A DNA stretch of 64,000 nt from contig MARA01000074.1 of NCBI GenBank assembly GCA_001792895.1, positions 1 through 64,000 on the forward strand, written 5' to 3'. The DNA is from Lentinus brumalis. Lineage: Eukaryota; Basidiomycota; Agaricomycetes; Polyporales; Polyporaceae. The notes below the pieces were generated by a model. It saw nothing but the letters and a program-made list of their open reading frames with translations, made no database searches and was not told the DNA's origin. Shown piece by piece: positions 1-64,000 of the stretch (positions are counted from its first letter, which is position 1; the number at the start of each line of letters is the position of its first letter). The translations under genes were made by a program, and so were the position numbers.

Positions 1-65
1 GCTTCTTCGACAAAGCCGCACAGTAGTCGTCCATGCTCCAGGCAATCGGCACTGCATGCGCCCGA

Positions 66-656
66 TCAATAAAAAGCTGGATAAACCCTTTGCTGCATAC
101 CTCGATAGCGCCATGCCGATGCCATAACCTTGGCGGCTCGTTGGAGATCCTCGTCGAGTTCATCCGACCAGGTGCGATCAATTTGGGAGCCCAGCCGCGC
201 TGCAGCAACCCAGGCCTTCTCGCCCGACAAAACTGTCCGAAAGAGATCTTGCAGAAAAGCAGAGACACTGTCGATAAAGGCGATATTCTCGAGCATCAGA
301 GTATGTTCTTCGTCCATGTCGACAGTCGCGTGGGGCCAGGAACGAAGAATGACGCGGACGAACGAAAGTTCAACATGCTGGCGCCTCGAGGCACGTGGCT
401 GTGCCAGCGATCCGCCACTAAAGCGGGCCTTGATTTGAGCCTTGTGCGTCCTTCCATGTAAGGTCGGGCAATTTGGGGACAACCAACACTGGCATACCCT
501 TCCTGGTGAATGCCAATGCCTCCTTGGTCCGTCTATTGCGGGTCCTGCTAAGAGCGTCGCTCGCATTTCGGAGACTTCTCGCATATTGCGATCAAGCCCT
601 GGTCGGGAGGAATATGAGCTTTGGGTGCACCCGCATGGATACAAGATCCTTTGCAT
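66..656 (-). CDS. Uncharacterised open frame, possibly a partial gene
   Basis: An open frame of 196 codons on the minus strand. The part encoded at about 66-440 looks more protein-like than the rest: it alternates hydrophobic and charged residues (for example LENIAFIDSVSAFLQDLF) and could be helical. The upstream part is rich in Cys, Pro and Arg, which suggests non-coding sequence or an unrecognised intron. The window edge is close, so the gene may be truncated or a remnant. I recognise no family. The stretch from here to gene A at 811 shows nothing else I can support. Confidence 0.25.
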   Translation of the reverse strand: MQRILYPCGCTQSSYSSRPGLDRNMREVSEMRATLLAGPAIDGPRRHWHSPGRVCQCWLSPNCPTLHGRTHKAQIKARFSGGSLAQPRASRRQHVELSFVRVILRSWPHATVDMDEEHTLMLENIAFIDSVSAFLQDLFRTVLSGEKAWVAAARLGSQIDRTWSDELDEDLQRAAKVMASAWRYRGMQQRVYPAFY

Positions 657-810
657 CGGAATCAGAGATCGATCGGAGTGGCTACAACGTCTGCCCGGTG
701 GCGAAGGGGGGTGCAGTTACCCTCCCCCCTACCTGCCCCGCCCCCTGCTTCAGCTCGCCCACAAAGTGCACCCCTCAAACCACTCCTGCCCTCTACGTGC
801 CCGCTTGACC

Positions 811-3800
811 ATGCCCGACCCTGCTCCTGCCGACAGTATACAACTATCTCATAAAGAAATCGACCGGCTGCGCGAGGTTCTCGAGACATGGGCGGCCAAG
901 TCGCGTGCAGAAAAGCGTGAGATGAAGGCAGCACTCGTTGACGAGTTTCTTGGAGCACGAGGTGTGGACGACAGTAATCCCTACGCCCCTGGGTTTTTGA
1001 TGGCGGTATGTGTTTTGTTTTCGACAGCGCTTGGATATCACTCATAGTCTATGCAGAAGATCACTCATTGGTTCTCGAACAACGCTCCGACCAAGGATTC
1101 GCGCCTTCCTCGTGCCCTGAGGACGGTTTGGACCGCTCGAGAGGTATTCAACATACGCCGTCAGGAAGCTGTTGCCGAGCGCCAGAAGGAGATCCTCGAG
1201 AGTGGTGAGAAGACGGCCTCCATCGCCGCGTTGAACGCTGCCCGGGCCGAGCTGTGGGCTGCCCTGTCCGACGAGGAGAAGATGGAGTTTGAGAGGGATG
1301 CTGATGAGTGGAGCTTTGACGGCCCGGACCCGAATCTCAGGACGATGTAAGTCATGTTTGCTCCGGTACAGCAGTGGCCGACGTCTTTGTGCAATGTGCT
1401 GACTGTGATGTGCTAGGATCGCCGAGAAGCGTTTGGCGGATTGGGTGGCATCCTTCGTAACCTTGTTATGGAATCAGGCAGGCGCAGTCAGTGAACTCAC
1501 GTTCTACTACCGTGATCTCATGGCGAAGATGAAGTGGGGGCGGTATGTTGCTGAAGCAATCATGTAGTACGTCATGTACTAATTGCGCTGTACCCTGTAG
1601 TTACGACACCAGTATGCATTGGCATCGTGACGACACCAAGAATCCGCGCTTTGTTGATCTATACCCTGACTGGAAGAACGATTATCTCGGGCAGTTTGCC
1701 CGGTACGCCAACATGACACTGTTCCCCGAGACCCGCAACCCCAACAATGAAAAGGGCCTCAAACAGAGACGCGTTGAGCCAGACATCGTCCTCGAGACAT
1801 ATCCCGATGGTACACCCATACTTCCGCCTATCGCCGAGCATCGCCTACAGACAAGCAAAGAGGCTGTCATGCGGGCCTTCATGACACTTCATTGGTGTAT
1901 GTGTCTTGATTCCTGCCTCCGAGTCGTACTAACCGCTCGGCATGATAGCCTTGGCCTCGGGCACGAAGGATACTCCTGTTGCTTGGGCTGAGGTGGCTGC
2001 CCGGCCCGACCTCTACTTCCGCCGCGACCTCTTCCCCGACATCCGCGTCGTCGAGCCGACTCGCATGAACTCGAAGCCAATGCGACAGTGGTGGATGAGG
2101 GTTATTGAGCTCCAGGAGAGTGATGATCCGGAGGATCGCTTTCGTTTCACCCACTGGTGGGATGGGAGCGAGCGCCACGAGGCGAAGTACGACGGAGAGG
2201 CCCAGGAGAAGAACCCTCGGAAGGCCAAGAAGGACCGTAGGCTCCGAGTTGTGAACGGTCCGCCGAAGGGTGCGTTCGAGGCTTGGACCGGGCAGCCCCC
2301 GGTCGCCGGGCAAGCGGATGATAAGAGCCCGGGCAGTGCCGACAGTGACGGTGACAGCGGCTCTGAGGACGCCGAAGCCGTCGGGACCTCGGGCAAGCGC
2401 AAGAAGGTGGCGAAGCAGTCAAAGGGCAAGGGGAAGGAACCCGCCAGGGCTCCGGCGAAGAAGTCCGCAAGACCAAACAAGAAGGCCCGTACCGACGGTG
2501 ACGGCTCAAGTGACTCCGCTCGGTCCTCCGACGTAGGCTCTAACCGTGCGGAGTCTCCTCCTCTGGGGTCGGACGGTGACGACAGCCCCGAAGAGGTCGA
2601 CTTTGAGAACCTCGACTCCGGCTCTGAGGATGGCGCCCCTGCTCCTCGGACGGCGGCCCGCAGCCGTGAGGAGCGCATGGCTGCTCGGGCGAAGAGGGGC
2701 GAAGAGAGGCCCCATTCGCCTTCCGCCAAGTCGCACGGCACAATGCCCGCCCCTGCACCGGGCCACTCGGCTGCCGGCGCAGGACCTGATGCCTCTCTGG
2801 TCGCGATGGCCAAGGGCAAGTCGCCCGGGTGGGTGGGGAAAAATGCGACTCGACTATTGCCGTTCCTTTCGGCTCTGTGCGAGGATACAAACTATCAGGC
2901 AGCGCTGTCGATGTGGAAGAATGCAGTGAGTTGCATTCGTTACCTTGTAAGCACCCCGCATCATGCTGACACATATCAAGCTCACGACTCGTGCCCCATT
3001 CCCCACGGCTGGCCCGGGAAGCTGGGCGTCGTGGGATGCGAAAGGTTGGGGCCTCCCGGCAAATGTCCACAGCAGCCGGAAACGTTTGCAGGACGTCTTC
3101 TCTTGGCTGGAGGAACATGTTCCAACGGCAAATGCCTCGGCGGGGGCGGTCCAGCAATGGATGCTTGCAATGGGTCTCACCCTGAGGGATGCGCACACTG
3201 TGAATAGCATCGAGGAGGACGCCCCGGTCCCGAATGGCGGCCCTGCCTTCCTGAAAGCACGCAGCGAGTTCACCTTCCGGGACATAGTTAGCACGCTGGA
3301 ACCTCTATGCAAGGCCGTGCAGGGTCCTCCCACGGTTGTCGGACCATCCGGGCCATCCTCTCCAGGACCCTCCGCAACTGGTCCTGGCCCGACTTCTACA
3401 TCAGCACATGTCCCATCCTTGGGCATACCGTCGCCGACAAGTGCACTCACATCCCTCCCGCCGACTGTCGCTGTTGCCCGGTCGAGTCGCCTCCGCACAG
3501 CAAGCCGTGCTCCTGTTGGACGCCGCAGCCCTTCCGCAGAGGACTCGGCGGAGGAGGTAGAGAAGCAGGTAGATGACGGCATGGTCCTAAATCACACCGA
3601 GGGTGACGAGGAGCCCCAGTCTATGTCCGAACAGCCTGTCGTGCAGCGTCCAACTCAGACTCGGCTGCGACAGCCAGGCCTAACCCCCATTGCGTCCAGC
3701 GCAGTCGCGCGCCACACCCGTGGTCGTCAACCTGCCCGCCGGAGGGACACTTCGTCCGAGCCAACCCAGGTCGAACGACCGACCAAGGCAACGCGCCGGT

Positions 3801-3991
3801 CGAAGGCAGCGGGCTCGTCGAAGGCAGGGGGCTCTTCCAAGGCAGCGGGCTCGTTAAAGGCAGCGGGATCGTCGAAGGCAACGGGCTCATCGAGGGCAGC
3901 GGGCTCTTCGAAGGCAGCGGGCTCGTCGAAGGCAGCGGCGCCTGCTGGTGCCCGACGGTCGAACCGGACGAGCCAGAAACCGGGGGCGTAG
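811..3991 (+). CDS. Gene A: uncharacterised six-exon protein with acidic/lysine-rich linker and GSSKAA repeats
   Basis: I read six exons: 811-1005, 1048-1346, 1417-1542, 1601-1896, 1949-2925 and 2981-3991, with GT..AG introns and phases that agree, giving about 967 residues. The N-terminal half is globular and tryptophan-rich. It includes an HMG-box-like helix (AARAELWAALSDEEKMEFER, near residues 130-150) and a segment with DTSMHWHRDDTKNPRF. A long linker follows, rich in Asp, Ser, Lys and Arg with nuclear-localisation-like basic runs. A second globular block (from exon 6) leads to a tail of GSSKAA-type hexapeptides. I know no named family. The gene converges on gene B, and both contain frequent TGCCCGG strings. 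A nuclear or chromatin role is only an inference from composition. The ATG at 811 was chosen because it opens the first exon with consistent phase. Confidence 0.6.
3800..3942 (+). repeat. In-frame 18-bp minisatellite in gene A
   Basis: About eight imperfect copies of an 18-bp unit (gcgggctcgtcgaaggca and variants) encode the AAGSSK-type hexapeptide tail of gene A. The frame is preserved through all copies, and changes are mostly single substitutions, so the expansion looks coding-constrained. Confidence 0.75.
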
Positions 3992-4528
3992 TGTCTCCAT
4001 GGCGTCGTCAATCACACAATAGTCTAGCATGTACAATTAGCTCATACTCAATGATGCTCGAGCATGTGCTGTTTCCGAAGCTAGGTTGTGTGCTACCATG
4101 TCGAAGATGGTGCCCGCATGCAACTGCCCGGCACGAAATGCCCGGCACCGCTGCCCGGCACCACTGCCCGGCACCACTGCCCGGCACCGTTGCCCGGCAC
4201 CGCTGCCCGGCACCACTGCCTGGCAGGCAAAGAATGGCAGGATCGAAGGAACGCTCCCCATTGTCCCCGCACAATACTTTTGCTGCACCACTGCCAGGAT
4301 GACTTACGGACATTCATACCGGCAATTGTGCAAGCATTGGGAGATCCGACATCAGGCAGATGTTTTGCGGTAGATGCGTCTTTTGGGCCATCTAGAACAT
4401 CCGAGTTATGGGCGAATTACCCCAAGGCGGTCGCAGGTGCTACAGCGCTGGCTCTGGAACATGGTATCACAGTATAACGGCCCGCTACAAGTGCACTCCC
4501 AACTTTACCCGGGGTATCCAGGCAGCAC
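3992..4528. repeat. Convergent intergenic spacer with a 13-bp TGCCCGGCACC minisatellite
   Basis: This is the spacer between the facing stop codons of genes A and B. Positions about 4125-4228 hold roughly eight copies of a 13-bp unit (ctgcccggcacca, with a/g variation near the end). The rest of the spacer has no convincing coding sequence. Short open frames here on both strands are by-products of the repeat. The unit core TGCCCGG also recurs widely in the neighbouring genes and in the 11.9-12.7 kb repeat block. Confidence 0.75.
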
Positions 4529-7500
4529 CTACTCTCCAAGATCCATCGACTGCTCTCCATCATCGTCCGCACCTTTCGACTGATCACCCCTGTCATCGAT
4601 GCCGTGCGGCGGCTTGCTATCATCGTCGGTGCCATCGTGATTGCCCTTGTCCACCATGGCAGTCGCTCCTTGAAGCTCATCACGACCTGGCGCTATGGCA
4701 GGAGAAAGCATGCGCTCATCAGGAAGACGCGACGGAGGAGTCTCTATGCCCGCCATCTGCCCGCCTGCCACATGGACCGGCGCAGGGTCCGCCTCGCCAC
4801 CACCTGCCATAGTGACGTCTGCGACCCCTGAATTCTCGTTCTCTACTCCAGCAGCTCCCGCTCGAAGCTCGCCACCGCCTGCAGCCGTGGCATGGTGCAG
4901 CACGGGCTCATCGGGGAGGCGCACCGAATGAGTGTCTATGCCGGCCATCTCCTCTGGATGCGGGGCAGGTTCCTGCGCAGGCATCGGATGGACTAGGCTG
5001 GGGACGGGCTCACCAAGGGTGTCCATATTGGCGTCATCCAGAAGGGTTCTCTGGTGGGCGCCGGGCAAAGCCCGACGCGCAGTCACCGTCTCCTGGGCGT
5101 GCCCGGTGGATTCCCGACCATCCCGCTGCACGGCTGCCGCGGGGACTAGGTCACTGAATTGCTCGACCATGCCATCGCCTGTAGAAGGATTTGGGATGGG
5201 CTCCTGCGGGGGAACGACCACAGACGGGCCGGATTGATCGAGTGGCTGCGCCTGGCGCGGGGGAGTAGAGGGAGCGAGGATCGGCAGGTTAATGCTTCCA
5301 GGTGACTGTGTGTCCATGCTGGTGACGGGCACCGTGCCCGGGCGTGTGGTAGGCCTGGGCAGCTCATCAAACACCCCACGCGGAATGAAGATGTGTGCAG
5401 AGAGGGGCTGGCGGTCTGATGACTCGCCTTGATAGGTGCACTTGTCCGGGGCTGCGTCCGTCGGTCCCGGGGTAACCGTGACTTGCTCGGCTGAGGGCAT
5501 ATTGGCTTGGGGAGCGAATGGAACTTCGCATCCGTCGTCATCGGCCGCGGGGATACTGCCCGCGCTAGTGCCGAGCCCAGTGCCCGGCCCGCTGCCCGGG
5601 ATTCTGTCCGGGGCCTGATCCCGTACGGCGGAGTCAGCCGAACGTTCCTGCCATGTTTGCTGCTGCAGCGGCACCTCGCCGGGAGTCATGTGCAATGTAT
5701 CTGTCTGTTATGTGTTCAGATACATCAGCAGAAGAATCGCGCAGAATACGCACCTCCCAATTTGCCATCGTGCCCTGCTCTGCACGGAGGTTGTTTACGA
5801 TGGTCCGTAGTTCGGCGATGTCGTTTGCCTGCTGCTCTAGCTGCTCAGAGGCCCTGCTCAGTCGCCGGGAGAGGTCGTCGTTGTTGCTAATGAGCTGCAG
5901 CGTGCACGACCGCAGTTCAGCAAAGTCCCGTTCCCATGACTGCTGCCCGGTTGTCAGTGAGGTATCGAGTTTGTTGAACGCGTCCCAGAGCGTGGAGGTC
6001 TGTCCCTCAACATACGCAAAGTTGACATTGAGACGGCGAAGATTCTCCTCGGGTGGCAGATGGCTGGTGACGTCCGAGATGAAGAAGGGCAATGACTGGT
6101 GGAAGGAGAACTCGCTATCAAAGTCGGGAGCAAACCCGTAGGCCGCGAGCGCCTCGTCATCAACCAGCGGTGGCTCCCGTCCGCCGGCTTTCTCCCGCTC
6201 GATGGCAAGCCTCCCTAGCTCGCACAACCGTGCACGAAGGTTCAGTCGCTCTTCTAAGGAGGGCATATCCCGCCAGGCCGCTGTGGAAAATTAGCACGGC
6301 TTCCGAAATGCACGGACGAGACGCAAGTACATACCTGTGGGAGGCGGTACACTCAGGTTGAGATTAGCATGTTGCCTGGGACGCTTCGATACATGCACGG
6401 GGGGTGCCGGGGATCCCAGGCGTCCATCCATGCTGACATCCTGGTCGTCCCCAGACTGGGACTCCTCCCGGGCACGCTTGCGGCGACCGGTCTGCTGAAT
6501 GCTCGGTGGCGCCACCGTTGTCTCTACCGCGTCCGCGTCGACGCTGGTAGGCTGATCGTCCCCGCTGGATGTCACGACATTGCGCTGCTCCTGGGAGCGA
6601 TTGCGCGAGGCTGGACGGGACATGCCCGGTGTCAAGGGCTCTGCTGCCCGGTCAACGAGATTATCACCGTCATCTTCGCCCTCCTGCTCGTCATCGCCAC
6701 TCCCGATGCTACGCTCGCCGCTGTCGGGGGTGCCATCGCCGCGGCTGCTGTCATGACCGTCGGTGTGTGAGACAGAAGTGTCGTCGTCGCTCCTGTCTTT
6801 CGACGATTTGATCAACCGACCGCGAGGGCGGGATGTCTTCCGTCGTGTTGTATTCCGGCCTGGTCCTGCGTCGGTCCTGCCCGCCGGCGGCAGAGAGGGC
6901 GTGCGCGCTCTGGAAATGGTGTCCTCATTGTCCGGGGTGGGTGCGAGGAATGTGGTGCGCCTTGACTGTGCGGATCGCGGCTTGTACATGCGCGCTGTAC
7001 CCCCGGGCGCCCAAAATGAGGGTTTGAGGGCGTTGAGCCTCTGGATAAACCACGCAGGCACCGTAAACGCCGGGTTCCTTGCGAAGGTATCCCGGACTGA
7101 TGTAGCCGGGTGAGGTGCGGTGGCATCTGCGCGGGCTTGGAAGTCATACAAAATGTAGACCCGTTGCTCTTTCGTCCATGCCGTCCCGTTGCCGTGTGCG
7201 GGGACGAGGGAGCAATGCCCTTTAACGTTCGTGCAGTGGTTGCACTGGGCACCGTGGAGGAAGTTGACCCGGCAGACGAGACCCTTCTTCGCGCATTCCG
7301 TGCAGGCGATCTTCTGTACTACACATGAGTCGGTCTGGGTGAGCGGAGCGGGTGAGAATAACATACCATTGGTACCCAATGATCCACGAGATCTCGTCCG
7401 TTGAAGTCGAATGTATGCGGGAACGGTCCGGGGCCTTGTGGTGCCGGACTGGAGGTCTTGGATGGCATTGGTGGTGTGCCGCCAGGCTTCGTCGGGGCAG

Positions 7501-8480
7501 CCTTTGTATTCTTGGCGGCCGTAGAGGCTTTGCGGGTCGCCTTCTTCGTGACAGCGGGTGGGTTGGACGGAGATGCAGAACTGCCCGCCTTCTGGCGGGC
7601 AACCGCCCTGGGGCCTCCCGGCGCACCCGCTCCCTTTTGCTGGTGGGCGGCAGCGTCGGCCGGCGCGCTGGGCCGCGGCGCGGTAGTACTGGGAGCGGGC
7701 ACACGCCCGGAAGCTGTCCCTTCCGCTGGTTTTGAAGCGGAGCGCGTGACCCTGCCCGAGGAGGTATCTGGCCGGTCGAATGCCTGGGGCGATGATCTAG
7801 TACCGGATATAGGGGACACCTCCATTGAAGCCGTATCCGAGGCCGCAGCTGAGGTGGCGCGAGGCTGACGACTGGCCGACTTGGGCGCGGTTGTCGTGGA
7901 GGGATTGCCCGGCAGGGCGGGCACACGGCCAGAGCTTTGCGTTGCGAGCACTGAGCCAGCACGCGCAACAAACGGAGACGCTTCCGAGGGGCCGGCAGGT
8001 TGAGAGGCAATGTTCGGGTGAGCAGACGCAGGAGCAGACACCGGCGCAAACTCTGTACGCACGTCACAGATCATGAGTGCAATGCAGTAACGAAGACATC
8101 CCTAAACGCTCACCGGGGTCACTCCACCATCCTCCGTCCACAAATTCAAATCGGTAGCTCGCATCCGCCCGGAAGTTGCCAATCGCCCGGGGAGCGCGGG
8201 CGGGATCCATGGCAGCAAGATCGTATGGGCGCTGCAGCGTGAACACGGCATTGTGCTCAACCAGGAAGGCAAGCACAAACGGTGGAACGAGCACCTCAGA
8301 CCCGTCCAGCCTCTTGACGCTTGCTGCGAGGGCCCTGACGTCCGACCAGAACTTGGCATCCCAGAGGGAGCGGGCAGGGTGACCCGCCACGGGCCGGGCA
8401 CTCCAAGCCGACTGGACACGGGCAGATCGATCGTACAGCGACTGAAGAGCCGCGGAACGCTGTTGAGAAGTGTTGTCCAT
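4529..8480 (-). CDS. Gene B: large protein with a fungal Zn(II)2Cys6-type cysteine cluster
   Basis: Five exons join in phase (8480-8114, 8052-7367, 7313-6335, 6280-5754, 5704-4529), giving about 1244 residues. Exon 1 encodes a globular N-terminus of about 122 residues. Exon 2 is a low-complexity Ala/Pro/Ser/Thr linker. Exon 3 opens with a cysteine cluster at about residues 355-385 spaced C-x2-C-x6-C-x9-C-x2-C-x6-C, which matches the binuclear zinc cluster of fungal transcription factors. Exon 4 is helical and probably coiled-coil (near TLWDAFNKLDTSLTTGQQSW and LSRASEQLEQQANDIAELRT). Exon 5 is disordered. Zn2Cys6 domains normally bind CGG-containing DNA, and this gene lies among many TGCCCGG repeats, so self-site recognition is a plausible inference. 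The internal position of the cluster is atypical, since it is usually near the N-terminus. The cluster could instead be a structural zinc site. Confidence 0.65.
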
Positions 8481-8810
8481 TGAACGAGGCCGTGCGAGGG
8501 TGAAGTAGGAAGTCTAGTATGTGGTGCAGTGTGAGCAAAATTGACCCGGAACGCTTGACGACCGTGTTGAACGAGACACGTCGCCCATCAATGGGGCACG
8601 TGACCGCATACTGAACCGCCGCGCCAAGGTATTTGTTCAGCCTCATACTTGAAAAATACTCGCACCAAGGTCCATCGCCACTCATACTGTCCGCCAATCC
8701 TGTACTCAAATGCCGTGTTGATAGATCTCTCTCATATTGATTACGAGAGGCGTCAGCCCTGAGCTATCATATGGAGGTACGCGTGCAATGGGTCTCGATG
8801 TTCCAGTACT
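8481..8810. other. Divergent spacer between genes B and C
   Basis: This 330-bp spacer separates the start of gene B (-) from the first possible start of gene C (+). I see no coding pattern or repeat here. By position it should contain the promoters of both genes. Confidence 0.4.
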
Positions 8811-10005
8811 ATGCTGACTTTCACTCAGAAACGGGTCCGATTCGCAGTATTGGAAGCGGACGACAGTGATGGGGAGGCCGATACTTTGATGGGCTCTCCT
8901 ATGGAGGTCGCACCGCCGTTGCCGGCAGAAGGTGAGCCGGTCCCCGTGTCTATGAGCAGTGCTGACGAATTGCCCGGCCATAATAGAGTTATCGCTGCTG
9001 CCGATGGGGCCCCTTCGACCGGAGTTTCCTGTCTCCAGCAATGCCATGGACACGGGCCCACCGATCCCCACAAGTCCTATAGGCTTTGTGCAGGTTGATC
9101 TCAGCCCGATACCGTCGAGCCCAACAGGTGTCATGGAAGCTGCGCCTGCTCCGGCAGTGAAACGGCGTGCAAGAAATGTTCCAACCGGCCCCGTCAGCGT
9201 GTCGGTCGATCTGCCCGAGGGTCTGCCCGTCGCTGCTTCATCGACCGCGGTGTTCTCTTTCGGGCCCATCAATTCAGCCCCGCGGACGGATGGCTATGCG
9301 TCGCCGGCTGCATCCGGGCTATTTGCAGGCGATCGCACCGCGCAGGTGCCTGCTCTGACTGCCCGGGTACCCGACACGACAGCCCGGGTACCCGACACGA
9401 CAGCCCGGGTACCCGACACGACAGCCCGGGTACCCGACACGACAGCCCGGGTACCCGACACGACAGCCCCGCCTCGCCGCTCAACTCGCCGGTTGCATAA
9501 GCCATCCGCCCGAGGTGCCGCTGCACCCGGCACACCTTCCACTATGGATGGAGCGTTGCCCGAGGCTTCCTCTTCCAACCTGCGTCTCGCGCCCACCCGC
9601 TCCTCCTCCCAGCATGCACCCTCCTCCGGCCCTCGAGCAGCTGGCACCCAATCCGCCACCCAGCATGGGCCCTCTACCAGGCCCCTGCTATCTGAGTCTG
9701 CACACTCAGATGAACGCGATACCAAGTTGCGACGCCGCACCGCCTTCACGGATCCGACTATGCGTGAGGACGCTGTCTTACGTATGGCAGAGGACATCAG
9801 TCACTTCGGAGCAGAGCATATCGCATACTTGCGCACCGAACGTGCGGCCTGGGGAGATGTGGCCACTGCGGCTGCCAAATTGCAGGAAACGATCTCCTTG
9901 AAGGACATCAGCGAATGGGGCAAGTACAACGAGTGTCTTTGCGATGTGGGGAAGAGTGGTACCCTACGGAGTAGCCGTCGTCATATGCATCAGCGTACTA
10001 GTTGA
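8811..10005 (+). CDS. Gene C: uncharacterised low-complexity protein, intron or frame change unresolved
   Basis: Two overlapping open frames make up this gene model. The first starts at 8811 (begins MLTFTQKRVRFAVLEADDSD). The second runs to the stop at 10005 and carries five perfect TARVPDT heptads, then a Ser/Pro-rich section, then a C-terminal helical segment (near LRMAEDISHFGAEHIAYLRT, then AAAKLQETISLKDISEW). I could not place a convincing intron joining the two frames, so either a short intron in about 8950-9100 or a frameshift is needed. No family is recognised. The gene diverges from gene B and shares its TGCCCGG-rich sequence style. Confidence 0.45.
9361..9466 (+). repeat. 21-bp tandem repeat, five copies, encoding TARVPDT
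   Basis: Five essentially identical 21-bp units (cccgggtacccgacacgaca plus g) stand head to tail in gene C. Each unit contains the CCGGGTACC palindrome and is a whole number of codons. The lack of divergence suggests a recent expansion. Confidence 0.85.
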
Positions 10006-10486
10006 GTTGGGATGCGGCTTATAATAGTGGGGAGTATTGACCATTATATCCTGTTGATTCCGAACATCGGTAGTGTTGCATGCGGCGGCTTGCATCAGTG
10101 AAGCTGAACGCCTGACTTGGGAGGAATAGTAGGTTGATAGTAGGTACCCAACAGCATGACGGAAATGCTCGCATCACGGCTGGGATCCTTGGATTGGTGG
10201 AGGGATTGTGCCTCGTCCGATCTGGGCTACTGTGCCGGTCGGGCAGCTCGGGTCGGGCAACACGGCCCGGGCAGGCGCTACCCGCACTGATCCGGGCAAT
10301 ACTTCCCAGATTTCACCGGCACTTGACGTGCTTGTTCTCTGCGGCCTTTTGCCCTCTTGCACTCGTCGCCGTTACGCCGCCTCTTCAACATGCCCGGTTT
10401 CGACGAGTGTGCATTTTTGGTTTGGCTTCGGGTACGCTGCTGTTGACCAAGCACCCTGCACTGATCTGACACCTCCGACTCTGTAG
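10006..10486. other. Stretch without a supported gene
   Basis: No reading frame here has protein-like composition over a useful length. The stretch is rich in CGGGCA/TGCCCG strings near 10,240-10,320 and ends in a splice-acceptor-like ctgtag in front of the gene D exon. It may contain intron or upstream exons of gene D that I could not resolve. Confidence 0.35.
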
Positions 10487-10917
10487 GGAAGCGTTGAAGA
10501 GCACTTGAAGTATATGCTGAAGATCAAGACGTGGGCTGACCTGCCTGCTCGCTCCCCAAGCCTCCGGGATAATGAACGCGATGCGTTTCTGTTAGAAGAC
10601 ATGCCCGGCCCGAATGTGGAGGAATTCAGGATCGACTTCGAGCGTCCCTGGAGTTTTACGTGGAACAAGTATGCCCGCATTGTTTTCTGCAGGGACTTTC
10701 TTGGTGCCCTCGCTGTAGGGAAGTATGCTCCCGAGGACATTACCTGGCTGGATCGCATTGACGGTGATTGCGTGAGTGATTGGGTGCTATTCAAAATCTT
10801 TCCCCGCCTAAACTCACCCAATTTTTCCGTGGTGTTAGGTGGGTTCTGTACTGGACTGTCTTATCATCCATGCAACCATCCAGTACGAAAGTATTGCGGG
10901 TGATGTCGTCGATATGG
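10487..10917 (+). CDS. Gene D: partial uncharacterised gene, two exons visible
   Basis: An exon from 10,487 to 10,771 encodes a well-formed globular stretch (near HLKYMLKIKTWADLPARSPS and PWSFTWNKYARIVFCRDFLG). It ends at a gtgagt donor. A second exon from 10,839 to 10,917 (VLDCLIIHATIQYESIAGDV) is flanked by a ttag acceptor and a gtatgt donor. I could find neither a start codon nor a terminal exon with a stop, so this is probably a truncated or decayed gene, or part of a larger one continuous with gene C. No family is recognised. Confidence 0.4.
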
Positions 10918-11899
10918 GTATGTCTTTGCACTGTCAGGAAACGGGCTGGGTGTGCTCAGGTTTGCACTCGCGTAGCCTTCGCAGCCTCACGTACCGCCCC
11001 CGGCATACGTGTTCTGCCTCCGGAGGACCTGCTAAACGGGCGCAAAAGAGGTGAGCGGAATAGGGCTTGCAGATGGGCGGGCCTGCCCCGTAGGAGCATT
11101 TGCGCAAACGAATGGTACTGCAGCTGGCTAGTGACCTATGCCAGGTGGATCGTACGGAAGGGCAGCGAGTAGTATGGATCCGGAGAGGCATTCAGTAGTA
11201 GTGCGCGGGCAAATAAATGGAATAGAGGCCAGATAGTGTCATGTACGACGTGAATCGTCTTGAACGCGGTGGGCGGTGAGGACCGGGCAGCCTGAGGGTC
11301 GTTATTTGTTTAGGCCAATACTTGCTCGCAGGACCGGGCAGTAACCTCGGGCATCGGTCGTCCAATCATTGCGCCCGCTTCTGGTCGTGGGTGCCCTGGG
11401 CAATTTGGTCTGCAGGCAAATCCTTTCTCGCATGTGAACGTTGCGCTCTATCAGCACTAGTTGAGCCCGCCCATGTCGCCTCTGGCTTGTCCAGTCTTCA
11501 TGTGTTTCAGTGAAGTTGCTCCGCATACATTTCCCTTGCTCATGCCGACGACGGTACTTGCTCGTATGACGTGCCATTCCAGCAGCCTGATGCTGAGGGT
11601 TGAACATTTGTATGCAGGACGTGGGTTCCGCAAATTTAATGGTGGGACTCATACAAAGCCCGAGAGCCTAACGGGGTCTAGGAAATTGGCTATTACTTGC
11701 GGTCTGTTGAAGGCAGGGGTGTTTAAATTGGTTTATTTTAGGTGGCACGCAGGTCGCTGAATTGACGCCTGTTTGCAGTAGTCGCTTTCACCGCATAATT
11801 GGTCTGTATGTACAACGTCAAACAGAAATGTGCAGTATACAAAGGCTAACGAAAGATATTACCCGGCTGCCCATATGACTTGTAATTTTCTCTTGCGCA
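10918..11899. other. Non-coding stretch
   Basis: I see no supported gene. The sequence turns more AT-rich after about 11,550 and has scattered CCGGGCA strings (for example near 11,282 and 11,334), which announce the denser repeat block that follows. Confidence 0.4.
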
Positions 11900-12670
11900 A
11901 CAGCAGCCGGGCAGTATCGACTCGGGCACTTAGCACTCGGCGGGCAGCTGTGACCCGCCGGAACCAGTTGGGCAGTATCGACCGGATGCTGCCCAGCTGC
12001 TGTTTACTGGGTCAAGCGGATCGCAAGTGCCCGCTGAGTCCTAACTGCCCGAGCGCGCCAACGGGTCCAGTCGATACTGCCCGGGTCCCGTCCACTGCTT
12101 CAAGGGCGACCAGATGCGCATTGTTTGCCCAGTAACAATTACTCCATCACCCAAACAATGCAGGAGATTCCGAACACAGCCAGGATCCGCCGAGGCAGGC
12201 ACGCAATGAATCGCTCTCATATTGACAGATCCCAAGTGCCCAGCCAAGTCCCAAGTGCCCGGGCCAGCCGACGGGTCCGGTCAATACTGCCCGGCTGCTG
12301 TCCGCTGTTTCGATTGAGTTGCAAGTGTTTAGACCGGGCAGTATTGACGGGACCCGTGGCTTGCCCGGGCATGTGCAGCTTTCCGAACAAAACCTGCGTG
12401 GACCATGGCAGGCACGCAATGAATCGCTCTCATATTGACGGATCCCAGGTGCCCAGCCAAGTCCCAAGTGCCCGGGCCAGCCGACAGGTCCGGTCAATAC
12501 TGCCCGGCTGCTGTCCGCTGTTTCGATTCGGTCGCCAGTGTTTGCGCCGGGCAGTATTGACGGGACGCGTTGGCTTGCCCGGGCACTCGGGGCTTACCCG
12601 GGCACTTGGGAGTCGACCGGGCACTTGCGATACGTCAATATGGGAGTGAATCATTGCCTGCCTCCCATGA
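11900..12670. repeat. Mosaic of direct and inverted repeats built on CCGGGCAGTATTGACC; fold-back structure at 12194-12663
   Basis: A block of about 165 bp starting at 12,194 (GGCAGGCACGCAATGAATCG) recurs at 12,408, so the period is about 214 bp. The reverse complement of about 12,612-12,663 is a diverged third copy of the same start. Together these give a fold-back of about 470 bp whose two outer arms face each other. The 15-17-bp box CGGGCAGTATTGACC and its reverse complement occur at least seven times in 11,900-12,560. No credible gene overlaps the block. It resembles the subterminal binding-site array of a DNA transposon or a non-autonomous fold-back element. Confidence 0.65.
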
Positions 12671-13029
12671 TGAGAGCATGTAATCACTGCCTATCATACG
12701 TGGAAGATGGCTTTCATTGTGTGGGAAATCTGAAGCTTAATGGTAATCCCATCTGGGAATGAGAGATGCAGGAGTCTAATCCACGAGATATTCGGCGGAC
12801 AATGAGATAGCTAGCTGTACCTACTCAGCCAATGAACCTTCACACTACAACAAGCCTTGAATGTTGCAGGGCAGGTAAAAAAGCTGGACCTTTGTTCAAT
12901 TACATATGAAAGGGGCATGTGACTATCTGTGGCACTTAGCTGTGTGCCAGCGACTATGGATTGGAAAGTATCAGCCAGGTAGCAGGAACATTGGGATAGT
13001 ACTGGGCAGGTAGATGCAATCGCAGCATG
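12671..13029. other. AT-richer spacer before the 98-bp satellite
   Basis: No gene or repeat is visible. The composition is clearly more AT-rich than the flanking repeat blocks. Confidence 0.4.
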
Positions 13030-14803
13030 CACCCCGCGTATCTGGCTGCAATCGCAGCACGACCTGCCCAGAAGCAGCACGATCCGTCCAGCCGATGCCG
13101 ACGGCCCCGTAGTGCTCCCCGTGCCCCCACCCCGCGTATCCGGCTGCAATCGCAGCGCGACCCGCCCAGAAGCAGCACGATCCGTCCAGCCGATGCCGAC
13201 GGCCCCGTAGTGCTCCCCGTGCCCCCACCCCGCGTATCTGGCTGCAATCGCAGCACGACCCGCCCAGAAGCAGCACGATCCGTCCAGCCGATGCCGACGG
13301 CCCCGTAGTGCTCCCCGTGCCCCCACCCCGCGTATCCGGCTGCAATCGCAGCGCGACCCGCCCAGAAGCAGCACGATCCGTCCAGCCGATGCCGACGGCC
13401 CCGTAGTGCTCCCCGTGCCCCCACCCCGCGTATCCGGCTGCAATCGCAGCGCGACCCGCCCAGAAGCAGCACGATCCGTCCAGCCGATGCCGACGGCCCC
13501 GTAGTGCTCCCCGTGCCCCCACCCCGCGTATCCGGCTGCAATCGCAGCGCGACCCGCCCAGAAGCAGCACGATCCGTCCAGCCGATGCCGACGGCCCCGT
13601 AGTGCTCCCCGTGCCCCCACCCCGCGTATCGGCTGCAATCGCAGCACGACCCGCCCAGAAGCAGCACGATCCGTCCAGCCGATGCCGACGGCCCCGTAGT
13701 GCTCCCCGTGCCCCCACCCCGCGTATCCGGCTGCAATCGCAGCGCGACCCGCCCAGAAGCAGCACGATCCGTCCAGCCGATGCCGACGGCCCCGTAGTGC
13801 TCCCCGTGCCCCCACCCCGCGTATCCGGCTGCAATCGCAGCGCGACCCGCCCAGAAGCAGCACGATCCGTCCAGCCGATGCCGACGGCCCCGTAGTGCTC
13901 CCCGTGCCCCCACCCCGCGTGTCCGGCTGCAATCGCAGCGCGACCCGCCCAGAAGCAGCACGATCCGTCCAGCCGATGCCGACGGCCCCGTAGTGCTCCC
14001 CGTGCCCCCACCCCGCGTATCCGGCTGCAATCGCAGCGCGACCCGCCCAGAAGCAGCACGATCCGTCCAGCCGATGCCGACGGCCCCGTAGTGCTCCCCG
14101 TGCCCCCACCCCGCGTATCCGGCTGCAATCGCAGCGCGACCCGCCCAGAAGCAGCACGATCCGTCCAGCCGATGCCGACGGCCCCGTAGTGCTCCCCGTG
14201 CCCCCACCCCACGTATCCGGCTGCAATCGCAGCGCGACCCGCCCAGAAGCAGCACGATCCGTCCAGCCGATGCCGACGGCCCCGTAGTGCTCCCCGTGCC
14301 CCCACCCCGCGTATCCGGCTGCAATCGCAGCGCGACCCGCCCAGAAGCAGCACGATCCGTCCAGCCGATGCCGACGGCCCCGTAGTGCTCCCCGTGCCCC
14401 CACCCCGCGTATCCGGCTGCAATCGCAGCGCGACCCGCCCAGAAGCAGCACGATCCGTCCAGCCGATGCCGACGGCCCCGTAGTGCTCCCCGTGCCCCCA
14501 CCCCGTGCATCCGGCTGCAATCGCAGCACGACCCGCCCAGAAGCAGCACGATCCGTCCAGCCGATGCCGACGGCCCCGTAGTGCTCCCCGTGCCCCCACC
14601 CCGTGCATCCGGCTGCAATCGCAGCACGACCCGCCCAGAAGCAGCACGATCCGTTCAGCCAATGCCGACGGCCCCGTAGTGCTCCCCGTGCCCCCACCCC
14701 GCGTATCCGGCTGCAATCGCAGCGCGACCCGCCCAGAAGCAGCACGATCCGTCCAGCCGATGCCGACGGCCCCCGTGCCCCCACCCCGCGTATCCGCCCC
14801 AAA
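13030..14803. repeat. Satellite: about 18 copies of a 98-bp unit
   Basis: The anchor GGCTGCAATCGCAG recurs from 13,044 to 14,709 at 98-bp spacing. One unit is a base short (near 13,625, a lost C). Units differ mainly by single transitions such as GCGTATC/GTGCATC/ACGTATC and GCGCG/GCACG. The unit is rich in CpG and in runs of C. Because 98 is not a multiple of three and the minus strand has no stop in the unit, all three minus frames stay open for hundreds of codons. These frames are artefacts. Confidence 0.95.
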
Positions 14804-14930
14804 ACTAGGCCAGCTTCACCAGGCCCAGCTGGATCACAGCACTGTACGTCACCCCAAGCCCGACCAGCCCAGAACTAGGCCAGCTTCACCAGGTCCAGCT
14901 GGATCACAGCACTGTATGTCACCCCCGATA
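14803..14930. repeat. Two copies of a 70-bp repeat next to the satellite
   Basis: The string AACTAGGCCAGCTTCACCAG occurs at 14,803 and 14,873. The sequence after each copy matches for about 50 bp with a few differences. It borders the 98-bp array directly and may be an older satellite family. The following 240 bp up to gene E (about 14,931-15,170) hold nothing I can name. Confidence 0.8.
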
Positions 14931-15170
14931 CCAGCCTGCTAATGCTCTACCAGATGCCCCGCTTCATCCCAATCCGCATGCTGATCCACAGCAATATATA
15001 TCCAGTATCCTGCCCATTCATCTAGGCCAGCCCCAGAATGTCCAGCTGGCCCACCTTACTATCCATACCCAGAATCCGGCTGGGTCCCACTGGCCCACTA
15101 TCATGGGCTTTTGTAAGTCCTACTGGGCCACTATACTGACCAATGTTTACTGAATTATGTGATGCGCTAG

Positions 15171-18100
15171 TCAGGCCTCGTCTGCCTCGTCATCGCCGAG
15201 TGCTCCCTCGTCAAGGAGGTCGAAGACGGTGTAGCTGACCGGGCGCGACGGCAAACCATCGTAAAATGCACGATGCCCGGTGCGCTCGGCCCACTCCACA
15301 CTCACACATTCCTTGAATAGAGTCGTGCGACGTTGAGTTCCGAAACGCATGTCGTCGGACATCCGTGTCCCACGGAAGCGGTCGTAACGAGCGCGCTTGG
15401 TGCGCCGCTTCCTTGGGGGTTGTCCGTTGTAACACCGCTTGCGCTTCTGCCCAGCCTGCGGGGGGATATTCTCCTTGTCCGAGTCGATGGTGTGCCCATC
15501 AGTACCATCGTTCACCGGAGGCCCGTTGGGCCCAGCAGCCTTGAGCTTGGCATAGAGCTGTGTGAGCTGAAATGAAGGTGCGTCAGTTATGTCTATCGCA
15601 TTTCATACACAGTCCACTCACCTTCTCTCCCCGCCATCCAAGCTCGACGATCTCCAGCGAGTTTGTCCCCGCACCCTGCTGGAACCGGAGCCTATCACGT
15701 TCTTCCTTGTCGACGTCTGAGTCTGAGCCACTAGTGCTGTCCTCCGAGCTCTGCCAGTCACTGTGGATCAACGCTTCGACGCCATGGCTTCGTTCCTGCC
15801 CGTACTTGTGCCGAAAGGCTGGTACACAGCGTCGGAGGAAGTCTGCCTTCTGCTCGGAATTAAATGATCAGCTGAGCACTACGGGAGCAGAAAGGTACGT
15901 ACATGATGACGGCGCATCATATGCCGGTCGCGCTTGTGCTTGACAATCCCAGTCGTAGAGGCATGCCACTTGTATGAGCGTCGCAGTGCTCGGAAGTATG
16001 TCAAGGCTGCTGCCCGGACGACTTTATGAGTATGCTTCTCGGCGTCGAGCTTGTGATACTCTGCGGTGCGTGTCACATTAAGGTACAGAGTGGTCAAGAG
16101 CTGATGACGAACCAGAATTCTGCATAATGTTGCCGACGACCGCATTGATAAACTGAGCATTGTAGCCGCTGCCCGAGGGCTGGTACCACTCCGGATTCCA
16201 CAGGCGGCTTCCGTCTTGTGCCTTCCGAGCATTGGCACCCTCCGGCAAGGGATCTGGGAGCTTGTAATATGCCGTCTCATGCTCATTGCCCGGGAAGTTC
16301 TTGACAAGGTCGTGCTCATTGACCCCCATGAGCTGAAGCATTGTCTGGTGGACAGCAGACTGCGGTACATCATACTTAGCCACCACTCTCACGGATATGA
16401 CATGATGTTACTCACCTCGAGCACGGTGTCTCGCTCTTTCCTGCCTCCTTCTTCCGCTGGGTGAGGATGCACAGAGAGCGAGCTGAATTTCTGCTCGAGC
16501 TCCTGAAGAGCGGTGTTCTGGGCAGCAGCAGCAGCATCTGTTGCAGTCTTGACATCTTCTCGGAGCCGTGCAAATGACTCCCGCAGCGGAAGGATGTGCT
16601 CACGTACAATCGACATCACAGCACCTTGGAGCATCTGCTGGATGGGGCCAAACTACATCAATGTAAGTGCAATTGTTATCCAAGTAATGATGCGGCGGTG
16701 GTACTCACAAAGTTGTTCAACCCCGTGCCGAAAGCGGAAGCGAATTCCCCGCCACCCTGACTGAATGGAGCCATGCGTGTCGGATCACCAATCACGGCGG
16801 ACAGTCCGGACCAACCTGGGAACCCCCCGAGCTGGCCACTGGCGTTCAAACCGAACATGTTGGCATCCGGAATCGGGAAGTTGCTCAGGTCGAACCCGAA
16901 CCCGAAGCCTCCTGTTGAATTAAGCTTACAAGAGTACGTCTGTCACTTGAATATGTATCTGTGAGGAAAGCCGAATACTTCGTCGAATAGTCGAGGCGTT
17001 GAGCGTCGAGGCGGTCGTCGAAGTCGTCGGAAAACACGAGGGTCGGTAAGACACAAGGTTGAGTAGGGAAAGTCTCGTATCGGAGGACTGACTAGCTAGG
17101 GCGTACATGGGGAGGTACTTATAGTAGTCTACAGGTAGAGCGCTAGATAGTCGGGACAAAGCAAGAGCGTAAATGAAACAGCCTAGAGTGAACTAGAGTG
17201 AAGCCAAGGAAGTCGAGACACGGATGGTAGACGTGTCCGACGAGGTACAGGAACAGAAGGAACAAAGAGGGTGCGGCGAACGTGGTAAGCACGTTCGCGC
17301 GATGAGTGCCCGATTTGGCAATCTTCTATCCAGAACGGGAAGGGTTAGCGCTCGGACCCTTACATTCGCCCTCCGGGCTCGTGTAACGAGTCCTACTCAC
17401 CGACGCTTAACCTCTACCCGTCATAATCACAACGAACGCAAGGCCGACTCCGAGTCATCATTCTATCGAGGAGGATCCACGGCCATCGGCTGCGGGCTCG
17501 GGCTGCGCGTGGGGACCGGTGCAGCTTCGGGCTGGACTGGCGGCGCCTCAGTGCGACCCGCTGCCTCTTGTTCAAAACGATACAAGTCGTCAATACGCGT
17601 CAGGAAGTAGCGCATAAACGCATCAATGCGCGACTCACCGCTCGAAGACCCAGCAACAGGAGCAGGAGGATCCTGAGTACCCGAAGGAGGGTCTTGAGTG
17701 TCCGAGGGATGGGCCAGGTCGCGTTCACGACCAGCGCGGTTGCCCCGGTATCGTCCACGGTGAGTACGTCCCCGGTTTCCACGTCCACGAGCAGTGGGAG
17801 GAGGGTCTTGGCGATCGAGGCGATCCGCAAGAGGAGTGTTGCGTCTGCCCGAGCCGTTGTAGCCACCACGAGGACGTCCACGAGTCCGTCCCTGCTGTGG
17901 CTGCTGACGTCACGGCGGACGCATGCCACGGTCCGGGGCCGCGAAGAAGGGGTTGACGAGGCCGGGGACCTGGATCTGCGTGCCGGGCATGGCAGTTTGC
18001 CTGCTAACGAGCGCGAACTGGCAGTTCACGGCAGCATTGTGCGAGAGAAGAGCGTTGAACGTGCCGACCGACATGGTAACCTCCGGGTTAGCGGAGATAG

Positions 18101-21100
18101 TCGGTGCGACAAGCTGCGGCATCGGCGGGGGAGGATAGTCGTCCGGAATGGGGGCGTACCGTTCCGTGAGACGGAAAATCTCCATGTAGCCAGGAGGCGG
18201 AGCACCGGGGTGTGGTCCGCGTCCAGCGCCATACGTCCGCAGTGCTTGTGCGTACTGCTCGCAGCGGAGGCGATCTTCAGCGTTGTAGTGGTTGGGAACC
18301 GCCGACATCGTCGAAGAGCGATGAGAGTACAGCAGGGAAGAGATGCTGCGGAATTGGTTGCCTGTAAGCTGGTATATATCTGCGGAAGAGGTTGTGGTGT
18401 ACTCCGGGGCGTGCGTGGTTAAGCGAGACACCACCAGCGTAACAGACGCCACTGAAATAACCGATACCGCCGCTGCAGTCATAACTGGCGCAGCTGAGGT
18501 CCCCAAATCCGCTGTCTCCACAACGGGAAGCTGACGGATGCCGGACACACCCAAGGCCTCGTAGTATTCGGTCAGGGCTTGTAGGTGTTTGATATCCGAG
18601 TATGCGACCCAGGTGACATCACCGGTCGACCATTGAACTTCAAATTCTGCGTCGGCACCGCGGCCGACATGTGAAAGTATCCGATCCACGGCCCATTCTT
18701 GGGGCTGCTCTCCAAATCCAGGGAGCTGATGAAATTGTCGACCAGGGAATCGTCGATCGTCGTTCGGCAAGTGAGGCCGCAGGAGAGACGCATGGAAGAC
18801 ATCAACTAGGCCTCGAGCTTGGAGCTCTCGCGGCAAATCGAGACCATATGTTGCACTGTCAGTGACGACCTTCAAAACCTTGAACGGCCCGAGGAACTTA
18901 GGTACGAGTTTCCGCGCTCGACCCTTAGGCAAACTAAGGTTCTTAGTTGAAAGATAGACTAAGTCGCCCTCCCGGAACGACGCCGGGCGCCGTTTTCGAT
19001 TCGCCCGAATTACTTGGCCAATTCGAGCCGAAATAATTGCGTCATGTGCGGACAAGATCACGTCCTTCATGCGCTGCGCAAAGGCGCGAACACCAGGAGA
19101 AGCGGAATCACTGGACCAGACCAAGCTACGTGGCATCTGGCCGTAGTTCAGGTAGAAAGGTGAGAAGCCAGTCGTATCGGACCGGGCAGTGTTCATTGCT
19201 AATTCGATGGCTGGAAGCCGAAGAGCCCAGTCTTTCTGGTCCGAGCGGACACACTGTCGCAGCATCTGCGTCATGGTCCGGTTCGCCCGCTCCGTGGCCC
19301 CGTCGGTCTGCGGATGGTAGGAGGAAGATAGACGCAACTCGACACCGAGAAGTTCATGTAAGCGACGCCAGAACGTGCTCGTGAATAAGGTGTCGCGATC
19401 ACTAATTATTCGTTCAGGAAGTCCATGTAACTTGTAGACATGTTCAAATACGACTTCAGCAATCTCGGATGCGCCATAGGTCTGCTTCGTAGGTACCAGG
19501 TGGACCATGGAAGTAAGCTGACATATAATGACACAGATCATGTCATACGAGCCGTTACGGATCGCCGACAACAGTAGCGGACCGACAAAATCAATTCCAA
19601 TGTATTGCCACGGGCGGCGAGGTACTGGGAGCGGCTTCAGAAGTCCCAAAGGCTTGGCTGTAGCCGATTTGGTGGTTGCGCACACCCCGCATGTCAAGCA
19701 GTATGCCGAGACGTCAGACACAAGCTCTGGCCACCACACCTCGTCGCGCAAGTAATCAACCGTCTTACGCTTTCCCAGATGCGCTAGGATCGAGTGCGCG
19801 TGTCGGATCAGGATCTCCCGAATGCGACGTGAGCCGAGGAGGATATCGGGTATGCAGAGCAGGTAAGTACCGCCGTGCTTCTTGTATAAGAGGCCGTCGG
19901 AGTACTGAAAATGCGGAAACTCCGCTGGTGCACGCAGGATCTTAGCAAAGTAGGAGTCCTCGAGGTACCGGCCACGCAAAGAGCCGGGAAGCTCCATACC
20001 CCGTTCTCCTGCAGTCGACATCAGACTCTGTTGAGTGACCGAAGTCGACGCTGCAGTGGACGCGGGCATAGAGGGAGAAGGTCCTTCGAGGACATCGTGG
20101 AGGTGCGTCTGCGCCACGCCAGCATGCTGATTGTCGTCTACTGACCCGTCTGGGGATGTAGAACGCTCGGACTCGCTGTCGGAGCTTCCTGCGGCAGCCG
20201 TACGGGCATCCGATGATGCCGGCAAGGGCTCGCCATTGTGCATGGCTCGATAGGTGCCAGGAGGCACCAACTTAGTGGCGAGGCGAGAGGAACGTCGCGG
20301 AACGAAGTTCATGATTGCCGCAGCCCCGGTATACACTGCAGACAATTGCAAAGCCGTAAAAGGACCGGACATCTGCGGTACACCTGTGCCATCGTCACCT
20401 ACATACTCGGACTCTGCGCGGACAATACCGACTGGTTCGTCACTGTAAATACGCGAGAGTGCATCCGCTAGTACGTTTGTTTCACCCGGTATGTACTCAA
20501 TAGTGAATTTAAATTCATTGAGCACATCCATCCAGCGATGCTGACGAGGCGAGAGGTGCTTTTGGCCCATCAAGAACTCGAGTGCACGGTGGTCTGTGCA
20601 TATACGAAAGGTTGCGCCATACAGGAGTGGGCGGAAACGTTTCAAGGACTCTACGATTGATTGCCAGCAGTTCCTGTTCATGTACAGGGTAATTCTGCTG
20701 TGCTGAGTTGAACTTTCCGGACCAGAAGGTGACGACCTTTGAGATGCGGAGTTCGTTTCCTTGACTAATATATCTGCTAGCTCCCGTCAATGATGCGTCT
20801 GTGACGAGGTTGATAGCCTCCGCGCCCTCCGAGTAATCCAGAGCGACGCGTCGGTGGTTCCTCCAGAGGTGAACCTTCTCTTTAACCTGTTCAAACGCTC
20901 GCTGATGCGTCTCATACCATTTCCAGGGCTTGGTGTTGCTTGTCAGGGGAGCCAGGACACCCATTGGTATGCGAATACCTTCGCAATCGGGTGCCAGGAA
21001 GCTGACGGCCCCCAAAAAGCTGCTGAGAAGGCTGCGGTTCGTAGGAGTCTTCCAATTCACGACAGTGACAACTTTATGCGGGTCCATAGCAATTCCCTTC

Positions 21101-24100
21101 GAGTCGATGATATGGCCGAGGATCTTCAAGCGTTCGGCAAAGAACTCCATCTTGTCTGCGCTCAGAAAGAACTTCTCACGGCGCAAGACATCGAGGATGA
21201 GCCGTATGTGCTTAATATGGTCCTGAATCGAGTCTGAATAGATGACGATGTCGTCCAGGTACACGTCCATGAAGACGCCAATGTATTCGCCAAATATATG
21301 ATTCATAACTGACTGGTACGTCGAGGGTCCATTGACGTCGCCCTGCTGCAGTACTAGACTAACCATAGTTCCATCTGGGGTAGTAAACAGCGTCCGAGGT
21401 ACGTGTTCAGGAATCACACGAATCTGCTCATATGCATCTTTACCGTCTATTAGACTGCGATAGGGATGCTTGACAACGTTGCGCAAGATTCCGTCGATGT
21501 CCGGAAGCGGTGCGGCCATCTTATGGGTGTTGGCATTCTGTGCCCGCTTGTCCACTACGGTACGCAGCCGAAGCACGCCGTCGCCGCGATCTGGCTTTGG
21601 AATCATCATCATTGGCGACGCATTGGTCCCGGAATAAGGCTGAGCATCAGGTACCTACAGGTTGACCTAGATCCGACCTGTAGGTATTTTTGCTCTTGAA
21701 AGTCAGACCTAGAACTGTGCAGGTTTTGATCCGTTTGATCCATGACCTACAGGTCAAAACCTGTAGGTCCACCTTGAACCTGCACCACACCTAGATCTGT
21801 AGGTACCTACAGCAGCTGTGCAGTATTTCTGTTGATTTTAGATCGGTTCTTGCTCGTCCCTGCTGCAGGAACCCCCCTTCCATGTAACGCAACAATCAGA
21901 ACCGTCGGTCTCACCAGCAGAGCATCAAGATGTCGGCGACATGATAATGATTATGTAGGCGCTGGTGCCACCCAAATAAGCGCTGTAGTCAGGCAAAAAT
22001 GCGAAGTCCAGCATGGCGTCGAGAGGGTCTTAGACATGCCAAACATGCAAGGAAGTTACAAACCGAGAGAGGAGATTCGTCAGACATCAAAGAAATGCGG
22101 ACACAGTAACATATCTTTCAATAGTAGTACAGTAGAAGCAGTGGGACACAAGTACGAATTACTCAGAATCAGACTCGATCTCGACAACCTCCGGCTCCAA
22201 CGCCTTCCCCTTACCCTTGGCGTTCTTCTTCTTGGTTGCGACGGCGACTGTGGAAGCGGAACTTGTGCGCGACGGCCCAGCCTTGGATGTGCGGGCCTTG
22301 GTGGAGATGCCCGATGAAGACAACACTGACGCCGTCTTGCGGATGCCACTTGGGCCGGCCTTGACAGGAGCGGCGGGCTTCGAGGTCGTAGCCGCAGCTG
22401 GGCCATTCCCGCCCGGAGGAGGCCCGTTGCCGCCGCCGCCCTTGATATGGTTGAGAAGGTCACCCTCGGACACAAGGCCCGGGATGCGGGCCCAGGACCC
22501 GAGCACGGTGTTGGCACGCACAGAGGCGTCCGCAAGGGAGTGCCGCAGGCGAGACACGGTCAGCCGACCTCGAGAGAAGGCTCTCTCGGCATCTGTGGAT
22601 GTAGCTATAGATAGGTTAGCAACTAGGAAGAAGCATGCAGAGAATAAGTATACTCACCAGGAACCGAGAGGAAGTCGAGAGCGAAACGCGCCAGGGGCGC
22701 CTCAGCCGGGCTCGCGAGTCGGACGTTCCAGTACTCGAGTGGATCGTCAACATGTGGGACGACGGGGGAGTTGAGGTAGAGGTCAAGGGGGTCAGCGTCG
22801 CCGGGGGAGGTCGTGGGCTTCGCGCCGCTGAACATCTTCTGCATCTTCTGAGGCACGCCGCGGTGTGAGCGTGACTCTGCACATAGAAGGCCAGAGACTT
22901 ACCGAAGCAGAAGCCTGGGCACTGCGACGTCCCAGCCCGGGTCCATGGGAGCTTGACGTGCTGACGTTCTCGACGTTCGGGCCAACGGGACGGGCCTTGG
23001 GCTTGTAGTACGTCTCCCATTCGTCGCGAATCATCGTCTCCGCCACTTGAATCCAATCCTCCGGCCAGCCCACAGTGCGAAAGTGCTGGAGTTTGTAGCC
23101 GGGATGCATTCCTACTTGGTCGTAAGTACCACTTCATCTAATCAAGAGCAATAAACAACATACCCATTGCGATGCGATAGATGATGCTCTCATCCGTGTG
23201 CGAGTAGTACAGGTTGAGTATAATCCGACCTCGCTGGGCCGCAGCTCGAACAGCGGGGTGGAGGTTGAGATCGTCCGAGAAGTCGTCGAGGTGAGCGGTA
23301 AGGACGTCGAAGTAGGGGAGCACCTCATGAACGAGGGCACGGGTGCTCGTCGACATTTGCTTAGTCGCAAAAGCAAAAGGCTGTCAATAGGAGGTCAGAG
23401 AGGTCATGGCAGCTTATGAATGAGATGCATGTACCGCGAGGAGTCGATGGAGCTGCTCCAAGACGTCCCACTCATCGTCGGAGATGATAAAGTCGCACAA
23501 GCGCAAGCCCTTGCCGCCGCCGCGCCCGCTACCCTTGTTGAATTGCGCCATGTCGCAGAGCTCTGAGAGGACGTCCTTGAGGTCCAGGCCGTGCTCGAGG
23601 ACGTCGGTGTACGTGTTCCAACGCGTGTCCACTGCGCGGACGAGGACCTCGCTGTTAAGTTCCTCGTTGTGTGCGAGGCGGGCGAGCTCTGCGCGGATGA
23701 GCGGGCTGTGCCAGACTTTGTTGGACAGAATGACGAGCTGAACGAGCGTGAGTGAGCGGGCTGTACAAAAAATGGATAGCATATGGGCACTAACCTTTTG
23801 GAAGCCTCTCTGTGCAAAGCGAATGTCCTCACCTGTGATCACGAGCTCGGGATGCTCGTCGTCGAGTGCGTCGATGAGGATGTTGTCTGCGGCCTCGCGG
23901 TCTTCATCGCCATCGTCTTGCTCGTCAGCGTCGTGGGCGCGATCCAGCTCTGCGGCACCCAAGAGGTCCTCCAGCTCGCGCTGAGCATGCTTGTGCGCGC
24001 GGTCTTCGCGTGCTTGGTCCTTGCGATGCTGAGAAGCCAAGTCGTCCTCGATATCACCATGCTCATCTTCGGAGGACGTCGCGGATGCGGAGCCTGCCTC

Positions 24101-27100
24101 GTCCTCGTCTTCTTCGTCGGCGTCCGCGTCCAGGGCGGCCTTGCGTGTCTTGCCGGACTTCGACGTGGGCTTGCCCTTCCTGGAGCGCTTGACCTGCGAG
24201 AGGATGCCCTATATGATGTATGAGGTCAGTCGATTTGCACGATGGAAGGCGGGAGTCTGCGTACCTTGACCACAATGTTGAGAATGTGGTCGAAACAACG
24301 CACTCGGAGAATCACCCCTCGGACGCTGGGGATGAGCTCTGCCATACTTGTGAGCATGGTGGTATTGTTGGCGGCGTTGTCAAGCGTAACTCCATGAATC
24401 TATCGAAGATGTTAGCCCGTAGTAAGCATCGTACTGAGTGCGCGACGTGAGAGTGAGCTTACCTTCGTCGTGATGCCAAACTTTGTCAAAACCTCGACGA
24501 GGCGCTGCGCGAGGTACTTGCCCGTGTGGCTTTCAGTCAGGCTGTGAAGGAGGTTAGCACGATGTGAGGGCGACCGATTGAAGGTAAGTGCCTACCGGAC
24601 GTAGTCCAGCAGAATATGCTGGATAGCGCCCTTGTCGTGCCAGTGCACCGTCACTCCCAGATATGAGAAGACATTCGGCGAGGTCCACCCGTCGACACAC
24701 AGGTGTAGCTTCCCCTCGAGGTCCTGGAAAGGTGGCACATCAGTGAGGCGCAGCACAAGAGGGAGCGTGGTAGCGACATACCTGGAAGAGTTTGATCACG
24801 CCGGTCTCCGCAGACTCGGTGATGATACGAACGTCCCGGGAGACGGTGAAGCGCGACGGCAGTCGAACCTTGGGATAGAGCATCTGCAAGAGCTCCTGGA
24901 ACTCCCGGTCCTCGACGAGGGAGAACGGACGGTGGCGGCATGCGCACCACATGGCGATGAGGTACCGGATACGCGGCCATGAATACGTCACTCCGCGAGC
25001 AAAGTTTTCCATGGCCTGTGCCTCGGGCGTATCGACGGGCTCGCACAGCTCGACGTGGCGCTTGAGATTGCTGGTAGAGTCTTCGTAGTCAGCTCGCTGG
25101 ACAGCAATGGAACGGTGGCTAGCGAAGGAAAGTTAGCACTGGCAGAGTAAGGACTAGAACAAGACAAACACGCACTGCTTGCACGGGAACTTGTGCATGA
25201 CGCGTCCATCGGAAAGACGGATGATATCGGGCGTCTCGAAATGCCCATACACGGTAGACCGCCAGGTGCCCATGAGGTGCACTGAAAATGCGAGCTTCAG
25301 CAGATGTACACGACATTAACACGACAGTGGCAACTCACGAAGGGCGTCCTCAGGGCTGAGATGGCCATAGCGCTCCTGGAAACGCTCCTTCTTGATCGTA
25401 GCGGAGAGCTTCGCCTTGCGCGTGGTCTGCGTGATGCCCTCGACGCCGCGGGGACCTTCGTCTTCGGTGGTCGTGGGACCGGTGTCCGCCTCAGGCTCGG
25501 GCACGAGTCTCGGGTCCAGGTCGGCACGAACGTCGTCCAGGTCAGCCTCAGGATCGTTCTCACCCTCGGCCGCCTCCTCGTCCGAGAACGAGGGAGCACC
25601 AGGCTTCAAACGCTTGGCGGCTTGTGAGGCAGACGGGGGACCTACGCCCTGGCCAGGGATCGTCTCAGCACGGGGTCGTTTAGCAGAGGCAGAGGTGGTG
25701 GTCGACATTGAGCTGGGATGAGCGGGTACGGAGTCAGGAGGTAGCGAAATTGTGCAGAGTTCGCTGAACACACCCGGAGTTTGCGTGCCAGCCTTAAGAA
25801 CAATGTTCGAACGGACAACGGGCCGCGACTCGCGAGGCAAGCACGTCTGCAAGGCGACTTCAGCATGCAAAATGACGAAACTGCTGCACACACTTGCCTT
25901 GACTCTGCGTATCCGCGTGAATGACTACCTCGTGGTGATACTCGGGCCCTCCGACGGGCATCGAGACCGAGTAATATGTCCCTGGAAGTGCAAGTTAGTT
26001 CCAAAAACATGGACCTCCGGATATCCGGTAGGTCGTGACAGAGCCTTGGCACACTCACTTCAGGGCGATATGTTCTTGTTGCCCACATGATATGAGGGTA
26101 CGACCTGTTGGATGGGCAGAGGACACCGGATAGAGGTCGTCGGATGGACTGTGGATGCGAACATGAGGTGCTGATTCGGAGATAGGACAAGGAAAGGGCA
26201 TCACGCACTCAGGGACAGCGCGACAGCCTATGATCGACGTATGAGCTGGCAGAGAGTGACGAGGACGAGAAGTTACAGTCAAAGCAAGAAGGTTAAGGTT
26301 CACAGATAACCTTAACCTTCTTGCTTTGACTGTAACTTCTCGTCCCACGGTTGTATCACGGCGACTCTGTCCTCTCTGTATGTGCACGAATACCGCTGTA
26401 TCTTCAACCACAACTCCCCGGCAGAACAGTTCATTGTCGCCCTCTGTGCGCCGAATGTCCCGAAACAACGCCTCGTGGACACATTAGCATCCTGCTCAGA
26501 TCCCAATCTCGCCACAGTTGTGGGCACATTACTCCCAAATCGGTAAGCCTTTTTGTTCATTCCTACTCAATCCGCTCGTCCCCTCGATCACGCCTGCATG
26601 CCCTCCACACGCGCATCGTCAGAGGTGCCACTAGACGCATTCCAAGAACAAATGCCATTTGGTGGCCGAGGAGCTATTGCGCGCCCGACGCGCGAGGCGG
26701 CCACCCGTTGTCCCCTCGCACAGCCCCGCCTCTGCAGCGCGCACATTCAAGTGGCTCTGGGCAAACATCCCTCAAAGATAGCGACCTTGAACACGACGAC
26801 TTGCGCTGCCCCCACCGACCCCACTCACATACACTGCGAGTCCATCCTCATCTCCGCTCGCACAAGCGCCCAACCCAGCATGCCAGAGCGGGTTGCCTAC
26901 CCCCTCCCCTACGACGCCGAGCGCGATCTCTTCTCATACGAATCTGAGGCCGACATCTTCCTCCTCACCGATACTTGGACCTCCCCCACCCGCGTCCTTA
27001 CCGCACCTTCCGGTCCCTCCTGCTCATTGTTGAGTTGCCCTTGCAAGATCGTGTGGTTACTGTAAGTACTAGTACTGGTCTCTTGTGTGTAACTACCCGC

Positions 27101-30100
27101 GCATCCGCCAGACTCACTATTGTATCATTGCAGTACTTCGTCCCGACGTGCGACGACGGTTACCAGCTCAACTGGACGGGCGTGCGCAGCTGGATCAGTC
27201 TCATTCAGAGCCCCCAGATGTCGCGCACCGGTATCTCGCCACACCAGCGCAACATGTTGCTGGATATCGCCCTTGCCTTTTTCGGTTTTGCCAATCAGCA
27301 CCCGGATCTGCACCCTCAAGACCTCGTCCTCCTCTCTGGCGCGCTCATCGAGGCCGCCGACGAACTCCGCCCCGCGAGCGTGCAGACACGCACCTGCATG
27401 CAATCGCGTGCTCTGCTCGGAGACAGTTCCCGATTGTGAGCTTCCTCTTGTTACCTCCTGGTCTCCTCGCCGCTGACATCTCTCCAGAGTGTCTTCGAGG
27501 GCGTAGATATCCCCGCGGTCGACGAAGGGCTCTCCCCTGATGACCTCGAAGACATCTTTCATCGCGAGCGTGAGTTTGTGCTCCGTGATCGAGTGGTCTT
27601 TGCCGGCGAAGCAGCGCGCCTAGCCGCGCGCATCCGCTCCCGTGCTGAGTCGACGATGTCGGACGAACGTGTGATGACTCTCTCGCGCCGGGTTTGGGTA
27701 CGTTTGCAGATGTCCACCACAGCTGCTTGGGTTGACGTAACGAATCAGATGGATCACTGGCAGTCCGGGGGTCCGGAGGACGCCGATGACGATTTTAATT
27801 ATGATGACATGCCCGAGCTGGAAGATGTATTGTAGATAACAGTACTTATATGCGCTTGTTTGTGACGAACCTTGAATCAAAGCCCGGATTGCTTATGTGC
27901 TACTTATCAACCCGCCTCGGGATAACTGTCTGTCACGACCAATAAGCTTTCGGTGATGCCTACTCGATCTAGGCTTATCAGGCTATATTAATAGGTGCGG
28001 ATCCCAGGTACCTGCAACAAATCACGAAAAATCAGCCCTCCGAGACCTAGATCCGCAGCTGATCCATGGTCTAGGTACCTGGACCTGTAGGTTCGGATCT
28101 TATAGGTCACGGATCTAGGTATGTACAGGTCAACCTACGACTGATCCGACCCGTTGCTCAGCCTTATCCCGGAAGCCCTCTTCCAGCGGCCTGAATCCGT
28201 GTAAGTCTGTAATTTCTCGTGCCAGAGAGGTTTCAACGCGTCCGGGCACTTAGAGGGTCTCCAGGGATAGATTTTTGCCTCATCTATGAGAGGTATAGTA
28301 TGGTTGATCTCCCGAAGCGGAGGAAGAGCGGTCCGAGCTACGTCTTGGCACAAGTCCGACGCTTCCCGCTTGAGCATAGTGTGTATACACTCAAGTTCGC
28401 CGTCAAGGAGCGAAGCTGCCGCTGACCGTATTACAGCGGTATCGACACCCTCAATGTCGAGGGGCACGGACGAACCGATAGATACTCGTGAGGGGTTTAA
28501 TCCGATTGCTACGCGATGCTGAAACAGGAAAGGTGTCCCCAATATCATATCGTAGTTCTCCAGGTTAACCACATCGAAGCGGCGCTTGCAAGATATCTCT
28601 TGGTAAGCCAAATCAACTACTGTCGTGCGATTAATCTTCGAACGCGAGCCTTGTACGGCCATAGTGAGTGGCAGTGGGTTAGCCAAGGTCTCCGTTTTGA
28701 TCCTTAGCTGGTCCGCTAATGTTGTTGACAGGAAATCCGCCATGCACCCTGTGTCGAGCAGTGCTCGTGCCTTATGGCCGTTCACCAGGACCTCTACAAT
28801 CAAGGGGACCGGAAGAACTCTACTAGCATCCTTCGGACGCATAGCATTACGCTCCACAGCGGGAATAGCGTTGTCTGGTACGTTCTCTTTCGTATTCTTA
28901 CGCTGCTTAGACTTGGATCGCCCAGGGCCAACTGCACATGCCATGAGGCGCAGACAACGACGTTTCCGTCGTTCAGCCTGCCTCCACTCATGCCAGAGCT
29001 CATCCGCAGTCCAGTCGTCTAGGACGAGCTTGGAGATGGCCCAAGGATCGAACATTGGATTGCAAACCTCGTCATGGGTGTAGTGGTAGGTATAATCATT
29101 ATGCGGAGACGATACTTCGTATCCGTCGTCCTGAACGTCTATTCTAATCAGCCTGTTCCGTTCAGGGAGATCTGGGAAGTCGTCCGCAAGCTGCGCCGCT
29201 ACATGGGCGCGTAGCCAGTACAGGGCCGGGTGTCTGTCCCGAGTCGCATCACACGGAGGGAAACCGGTACCCCATTCGGCACGCGGAGGCAGCGTAATCC
29301 AGTCATTCCATTCTGCTTGGATCATGTCAGGTACGCCACAGTTTGGATCGTTCAGCTGTTGACGGCTGACCAAGTACTCGTCCGGTAGGCCTCGAGGAGC
29401 GAGCCAGTCGGTGACCATGAAGCGGTCTCCTTCGACAGAGCAGGTGAAACGCTCTTCAGGTGACATACCAGCGGTAAGTGCGTCCTCTGGGTCATAAAAG
29501 CTAAGGAACATAGTTCTGATATACTCCATACAGTCCTCGTCATGCGCGCAAGTCCATACCTCGTCAGCTATGTCTTCCACCATGCCAGATGTTACAATAG
29601 GCGGTTCCGTATCGACATAAACAGATGCGACATGGATAGAGGGTATGTCTTCTGCTCTGACGCGCTCTGCGAGCTTCTCAAGATTTGAGAAGTGTACTGA
29701 TGCAGCGTGTATTCCAGACTGTCCTTTGGGAGCAGGAGCCGTCTTACGAGCCCTGCAGTTGCGGCTCTCATGACCGGTCTCTTTGCAATTGAAGCAGCGG
29801 CCTTCCGCTCGAAGCCTGTCCATTTCCTCCCTAGATAGCTTGTTGCGTTGCTCAGCCTTTGGCAGCGATGGCTTATAGGCTGTCTGTCCTCTAGGTGAGT
29901 CGTTGTGGGAACGAGTCTGCTTCGACGAATTATTCCCAGCCTTTGACGGCTTCTGGGGCTGACCAGACTGTGGTTTATAGGGCGTAGGATCCCGAGCTCG
30001 GTTACTAAACCGACCCCAAGTGCGTCCGGGCACTTCACCCTCAAATTCACGCGCTTCTTTGCGTGCTTCATGGTAAGCCCTTTCTCGTCGGGCTGCGTGC

Positions 30101-32743
30101 TTGACAAGCCGCTCTAACTTGGTGCTTTCAGGATCGAAGCCCTTTTCGATCAGATGAACACGAAGATGTGTATGTAGACCCTTCCAAAAGATTCGGGTGA
30201 GCTGCTGGTCGGTCACATCCGGGAAACGAGCTGCTAAATGCTCTAGTTCGCGCACGAAGTCACGGACACGACTCTTGTCTTGCTGGAGGGTCTCCAGTTG
30301 CTGTCGAAGACGAGCCTTGAAGTCGGTCGGGAAACAATAATCAAACAATGCTTCATACAAGCGTTTCAAGGTCCAGTCTGATTGTCTGGTTGCGACATGA
30401 CGCATGAAGAACTGACTAGCCTTCCCAGACATGAACTGTACGACTAATTTGATCATTAGTCGATTGCTAAGCCCGTGAAGCTCACGCCAGGTGTCTATCT
30501 CATATGTCCATTGGTCGAATACGTCAAGGTCAGGATTACCACTCCAAATGAACGGAGTTTTGATTTTTACGCCCGTCATAGCACGCTTGACCTGTTTCAA
30601 GTCTTCCTTATACTGCTCCTTGGTCTCTCTGGCTGACTTCTTCTTTGCAGGCTTAGCATTGCCTCGCTCCGAGCTAGAGCTCGTGTCCGACGAACTCGAA
30701 GTCGAACCTGACTCAGAAGAGTCACTCGAGCTCGAACTTTCACTCGAGGAGTCGTCATCTTCGGAGCTCGAACTAGGAGGCGGTCCGCCCGGAGGTTCTC
30801 GCCCTCCGGCAGCGGTAGAATGTCTAAACCAACCGCCTTCTGGCATTTGAGACGATTCACGTCGGAATACAGACGGAGATCGCGGAGGAGCATGTGCAGG
30901 AGACGGCGAGGGACGCCCTCCATTCAGAGGGGTAGTATAACGATTGTATTTATGACTACTGGTTGTATCGTGAGGAGAGGATCTAGTACGAGAAGACCCC
31001 ACCTCAGCCTGGACAAACTGTCGCAGGAACTCGCGCTGTTCGCTGCTTCGAGGTACAGTCTTCTCCTTCTGTGATGAGGTGTACCTTCCATTACTCCGGC
31101 AGGAGCTTCCGGTATAACCTCGACTATTACAGCCATGGCTTCGATGCCTTGGTCTTCTAGTTTGAGACGAGCGATAGCGTCAGCTTGAGCTGTTGCGATC
31201 GAGGCCTCGATAGCTTGAAGTAGCTGATAGTCGTCGTCGTCGTCTTGCTCACTGCTGGAGCTCTCTACTTCACGCCAGAAGTCATCGACGAAAGATATGT
31301 CTGATTGGGTAACTAGTGGTAGTAAAGGTACATTCACTATTCTATTGCCCCACGATGTCGGTAACTGACCGAGCTGGTCATCCGCTTCACAGAGCTCGAA
31401 CCAGGTGGCGGTCGGGCTCGAAGACGGCTGGCATCGCACCAGAACAAACCTATTGTCGTCTGTGCTTGTCGACTCGGGCCGCGAGACGCTGCCATCCCGG
31501 TGCGACTCGTCCTCGAGGTCGAGCAGTTGCATGACTGCGATCTCATCCGAATCGCAGCCATCCCGGCGCAATTCAGAAACTGATTGGTCGCAGCCTTCAC
31601 GGCGCAGTCCCATTGAAGCGCTGCCAATGTGGCGCGGCTCTACCTGATCCCGGAAGGAGCTGCCATCCCGGCGCATATCCTCCGGTGAAGCAGGGCTGCC
31701 ATCCCGGCGCCGCTCTGCTCCGGCTTGGAGCCCAGACGCGGAATTGAGTTCACGCATCTCTCGATGGCCACAGTACCTTCCGCTTGCTGGCTGGGCTGGC
31801 AAGGAGTCGCCAGCCCGGACAGCACGAGCGTAGGTCCGAGTTACTCGCCGGCCATCGGTCTCTTCCATGATCCGCCCGTAGTCTCTCATGCCCCACTTGA
31901 CGCTGAGCTCTAATTTGCCAGCAGCGAAAAGTGGAGGGCCTGAGGTACTCCGGAGGGCGTCTGGATCGACCGCCGGGAGGAGGATAGGATCTGGTAACTC
32001 ACCTGATCCTTCGAGCACGCTATCCATGCGATGCTCATCCCCAGAGGGCATAGACGTCACGGCCACCTCAATAGAGGTCCGCCCGCCATTCCGAACGTTT
32101 GCAGTAGTTGACATACTAGCAGAACGTTAAGAGAAAACCTAACAACTAACGGGTGATCAAGCCGTAGTGTTAGCGAAAAGACACAGAGTAAAGAAACTAC
32201 TCAAAAAATGTGAGGAAAGCCGAATACTTCGTCGAATAGTCGAGGCGTTGAGCGTCGAGGCGGTCGTCGAAGTCGTCGGAAAACACGAGGGTCGGTAAGA
32301 CACGAGGTTGAGTAGGGAAAGTCTCGTATCGGAGGACTGACTAGCTAGGGCGTACATGGGGAGGTACTTATAGTAGTCTACAGGTAGAGCGCTAGATAGT
32401 CGGGACAAAGCAAGAGCGTAAATAAAACAGCCTAGAGTGAACTAGAGTGAAGCCAAGGAAGTCGAGACACGGATGGTAGACGTGTCCGACGAGGTACAGG
32501 AACAGAAGGAACAAAGAGGGTGCAGCGAACGTGGTAAGCACGTTCGCGCGATGAGTGCCCGATTTGGCAATCTTCTATCCAAAACGGGAAGGGTTAGCGC
32601 TCGGACCCTTACAGTATCCGAGGACTCACGAAATCCTGTGCTGGCGCAAACGTCGTATCCCGGGATCCACTTCCAGTGCTAGAACCTTGGGAAGGGGCAG
32701 AGGCATCCAATGGGACAGGCGAACCAGACAGGTCGATTGACAT
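15171..32743 (-). CDS. Gene E: uncharacterised multi-exon gene whose first intron contains a 15.7-kb retrotransposon
   Basis: The first exon (start 32,743) encodes a Ser/Pro/Gly-rich N-terminus and ends at a gtgagt donor near 32,630. The gypsy element follows 10 bp into the intron. Downstream exons lie at about 16,939 (or 16,911)-16,709, 16,652-16,414, 16,374-16,113, 16,062-15,904, 15,853-15,622 and 15,569-15,171. The acceptor at 16,940 keeps the frame with the first exon; the one at 16,912 does not. The protein has a Gly/Phe-rich start, a helical section (near LPLRESFARLREDVKTATDA), a conserved-looking globular part, an acidic Ser/Asp stretch and a basic KRKR tract near the end. No family is recognised. 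TGCCCGG strings also occur in these exons, so the gene probably belongs with genes A-D. Expression depends on splicing out a very large intron. Confidence 0.55.
16960..17364 (-). repeat. LTR (3' LTR in element orientation)
   Basis: A 405-bp repeat, nearly identical to 32,209-32,613. It is preceded on the coding strand by a purine-leaning GGAGGGCGAA, a possible polypurine tract. Confidence 0.95.
17463..18308 (-). pseudogene. Retrotransposon tail ORF: Pro-rich N-terminus and RGG-rich C-terminus, one in-frame TGA
   Basis: A methionine at 18,308 opens a section that differs in style from the integrase upstream: proline-rich (YAPIPDDYPPPPMPQLVAP), then a globular stretch, then after a TGA at 17,910-17,912 an arginine/glycine-rich region (GRTRGRPRGGYNGSGRR) and a helical end, finishing at TAG 17,463-17,465. 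The same frame is open upstream through the integrase, so it may be a polyprotein extension rather than a separate ORF. The TGA lies in a CCGTGACGT context and fits a CGA-to-TGA change. RGG-type tails commonly bind nucleic acid, so a second Gag-like or RNA-binding role is possible. I know no named family. Confidence 0.6.
18309..20681 (-). CDS. Retrotransposon Pol, C-terminal part: RNase H end, integrase, chromodomain-like
   Basis: The segment starts within RNase H (FRICTDHRALEFLM; then WMDVLNEFKFTIEYIPGETN, LADALSRI). The integrase follows with its HHCC zinc-binding end (HAHSILAHLGKRKT, then CLTCGVC) and the three catalytic acidic sites (Asp in IGIDFVGPL, Asp in ISDRDTLF, Glu in TDGATERANR), so the core looks complete. 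A chromodomain-like stretch near the end (VDRILSHVGRGADAEFEVQW) is typical of chromoviruses, which use it to target marked chromatin. The reading frame is offset from RT because of a 4-bp duplication at about 20,654-20,662. Confidence 0.9.
20650..21634 (-). pseudogene. Retrotransposon reverse transcriptase, main part; split by hAT and frameshifted
   Basis: The frame carries the RT fingers and palm (MIPKPDRGDGVLRLRTVVDK; LIDGKDAYEQIRV; FTTPDGTMVSLVLQQGDVNG) and the catalytic motif in DVYLDDIVIYSDS, followed by the thumb and the start of RNase H (LVTDASLTGASRYI). The 5' end is cut by the hAT insertion at 21,634. At the 3' end the frame is lost where AATC is duplicated in the RNase H region near 20,654-20,662, and the following 40 or so residues are out of frame. 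RT/RNase H would copy element RNA into DNA. This copy cannot make a continuous enzyme. Confidence 0.9.
21650..21815. repeat. hAT left subterminal repeats (ACCTACAGGT / GACCTAGATC boxes)
   Basis: Within 170 bp of the left end, boxes such as CCTACAGGTT, GACCTGTAGG, CCTACAGGTC, ACCTGTAGGTCC and GTAGGTACCTACAG recur in both orientations, mixed with GACCTAGATC. The same boxes recur at the right end (about 27,995-28,140). Short subterminal boxes of this kind are the usual binding sites of hAT transposases. The sequence from here to the transposase stop at 22,159 has no further feature. Confidence 0.75.
22159..25708 (-). CDS. hAT-family transposase
   Basis: Exons run from a start at 25,708 to the stop at 22,159, interrupted by many short introns. 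In order I see a charged N-terminus, a BED-finger-like region (STVYGHFETPDI, then KFPCK, then STSNLKRHVELC) and a catalytic start (HLCVDGWTSPNVFSYLGVTV with the first Asp). Next come the second Asp (HGVTLDNAANNTTML) followed by RCFDHILNIVVK, then an acidic insert, VLVRAVDTRWNTYTDV, and finally the C-terminal dimerisation domain (DPLEYWNVRLASPAEAPLAR, then STDAERAFSRGRLTVSRLRH). This order is typical of hAT transposases, which excise the element and reinsert it with 8-bp duplications. The protein ends in a basic, Ser/Thr-rich tail. I found no frame break, but the exon joins were not all verified. Confidence 0.88.
25709..26879. promoter_or_regulatory. Divergent spacer of the hAT element
   Basis: The 1.2-kb spacer lies between the transposase start (-) and the partner gene (+). 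It should carry both promoters. It holds the long hairpin at 26,264-26,344. No credible gene is visible; the open frames are short and differ between strands. Confidence 0.5.
26264..26344. repeat. Perfect 37-bp inverted repeat with a 7-bp loop
   Basis: The arm at 26,264-26,300 (starts GACGAGAAGTTACAG, ends GGTTAAGGTT) is exactly repeated in reverse complement at 26,308-26,344, separated by CACAGAT. It lies near the middle of the divergent spacer. A perfect long hairpin like this is rare unless recently formed or maintained. Confidence 0.95.
26880..27835 (+). CDS. Partner gene of the hAT element, uncharacterised
   Basis: The likely start is at 26,880 (MPERVAYPLPYDAERDLFSY). Good coding signal continues after an intron ending near 27,132 (YFVPTCDDGYQLNWTGVRSW; HQRNMLLDIALAFFGFANQH). 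A last exon begins near 27,490 and ends at 27,835 (VWVRLQMSTTAAWVDVTNQM, then an acidic end). A frame change between about 26,960 and 27,000 is not explained by an intron I can see, so there may be a frameshift. The gene is transcribed away from the transposase and inside the same terminal repeats, so it belongs to the element. No family is recognised. Confidence 0.5.
27836..28166. repeat. hAT right subterminal region
   Basis: No gene. The last 170 bp carry CAGGTACCTG, GACCTAGATC, CTAGGTACCTGGACC, CCTGTAGGTT and CAGGTCAACC boxes that match the left subterminal set, followed by the terminal inverted repeat. Confidence 0.75.
28175..31002 (-). CDS. Retrotransposon Gag capsid, zinc knuckle and protease
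   Basis: After a Ser/Asp-rich start the frame encodes a retrotransposon Gag capsid-like domain (PFIWSGNPDLDVFDQWTYEI; YCFPTDFKARLRQQLETLQQ; FVRELEHLAARFPDVTDQQL). A CCHC zinc knuckle follows (CFNCKETGHESRNC), then a spacer, then an aspartic protease with ALLDTGCMADFLS and a following hydrophobic core. The frame runs on to the start of RT and is cut by the hAT target site at 28,174. Gag packages element RNA; the protease would cut the polyprotein. Confidence 0.9.
30924..32114 (-). CDS. Retrotransposon leader ORF upstream of Gag
   Basis: This 396-codon frame starts just inside the 5' LTR side (MSTTANVRNGGRTSIEVAVT). It contains repeated RRDG/RHDG-type peptides (for example RRDGSPASPEDMRRDGSSF) and an acidic Ser/Asp stretch. 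It overlaps the Gag frame by about 80 bases in a different frame. It may be a separate leader protein or the true Gag N-terminus joined by an intron or frameshift. I see no clear slippery site. No family is recognised. Confidence 0.55.
   Translation of the reverse strand: MSTTANVRNGGRTSIEVAVTSMPSGDEHRMDSVLEGSGELPDPILLPAVDPDALRSTSGPPLFAAGKLELSVKWGMRDYGRIMEETDGRRVTRTYARAVRAGDSLPAQPASGRYCGHREMRELNSASGLQAGAERRRDGSPASPEDMRRDGSSFRDQVEPRHIGSASMGLRREGCDQSVSELRRDGCDSDEIAVMQLLDLEDESHRDGSVSRPESTSTDDNRFVLVRCQPSSSPTATWFELCEADDQLGQLPTSWGNRIVNVPLLPLVTQSDISFVDDFWREVESSSSEQDDDDDYQLLQAIEASIATAQADAIARLKLEDQGIEAMAVIVEVIPEAPAGVMEGTPHHRRRRLYLEAANSASSCDSLSRLRWGLLVLDPLLTIQPVVINTIVILPL
32209..32613 (-). repeat. LTR (5' LTR in element orientation)
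   Basis: The 405-bp partner of 16,960-17,364. It is followed by the target duplication GTATC and then the first-exon donor of gene E. Confidence 0.95.
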
Positions 32744-34465
32744 GGTGTTGAAGAGGTTGTCAAACGTAGAGCTGAGCTGCTTCGGAGCGCAAAGCCAAGC
32801 GGGGATAGCGAAGAGCAGTGGGGGTGTGACGGTGAGTGTCGACACATGCCTGTCCTGTTATACCTGAGCTCAGTGTTTGCGCATCTTTTGTTGTTCTCCT
32901 TCCAGAATGTCGTCGGTCACTCCTCAATTGCACGCAACTGCATGCACGGCGCCCTCGGAACAGGGTCCTCCGCAAACTGACCGCGCTGTTAGCCTGAGCT
33001 GTGTTCCTCGCAACGTCGGAGCCTTGGAAAAGGCATTGGCCGGTGCTAGTTCTGGTGAGTGCAAGCGGCATTCAAAATGCTTGAAACAAAGCCCACCCAC
33101 TAATTTCGGCAAACAGTTCAGCATCGTCGGCACCGACGATCGTCGATGTTGCGCGGAAGGGGTCAATACTTACTAGCCTTGTGCTGTAGCATTTCAATTT
33201 TCGGATGACCAAGTAGCGGCCCTACAATGTGTTATCTGAAGAGTGTTCAGGGGAGTTCGAGCGGAGGTAATAGAAGTACGTACTTGAGTCGCTTACATCC
33301 GGCGTAAAGGGATTGTTATCCAGTAATCCCTGCCCTGGAGAGAAGTAGGATACCGCACAACAAGTCCAGCAAGGTTGTCCAGGGGAGTCAGCGCTGAGGG
33401 CCCCGGATCTGAAGATGACAACATCTCGCCGCGCGTCCAGTGGAGACGTCAATTATGGCAAAATTAAGTAGCTACACTGCGAACTTGAGGGGCTCTGTGC
33501 ATGGACATCACCACAGTGGGTTGGACCAGCTGATCTGTACGGAACAGGGGCAATGACCTGCAGGCAGAAGCACTTGCCAGTATGGTGACGAATGAGCATT
33601 CATCACAGAAAAGGCGTCGAGCTGGTAAGGTCCGCGATAATAAGTTCTCTAAGAATGACACTATAAGGGGTGTCATTATGGCGATAGGATGATAAGTAGA
33701 TTGTAAGTCCCACGCGATTCAGGCGCCAGTTGCAGCCACCGCGAGCGTTGCTTCAACTTGCACCGCATTGCCACGATCTTCCAACTCCCTTGCGACGTGC
33801 TTGCTACACGCTACGATCTTACATCCTCCTCACAATTCTCTGGCGACTGCTTCCCAACTCCTTCCAACCTCGGCGCTTCAGCGGTATCCGCGCAGCGATC
33901 ACCAATCACAACTGTACAGTTCACGGCGGGGTTTCAACTTCCCGCTCAACATAAGGTCTGCTCCGTCGCCTCTCCTCTATCCCTTCTCCCCGCCCCACCT
34001 CCGCCGGCGAGTTGAACAAACTCGGACGTTCGCCCTTCAAGCTTCACGCTTCGATACCCCACGGGTTCTCATCGCAGGCTTGATCAACTGGTTCTCGCTG
34101 TCCGGGACCCCTTCAGTGCTGGCGGCTCTCAATCTGGTGGCTGGATTCTGGGTCTGGTCGGCTCTGTCACTACCCTCCGGGTGTCCCTGGGTGTCCTCAA
34201 GGATGTCGTCAATCAAACTTCGCCGGCCGTGAACGCTGTGGAGTCTCTTCTCTGAGTATTCTGGCGGTTTCGGCCTCTCCCTCCCCACTTCGTGGCCCTT
34301 GACGACACGGACTTGCCCTTCGCACGTTGCCTTTCCTCACGCTTCCCTCATCTATGTTCTCGTATCCATTTATGTACAACGTCGACGCATGTCACGCAGG
34401 ATTCATGTCGTAGGAATAGTGAATATATTTTGGATTTCCTATCTATGTACCATGTACGCCAGCAT
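32744..34465. other. Spacer without a supported gene
   Basis: This 1.7-kb stretch lies between the gene E start and the proposed left end of the Plavaka unit, and should include the gene E promoter. Open frames on both strands are short and have no protein-like pattern. I see no repeat or RNA gene. Confidence 0.4.
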
Positions 34466-35065
34466 CAGCAAAAGCCCAAAGCGATCCCGCGCGCATGGGA
34501 GCGCTTGCGAGCGCCGCAATCGCTTGCAAGCGGCCTACAGATTCGAAGCGTATACTTCGAAACGAAGGTCGATTGGGCGCGCCGCAATCTCCCCGCCAGC
34601 CGAATGGAATCGCCAGCAAGAGCCACAAGTGGATGTAGCTCTCGCGGTCGAACGCTGCGCTTGCTCGCGAATGGGCCGTTTGGCAAGCCAGCCCGGGAGC
34701 GGCCGCAGACGACGGGGAAGAGACTGATAGCATCGGGGCATTGCGGATGGTATCAGGAGGCATTCCGCGGCCGGATGCTCACACGCGGTATGGAGGAGGA
34801 GGTCGACGACAATGTCATTAATGCTGCAGTCTACAAGTACGATACGATATCAGATCAAGCTACAAACACAGATCACGGGCGGAGCAATACAGCGAGGATG
34901 AGCGGAGCAATAGAACGAGGATGAGTGGAGAAATACAGCGAGGATGAGAGGAGAAATACAGCAAAGATCAGCAGACGGTGAGCACGTCGAAGCGTTGAAA
35001 GTGAGCACGGGAAAGCGGGCATCTACGGAGCGAGAGGCAGTCCAGGGGAGCCGTGCACGTGCTGA

Positions 35066-37115
35066 CTAGTTCGCTCCGCTCGGGGTCTCCTGGGCAGGGT
35101 TCTCCTGGATTGGGTCCTCCTGAATCAGGTCCTCGCCTGTGGGAGGAGCGGGAGCCTGGGACACAGCGGGCGCTGCGGCAGCACGCGCTGCACGTTGCTG
35201 TGCCAGGATCTCCTCCTGGGAACGAGTACCTCCAGGGCGACGGCCCTTCTTGCGAGACGACGTGTCTGTGGCGTTCCCAAACACAACACTGCAAGAGGAT
35301 GTCAGTCGCAGCAAGGCGGACGAAGTGAATAAAAGTCACGAGTTCCACCAGGCGAGAGTCTCGTTGGCCCAGTCCTCATCAGCCGCAGTTTCACCCTCGA
35401 ACAGGGCGCAGATGCGCTTGAAGAAGGCTGGTCCGTTGAATTCACCGTCGTCTTCCTGCCAGCCAGCACAGGAAGAGATCACATTGCGCCACTGCGGGAA
35501 TGACGTGAGTATAATGACAGCATCAGCTTCTGATACGTACCAAAGTCGCAGCGTACGCGATGTTACGCGGGTGCACGCTGCGGATCTTGTAGACGTGCGC
35601 GATGCAGCCGCGGCCAAGAGTCTTCTTGCCAGCCGGCTGATAGATCGAGCTGGGGCTGGTCATAATTGCACGAAGAGCCTGTGGAACGTGAGTATGATAG
35701 GCAATCTATAAGTAGTTGAAAGACGTACGTTCTTATGTTCCTCGCCTTGGCAGAGGCCCTTCTCGAGGTTGTAAGGGTCAAATTCACCTGCAGGGTAGAG
35801 GAAGTTAGGATTGTACTTGTGGTCGACGTCGTAGTCGCCCGCAATGACAAGATCCCGGAACCTGTGCACGGTATCAGCCGGGATCATCAGCTCGACGCTG
35901 AGGATGGTACTCACGCATACGGATCCTCATAGAACTCGTCGAGTGCGTTCGTCGGCACGAGCTGGAGGGCGGTCCAGTTGGCGTAGAACCCGAAGAACGT
36001 CTTGTTCTTCCGCTGCTCCATGTCGAGGGGCGGAGCAATGACCTTGCCACATGGGAGCGTGACCGGCTTGATGATCTCCGGCGCGAGACTCTTGAGTGTG
36101 TTGATGTCCGTGGCGCGAGCCTGACGAGCGTGGGTGTCGATCTACAAGCAAGGTTTGTCAGCGAAGTGCTCAACAATGAGCAGGAGACTTACAAAGGATC
36201 CAATCAGAAGGGTATCGGTCCCACGCCCGAGGAGGCGCGGCACGATGTCAGCAAAGAACGAGACCTTCTCCTGCAGCCAGGTAAAGATCTGGAGGCATTC
36301 GCGCTGATGCTTCAGGATTTCCTTCTGCTTGATGCTGAGACTATACACGCATGTATGAGTGAGGTTGAAACTTCACACTGGTACAGGGACTTACGAAGCC
36401 TCAGGCATGTCCCACCGTGGAGGTGCACCGCCTTGCCAGAGCATGCCGTTCAGCATGACCTCCGTGCCGTCGCCGTATGGAGTCCATTGGCAGAACATAT
36501 ATCTCGCCATCTTTGAAAGCTGCCCAGCTGGCGTCGACTTGTCTCTGCAAGCAAACATCAGCACAGCATGTAGCAATAAGAAAGGTAACTTACTTGATGG
36601 ACCACTTATCCGACTTTGCGACGCGGAGTTGCCTCATGAACGCATGGAAGAAACGCAAGGACTTGGAATCGGCGAACACGCCGTCTGTGATCTCGTCTTC
36701 AATGTCGCCCTCAGGATCTTCTTCCTCAGGCGGCGGAGGCGGTGGGGTGTTCCTAACCTGGGATCGTCCGCGCGGGCGTCCACGCGACTCCTGGGTATCA
36801 TGCGGCAGCTCGGTGTTACCTTCGTATTGAGCCTCTTGCGGCCGCCGCCGTGGGCTGCGCGAACGAGAGGAGAGAATACGGCGGCTGCTTCGCATAGGTG
36901 GCCACCGACCCTGCGCAGAGTTGCCTGGGCCTGCAGGTGGGGGAGTGTTAGTGCCATGCAGCTGTGCCCAAAGCTGCTCGACCGTCAAGCCCGGCGGCGG
37001 CGCTTGAGGCTCTTGATGATCAGGGTGGTATGCGGGGTTCTGTGAGACGCGAGGGTCATATCCGGGGTGGTATTGGCCGCGAGTCGGCGAGTGCGGCAGA
37101 GGGGGGGCATCCTGA
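35066..37115 (-). CDS. DUF6698-like protein, partner of the Plavaka transposase
   Basis: At least eight short exons are visible. In order they encode a Pro/Arg-rich N-terminus (with GQYHPGYDPRVSQNPAYHPD), a helical section (KSLRFFHAFMRQLRVAKSDK), and LSIKQKEILKHQRECLQIFT. The domain I associate with DUF6698 proteins of Agaricomycetes follows: AGDYDVDHKYNPNFLYPAGE, then FDPYNLEKGLCQGEEHKN, RSVHPRNIAYAATL and WRNVISSCAGWQEDDGEFNG, ending ANETLAWWNS. A Pro/Glu-rich tail follows. The assignment is from memory of the family pattern. The function of DUF6698 is unknown. The start codon is not resolved, and the 5' exon may lie further upstream. Confidence 0.65.
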
Positions 37116-37176
37116 TGAGCAGAAGGTGGGTATATGCGGATGAAACGGAGTATGTGCACGTAGATCACGCATATAA

Positions 37177-37208
37177 GATCACGCATATACACGTGTATAT
37201 GCGTGATC
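37177..37208. repeat. 32-bp perfect palindrome in the divergent spacer
   Basis: The half-site GATCACGCATATACAC is followed at once by its exact reverse complement. An extra copy of GTAGATCACGCATATA lies just upstream (about 37,160-37,175). The palindrome sits between the start regions of the DUF6698-like and Plavaka genes, where an operator or transposase site would be placed. Confidence 0.9.
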
Positions 37209-37716
37209 TACGCCACCTAGACGACTTACTGAGCATGGGGACGCGATTGATGGCTCATCTTGACAAGGCAGGGAGGTGTTGTGCGATGTTAATGAGACAA
37301 GCGTTGAGGAACGTGTCGGCTGTCGAGAGCAGTGAGCGAGCTTGGGTTGAGCAGGGAAAATCACGTCGAGATGGTGGTGGTGTGGAGGTAAGGAGGAGAG
37401 GGCGAGCTGACGCATTTTTATGGGGGGTGCCCCATATCGCGATCGACAGCTGGAGAGCTAGAGGGTACGGGGTGAGCTCAGAGGCCCGTGCGCGCACAAG
37501 CCCAGCATGGGGTTTGGCTCGATTAGGCAGCGACGCGACACGTATATCTTCACGCGCCGAGCACGTGATCGCGTCTCGCGCTGCAGCTTCCATGCTCGTG
37601 CTTGCAGCCTCGCAGGCTCCCACGGCTTACTACCTCCCCACCACCACCATTGATGGTCATCCTCCTGGATGGCTCATCTACTGCTTTATCTACTAGTATT
37701 TCTGGCTCTCTTCTCC

Positions 37717-40700
37717 ATGCCGGTGTGCCCAGAATGCGATGGCGAATACAAGACTCTGTCCATGCACGCACGGACATGCACAGCGTTGCTCAAAGCACTC
37801 GACCACGGGCCTGCACTCAAGCGCAAACATCAGGAGGAGGAGCTAGAGCGGAGGACAAAGCAGAGGCTGTTGGAGGAAGAGAGAGTAGCTCGGGAGGCTG
37901 CTGAGCGGGAGGAACAGGAACGGCATCAGGTGCGAGCGGCGGTACACAGCGATCTTATGTTCTACTGATCTGCATCCAGCGTGAGCTTGACGAACTGCAA
38001 GCTCCCCCGGAGGTCTTCAGTCGCTCCGGTCGCCGCCGTCGTGCACCAGCACGGATTCAAAACATGCTGCCAACTACACTCGCTGGCCTTCCAGAGCAGC
38101 TGCACCCGCGACGTCTTCCTTCTCCACCCCCTGCGCCAATCGAACCTGACCCTCTACGCGGACCCTCTCCTCCACTTGTCGCTCCTTCTGAGCCGATCAA
38201 CACCCGCCCCAACCGCTTCGGGGTCTTCCACCAGTACTACCCGTCCCTTCCATCGCATGATCCCGAAGATGGCTTGACAATCAACGCCTTTACGGATACC
38301 CGCACGCACACAGGCCCTCCTGTGAACCCAGACGAGCACGACCCTGTGCGTCCGTTCGGCACTCGTGTTGTCGAGGCACTCCAATCTGCAGCGGAGGCCA
38401 CGTTCGCACCGTTCGCCAACATCAATATATTCAAGTGCATGCGGTGGCTGTATAACAGAACCACGCAGAAGACCCCGGGCGAGCTCACTAAGCTCATCCA
38501 CGACGTGTTCATGGCACCTGAATACGTCTGTGAAGACCTGGAGAACTTCGATGCGGCCCGCGAGAACGGACGTCTCGACAAGTTTCTTGCAACATCAAAT
38601 GCCTTCTCAGCAGACGACGGTTGGCGCGAGGCCAGCGTGGAGCTCCGTCTGCCCAAAGAAGGTGTTGCGCACACCAGTGAGGACGCTGCTCCCACGTTCA
38701 AGGTCGTGAACGTCTTCGTGCGATCGCTCACTGAGGTCATCAAAGCTGGATACCAGGAGTCGCGCGCGACGCGCTTTCACCTCTTCCCCTTCAAGCTCTT
38801 CTGGCAACGCAAGCCGGCTTCACCCGGTGCCCCTCCTCCTCCACCGATGCGGTTATGGTCCGACACATATAACTCGGACGCGATGCTTGAGGATCATGAG
38901 AAGATCCAGGAGAAGGCGCGCACCGACCGCGAGCCTGGTGACACCGAGGATGTCGAGTACGCTGTTGCGCCCATCCTCCTATATTCAGACTCGACACATC
39001 TCGCAAGTTTCGGAACGGCAGCGCTGTGGCCGATCTATTCGTTCTTCGGCGCGCTCACCAAGTACATCCGCTGTCGACCGAACGCTTTTGCCGCGCACCA
39101 TATTGCGTATATACCCTCGGTAGGCACTCATTCTCCCGTCAGTCGGCGAACTAACACGACCTCAATAGTTGCCAGCATCCATTCAACAAGCTTACCGTGA
39201 CATATTCGGCACGTCGGCGTCTACTGCGACACTGAAGATGTGCAAGCGCGACCTGATGCAGCAAATCTGGCATCTTCTCCTCGACGAGGAGTTCATCAAG
39301 GCCTACGTTCACGGGATTCTCGTCAAGTGCGGAGATGGGGTAACACGACGCCTCTTCCCGCGGATCCCTCAATATTCTGCCGACTACCCAGAGAAGTGAG
39401 CCGTTGGCTGTCCCTGTATACACCCTCGCTGACAGCCGTTCATAGGTGCCTCATTGCTTGTATCAAGCACCTCGCTGGATTCCCATGTCCAGCATGCCTG
39501 ATGCCCAAGGACGACATCGACAATATGGGTACCGTCAACTACATGAAGAACCGGACGCGGCTCCGGAGGACCCTTGCGAATGATTGCTACATCCGGGAGA
39601 CGGTGAAGGCGGCCAGGAAGAAGATTTTCGAGCAAGGTTATGCACCTGAAGGTGCGACTGTCGACGACGCCCTCAAGCTCACCTCAATCACTTCGAGCCG
39701 TGTAAGTCCGCTTCCTTCTCATGTCGCATTTCATATTGATTCTAATGCCATCTACAGAGTGCATTTGCAGATAAGCTTGGCGAGTTTGGACTGAACGTCT
39801 ACGACATTCTTGTGCCTGACCTCATGCACGAGTTCGAACTGGGTGTCTGGAAGTTCGTATTCACACACCTCGTCCGGGTACTGATCGCTGCCGGCGGTGA
39901 TCGCGTTCAGGAAATGGACAGGCGGTGAGTCGTACACTTAGTCTAGTCTGTCGGATTCTGACCAGCAATATCGACACGCAGCTTTGCATTGATGCCAACG
40001 TTCGGGCGCGATACGATCCGACGCTTTGGAGCCAATGTGTCGGCAATGAAGAAGCTCGCTGCACGCGATTTCGAGGACATCCTGCAGGTCAGACATGATA
40101 TCATGTGCAGGTGTATGAGTGGTTGCTCACTGACATTCTAGTGCTCGTATTTTGTGTTCGAAGGCTTGCTCGATGAGCCCTATAACGACCACATCCTCAA
40201 GCTGATATCCGTCCTCGCCACCTGGCATGCACTGGCCAAGCTGCGCCTGCACTCGGAGGCCACATTGACATACTTCGAGCAGGTCACAAAGAAGCTAGGT
40301 GAAGCGATGCGCGCATTCGAACGTCACGTCTGCTCGGCATTCGATACCCGGGAACTGCCATCAGAGACGATTGCGCGGCAGCGACGCAAGGCAAGGAAGT
40401 CAGCTGCAACCTCGGGACAGCAAGACACCGGTGCCTCGGATGTGCAAACCGGCAATGTTCGGACGGCAAAGAAGAAGAAGTTCAACAAGAAAACATACAA
40501 GTACCATCGTCTCGGCGACTATGTAGCTTCTATCCGCCGTCACGGAACCACCGACAACGCGAGCACACAGCCCGTAAGTATCATGGTCTCATCTGATCGA
40601 CCTCACTGACGTCTGCTAGGGTGAACTTGAGCACAAACGCGTGAAGCGTTTCTACGCGCTCACAAACAAGAATGTTAAGTTTGCGTGGCAGATCGCCCGC

Positions 40701-42034
40701 CTGCAGCGCCGCCAGCAATACCTCCACGGCCGGGGATCGTACTCCGCACCACCGCCGAAGAAGATGAAGAAGAAGTCCCGAGCGTGCTATGTACGACGCG
40801 CCCCTCTGCGCGCACCTGTGCAACTGCCATTCGCCACGGAGGAGCCCCTTGCGCCATGCTCTCCAAAAGAACACACCCAGATCGCCGAGGAGCAGGCAAA
40901 CTCGGTAAATATTCGGGCCTTGATCGCGCAGAACCGCAGCGACCCCTCCTTTAACGACTTCCGATCCATGCTTGACACCCACATCTTCCAGCGCCTCGAA
41001 GCCCTTGCTGGGCGTCCAACCTCTCGCGAGCCCACGTCAGGAGAATGGCGGTCAATACGTGTCGAGAAGGATCTGATGTGGCTCCACAAAGTGATGCGCG
41101 TGAACTGGACATCCTACGACATGCGTCGGGACCAGAGCTCCGTCAACCCTCGGACCCACCCAGACATCATGATGCTGGCACCGGAAGGCTCTTCCCACCC
41201 CTACCTCTATGCTCGCATCGTCACCATCTTTCATGTCAACGTGTTCCGCGTCGAGGCTTCCGACACCGGGCGATCAGATCCCCAGCTGTTGCAGGTCCTC
41301 TGGCTGCGATGGTTCAACCTCGACACCACACGTCCAGGTGGCTTAGACTCGCGCATGCGCCCGCATCGCGTGAAATTTGCAGGCACTCACGACGAGCCTT
41401 TTGGGTTCATCTCACCAGAGCAAGTACTGCGCGATATTCACATCGTACCCGCCCCGCACTACGGCCTCTCCGACGCACCATCACTTCCTCACCGCGTCAT
41501 TCAGCGCACAACTCAGAGGCATCGAACAGACGTGGACGCCTGCGACGACGAGCCGCGAAAGGACGACTTCAAATTCTATTACCTTGCTATGTAAGTACAA
41601 CTGCTATGCCATGCCGCTCAACTGCTGATCATGCACTGTGCCGCAGGTGGAGCGACCGCGATTTGTTTATGCGCTTCCTCGGTGGGGGCGTCGGCCATGA
41701 AGAGCATGAAGTAGATGACGTGCCTGTGATGCCAGTCGACGAAGACGAGGAGATGTCCGACGAGTCATCCAGGCAGGCATCGAGGCAGCACGAAGATGAA
41801 GTCGCGTCTGACGAGGAGGAGCCGGAAGGCGGGTACGAGCCTTCCGAAATCGACCGAGACGATGTGGAGAGAGGCAGGGAAGAAGAAGAGGAAGAGGAAG
41901 ACGGAGATGGAGGCGAAGGTGACCAAGAGGACGGCGACGAGGATGAGGAGGACGAGCCAGATCTAGGTCCCGAGGACGGAGAAGGAGACGGCGAGCTTGA
42001 CGAGTACGAGCTGGACAACTACGCGCCATACTGA
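37717..42034 (+). CDS. Plavaka-family transposase, nine exons, frame intact
   Basis: Exons 37717-37929, 37980-39119, 39169-39395, 39446-39701, 39758-39924, 39982-40087, 40142-40573, 40620-41590 and 41647-42034 join in phase to 1299 residues. The N-terminus is a C2H2-like finger (CPECDGEYKTLSMHARTC, residues about 4-21), followed by a charged coiled coil. The family signature LYSDSTHLASFGTAALWPIY lies at about 405-424 (Asp408 a likely catalytic residue), and VPDLMHEFELG at about 631-641. Plavaka transposases are DNA-cutting enzymes of the RNase H fold known from fungal genomes. The C-terminus is a very acidic Glu/Asp tail of about 80 residues. The start at 37,717 was chosen because the finger begins immediately after it, as in relatives. 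Confidence 0.9.
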
Positions 42035-43711
42035 TCATGGTATTGTTATAGGACTTAGGTATATACATCGATGCTTGTACATATCTTGCACGACTCCCCG
42101 CAGCCAGCCCTGTCTTCGCCCTGCGCAAGACTCGCGCCCTCTCCCCTCCCATGCGACTGGATGCGCTTTCAAGCGACACATTCGATCGCGCGATTGCCAA
42201 GCGGTGGCCGATTGGCAAGCCACCGCTGGGATTAGGGCGGTCTTGCAGGCGATTGCGAGCGCGACCAAGAGCGCGTCAGATCGGGAATCGCCCAATCGGG
42301 GTCGAGCGAAACGGGTTTTTGCTGGTGAGCGTGAGCCTGACGACCAGGCGACGATGACGAGAAAACAGATGACAGACAGGCTCAGAAGCCCATTGTAATA
42401 GACTGTTACCGCTAGGAGACTCGCGAAACTTGCAAGCTATGGGATTATTGCGGTCCTTGGAATGGCCTTGTATCACTTGTAAGGAGACGAGTCCCCTCCT
42501 AGCGTTTTTGCCATGGATTGCATGGTTGCAATTCTCTTATCCCTTATAATCCCTTATTAGCCAATAATAACCCCCTTTTAAGCCAATACAATTTCGCCGC
42601 CAAATCTGTGATGTTACGGTTGCGGGTTGCAACAATTACTTATAGGTAGGGACAGCTGAGATGGTCGCAACAGCCAGGCCACAATGGGAGACGACTTACC
42701 TTTGCCTGCTCTCGTTCCTCGACAGAGCGGAGTTGGAGGAGCGAGATCGTGTACTTACGAGACCAGGAGGTGTAGTACGGCTGCGGGCGACGCGGCATCG
42801 GGCACAAGTAAATTGACGCAGTGACCTGTGACGCGACCCGACGCACCTTCACGCGAAGTCTGCCGTGACTCAGGGAGATGTTGGCCCAAATTGACGCATA
42901 TTATGTTGCCGCTATGCCAATCTGCACCAAGGCGGCAAGATGAGAAATCCTTGAGGTCAGGCGGGCCATCACCAAACCGCAGGGCGTCCGAGCATGTTGT
43001 AGTCACTTACCAAGGACGAGAACGCGTGGCAGGCGCTCTTCGGTGCCGCACAAGTATGGTAGCACAATGCCTGCAATGGCCATGTATGATAGCACAATGC
43101 CTTCGCCGGCCATGTATGATAGCACCACATTGGCGATGGCCAACAGAGTGAAGCATAATAGAGACATGAGCCTTACGCAGACGCTGACTCGGACTCGAGC
43201 TCGCAATTGAACTGCGGATAGGCAGTGCCAGCTTGGTCCACTTCTCTTCCTCGCAGGCTGCAGCTGCGTGCGAGCGGCACCCCAAGTTGCAGGCATATAA
43301 TATTAGGCACTGGGATCTGAGGCCCAGTGAAACTAGGCCGATATAAGTACGTTTTGAGGGGGTATTACATGGGTAAGTTCGGAATCGGGTCGGTGGAACG
43401 CGGTCACGCGCGTTTTCGACTGCGTTCGGCGCCAATGTCGCACGCGTCTTGTCCCAGTTTAGATGTGTCGCGCACATCGCGCGCGACATGTACTGTCGAC
43501 CACTCCAGAGTAGCCTTGCTTGTGCAATGACACTGTTTGCCCTGTGCACTTCTTGTGTGTGTCAAGTCCGCTGTGCCGCCGCCTCTTGTCTCTTCTTTCC
43601 ACCGCTCGCTGTCCCGTCCCGCCACCCCGCTGCCTTCCCTCTCCCCGTCGCCGTCCCAGGACTGCCGCATGCCAACAACGCTCTGTTTCGCGCTGCACGC
43701 CGGGGATTTCG
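42035..43711. other. Spacer between Plavaka and CACTA genes, with small repeats
   Basis: The stretch contains the proposed right end of the Plavaka unit (to 42,324). A 95-bp sequence at about 42,411-42,505 has imperfect inverted ends (CGCTAGGAGACTCG against CGCTAGGAGGGGACTCG) and could be a MITE or a hairpin. A 30-bp tandem repeat of about three copies (TATGATAGCACAATGCC..) lies at about 43,055-43,143. An AT-rich patch lies at 42,530-42,600. No gene is supported. The left end of the CACTA element should be here, but I could not find its terminal repeat. Confidence 0.45.
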
Positions 43712-45501
43712 ATGCCCAAGAGAAAACACGCGTGCGATTGCGACGAGCTGTGCCACGGCGTGCTCACGGATCTGCCTGCCGCTGAGTACAAGAAGCACAA
43801 GCGGTACCGCGTCTCCACGCTTGTCAATGCGGTAAAACGATTCTTTCCAGGCCCAGGAGCGCGTCGAGGAGTGTCACAGGAGGCAGGACCAAGCACGCGT
43901 GGCCGTGCGCCCACATCAGCACCCGACAATGTGAGTACCACCTCAATTGCGCATGCTATATGCGCCCATCGCTGACGCTCTCTGCAGCCTAAAGGCAACT
44001 CCGGTTCTGGCAGCGCTGCTGGCTCTGGTCGCGAGCGGTCAGAGGGACCCATGGCTCCCTCGCGCTCTGAAACACCGCAGTCTGTGCACGGCATGGATAT
44101 CAATGATCCCCTGCCCTTCCACAACGAAGAGCCGCTGGAAGAAGAGGATCAGGATCAGGAACCCGACCCCGGAGATGATCCGCTTCCCGAGGAGGGAGAG
44201 GAGCAGGAGCCCGACCCCGGAGAGGACCCTCCAGACCCCGATTACGGCCGCCATGAGCAGACTGGGGCGCCGCGCAAGGCCAAGCTGCCCATGCTCAAGC
44301 GAGCACAAGAGTACGTCGCGTGCATCCGGAAGGCAACACACAGGAAGGCGGGCATGTCCCGCAAGCGCATCAAGGCCATGAAGAAGCCGCCGACGTCCGT
44401 CGTTGATCTGGACGACGACCCGACTCTCCGCCTGTCCCTACGCCAGTTCATCGCAAATGCCCAATCCGAGGCTGCATACGAGGTGAATCGTCAGGCATGC
44501 ATGGAAGAGCACCCCGAACGCGAGCTGCCAACGCTCAAGGTCCTCAAGAAGATGGTCGAGGAGCTCACCGGGGTCGCCGCGATCAAACACGACATGTGCG
44601 AGAAGTCGTGTCTCGCCTATGTGGGACCGCACGCAAAGCTCACGCACTGCCCGTTGTGCAAGGAACGTACACCCCGCTACCACGAGATCGATGGCAAGAA
44701 CGTCCCATGGAGGACGTACGACACGTACCCTTTCGGTCCCCAGGCTCAAGCCCTCTTTCGGTCACCCGAGAGCGCGGAGCGCATGCACCACCGTCGCAAG
44801 GCCACGGCAGACTTCGAGGAGAAGGTGGCGGCTGGACTCAAGCCGGATGTTCTAGGCGACACATACTTCTCGCAAGACTTTCGCGAAGCTGTAGATCGTG
44901 GCGACATTCTGGACGACGACCTTGTGCTCATGTTCTCGATCGACGGGGCGCAGCTTTATGAGTCTAAGCAGTCTGATTGCTGGGTGTATATCTGGATTCT
45001 GTTCGACTTGTCGCTGAAGCATCGCTATCAGAAACATTATGTCCTCCCTGGTGGTATAATCCCTGGGCCCAACAAACCCAAGGACATCGACTCCTTTCTA
45101 CTCCCTGGCCTCATGCACATCTCCGCGCTGCAGAAGAAGGGTTTGAAGGTCTGGGATGCCGCTGACAATCGCACCTTCATTTCATGCCCAATCGTCCTCT
45201 GCGCGTGTGCCGACTGCATCGCTATGGCCTACATCAATGGACTGGTCGGCCACACTGGTGCCCACGGCTGTAGGCTCTGGTGTCCTCTGCGCAGCCGCCA
45301 TCAGCCCGGGTGTGGTATCTACTACCCGGCCATGCTCAAGCCGAACGACGCCAAATGTGGATCTGACGGCGACGACTTCCTTCCGCGCGCCCCAGTGCCG
45401 ACACGAGAACAACGCGGACAATCCTACCAAGATGCGCTCGACCTTGTGCTGCGCTCGGACAAGCAGGGAGATTATGAGAAGAGCCATCGCGGGACTGGTG
45501 T
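43712..45501 (+). pseudogene. CACTA (Tnp2-type) transposase, N-terminal half, cut by the KDZ element
   Basis: Exon 1 (43,712-43,930) encodes a Cys-rich start (CDCDELCHGVLTDL, then EYKKHKRYR), typical of fungal Tnp2-type transposases. Exon 2 (from 43,988) has an acidic Pro/Asp/Glu-rich linker. It continues with the cysteine knuckle CEKSCLAYVGPHAKLTHCPLC and the core FSIDGAQLYESKQSDCWVYI, then LKHRYQKHYVLPGGIIPGPN and CACADCIAMAYINGLVGHTG. These are standard features of EnSpm/CACTA transposases, including the aspartate of the IDGAQL motif. The frame is broken at 45,501 by the 12.7-kb insertion and resumes at 58,204. It could not give full-length enzyme unless the insertion excised. Confidence 0.92.
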
Positions 45502-45590
45502 CACCATCTGTTGTACCCGTTTTATAAAACGAACCGTTAAATAGTCCAGCATCTTTTACAAAACGAACCGGTAGTTAGACAATATAATAC
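45502..45590 (+). repeat. KDZ left terminal inverted repeat with two TTTTAYAAAACGAACC boxes
   Basis: It starts CACCATCTGTTGTA and carries the 16-mer box at 45,520-45,535 (TTTTATAAAACGAACC) and at 45,554-45,569 (TTTTACAAAACGAACC), then ends ATATAATAC. The right end has the same layout in reverse. The 180 bp from here to the transposase stop (45,591-45,773) hold no other feature. Confidence 0.92.
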
Positions 45591-45773
45591 AGGCCCGGAG
45601 GAAGGTCCGTAGCCTCTTCCGGAGCATTGCCTCGGCTTCTCGGCTCCTGCCCAATGAGGTATGTCCTTCCGCAAGGCTTGTAGCGGTCAGATATCTATGT
45701 TTTAAGCGGTGGCCATCCATCCGGGAGATCAAATAAATGAATATATTGCTCCTGCGGAATCTCTGACCACAAA

Positions 45774-48700
45774 CTAGGGGTCCTCATCAGCTAATGGCCC
45801 CTCCACCATTCGTCGATACACTGCTGCATCGTTGTCCTCCTCCTGTTCGCCCTCCATGCCCTCCTCACCCTCTGCCACCTCCACCTCCTCCACCTGCAGG
45901 GTGACCTTGTTCTGGAAGCGCCGCCTGATCTTGCGCGGCACGTAACCGCTGACCGGCGCCCATTCCTTCCCCAGCTCCAAACCAGCATCCTTGGCCAGCG
46001 GCAGCCAGATCTGTCGGAACGAGCCGCGCAGCTGCCGACGAATAGCAGCCTGCTTGTAGGCATAAGCTGTGAGCCCTTCCTGCAGCGTCTCGTCGACCTC
46101 AGGACGCTTGCCAATGCGGCTCCTCCACTCCTCCTCCTGGAATGCTAGAAAGGCGAGAACGCGTCGCATCTCCTCGGGAAGAAGGCGTATTTCCTCCATC
46201 CACCTGCGTACACGAGCTCGTAGCTGCGTCCACTCAATCCGCAGGGACTCTGTGAAGCCGCCCTCATCGCTGTCTGCCCCTCGCCAGATCCAGGACATCG
46301 TCCTGTATCCCTCTGCAGGTCCCGGCCTCTTCTGCCTGCGCGCTCGCTCCGCCACAGCATCGGGGTCGTCGTCTTGCACCGAGCGGATGTCGTTGTCGGT
46401 GAGGACCTGGAACTCCCTCTCCCAGAGCCCCGGGCCGATGAGCGCCAGCTTCGCACGGCGTGCACGACGGTATTTCTCCGCAGCGCGCCGCACTCGTACA
46501 CCCTGGTTGTCGGTGTCGGTGCGGGATCGTGTGCTGGGGCCTTGATAGCGCACATGGAGCTTCTTCAGTGTCCAGAGACGGTGTTCGGCGTGTAGCTGAT
46601 TGCGCAGGTCTTGTAGAGCATCGCGACACTGCGCATCTCGTAGGCGGGCCTCGATTGATTGGATGTTTGCAGGGCAGGTCGCCGCGCGGTTCCTGCTGTC
46701 GATCTGGGAGGGGAGCCCAAGGCGTGTGGCCTCAATCTCCTGAGTGTCGACACGAGCTGCATCTTCCTGAGCCAGGAGAGCGAGAACCCCAGGGGTGAAG
46801 TTCGCCTGATGGGCACGAAACTTCTGCACGCGATGGCGGAAGGATGTGCGCAGCTCCAAGAGCTGTGGTAGTTTGCTCTCGTCGTCTTGTGCCCTGGTAG
46901 CTTCCAGCTGTACGCGTGACCTGTGTAGCAGTCAGTCACAGCTCTACATTCGCGCTGAATAAATTACTCACTGGACCTCCTCGAGCTCGAGTGCCATAGT
47001 GACAAATCCAAGCTCGCTCAGGCTGTCCTTGGCGACGTGACCTGGCTCTGCGCTCCGCGTCGTCTCCTCCTTGGCAATTGCTTGCTTAGTCTGCGCCTCC
47101 GAGGGTCCTGTAGCAGCGTGAGGAATGCCACATGGAAAAAAACAGCAAGTAGTGGTTCGTACCTGTCTTAACGGAGACATAGGGGTCTACGAGGGTCATG
47201 TCGGCCTCCCATGTGGCCACCTGACGCTCCCACTCGTCGGTATTTTCCTTACGCAAGCTTGTGGTCAACTGCTTGAACGCAGCCCCTTGAGCGGCTGCCA
47301 TGCTCCTAGCGTGGAGGTACCGCCGTCGCATAAGCTCGGCTATGGATATGTTAGCATGTGCTGACGATACAGATTGCAAGAGAACGACAACATACCGAGG
47401 CCGATGATCTTCGTCCAGTTGGCATGACCCCACACTTCCTCAAGATAGCCCTGTCGCCCGCCCGGTCCCATCTGCTTGGTGCTGTTGGCCGCTGACTGAG
47501 ATCCCCACCATACACGCTCTACCCCCTCCCCATCGGTGCGCGCGGCGCCAGGAATGTAGTTGAGGGAGTACTTCGAGTGCTCCTTGCGCTCGTGACTGTG
47601 CCAGTGGAGCTTGGGAATGGCGTACTTGATGCTGCCGGTTGGAAGCGGGATTTGCATGTGCGTAGGGAACTTGGCAATGCGGTCGAGCAAGCCTTTTGAC
47701 CACTGGCATGCTATGTCGTAGGAGATGAGCTTGCGAACGCGCAGATGTCGGAGCATTGCTGAGACGAAGATGAAGTCCATGTTGATCCACCTGGTAGCGT
47801 GATTAGAGACCGCACAACCAGAGGGTTATTGTCGAACTCACTTTTCACCAAGCTGTGTATCTCCTACGCCATTCGCGAGCATAAACTCGTGCCGCGAGCA
47901 GACGGCCGCCCCTACCCCAGACGCAGCGTACCCCTTGGCATACTTCATGTTCGCCTTGGTCATCGCTGCAAACCCAGAACACGTTGACACCTGGCACGTG
48001 TGATTGGTCAGTTCAAGGGTGAAGACCGCCAATCCCATGAGAGACGCACGTCTTTCTGTGTACCATAGCCGGTAAGCATCTCCTCATAAGGATCGTCCTC
48101 GACGAAGTATCCCCAGCCGGCACCGAGGATAGGATCCTTCTGCTTGCTTGAGACGTCTCGTCGCTTGAGGCGGAAGCACGCGTCCAGAGCCACGCATAGC
48201 ATGTAAAGATATCTAAAGATGTGTGGTAAGGAGCCAGATCGCGCGAAACCAAGCAAAGCTACATACTGCAGGTCTTCAGAGACGTCTTCCCAGTTTGGTG
48301 GAAGGTTGATGTCGGGGTGAGGGCATGCGGGGCATTGAACGGCGAGCTCACCCTGCTTGGTGCCTGCGATACCAGTCGGATCGTGCGCACGCCCAGCGCG
48401 TTTGAGACGCTTCAGATATCTCCACTGCGCGACGACGCGCATGAACGATTTGTAGCGGTCTTGAATCACCTTCGTTCCGCTGTTGTCGGTAAGTCGCTCC
48501 AACGACTCGTAGTAGTCGTACATCGAGACCTTGCCCTGGACGCTTTGAATGTGGTAGTGCTCCAATAGACCAAACGTATAGACCGTGCCGGGCTCGGTGA
48601 TTGTCGCGGGGAAGAAGTCGCGGCGCAGCAGTTGCTCGTATGGAGTACCGGCCGTACCTGCCTGATCGCACCCGCAGTAGCGGATGCTCGCGTTGTGGTG

Positions 48701-49554
48701 GCCGTTGACGTCGATGATGCAGAAATCGTCCGGCGCCGCGCTTGGATTGGAACATTGAGAACCGTCGGGGTGCCCAAGCTGGACGATGAGGCCGATCTCT
48801 TTGAGTGAGGTGACCTCGAAGTACTTCCCATTCCACCTCTGCTGAGACTTAGTACACAAGCCGTAGCAGAGGTATAACGAGGAGCGCACCTGCAGCCGAT
48901 GACAGACCAGGCGTCGATGCCGCTCCTTCACGCATTCCTCGCACTCCAGATGGCCGGGGTTGCATGAAGTACACCGTATGGTCGCGGGGCGCGCGTTGGA
49001 CTGGTCGCGGCAAGATAGACAGCGGTCAAATGGACGGAAGTCAGCCCTTCCATCCCGCCGCACCAGCTCGTCCAGGACGCAATCAGCCATCGGGAGCCAC
49101 GTCTTCATAGGCTCGTCCTGGAAAAGGTTAGTGATGACCGGCTTCAAAGTAGCTTTGAAAAACGTACCGAGTTCAAATAGCGCTTCGCTCGCCCTCCACT
49201 CAGGCCACCCTGGCGCGCGTCTTGATCTGCGGCGGGCGCGACGGAGTCGGTGCCGAGATTCACAATGTTGTCTGAATCTGTGCTGGGGATGGCATGTTCC
49301 GACTCCAAGTCGAAGGGCGTCTCAGGCCGAGGTGTTGCAGCTGGGCTCGGGCTTGGGACAGGGATTGTTTCGCTTCTCACCCGTCGCAGGTCGGCAGACA
49401 GCGTATCGACAGAGGAGGCTGGAGCTGTCTTGGGCAGGCGGGCAGGAACCGCAGGAGGGGGCGGTAGACAGAAGCCGAGGAGACCGAGAAGTCAGCGCAA
49501 GAGTCAAGGTCTGCTTCACGGAAGCGGCGCTTTCGCGCTCGGGAAGCCATCCAG
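45774..49554 (-). CDS. KDZ transposase with N-terminal CxC2-type cysteine cluster
   Basis: A likely start at 49,554 (MASRARKRRFREADLDSCAD) leads, through an unresolved join near 49,400-49,480, to exons ending at 45,774. Domains in order: a cysteine cluster (CLSCRDQSNARPATIRCTSC, then CEECVKERHRRLVCH, later CGCDQAG) of the CxC2 type, and the KDZ core (VALDACFRLKRRDVSSKQKD; CSGFAAMTKANMKYAKGYAA; NMDFIFVSAML). The likely catalytic sites are the Asp of SYDIACQWSKGL and the Glu in DGEGVERVWW. A long helical C-terminus follows (WRSRIGKRPEVDETLQEGLT), ending in an acidic tail. The enzyme would cut and move the element. The gene is head to head with the TET/JBP gene. No stop interrupts the exons I can follow. 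Confidence 0.92.
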
Positions 49555-49867
49555 AGGACTGAATAGAGGTAAAGTTTGACACTGACAGCTGGGCGACTCG
49601 CAGAGTCACGGCAACCACGTGACCGTGACGCGTCGCGGCGTACTTCACGCACCAGCTGAGAGCGCTTGTTGTTGGACCACACCCCGACCACCACATCCAT
49701 ACTCTCGCCCCGGAGGACATGGGTCGCTACGCTGCCATAGGTGAGCATACATTGTCAACGCCCCTCCTCGAGTCCTGTGGCATTCTATAAGCGGGGCCCG
49801 CCCTTGGGCCTCGGAGAACAGCCAGGACTTATCCAGGAGGGGTGGTTTCAGCTTGATTGGAGCGCGG
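49555..49867. promoter_or_regulatory. Shared divergent promoter of KDZ transposase and TET/JBP genes
   Basis: Only about 313 bp separate the two start codons, so both promoters must lie here. I do not see a clear TATA box. The short distance implies coordinated expression. Confidence 0.55.
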
Positions 49868-51671
49868 ATGAGTACTGACACGCGTATTCTACCGTATAGA
49901 CACATCCCCAACCGTGTTCGGCTTCCACAAGGTGCGTCCAGTGCCCGAAAACGCGTGCTCCGAGGCTCATCCCCGCCCCAGACGCGCGCCGGCGCCGCGT
50001 TCTCACCCTGGGATGCAGATGCAGGGGTGCCCCTGCATGCCCCATCCAGTCTCAACCTCGATGCGCTCTTCCGCGCGTCATTGAAGGAGAAAGCCGCCAT
50101 GATGCAGAACGGCGAGGGCGTTCATGTAGACGAGCCCGACCTTGGACACCTGGAAGAGGCAGAACACTCCCACGGTCCCACGCGCAGCGCGAAGTCATGC
50201 CCGACCCCGCCTCCTGCCCACCAGCCCCCGTCCTCCCCCTGCTCATCCCCTCTTTCGTCGCCGCCATCTTCTCCGATGCTTGCGTCCCCAATATTCGCCA
50301 CCGCCGAGCTACCTGCCCCCCTGCCCATCATTCTCGACGCCCCCGTAGTAGCTGCACCTGCGCCTCAACTGCGCTGCTCCGATGGACTCTCGAAGGCGGA
50401 GTTCCACAAGATGAAGAAGGTCCAGCGCAAGCGTGACCAACGCCGCGAGGAGCGGGAGAGGAAGCAGCGCGAGGCAGGCACCTCCTTGAAAGCGGCATGC
50501 CTGAAGCACCGAAGCGGCGGCGAGACGTTCGCCGCCAACTTTGCGCTGCGCCCGGAGAACGTGCATGTCGCCAGCACGGGTGTCATTGGCCGCGCGATCC
50601 GCGTTCTGCGGGACGTGCGCAAGGGTACGTCGCTCAAGAGTGCGAAACGGCTTGGGTTTGGATATGTCAAGTGGTCTGGCAAGTGCGTATATCGCGCTAC
50701 TGTCCCCGCATGCGCTCGCTCACCTGCGGATGCCCATAGAAACAACTGCTACATTGCCGACTGCCACGGCACCATCTTCACCACTCTGGTCGGCGAGGCG
50801 AAGGACGCGCAGTGGCCTGCGCTTATCAAGAGGGTGACGGAGAAGTTCGAGCGAGCACAGAGGCTGCTGGCCCAGCTTGAGGACGAGCCAGAGCATAGGC
50901 GGGGCAAGTATTTCGCCGTGCACACCGGACATTCAATCGGCTCTGGGCAACAGGTGCGTACACAGCAACCTCGTCCCCGCTCGCGACTCTTACGGCAACA
51001 TCAGCGGCCGGGAAATCTGCGCAACACCGTGAGGCGGCAGCAGATCATCGACGACCTCAAGCAAGACCCCGATGTTGTGCGCGTCGCCAACTTTGCGAGC
51101 GGTACGTCGTCTCGTATGGCTGTACGCTATGTCGGTGCCAACGCCACACGCAGGCGCACTCAGCAACTACGTTCCGAACGTCCACAAGGTGTACCAGGAT
51201 AATATGGAGGCTCTACTTGACTCCGATCCCTCGCTCAAGCGCAATTTCCCGAACAACGTGTTCTCCGCTGCGACCTTCAACCTCGGGCCACGCGTCGCAA
51301 CTCGTCCGCATCTGGATCACTTGAACTTCGCCTATGGCATGTGCGCCGTCCTCGCGCTAGGGAACTACGACTACAAGAAAGGAGGCCATATAATCCTGTG
51401 GGATGCGAAACTGATCATTGAGTTTCCCCCAGGTGCGACCATCCTGCTCCCCTCTGCAATCCTGCGACACTCGAATGTTTCAATCGCTCGCCATGAGACT
51501 CGCTACTCCTTTACCCAGTACACTGCGGGCGGGCTGTTCCGCTGGGTCCGCGCAGGATTCAGGACGCTCAGGTCATTGCGGGCAGCAGGGAGCGACTTAA
51601 GCAGTGAATATGAGGAGTGGAAGGATGGGTGGAGACTGTTCCCAAACGTTCGTGACATGTACGGCCACTGA
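49868..51671 (+). CDS. TET/JBP-family 2-oxoglutarate/Fe(II) dioxygenase
   Basis: Four exons (49868-50682, 50740-50953, 51005-51101, 51154-51671) join in phase to 547 residues. The N-terminal 150-200 residues are Pro/Ser-rich, then a Lys/Arg-rich helix (MKKVQRKRDQRREERERKQR) may bind DNA. The catalytic double-stranded beta-helix lies at about 410-500. It has the metal ligands His428 and Asp430 in RPHLDHLN and the distal His481 in ILRHSNVSI; Arg492 in ETRYSFTQY is expected to bind 2-oxoglutarate. The stretch KGGHIILWDAKLIIEFPPGA is characteristic of the basidiomycete TET/JBP group. Relatives oxidise 5-methylcytosine to 5-hydroxymethylcytosine and further. All key residues are present, so activity is likely. 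It shares a promoter region with the KDZ transposase. The ATG at 49,868 is the first in frame. Confidence 0.93.
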
Positions 51672-52123
51672 GCCAGCCTTTGGAGTCGTGTATCAGACAG
51701 CTATCTCCCTGAGGAATACAATGTTCTTGGCTGCCCATGCGCTCGTGCCCACTGAAATGTTGAATGACTGGAGTGAATTTATATGACAATCTGGCGAGCT
51801 GCATACCCCGTTGGGGTACCTGTTTGAGTCTGTGTCTACAGCCTCTGGGGTGCCTTCGACATCGGACAGGCAGACTCGTGTTGCGAAGTCATGCAGGCTC
51901 CCCGCCAAATTGTAAGACGCGTCTTAAAATGTCAGACGCGTCTTACGGCGCTAGACCCCGGCGTGCACAGTAAGACGCCTCTGTCTCTGACAGGAACCCG
52001 ACCTTCCAAGGTTCCACCTGCTTAGTCTATTACCTTCCTCCTCTCTCGCATTCTGTTGCGCTGTCACCGACCTTCATTCAAAGCCCTTCGCATCACTTGT
52101 TCTCAACTCTGTACTCTCGCGAG
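51672..52123. promoter_or_regulatory. Spacer with two AGACGCGTCT palindromes upstream of the small basic gene
   Basis: The palindrome TAAGACGCGTCTTA lies at 51,913-51,926, and AGACGCGTCT recurs at 51,934-51,943 followed by TAC. A half-site, GTAAGACGCC, follows near 51,970. Together the first two form a larger inverted repeat starting GTAAGACGCG and ending CGCGTCTTAC. Each core has two CpG sites. It lies 150-210 bp before the next start codon, so a regulatory role is plausible. Pyrimidine-rich sequence follows. Confidence 0.7.
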
Positions 52124-52845
52124 ATGAGCCAGTCCCAGACACCGACCGGTGAAGTGCAGACCCGCACGAAGGACCCCGTGAAGACAGCAAAGGCTCGGCT
52201 TTTGCGACAAGCTCGCAACAAACGCCACTACGAGAAGAAGAAAAGGTGTGTTGTACTACAAGTTCGTTGCTTACGGTGTACTTAGTAGTACTCTTTGTTG
52301 CAGGATGCGGGAATATCAGGCTCGACTACATGCATCGTACGAAGGCAGCAAGTCACGTAAGGGTCCTCCGGGCTCCGGAAGCGGCACAGCGGTGTAAGTT
52401 CCAAGCTATAACTACTCCGAACACTGGTGGACGGTATCTAATGCTATCGTGCCACCCATGCCCCAGGCTTCTCTCTCCCGTCACCCCTCCTGCAGGCTTG
52501 TCGGCGTTGGTACTGGCCCGAGTCGGTGAGCTGAACGCCCGGCTCGTTGCATGGGGGTACCAGGACGATCCTCGCGAGCACACCGTGCACCTGAAGTCCC
52601 AGATCAAGAAATATCGTCGTCGGGCACGCTGGCCGGACGTTTGGCTTGAGGATACCGGGAAATGGGTGATGGAGGGGGATGATATCGTTCGTGGATTAGA
52701 GGAGTTGATTGGCTCGGCCGCAATGGAGTTGCCCCACTCTCGTGTTGCACAACTCTGGCAGACTGTGGCCTCGACGGCCTTCAACGCGATGGGGATGATC
52801 GCTATTACTCAATTCAAGGTCGATGATGTTGAGGCCTCTCTGTAA
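52124..52845 (+). CDS. Small basic protein of the KDZ element, uncharacterised
   Basis: Three exons (52124-52245, 52304-52393, 52467-52845) join in phase to 196 residues. The N-terminus is a strongly basic helix (KTAKARLLRQARNKRHYEKK, then RMREYQARLHASYE) that resembles the basic region of a bZIP-like DNA-binding segment but without a leucine heptad. The C-terminal two thirds are globular with several Trp (YRRRARWPDVWLEDTGKWVM; SRVAQLWQTVASTAFNAMGM). I recognise no family. A DNA-binding accessory role within the element is an inference from the basic region only. Confidence 0.65.
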
Positions 52846-52989
52846 TGACCTCGCGCAGAGACACCAATGCCAAACTTTTCGCATGTTCAGATTGATGATA
52901 TATATCCATAGTATTGTGGAATATGTGAGCAGGGTATCGAGATAGCGTATGTGTACCACAGCAGCAGGACAAGTGTGGTACTTTACAGA

Positions 52990-53909
52990 CTACAGCGGCA
53001 ACTCCGACTCAAAAACTGGCACGCCCACCCTCCCCTTGCTCTCTGCATGCGTGAAGTACTGCTGCGCCTCCAAATAGCTATGGAAGGCCCGTACCTTCCG
53101 GCCTGGGTGCTTGCCAGCCATACTGAACGCGGTAATTCTATGCAGCGTCGGTGAGAAGGTTAATACAAAGGCGTATAGAGACTGCTTAACTTACTTGTCT
53201 GTATATACTCCTGGGGTATCACCGCGCACCACCGCGTACGCGCGGCCCTCAGACACGATGATGGTCGAGGTGGTCGTGGTGGGTAGCGAGCTAGTGGTTG
53301 TGCGAGGCGTGTCCACGGACTCGGCGACGGCACTCAGACGAGTGCGAACAGGGGATCGCGGCGTGGGGAGCGGCGTAGGGAGTGCCGCACCAGGCATGGT
53401 GGGCGATGGAGTAGCCGGAGCTTTCTGGATCGCCTTCGGGGTCGAGGGAGCACTCACATAAGTTGCCGATGACGTGGTAGAGGGAGTGGCGTGCAGCGAG
53501 GAGGAGGAAGCCGGGGGTATGCGGAGGTCTGTAGTAATCGCCGCGCGTGGCTCTGGAACCACCCATCGCTTCTTCTTCCAGCCAGGCCCATTCACAAACG
53601 CACGACGTGCAGCCTCCACGCCATCGAACCGTTTGAAGGTCGCTCCGCTGAACCCGGTCACGAGAGGATTGGTTAGGCCCCTGCGGTGTTGTGAGATCGT
53701 CGTATGGAAGGCGATACTATCGGTCGTTCGAAATGCACATACCAGCTCATTATTACCCCCACGCATCGCCCCACCCAGACCACATAAGCGTCCGCATCGT
53801 CGATGTCGCCGATGGGTACGATCTGCCCATACTCGTCGTATATCGGTGTTGCGCCGAGACTCAGAGCGAAGCGGTCGTACTCTTCACGTTGTTGTCGTGT
53901 TAAGGGCAT
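52990..53909 (-). CDS. Protein with two viroplasmin/RNase-H1-N-terminal-like modules
   Basis: Three exons (53909-53743, 53680-53195, 53137-52990) join in phase to 266 residues. The first module, about residues 41-85, reads AYVVWVGRCVGVIMSWGLTN, then VTGFSGATFKRFDGVEAARR and AF. This matches the pattern of the caulimovirus viroplasmin / RNase H1 N-terminal domain: a Y-V-V-x-G-R-x-x-G strand, a Trp after the first helix, G-F-S-G-A-x-x-K-x-F, then E-A-x-x-A-F. A second, weaker copy follows a Ser/Thr/Pro linker, at about 205-250 (AYAVVRGDTPGVYTDK, then RAFHSYLEAQQYF). In RNase H1 this fold binds RNA:DNA hybrids. No RNase H catalytic domain is present. Its place in a DNA transposon is unexpected. 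The family call rests on the motif pattern only. Confidence 0.7.
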
Positions 53910-54110
53910 TGGGCGACACCAGAGAGGTGCAGAACGGAGAGGAGGACGATAAGGACGCGACTCGGTCAAGCGAGCAGAGTGTGCGGAGGAGGAGTTGTGC
54001 AAAGAGGCGCCAAGTGTGGTCGCGGTCACCTGCCCTCGAACGCACAACTGGCGCCTAACCACGTCCAGCCATCTCCTCCTCGACGCCATTCGTCGTCACT
54101 ACCTGCCACC

Positions 54111-57100
54111 ATGTCCCTTTCGAACATCAATCTCGAAATCTCAGAGGTTCAACCCCAGCGCTCTCGAACCTCGGGCCCTACTCGGGACAATCGCAACGCG
54201 CACCGCCAAAGCAAGAAGAATGACACGGTCAACCCAGGCAAACGCGGTGCGAAGTCGACATTCCAAGGCATGCGGTGGGACTACCTAGTCGAAAACGTCG
54301 ACGCTCTCAGAGACTGCAAGTTCTCTCGAGTCCGGAAGGCGCATGCGACCTTCTGGCACAACTTTTTCGCGCGTTATTGGGCAAAGTTTAATTGGCAGCT
54401 CCCTCTCGACCGCGACCCTCGTCCTGAAGATGTCTGGAAGACCGACCAGGAGTGCACCGCTGAGGAGCTCAAGGTGAAGTCAGATGTCATTGCGCAAACA
54501 CAGGTGGTACGTCTTTGGATGAAATCGCTGCCAAGAACGCGACTAACTCAGACGCACACAGCAATTGAAAACCTCCATGCACTATCTCGTCAACTCGCGC
54601 ATCAGCAAGGAGTCCAATCCGTGGACGCTCATGCTGGCCTCACTCAAGCGACAAGCAACCTGTCCTTCGCCGCGCCAGCTGGCCCCGTGGCAGCTTTACA
54701 TGTCGTTGAAGGGTGACGAGATAGACGACATCTTCGCCTCCTGCTGGCCGCTTGCAGGTCTGGAGCCGAAGGATAGCCTGGCGTTCCGCGGCATTATTGC
54801 GCGCGAGCAGTTGGCCCTGGAATCAGACGAGTACAAGGAGTGGCTGAAGAGCGAATGCGTGCGCCGACACAAGGAGGATCTGGACAAGCACAGGCAGATG
54901 GGCACGGTACCCGAGGAGCTCACTGACGAGCAGTCGCGCGAATTGTGAGTCTATTATTCCTTCTGCAATGTGTGCAATACTGAATGCATTGTCAGTGCGC
55001 GTGCTGAGCTCGCCCTGGCTGTGCAACCACTTTTGGAGATCATCGCCGACCTCACCGGCTTCCATGTCTCCTTGATCTGTGGACTTGTGTTCCCAAGCGG
55101 TCCCCAGGAATTCCAGATAAAAGTGTGAGTACACGGCATCCTGTTGTCTCGCCCCTGTCCTGACGGCCTTGGCTCTTGTGTGCAGCATCAATGCGGGGAA
55201 AACCGACAGACCAATCCCGATGACATGGAACCAGCACGAAGGCGAACGGTTCCATAGCGACGTCATTGGTTCGTTCGTTCGCTTCCTTACCCACACCACT
55301 GGTATGTCATATCTCGTAGCGTTGATAGATTACATTGCTGATGTCTCTCTAGGCTTCAAGACTCGCATGGCCGCCCTGGGGACCGCGTCTGCGCCCGCTC
55401 AACAGCCTGCCAGTGACGCTAGCACATCGGCTACGCCGCTGGGAACCCCTTTGCTGTCCAATCTCGACCCCTCCCTCAGTACTGCGGCTGCCGCCGGACC
55501 TTCTAATACCAGCTCGAAGCGGGTCGCCGCGAAGGCTCGCCAAGGGAAGTCCAAGGGTCAGCGCAGCCGTTGACGTCGTGGAGGGGTTGCCGAGGAAACA
55601 TCGGAAGAGGAGTATGATGATGATGAGGAAGAGGAGGACGAGGATGATGTCCCGAGAGACCCATGGGACCTCGACGCGACGCCGTATAGTCGTCCCTCCC
55701 GCGCCCTCGGGGATGCCGACGATGGTGACGATGAGGAGGAGGCTGGGGACGGGAGTCAGGAGGTCCCTACTCCAGAAGAACTCGGCCTGAACGATGCAGT
55801 GAAGGAGGAGCTCGCTGCGCTCTCGCGCCAGGCGCGTCGCCGCTGACTGCTGTCCTTGTCCCGCATGTCGGAGTACGAGCTGCAGGCAGTCTGCATGCGA
55901 GCGCAGAATGCCGCAACTATGCGCCGCATTGATCAGGAGCATGGCATCTTCCCCAAGCCCAAGCCCAAGCCTCGCCCACGCCCTCGAACCGATGCCTCGG
56001 CGCCTCGTCGACAGTCTGCAAGGCTGAATGCTGCACAGGCGGCGCAGGACCCGACTCGCGTGCCCGACGACCCGCAAGGCCCGACTAGCACGCCCGACGA
56101 GCCGCAGGACCCGACTCGCACGCCCGACTCGCCGCAGGGCGCGACTCGCGTGCCCGACAACACGCAGAATGCGACTCGCACGCCCAGCGAGCCGCAGGAC
56201 CCGACTCGCACGCCCGACAACCCGCAGGGCGCGACTCGCGTGCCCGACAACACGCAGGATGCGACTCGCGTGCCCGACAACACGCAGGATGCGACTCGCA
56301 CGCCCAGCGAGCCGCAGGACCCGACTCGCACGCCCGACAACCCGCAGGGCGCGACTCGCGTGCCCGACAACACGCAGGATGCAACTCGCACGCCCAGCGA
56401 GCCGCAGGGCACGACTCGCACACCCAACGAGCCGCAGGACGCGACTCACATGCCCGACGACCCGCAGGACGCGACTCGCATGCCCGACGACCCGCAGGGC
56501 CCAACCCGCGTGCCCGACAACATGCAGGACGCGACTCGCACGCCCAACGACCCGCAGGACGCAACTCGCACCCCCAATGACCCGCAGGACCCGGCGCGCA
56601 TGCCCGACGGCCCGAAGGACGCGACTCACATGCCCGACGACCCGCAGCACCTGACTCACATCGACGAACAGGACCCAGCGCGCATGCCCGATGTCGTGCG
56701 GGACTTGACATGCACACCCGGTGTGGCGCAGGACGCGTCGCACGCCGCTGATGTCACACAGGACATCGAGCCCGTTGCTGGTGTCGGAGGTGAACCTAGT
56801 CAAGGACTCAGTCGTGGTCAGAAGCGTCCCCGCGACGTAGATGGCGTTGCTGTCCCCGAGTGTCCGGCTGTCGACGACTCGCAGTGGCCGACATGGCTGC
56901 GCGAGGCGTACGACTTCTTGATCGAGAAGGACTACGGTCCTATCTTCAAGCGTGCGGTGCAGTGGTGGGCCACGCTTGAGAGGGTATATGGGTTGGAGAG
57001 TGGGGTAAGTATCCCATGCTGCGTCTTGCATTTCATCGCTCATACATTCATGCAGAGAAAGGGCCTTGGCACTGCGGGTTGTCCAGAGGAAGTGGGGAAC

Positions 57101-57533
57101 TGGATGCGCCTCGACAGGCGCAAGCTGCAGAAGAATCCTGCGATCAAGGACATCGCAGCGTACGTCGATGGCTGGTGGATGTGGTGGGCGCAGCTGCAAC
57201 CAGCCTGGAGGCAGCGCGATCTCAAGGGGCGGCCCATCCTTGATGGCGTCGTCGCTGGTGGATGGGGCAAGAACCTCTGCCGCCCCGGAAATAATGGTGT
57301 CCTGCTGCTTCTGCTCAGTTTGATGTGGTGGAAGGAGGCTGCAGCAGATGTCGGTCAGTGGGATCTTGCAGTCCACGATGTAGGCTGGGTGATAGCGCAG
57401 ATGGCGCAGTGCTCAAGGTGCGCAAAGCTAGACGTCGGTTGATTGGAATACTGACGATATCTGTGGCAGGGACTCTTTACTGGCCGACGACACTGAGGAG
57501 GGTCCTCTTCAAAAGAAGAGCCGCAGTAAGTAG
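54111..57533 (+). pseudogene. Large accessory protein of the KDZ element, broken by two in-frame TGA codons
   Basis: The start is at 54,111. The N-terminal exons (54,111-54,503 or so, 54,562-54,945, then three more) encode a globular domain (GMRWDYLVENVDALRDCKFS; PLLEIIADLTGFHVSLICGL; NAGKTDRPIPMTWNQHEGER). The frame then meets TGA at 55,571-55,573, remains open through an acidic stretch (EEEYDDDEEEEDEDDVPRDP), meets TGA again near 55,843, and continues from about 55,856. There follow about 20 decapeptide repeats (ATRVPDNTQD type) and a C-terminal Trp-rich domain (WPTWLREAYDFLIEKDYGPI; DGWWMWWAQLQPAWRQRDLK; VHDVGWVIAQM), ending at 57,533. The uninterrupted frame on both sides of each stop suggests one gene with two nonsense changes, although two separate genes cannot be excluded. 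Both domains occur in many uncharacterised Agaricomycete proteins. Confidence 0.65.
56040..56680 (+). repeat. 30-bp coding repeat, about 20 copies
   Basis: Units of 30 bp such as CAGGATGCGACTCGCACGCC and variants encode decapeptides of the form P-Q-D-A-T-R-T-P-D-D / T-Q-D-A-T-R-V-P-D-N. Two alternating subtypes (ending PDN and PSE) form higher-order blocks. Because the unit is a multiple of three and lacks stops, other frames stay open as well. Confidence 0.9.
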
Positions 57534-58113
57534 ATGATGCTATGTATCTACTGTACTGGCACCGCTCTCGTATGTTTGTCAATACTGTAACTTCCATTTG
57601 ATTTGACTTTCCTTCTAACAACTTGGGTGATTGACTTGCATGACCTTGAAGTTACGGTAAGAAAAACTTGTAACGCGCGGTAAGACCACTTGTGACACAC
57701 AGTAATGCCCAGTAAGAACGACTTCTAGGTCGTGGACTCGCAGTAAGAACGACTTGTAGGTGGCGGACTTGCAGTAAGAACGCCTTGTAGGCCATAGTGA
57801 TAGTAAGGATGATTCAAAAGTTGTAAGCCAGCTTAGATCTACCAACTTTGTTACTCGTCCTTAGGTCTTATGAGTCACAGTTACTGCAGGTAAGTCCAAC
57901 TAGTAGGCAGCGCTGTTTGTTATGAGGATAAGTCCAGCACAGCCGCTGAAAACAAAGTGCCGAAGAGAACATACCAAATCTGGACAACATGCCTGTGGAA
58001 TATCCCCATCTGGGACGGCTGCAACATCCAGCCCGGGAGGTATCCCATATTGGGAACAAGCCGAGAAGCTGACGGAGGGTACCAGGGCAAGCTACGGATA
58101 TGGCCCGGAGGTC
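57534..58113. repeat. KDZ right subterminal region with degenerate CAGTAAGAACGACTTGTAGG repeats
   Basis: No gene. About 57,655-57,820 holds roughly six degenerate copies of a unit of about 32 bp beginning CAGTAAGAACGACTTGTAGG or a close variant. Such subterminal repeats are usual near the ends of large DNA transposons. I do not see a matching array at the left end, where the transposase gene comes to within 185 bp of the terminal repeat. Confidence 0.6.
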
Positions 58114-58203
58114 GTATTATAATATAGAACAACTGGTTCGTTTTGTAAAACATGTGCGAGCCTACGACCGGTTCGTTTTATAAAATAACTACAACAGCTG
58201 CTG
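58114..58203 (-). repeat. KDZ right terminal inverted repeat
   Basis: Reverse complement of the left end: boxes GGTTCGTTTTGTAAAA (58,135-58,150) and GGTTCGTTTTATAAAA (58,170-58,185), then TACAACAGCTGCTG at the edge. Box spacing is 35 bp here and 34 bp at the left end. Confidence 0.92.
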
Positions 58204-59666
58204 CCGGTGTGGGCAAGCCATCGGTTTTCAGCGGCCTCCCCGTGACGTTCAGCGTGCCGACCATGTTCCCCCCTGACGTGATGCATCATCTCGCCCTCAA
58301 TATTCCCGACATCATGATTGGACTGTTCACTGGGACGTTTCGCTGCGCAACCTCCGACAGCGTGCATGATTGGCCCTGGGCCGTCTTGTTCTCTGAGTGG
58401 ATGTGGGAGCAACACGGCGAACATGTTGCTTCTATGTCCCTGTCCCGGACCCTGCCTAGCTCGTTCGATCGAACTCCCAGGAACATCGCTGCCAAGATCA
58501 ACAGTGGTTACAAGGCCTGGGAGCATATGTATCATTTCTATGTCCTTCTGCCAGGTCTCCTCTATGCTATCATGGACAACGAGTTCTACGGCCACTACTG
58601 CAAGCTTGTCGCGGGTGCTCGTGCCGTGCTGCTTGTGGAATCCCCAGACGAGTTTCGCCCGCTTGCGCACAAGCTGCTCATCGAATTTGTCGAGGACTTC
58701 GAGAGGCTGTACTATCGCCGCCGGCTCGACCGCCTGCACTTCTGTCGTCACAGCATTCACCAGCTCCTCCACCTCATGCCAGAGACCTTCCTCCGCGGCC
58801 CGCTGTGGCTGATCTCACAATGGCCGATGGAGAACGCGATTGGAAATCTCACCCGTGAGATCGGCTCAGATTCGCTGCCCTATGCAAACTTCGCTGAGCG
58901 TGCCTTGCGGCGCTGCCAGGTTTGCGCACTTGTTGCCATGTTCCCAGCCCTTGGCCAGATCGAGAAGCTTCCCAAGGATGCCATCGAACTGGGCAACGAC
59001 TATGTTCTGCTCGCTTGGGGGAAGGCAGCGCGGGCAACAGAGCTGCCTCCAGACGAGGCTGCGGCCCTGGTGACGTACCTGCGAGGATGCAACATTGTGG
59101 TTCCACAGACCTGGAAGCCTGCAGCCTGGAAGTGGGCGCGTCTCCGGCTGCCCAACGGACAGATTGCTCGGACCGCCTTCGGGGAATGCAAGGGCGAGGC
59201 ACGCGGCAAGCCGGTGCATCGGTCGCGCATGGTAAAGGTAATGTATAGCATCATATTGTGTCAATGTATGCACTGACATTGTACACAGCTCCGCGGAGAC
59301 ACCTTTGCCGAAGTCAAGTACTTCTTTCGGCTGAAGACGAAGGACGCACATGGTGTCGAACGGACAGCCAGCCTTGCCATGGTTGCCGACTACACGCCTC
59401 CGGACCCCGCAATCTTGAGGAAAACATACGGTGTTCTCATGGTATGCCGTTATGAAGGCGGACATTCCCGCCGTGTCGTGGACGCTAAGGACATACTCAC
59501 TGTCATGGGTATGTGCTGGTTGCGCCCGAAACCTGTAGAGCTGTACCATCCGCGTGCTGCAGAACTCTACCATGACCGCTACTTCGTTGCTCAGAAGCTC
59601 GGGTTCGACATGATGTGGATCGGTCGCGTACAGGACCCAATTGTGGACGATGGCGCGGACGGCTGA
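58204..59666 (+). pseudogene. CACTA (Tnp2-type) transposase, C-terminal half
   Basis: It continues the frame of 43,712-45,501 directly after the KDZ insertion (GVGKPSVFSGLPVTFSVPTM). Family features follow: FPPDVMHHLALNIPDIMIGL, KAWEHMYHFYVLLPGLLYAI and HFCRHSIHQLLHLMPETFLR. A conserved glutamine/Trp-containing stretch comes next (GPLWLISQWPMENAIGNLTR). One intron (59,238-59,288) separates the last exon, which ends at 59,666. An open frame of 374 codons begins inside the KDZ end at 58,152, so a chimeric mRNA starting in the terminal repeat is conceivable, but it would lack the N-terminal catalytic half. Confidence 0.9.
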
Positions 59667-59730
59667 TGCATACTACTTGTTGTACAGTATATTACATGAT
59701 TATGATACAATATGCGAAGACATCAGCTCC

Positions 59731-60908
59731 TCAGACGCGCTTGGCGGGGACTGCAGACGTGCGTGCGTGATACCGGGAAGATGTGCTTGCGCCAGGAATG
59801 TTCTCAGCCTCGGGGGCGATGCGGATGCTCCACTCGTCTCGCCGCCCTGATGAGCCAGACGGCTGCTGCACTCCGAACCCGGGTGTGCGGAAGACGGGCA
59901 GCGATGAACCATACTGGTTCCGAGGAGAGATCTTGGGTGCTGACATCGCGCCATGCTTGGCAGCTGGCAGACAGCTGGTGCGCGAAACTGGGACACCGAG
60001 TGCAGAGTCGGAGGTTGTGCGCGCATGCTTGGCAATCGGTGGCGACGTAGTACGGGAGGGGGAAACACGTATTGTGGCAGGCAAAGTGGGTGCAGTGAAA
60101 GTGAGAGCAGGGGTACGTGCGGTGCAAGCAGCCACGGTCGACGCACGGGCACGCACAGGTACCGTAGTCGAGGCTCGACCTATCGAAGTCAGAGATGTCG
60201 ATGTTAGGGTGATCGAAGGGAGGGGGTTTGAAGTGAGACCATTTGGGGCAGGAGCTGTCGAAGCGGTGGTGGAAGTCGCGGTGGTGGAAGTCGAGGTGGT
60301 GGAAGTCGCGGTGGTGGAAGTCGCGGTGGTGGAAGTAGCGGTGGTGGAAGTAGCGGTGGTGGAAGTAGCGGCGGCGGAAGTAGCGGCTGTGGCATGAGTA
60401 GCATGTACGTCCTCTCTAGACCTGGCTGAGTCCAATGAAGTGAGGTAGAACATCACACGCACCCTTTCATCGCCTTCTGCACCTGTAACCCATCCTGTAC
60501 CATCGCCACAATCACTCGCATTCCTTCCCTCATTGCTTCGCGTGCCTCCTCTTCTTTTCCGCAGTCAATCTTGTGCGCCGCTTGGGCCGCTGCGAGACCG
60601 ATTTGTAGCAATGCGGCGATGGCTTGTCCTTTCGGCGAGGGAGTCCTAGGATTGTCTCCATCCATGTACAACTCCCAAGCCTCCAGGAAATAGAAGGCCA
60701 GGGAGCGTTCCATTGGGCTGCAGGGCTGTGAGTATACGCAGATACCAGGCTAGTGGGTAGCAACGCACGGCAATTGCACAGAGTCGAGCGAAGAAAACCA
60801 CTCGCGGCATTCCGGAGGCATTGACGCGTACAAGTCTTCATCGATGCTCGAATCTTCATCAGCGTCGTAGTCAAGTTCGTGCCTGTCGTGGACGGGGTTG
60901 GATTGCAT
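59731..60908 (-). CDS. CACTA-associated accessory gene 1, uncharacterised
   Basis: Three exons (60908-60769, then a second starting near 60,725 with MERSLAFYFLEAWELYMDGD, then a third after an intron near 60,460-60,415) end at 59,731. The N-terminus is acidic (DYDADEDSSIDEDLYASMPP). The middle is helical (GQAIAALLQIGLAAAQAAHK; EARE AMREG). The third exon opens with a Thr/Ser/Ala repeat, followed by a Pro/Ser/Thr-rich region and a more ordered end (SSLPVFRTPGFG). It converges on the transposase C-terminal half with only 65 bp between stops. No family is recognised. Confidence 0.5.
60265..60400. repeat. 15-bp tandem repeat (GTGGTGGAAGTCGCG)
   Basis: About nine imperfect units, encoding A-T-S-T-T pentapeptides on the minus strand in the accessory gene. 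The plus strand frame reads VVEVA repeatedly and is an artefact. Confidence 0.85.
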
Positions 60909-61132
60909 GACGGTATACAGAGAAGAACTGAGGGAGATCAAGGAAGAGAAGACCAGACGGCAATCCCTTGTGGCGAGGATCCCGCCAATCCCGAGAAAGT
61001 CGGAGTGCCACTTCTGGCCGCATCACCGGCGCCAGTTCCACTTAACCTTCTTGATCTCAGACGACGACCACCCCCTCGACGACTTCCGCATCCACTCTCC
61101 ATGTGAATTGTAGCATATAATCATTGTACAAC

Positions 61133-62880
61133 ATGAGCTCCCCTCAGGACATTTCGCCATCTGGCCCAGATTCAACCACTCCTTCCACTTTCACTTCCAC
61201 GCTTAATTCTCCCTTTTACCACCGTGCTCCTCAACCGCAGCCACTCTCATTCACTCAGTCTCTCAATTCTCCCGACGATGACCTGCATTACACCCATAAT
61301 TCTTTTTCGCTCAACAAGGAGAACATCCGTACCGGAGGCCAGCAACTCACCACCGCACATCGCCACCAAGCACCTGTTGCCGTGTCACCGGACGGTCTCA
61401 CAAACAATCAAGGACCTCAATACATGGTATTTATGAGGCTGCGAACCACAGGTGATATGTTAACGGATATCTCTCGTCACTGAACACATTCAATGCCTTC
61501 GGCATGTCTTACAACCCCATGGCGCCTCCCGGCATGGCCTTGATGGAGATGTCGATGAGGATCCAACGCCTCGAGCAGGAGAACATGCAAATATGGTACG
61601 TATCGGCAAAATTAGCCTAATATTGTGCCGAGCTGATTGTATGCGCATATAGCCACCAATATTCCGATCTCGCCGTGCAAGTAGCCCAACTTCAGCAAGT
61701 GCCCACCTCTGTACGCCCTACTGACCCTACTGATTGCCTCTCCAGAACCCAAGGGATGCGCACCAGCAAATATGGTACGTACGTTACTACTGCGCAACTC
61801 GTCGTTCATGCCACCCAGACGAGCTCGAAGACGCCATGCAAAAGGCTGTGAAGCCCGGCCCCCCCTCCTCCCACATGAACCACCCGGGTTTGACTGCGAG
61901 CGGGCTTCACACGCCTTCGAGCGCGTGAGTCCTACGTCTTGTAGTTTGCTTGCGTGTACTGACTACCTTGACCTCATAGTGCCGTTTCTTCGACGATGGC
62001 GCATTCCTTGCATACAAGAAGAGCAAGAAGGGAGAGACGACCGTTGGCAAGGCACTCGCCAAGCGGGGCCGCCCAAAGAGGGACGGGGACAACAGCGAGA
62101 GCTATGAATACCTGGAGAACCCCGATGGAACTACCGCGAGTGAACGCGAGTATGGCCTCGCACGCGGATTGGCCCGCGAGTACCTGGACATGTGCCAGGA
62201 GGTCGGCATCGCACTGCCCGACACCTGGAAGCGCGTCGACGTCCGCCTCAAGACGATCTTCTACACGGGACTCAGGAAGCGCATCACCCTCACCCAGCTC
62301 TGCGCGAACAACTCAAAAGGTTACCAGATTATGCTTGGCGTGTACTACGACACCATCGTACGCCCGCGCAAGAAGGCCGCGAAGAAGGCTGGTCACGCCC
62401 ATCGTACCGCGAGCACTAACCGCGACCTGCTGAGCTCTCCGACGCTTGACGATGCCGTATATACAATTGATGACCACACTGACAACGACAGGGCCGGCGC
62501 ACGCAAAAGCAAGGCGAAGAGAGAGGAGAGCGACAGCGACGACACCTTGGACTACGAGGGGAGTGGTGCCGACGACTCCGAGAGCGATGCTGAGGAGTTG
62601 AAGAACACCTCGGGCACGAAGCCTTCGAGCACCGCAGCAAAAGGTGCGATGATCACCCAGTCTGCTGCCAAGCGACCAGCCGCAGAGTCTGGCACATTGC
62701 CTGAGGCCGCGAAGAAGCGTCGTACAACCCTGGTACGTACGATGTGTCCTTCGTCGCACTTGCCGTCTCACATGCATGTCTGCAGCAATCTCATCCAACA
62801 CGAAGGTGCCGGTGCGCTCCAGTGTCGCGCAAGGCAAACGTCCCGCACTCGGTGGTGTGGTAAGGCACTCAACACTTTCA
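61133..62880 (+). CDS. CACTA-associated accessory gene 2, uncharacterised
   Basis: Exon 1 (61,133-about 61,451) encodes a Ser/Pro/Thr-rich start (MSSPQDISPSGPDSTTPSTF). A following exon contains a Met-rich helix (MALMEMSMRIQRLEQENMQI), likely coiled coil, and small exons follow. The main exon (about 61,980-62,730) carries a globular domain (RFFDDGAFLAYKKSKKGETT; LAREYLDMCQEVGIALPDTW; NSKGYQIMLGVYYDTIVRPR) followed by an acidic, lysine-rich tail. Exons after about 62,790 are uncertain. The gene reads in the same direction as the transposase and is probably part of the CACTA element. No named family is recognised. Confidence 0.5.
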
Positions 62881-62979
62881 CGGTGAATCTACACTAATGC
62901 ATTAGCCTTGTAGCTTGAGGACAACAGGTTTGTGCGCACGCAGCTATTCGCGCCTTCTTACTCACGCTCTCATCCACAG

Positions 62980-63930
62980 CATGGCAATGCTTGCCAACGA
63001 GCCTGCCCCAGACCTGTCAGTAGCGCCTCCATCCCCTCGGCCACGACGCGCCAAGCCTACCAGGAAGAAGGGCCTCACCCTCGTCATCAAGCCCACCATG
63101 ACCTCACCTGCACCGGCCTCTGCGTCGACCCCCGTCTCTGCGTCGACCTCCACCTCTGCATCTCACGCGGGCCCTTCTTGTACCCCTCTGAACGCTGTGC
63201 TCCCCAAGACCGACAACTCCAGTGTCATCCCCACTTCCGCTGTCATCTTGACCCCTGGCGATGCCAACACATCTTCACAAGTCGAATCTATCCCGCGCAA
63301 GGCTCACGCTCGCAAGGCGACTGGCTGGCCTCCCAAGAGCGACATGACAGGCCCTCGGTATGTGCTCATGCCGTGCTGCGACACTCTGCTAAACAGGTCT
63401 ACAGATGGGACTACACCCGTAATTGGCACACTCAGAACCAGGGGACCCTGAAGGAGTTCGAGGAGCATTACACGGCCTTGGACAAGACGGTCAAGAACGT
63501 ACATGCATCGTCGATCTCGTCATTCCCCTACACATCTGATATCCCTCGCAGAAAATCCGGGCCCATTTCAACAAGGTGCGTCTCCGTGGTTGCGGCTGTG
63601 GCATTGCATACTCACGAACATGCCCGCAGACCAAGAAGAGTTCTACTTGAAACGTGTGAGTGCACGCTGCCATTGCCTGTGCGTGCTTGCTCACTTGCTT
63701 GTGCAGTTGCTCCCTTCGCTTCCGCTAGACCCGCATCCAGGACTTCGCACGCGCGCAGCAAGTTTAGCGCAAGGTGCGACACGACGTGGAGGCGGTGGTG
63801 GCGGCAGCAGCGGCAGAGCTGGAGGAGGAGGAGGAGGAGGTATGGCAGTGGCAGGCGAGCGCACGAATACGACATATTCCGGACTCTTACAGCACAAACC
63901 GCATGACACTCGTTTGTAACAGTATTATAT
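62980..63930 (+). CDS. CACTA-associated accessory gene 3, uncharacterised
   Basis: An ATG at 62,980 opens a Ser/Pro/Thr/Lys-rich exon (RPRRAKPTRKKGLTLVIKPT) ending near 63,358. A second exon (about 63,398-63,498) encodes a compact stretch (YRWDYTRNWHTQNQGTLKEF). Short exons follow (IRAHFNK near 63,557-63,575; TKKSS near 63,630), and a last part with poly-Ala/Glu (near 63,770-63,900). Exon joins are tentative, and the gene may run past the stop I assume near 63,930 or even the window edge. It may be a C-terminal part of accessory gene 2. No family is recognised. Confidence 0.4.
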
Positions 63931-64000
63931 CAGATTGTATCGAAGCTTCTCGTTATTATTCGGATGTGCGATGCACTGCTATGCCTGCCTACTTATACAG

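What the first reader, a model, noticed from the sequence alone, without database searches (positions are those of the whole stretch)
45502..58203. A 12.7-kb KDZ transposon that carries its own TET/JBP DNA dioxygenase plus four more genes
Inside one pair of terminal repeats lie a KDZ transposase with CxC2-type cysteines, a TET/JBP enzyme with all metal and cofactor residues, a small basic protein, a two-module viroplasmin-like protein and a large accessory protein. Linkage of KDZ transposases and TET/JBP genes in basidiomycetes is established knowledge. The full cargo set and exact ends are seen here. Inference: the oxygenase removes host CpG methylation from the element and so counters silencing, with the other proteins helping at the DNA.
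Basis: partly seen in the sequence, partly recalled or inferred. Interest (0 to 1): 0.9.

Follow-up and report, generated by a model that had tools for sequence, protein, structure and literature searches.

The report
Five-gene fungal transposon with TET oxygenase
This is a real 12.7-kb jumping DNA element of a mushroom-type fungus that carries its own DNA-oxidising enzyme and four other genes as a fixed set; elements with such an enzyme were already known, but the conserved gene set, its gene-free 2.3-kb relatives and a paired palindrome at the centre of both look new.

Summary
Window 45502-58203 is a DNA transposon of the KDZ (Kyakuja-like) kind: CA..TG ends, imperfect terminal inverted repeats, a 7-bp target duplication with one mismatch, inside a tnp2/Plavaka gene that reads in frame once the element and one duplicate are left out. 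The genome holds a second full-length element (C86, 12,555 bp, perfect 7-bp duplication, same five genes) and seven intact 2.27-kb relatives without these genes, all with perfect 7-bp duplications. The five genes occur in one order and orientation at five loci; between the two full elements dN/dS is 0.10-0.25. The oxygenase family folds like TET enzymes (best match CcTet) but has Asn where published Kyakuja enzymes have Gly/Ser. TET-bearing Kyakuja elements and the anti-silencing idea are already published (Kojima 2025); that function remains untested. I rate it a new variant of a known kind; the internal palindrome is the most novel part.

The parts
45502..58203 (.). whole element, 12,702 bp, termini CACC..GCTG (CA..TG)
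45495..45501 (.). left target duplication CTGGTGT
58204..58210 (.). right target duplication CCGGTGT (one mismatch)
45502..45536 (+). left terminal inverted repeat, core arm
   Evidence: I1
58169..58203 (-). right terminal inverted repeat, core arm
   Evidence: I1
45520..45578 (+). two direct copies of a motif like TTTTATAAAACGAACCG, 34 bp apart; candidate transposase sites
   Evidence: D5; binding is inference
58129..58185 (-). the same motif twice at the right end, 35 bp apart
   Evidence: D9
45774..49550 (-). KDZ transposase gene with CxC2 cluster, about eight exons (model tentative; start codon inferred from the C86 relative)
49868..51671 (+). TET/JBP oxygenase gene, exons 49868-50682, 50740-50953, 51005-51101, 51154-51671; 547 aa; all introns GT..AG
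   Evidence: for the model; for the family
51913..51945 (.). twin palindrome TAAGACGCGTCTTA / TCAGACGCGTCTTA, 19-bp register, at the middle of the element
52124..52845 (+). small basic protein gene, two or three exons (model tentative)
52990..53909 (-). viroplasmin-like gene (RNase H1 N-terminal domain), exons about 53909-53743, 53647-53191, 53155-52990; last exon read by eye
54111..57442 (+). large accessory gene with 30-bp tandem repeats at 56043-56661; two in-frame stops at 55571-55573 and 55844-55846 in this copy
43976..45501 (+). 5' part of the interrupted tnp2/Plavaka transposase frame
58211..59276 (+). 3' continuation of the interrupted transposase frame (no Pfam match of its own)

Best explanation
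The element is a TET-bearing KDZ (Kyakuja-like) cut-and-paste transposon, probably autonomous in ancestry. Shown by sequence: exact ends, a 7-bp duplication, insertion into a Plavaka gene, a second full-length element, a five-gene set kept in fixed order under purifying selection, and gene-free relatives with the same ends. Inferred: the KDZ/CxC2 transposase binds the doubled motif at each end and moves DNA between such ends, including the 2.27-kb elements. Inferred: the oxygenase oxidises 5-methylcytosine at the element and keeps its genes expressed or its ends accessible. Inferred: the small basic, viroplasmin-like and large proteins are accessory factors of transposition or expression. Inferred: the central twin palindrome is an internal cis-acting site, since besides the ends it is the only stretch found to be shared between gene-free and full elements.
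Against: No expression, binding, methylation or transposition data exist here. The window copy's large gene carries two stops and its duplication has a mismatch, so this copy may not be fully competent. TET-less clusters with KDZ and accessory genes exist, and 23 of 44 TET clusters show TET alone. CpG is not depleted. The whole 547-aa window oxygenase gave no Tet_JBP match at E<=5; the assignment rests on relatives and fold. The palindrome is absent from most TET loci looked at. Kyakuja placement rests on ends and duplication, not on a tree.
Confidence: 0.8

Rival explanations
1. The oxygenase serves transposition itself rather than anti-silencing: oxidised cytosines at ends or targets help excision, repair or target choice.
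For: The gene sits head to head with the transposase at the five full clusters; no CpG-decay trace in the elements. Passages of PMC8889193 report oxidised cytosines enriched in transposons of two mushrooms.
Against: Clusters with KDZ and accessory genes but no TET hit exist; TET enzymes are generally known for 5mC demethylation (recalled).
Confidence: 0.2
2. Most of the genes are passengers: only the transposase and ends matter, and the rest hitch-hikes.
For: Gene-free short elements have moved recently, so ends plus proteins supplied in trans are enough; which proteins is unknown.
Against: All five genes are kept in one order at five loci and show purifying selection between the two full elements.
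Confidence: 0.12
3. The twin palindrome is only a promoter element of the small basic gene (it contains ACGCGT, the fungal MCB box as recalled) and its presence in short elements is a relic of deletion.
For: It ends 178-179 bp before the presumed start codon of the small gene in both full elements (my arithmetic).
Against: In the seven short elements, in which no hit to the gene was found, the palindrome block has 2 of 33 variable columns against 308 of 980 in the rest of the centre; in six of the seven one of the two palindromes has ACATGT in place of ACGCGT yet stays palindromic.
Confidence: 0.35
4. The interval is a chance nest of unrelated insertions or an assembly artefact.
For: The window holds other transposon genes.
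Against: Second full element with its own ends, duplication and genes in the same order.
Confidence: 0.02

Closest known systems
TET+ Kyakuja DNA transposons (Kojima 2025, PMC12730594; abstract, passages, sections 18, 23, 34 and part 1 of section 24 seen)
   Same: KDZ transposase, TET/JBP gene inside the element, CA..TG termini, 7-bp duplications, Agaricomycete hosts
   Different: The two Laccaria families are described as having no terminal inverted repeats; here they are present. The words RNase H1, viroplasmin and accessory do not occur in its main text; it does mention extra genes for other superfamilies (alpha-kinase in IS3EU, a third protein in PHISTA). It gives Gly or Ser at the position where this family has Asn. 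Its supplement was not seen.
KDZ/TET gene pairs of Iyer et al. 2014 (PNAS; not held, known here only through citations and recall)
   Same: Linkage of TET/JBP and KDZ genes in basidiomycetes, CxC clusters
   Different: Could not be read, so I cannot say which neighbouring genes it lists.
KDZ1-KDZ3 of Cryptococcus (PMC12810828; passages)
   Same: Large KDZ elements that demonstrably insert
   Different: KDZ1: about 11 kb, 241-bp repeats, 8-bp duplications, CxC1 domain; no TET gene in the passages I saw
CcTet of Coprinopsis cinerea (PDB 7VPN, 7W5P, 8JKK; PMC11040006 passages)
   Same: Fold; similar spacing of the metal-binding residues
   Different: 13-14% identity; Asn in place of Gly331, Cys at the position counted as 337
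Internal activation sequence of phage Mu (recalled, no call)
   Same: An internal DNA site that acts together with the ends
   Different: Analogy only: position, palindromes and binding protein are unrelated or unknown here

Membership tests
KDZ transposon | KDZ catalytic domain (PF18758) | tested here: met
   E 3.7e-31 on one exon, over cut-off
KDZ transposon | CxC-type cysteine cluster | tested here: met
   CxC2 PF18803 E 3.3e-39
TET+ Kyakuja (Kojima 2025) | 7-bp target duplication | tested here: met
   8 of 9 copies examined are perfect, the window copy has 6 of 7 bases
TET+ Kyakuja (Kojima 2025) | CA..TG termini | tested here: met
   9 of 9 copies
TET+ Kyakuja (Kojima 2025) | no terminal inverted repeats (stated for two Laccaria families) | tested here: not met
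   35-nt arms 83% complementary; may not define the group
TET+ Kyakuja (Kojima 2025) | transposase falls in the Kyakuja clade of a tree | not tested
   no named reference transposases were fetched
TET/JBP dioxygenase | Tet_JBP profile (PF12851) | tested here: inconclusive
   window exon E 0.19, below cut-off, and no match of the whole protein at E<=5; 13 of 40 members of alignment A1 match at E<=1, best 9.5e-7; relative P0014 bears PF12851 in the database
TET/JBP dioxygenase | HxD...H...R active site | tested here: met
   invariant in 50 of 50; the roles of the residues are taken from PMC11040006 and recall
TET/JBP dioxygenase | TET fold | tested here: met
AG-type TET (Kojima 2025) | Gly or Ser at the position of CcTet Gly331 | tested here: not met
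   Asn invariant at His+5 in 50 of 50; PMC11040006 equates CcTet Gly331 (His326+5) with Asn1387 of human TET2
AG-type TET (Kojima 2025) | Asp at the position of CcTet Asp337 | tested here: inconclusive
   Cys invariant at His+11, by counting only, without superposing that residue
PE-type TET (Kojima 2025) | HxE motif | tested here: not met
   HxD in 50 of 50

The most novel reading that the evidence does not exclude
Kyakuja-type elements are multi-protein transposition machines with an internal recognition site: a twin palindrome at the middle, bound by an element-encoded accessory protein, is needed in cis together with the ends, which is why gene-free 2.3-kb elements keep it; and the element's oxygenase belongs to a further, unclassified type of mobile TET with a TET2-like Asn in the base pocket.
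Probability: 0.3. Interest if true: 0.8.

Novelty: new variant of a known kind. Interest (0 to 1): 0.58.

Why it matters
A transposon that edits the host's silencing mark would be an arms-race device; a defined five-gene unit with exact ends, a second full-length relative and recently moved mini-elements makes that testable. The internal palindrome, if a cis site, would add a rule for how these KDZ elements are put together and would help to recognise mini-elements in other genomes. The oxygenase family, with a different base-pocket residue from the studied CcTet, may be a useful further 5mC oxidase.

Tried and rejected
Independent insertion of the oxygenase: rejected, no boundaries seen and the same neighbours at other loci. 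Simple internal deletion as the origin of the short elements: not supported, since the one short element compared (C115) shares only about 100 bp at each end and the palindrome block with the two full elements. Strong CpG decay as a sign of methylation: not found. Sequence search of solved structures with the oxygenase (one exon, whole protein, 40-member profile, one relative) gave no TET hit at E<=1 for the exon and E<=10 for the rest; only the fold comparison did. Homologues of the small basic protein: none at E<=0.01 among 391 candidates; the first part of the large protein found one (full-length relatives fell outside the length limits). A second structure job was not used. Literature on a viroplasmin-like gene in KDZ elements: the searches showed none; a Pleurotus Helitron with a captured viroplasmin gene turned up (PMC4289320, passages). 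PMC7641404 (passages) reports CxC2 before all intact KDZ elements of Pleurotus; PMC8290104 (passages) says that KDZ end motifs were characterised in a supplement, which I did not see. Iyer 2014 is not held.

Full report
What is there. The window lies in a 53.4-Mb, 136-contig genome (window = C109:1-64000) that is not named; the named relatives of its oxygenase that I saw are fungi of the mushroom class. At 45502-58203 there is one DNA transposon. Its ends are inverted repeats: 35-nt arms at 83% complementarity, with a motif like TTTTATAAAACGAACCG present twice in direct order at each end. The termini are CA..TG. The 7 bases outside each end are CTGGTGT and CCGGTGT. The element interrupts a tnp2-type (PF02992) Plavaka-like gene. 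A protein of the joined flanks, less one duplicate, matches 12 other places in the genome, each in an open frame across the junction.

Other elements with the same ends. A search with the first 159 bases gave 21 matches. They include a second full-length element at C86:29410-41964 (12,555 bp, duplication CTTCGTC on both sides) and seven intact elements of 2,255-2,270 bp, all seven with perfect 7-bp duplications. No hit to any of the five genes lies inside these seven. The one compared with the full elements (C115) shares with them only about 100 bp at each end and a central 34-bp stretch; it has 628-bp inverted arms at 88% identity. The seven are 83-100% alike. Two of them, on C115 and C83, show no substitution in 2,268 aligned bases (one is a base longer) yet have different duplications, so they moved recently. 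Partial or rearranged ones lie on C60, C69 and C85.

The genes. KDZ transposase (minus strand) with KDZ and CxC2 domains. TET/JBP oxygenase, four exons, 547 aa, all introns GT..AG. Small basic protein. Viroplasmin-like protein (PF01693 in its second module). Large accessory protein with a 30-bp tandem repeat. In the window copy the large gene has in-frame stops at 55571-55573 and 55844-55846; the C86 frame is open there. Introns that skip both stops can be drawn, but they would remove coding sequence that is conserved with C86. My models of the other four genes have no internal stop; no transcript was available.

The set is conserved. The two full elements are 65% identical in a global alignment. 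dN/dS between them is 0.10 for KDZ, 0.14 for TET, 0.24 for the small basic, 0.19 for the viroplasmin-like and 0.25 for the large gene, with dS near saturation. Searching the genome with one piece of each protein and joining hits within 10 kb gave 95 clusters, 44 of them with a TET hit (counted). Of these 44: five have all five genes in one order and relative orientation (C109, C86, C105, C115, C35); three have four of five, without a viroplasmin-like hit (C1, C60, C122); C39 has TET, small basic and large; seven have KDZ, TET and large, in all seven with TET on the KDZ strand and the large gene opposite; C45 has TET and large; four have KDZ and TET only; 23 have TET alone. Seven further clusters have KDZ with accessory genes but no TET hit: C13 and two on C79 (small basic, with large in two of the three), and four with the viroplasmin-like gene only. 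So the accessory genes seem to go with KDZ more widely than TET does. All these counts are lower bounds.

The twin palindrome. Between the oxygenase and the small gene, at 51913-51945, lie two 14-bp palindromes of the form TAAGACNNGTCTTA in a 19-bp register (window copy: one mismatch in the second). The pattern of the pair with up to three mismatches occurs at 14 places in the genome; the reversed pattern at 0. The 14 are: both full elements, the C105 five-gene cluster, the seven intact short elements, three partial short ones (C60, C69, C85) and C82:275399 (three mismatches), about 0.5 kb from a small-basic-protein hit. The exact 14-mer alone occurs at 20 places, control 0: 14 in these elements or the related C1, C39, C60 and C122 clusters, two only near KDZ hits (C35:782333, C104:611004), and four that I could not assign (C35:793104, C35:819437, C46:54645, C88:80862). 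Among the 30 fetched TET loci (L037-L066), 8 have a copy with at most one mismatch: the pair in C109, C86 and C105, a degenerate pair in C35, one perfect copy in C1, C39, C60 and C122; C115, C126 and the rest have none. It is therefore a feature of part of the family. It sits at 50.6%, 50.2% and about 48% of the length of the window, C86 and C115 short elements (my arithmetic). In the alignment of the seven short elements, 8 of 220 end columns and 2 of 33 palindrome-block columns vary, against 308 of 980 in the rest of the centre; a stretch just downstream is equally conserved. A Fisher test of the two palindromes (2 of 28) against the rest of the centre gave p 0.0027, without correction for relatedness. 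Between the two full elements it is one of few well-conserved stretches outside my coding models, apart from the ends. I read this as an internal cis site; a promoter role is the main rival.

What it means. The published picture (PMC12730594) already has TET-bearing Kyakuja elements with CA..TG ends and 7-bp duplications and proposes that the enzyme counters silencing; that paper also states that the function is not experimentally validated. What this work adds is the conserved five-gene unit, the presence of terminal repeats, the mobile gene-free relatives, the different pocket residue and the palindrome. The searches that did not show the gene set or palindrome in print are those, limited to the held library and to listings, abstracts and passages; Iyer 2014 and all supplements were not read.

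Methylation. Two places match the C5-methyltransferase family over cut-off, so the host can probably methylate cytosine. Neither full element is depleted in CpG (1.01, as in the left flank, itself partly transposon) and the CpG excess among transitions in the short elements is slight. This neither proves nor excludes protection by the oxygenase.

Noticed in passing
window 51913-51945: Twin palindrome at the middle of the element, shared with gene-free elements; 14 places in the genome with up to 3 mismatches, control 0
   Followed up: yes
window 55571-55573 and 55844-55846: In-frame stops in the large accessory gene of this copy; the frame is open in the C86 element
   Followed up: partly
G000 C115:999646-1001913 and C83:51234-53502 (L029, L030): Two short elements without a substitution in 2,268 aligned bases but with different target duplications: recent movement
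   Followed up: yes
G000 C13:1004105-1018970, C79:4678-6364, C79:26653-33017: KDZ with small basic (and in two of three cases large) gene hits but no TET hit
   Followed up: partly
G000 C59:529128, C62:512901, C64:464543, C115:5: Viroplasmin-like gene hits near KDZ hits without TET
   Followed up: no
G000 C1:2633424, C60:3002499, C122:17968, C39:16399: Hit sets with identical scores for a related cluster on four contigs; recent copies or duplicated assembly segments
   Followed up: no
G000 C62, C77, C104 (two), C118, C125, C59: A second arrangement in which TET lies on the KDZ strand and the large gene opposite
   Followed up: partly
G000 C35:793104, C35:819437, C46:54645, C88:80862: Exact palindrome 14-mers not assigned to any element
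   Followed up: no
L035 (C60:1805600-1812000) and L036 (C69:80800-90000): Rearranged or interrupted short elements that keep the palindrome pair
   Followed up: partly
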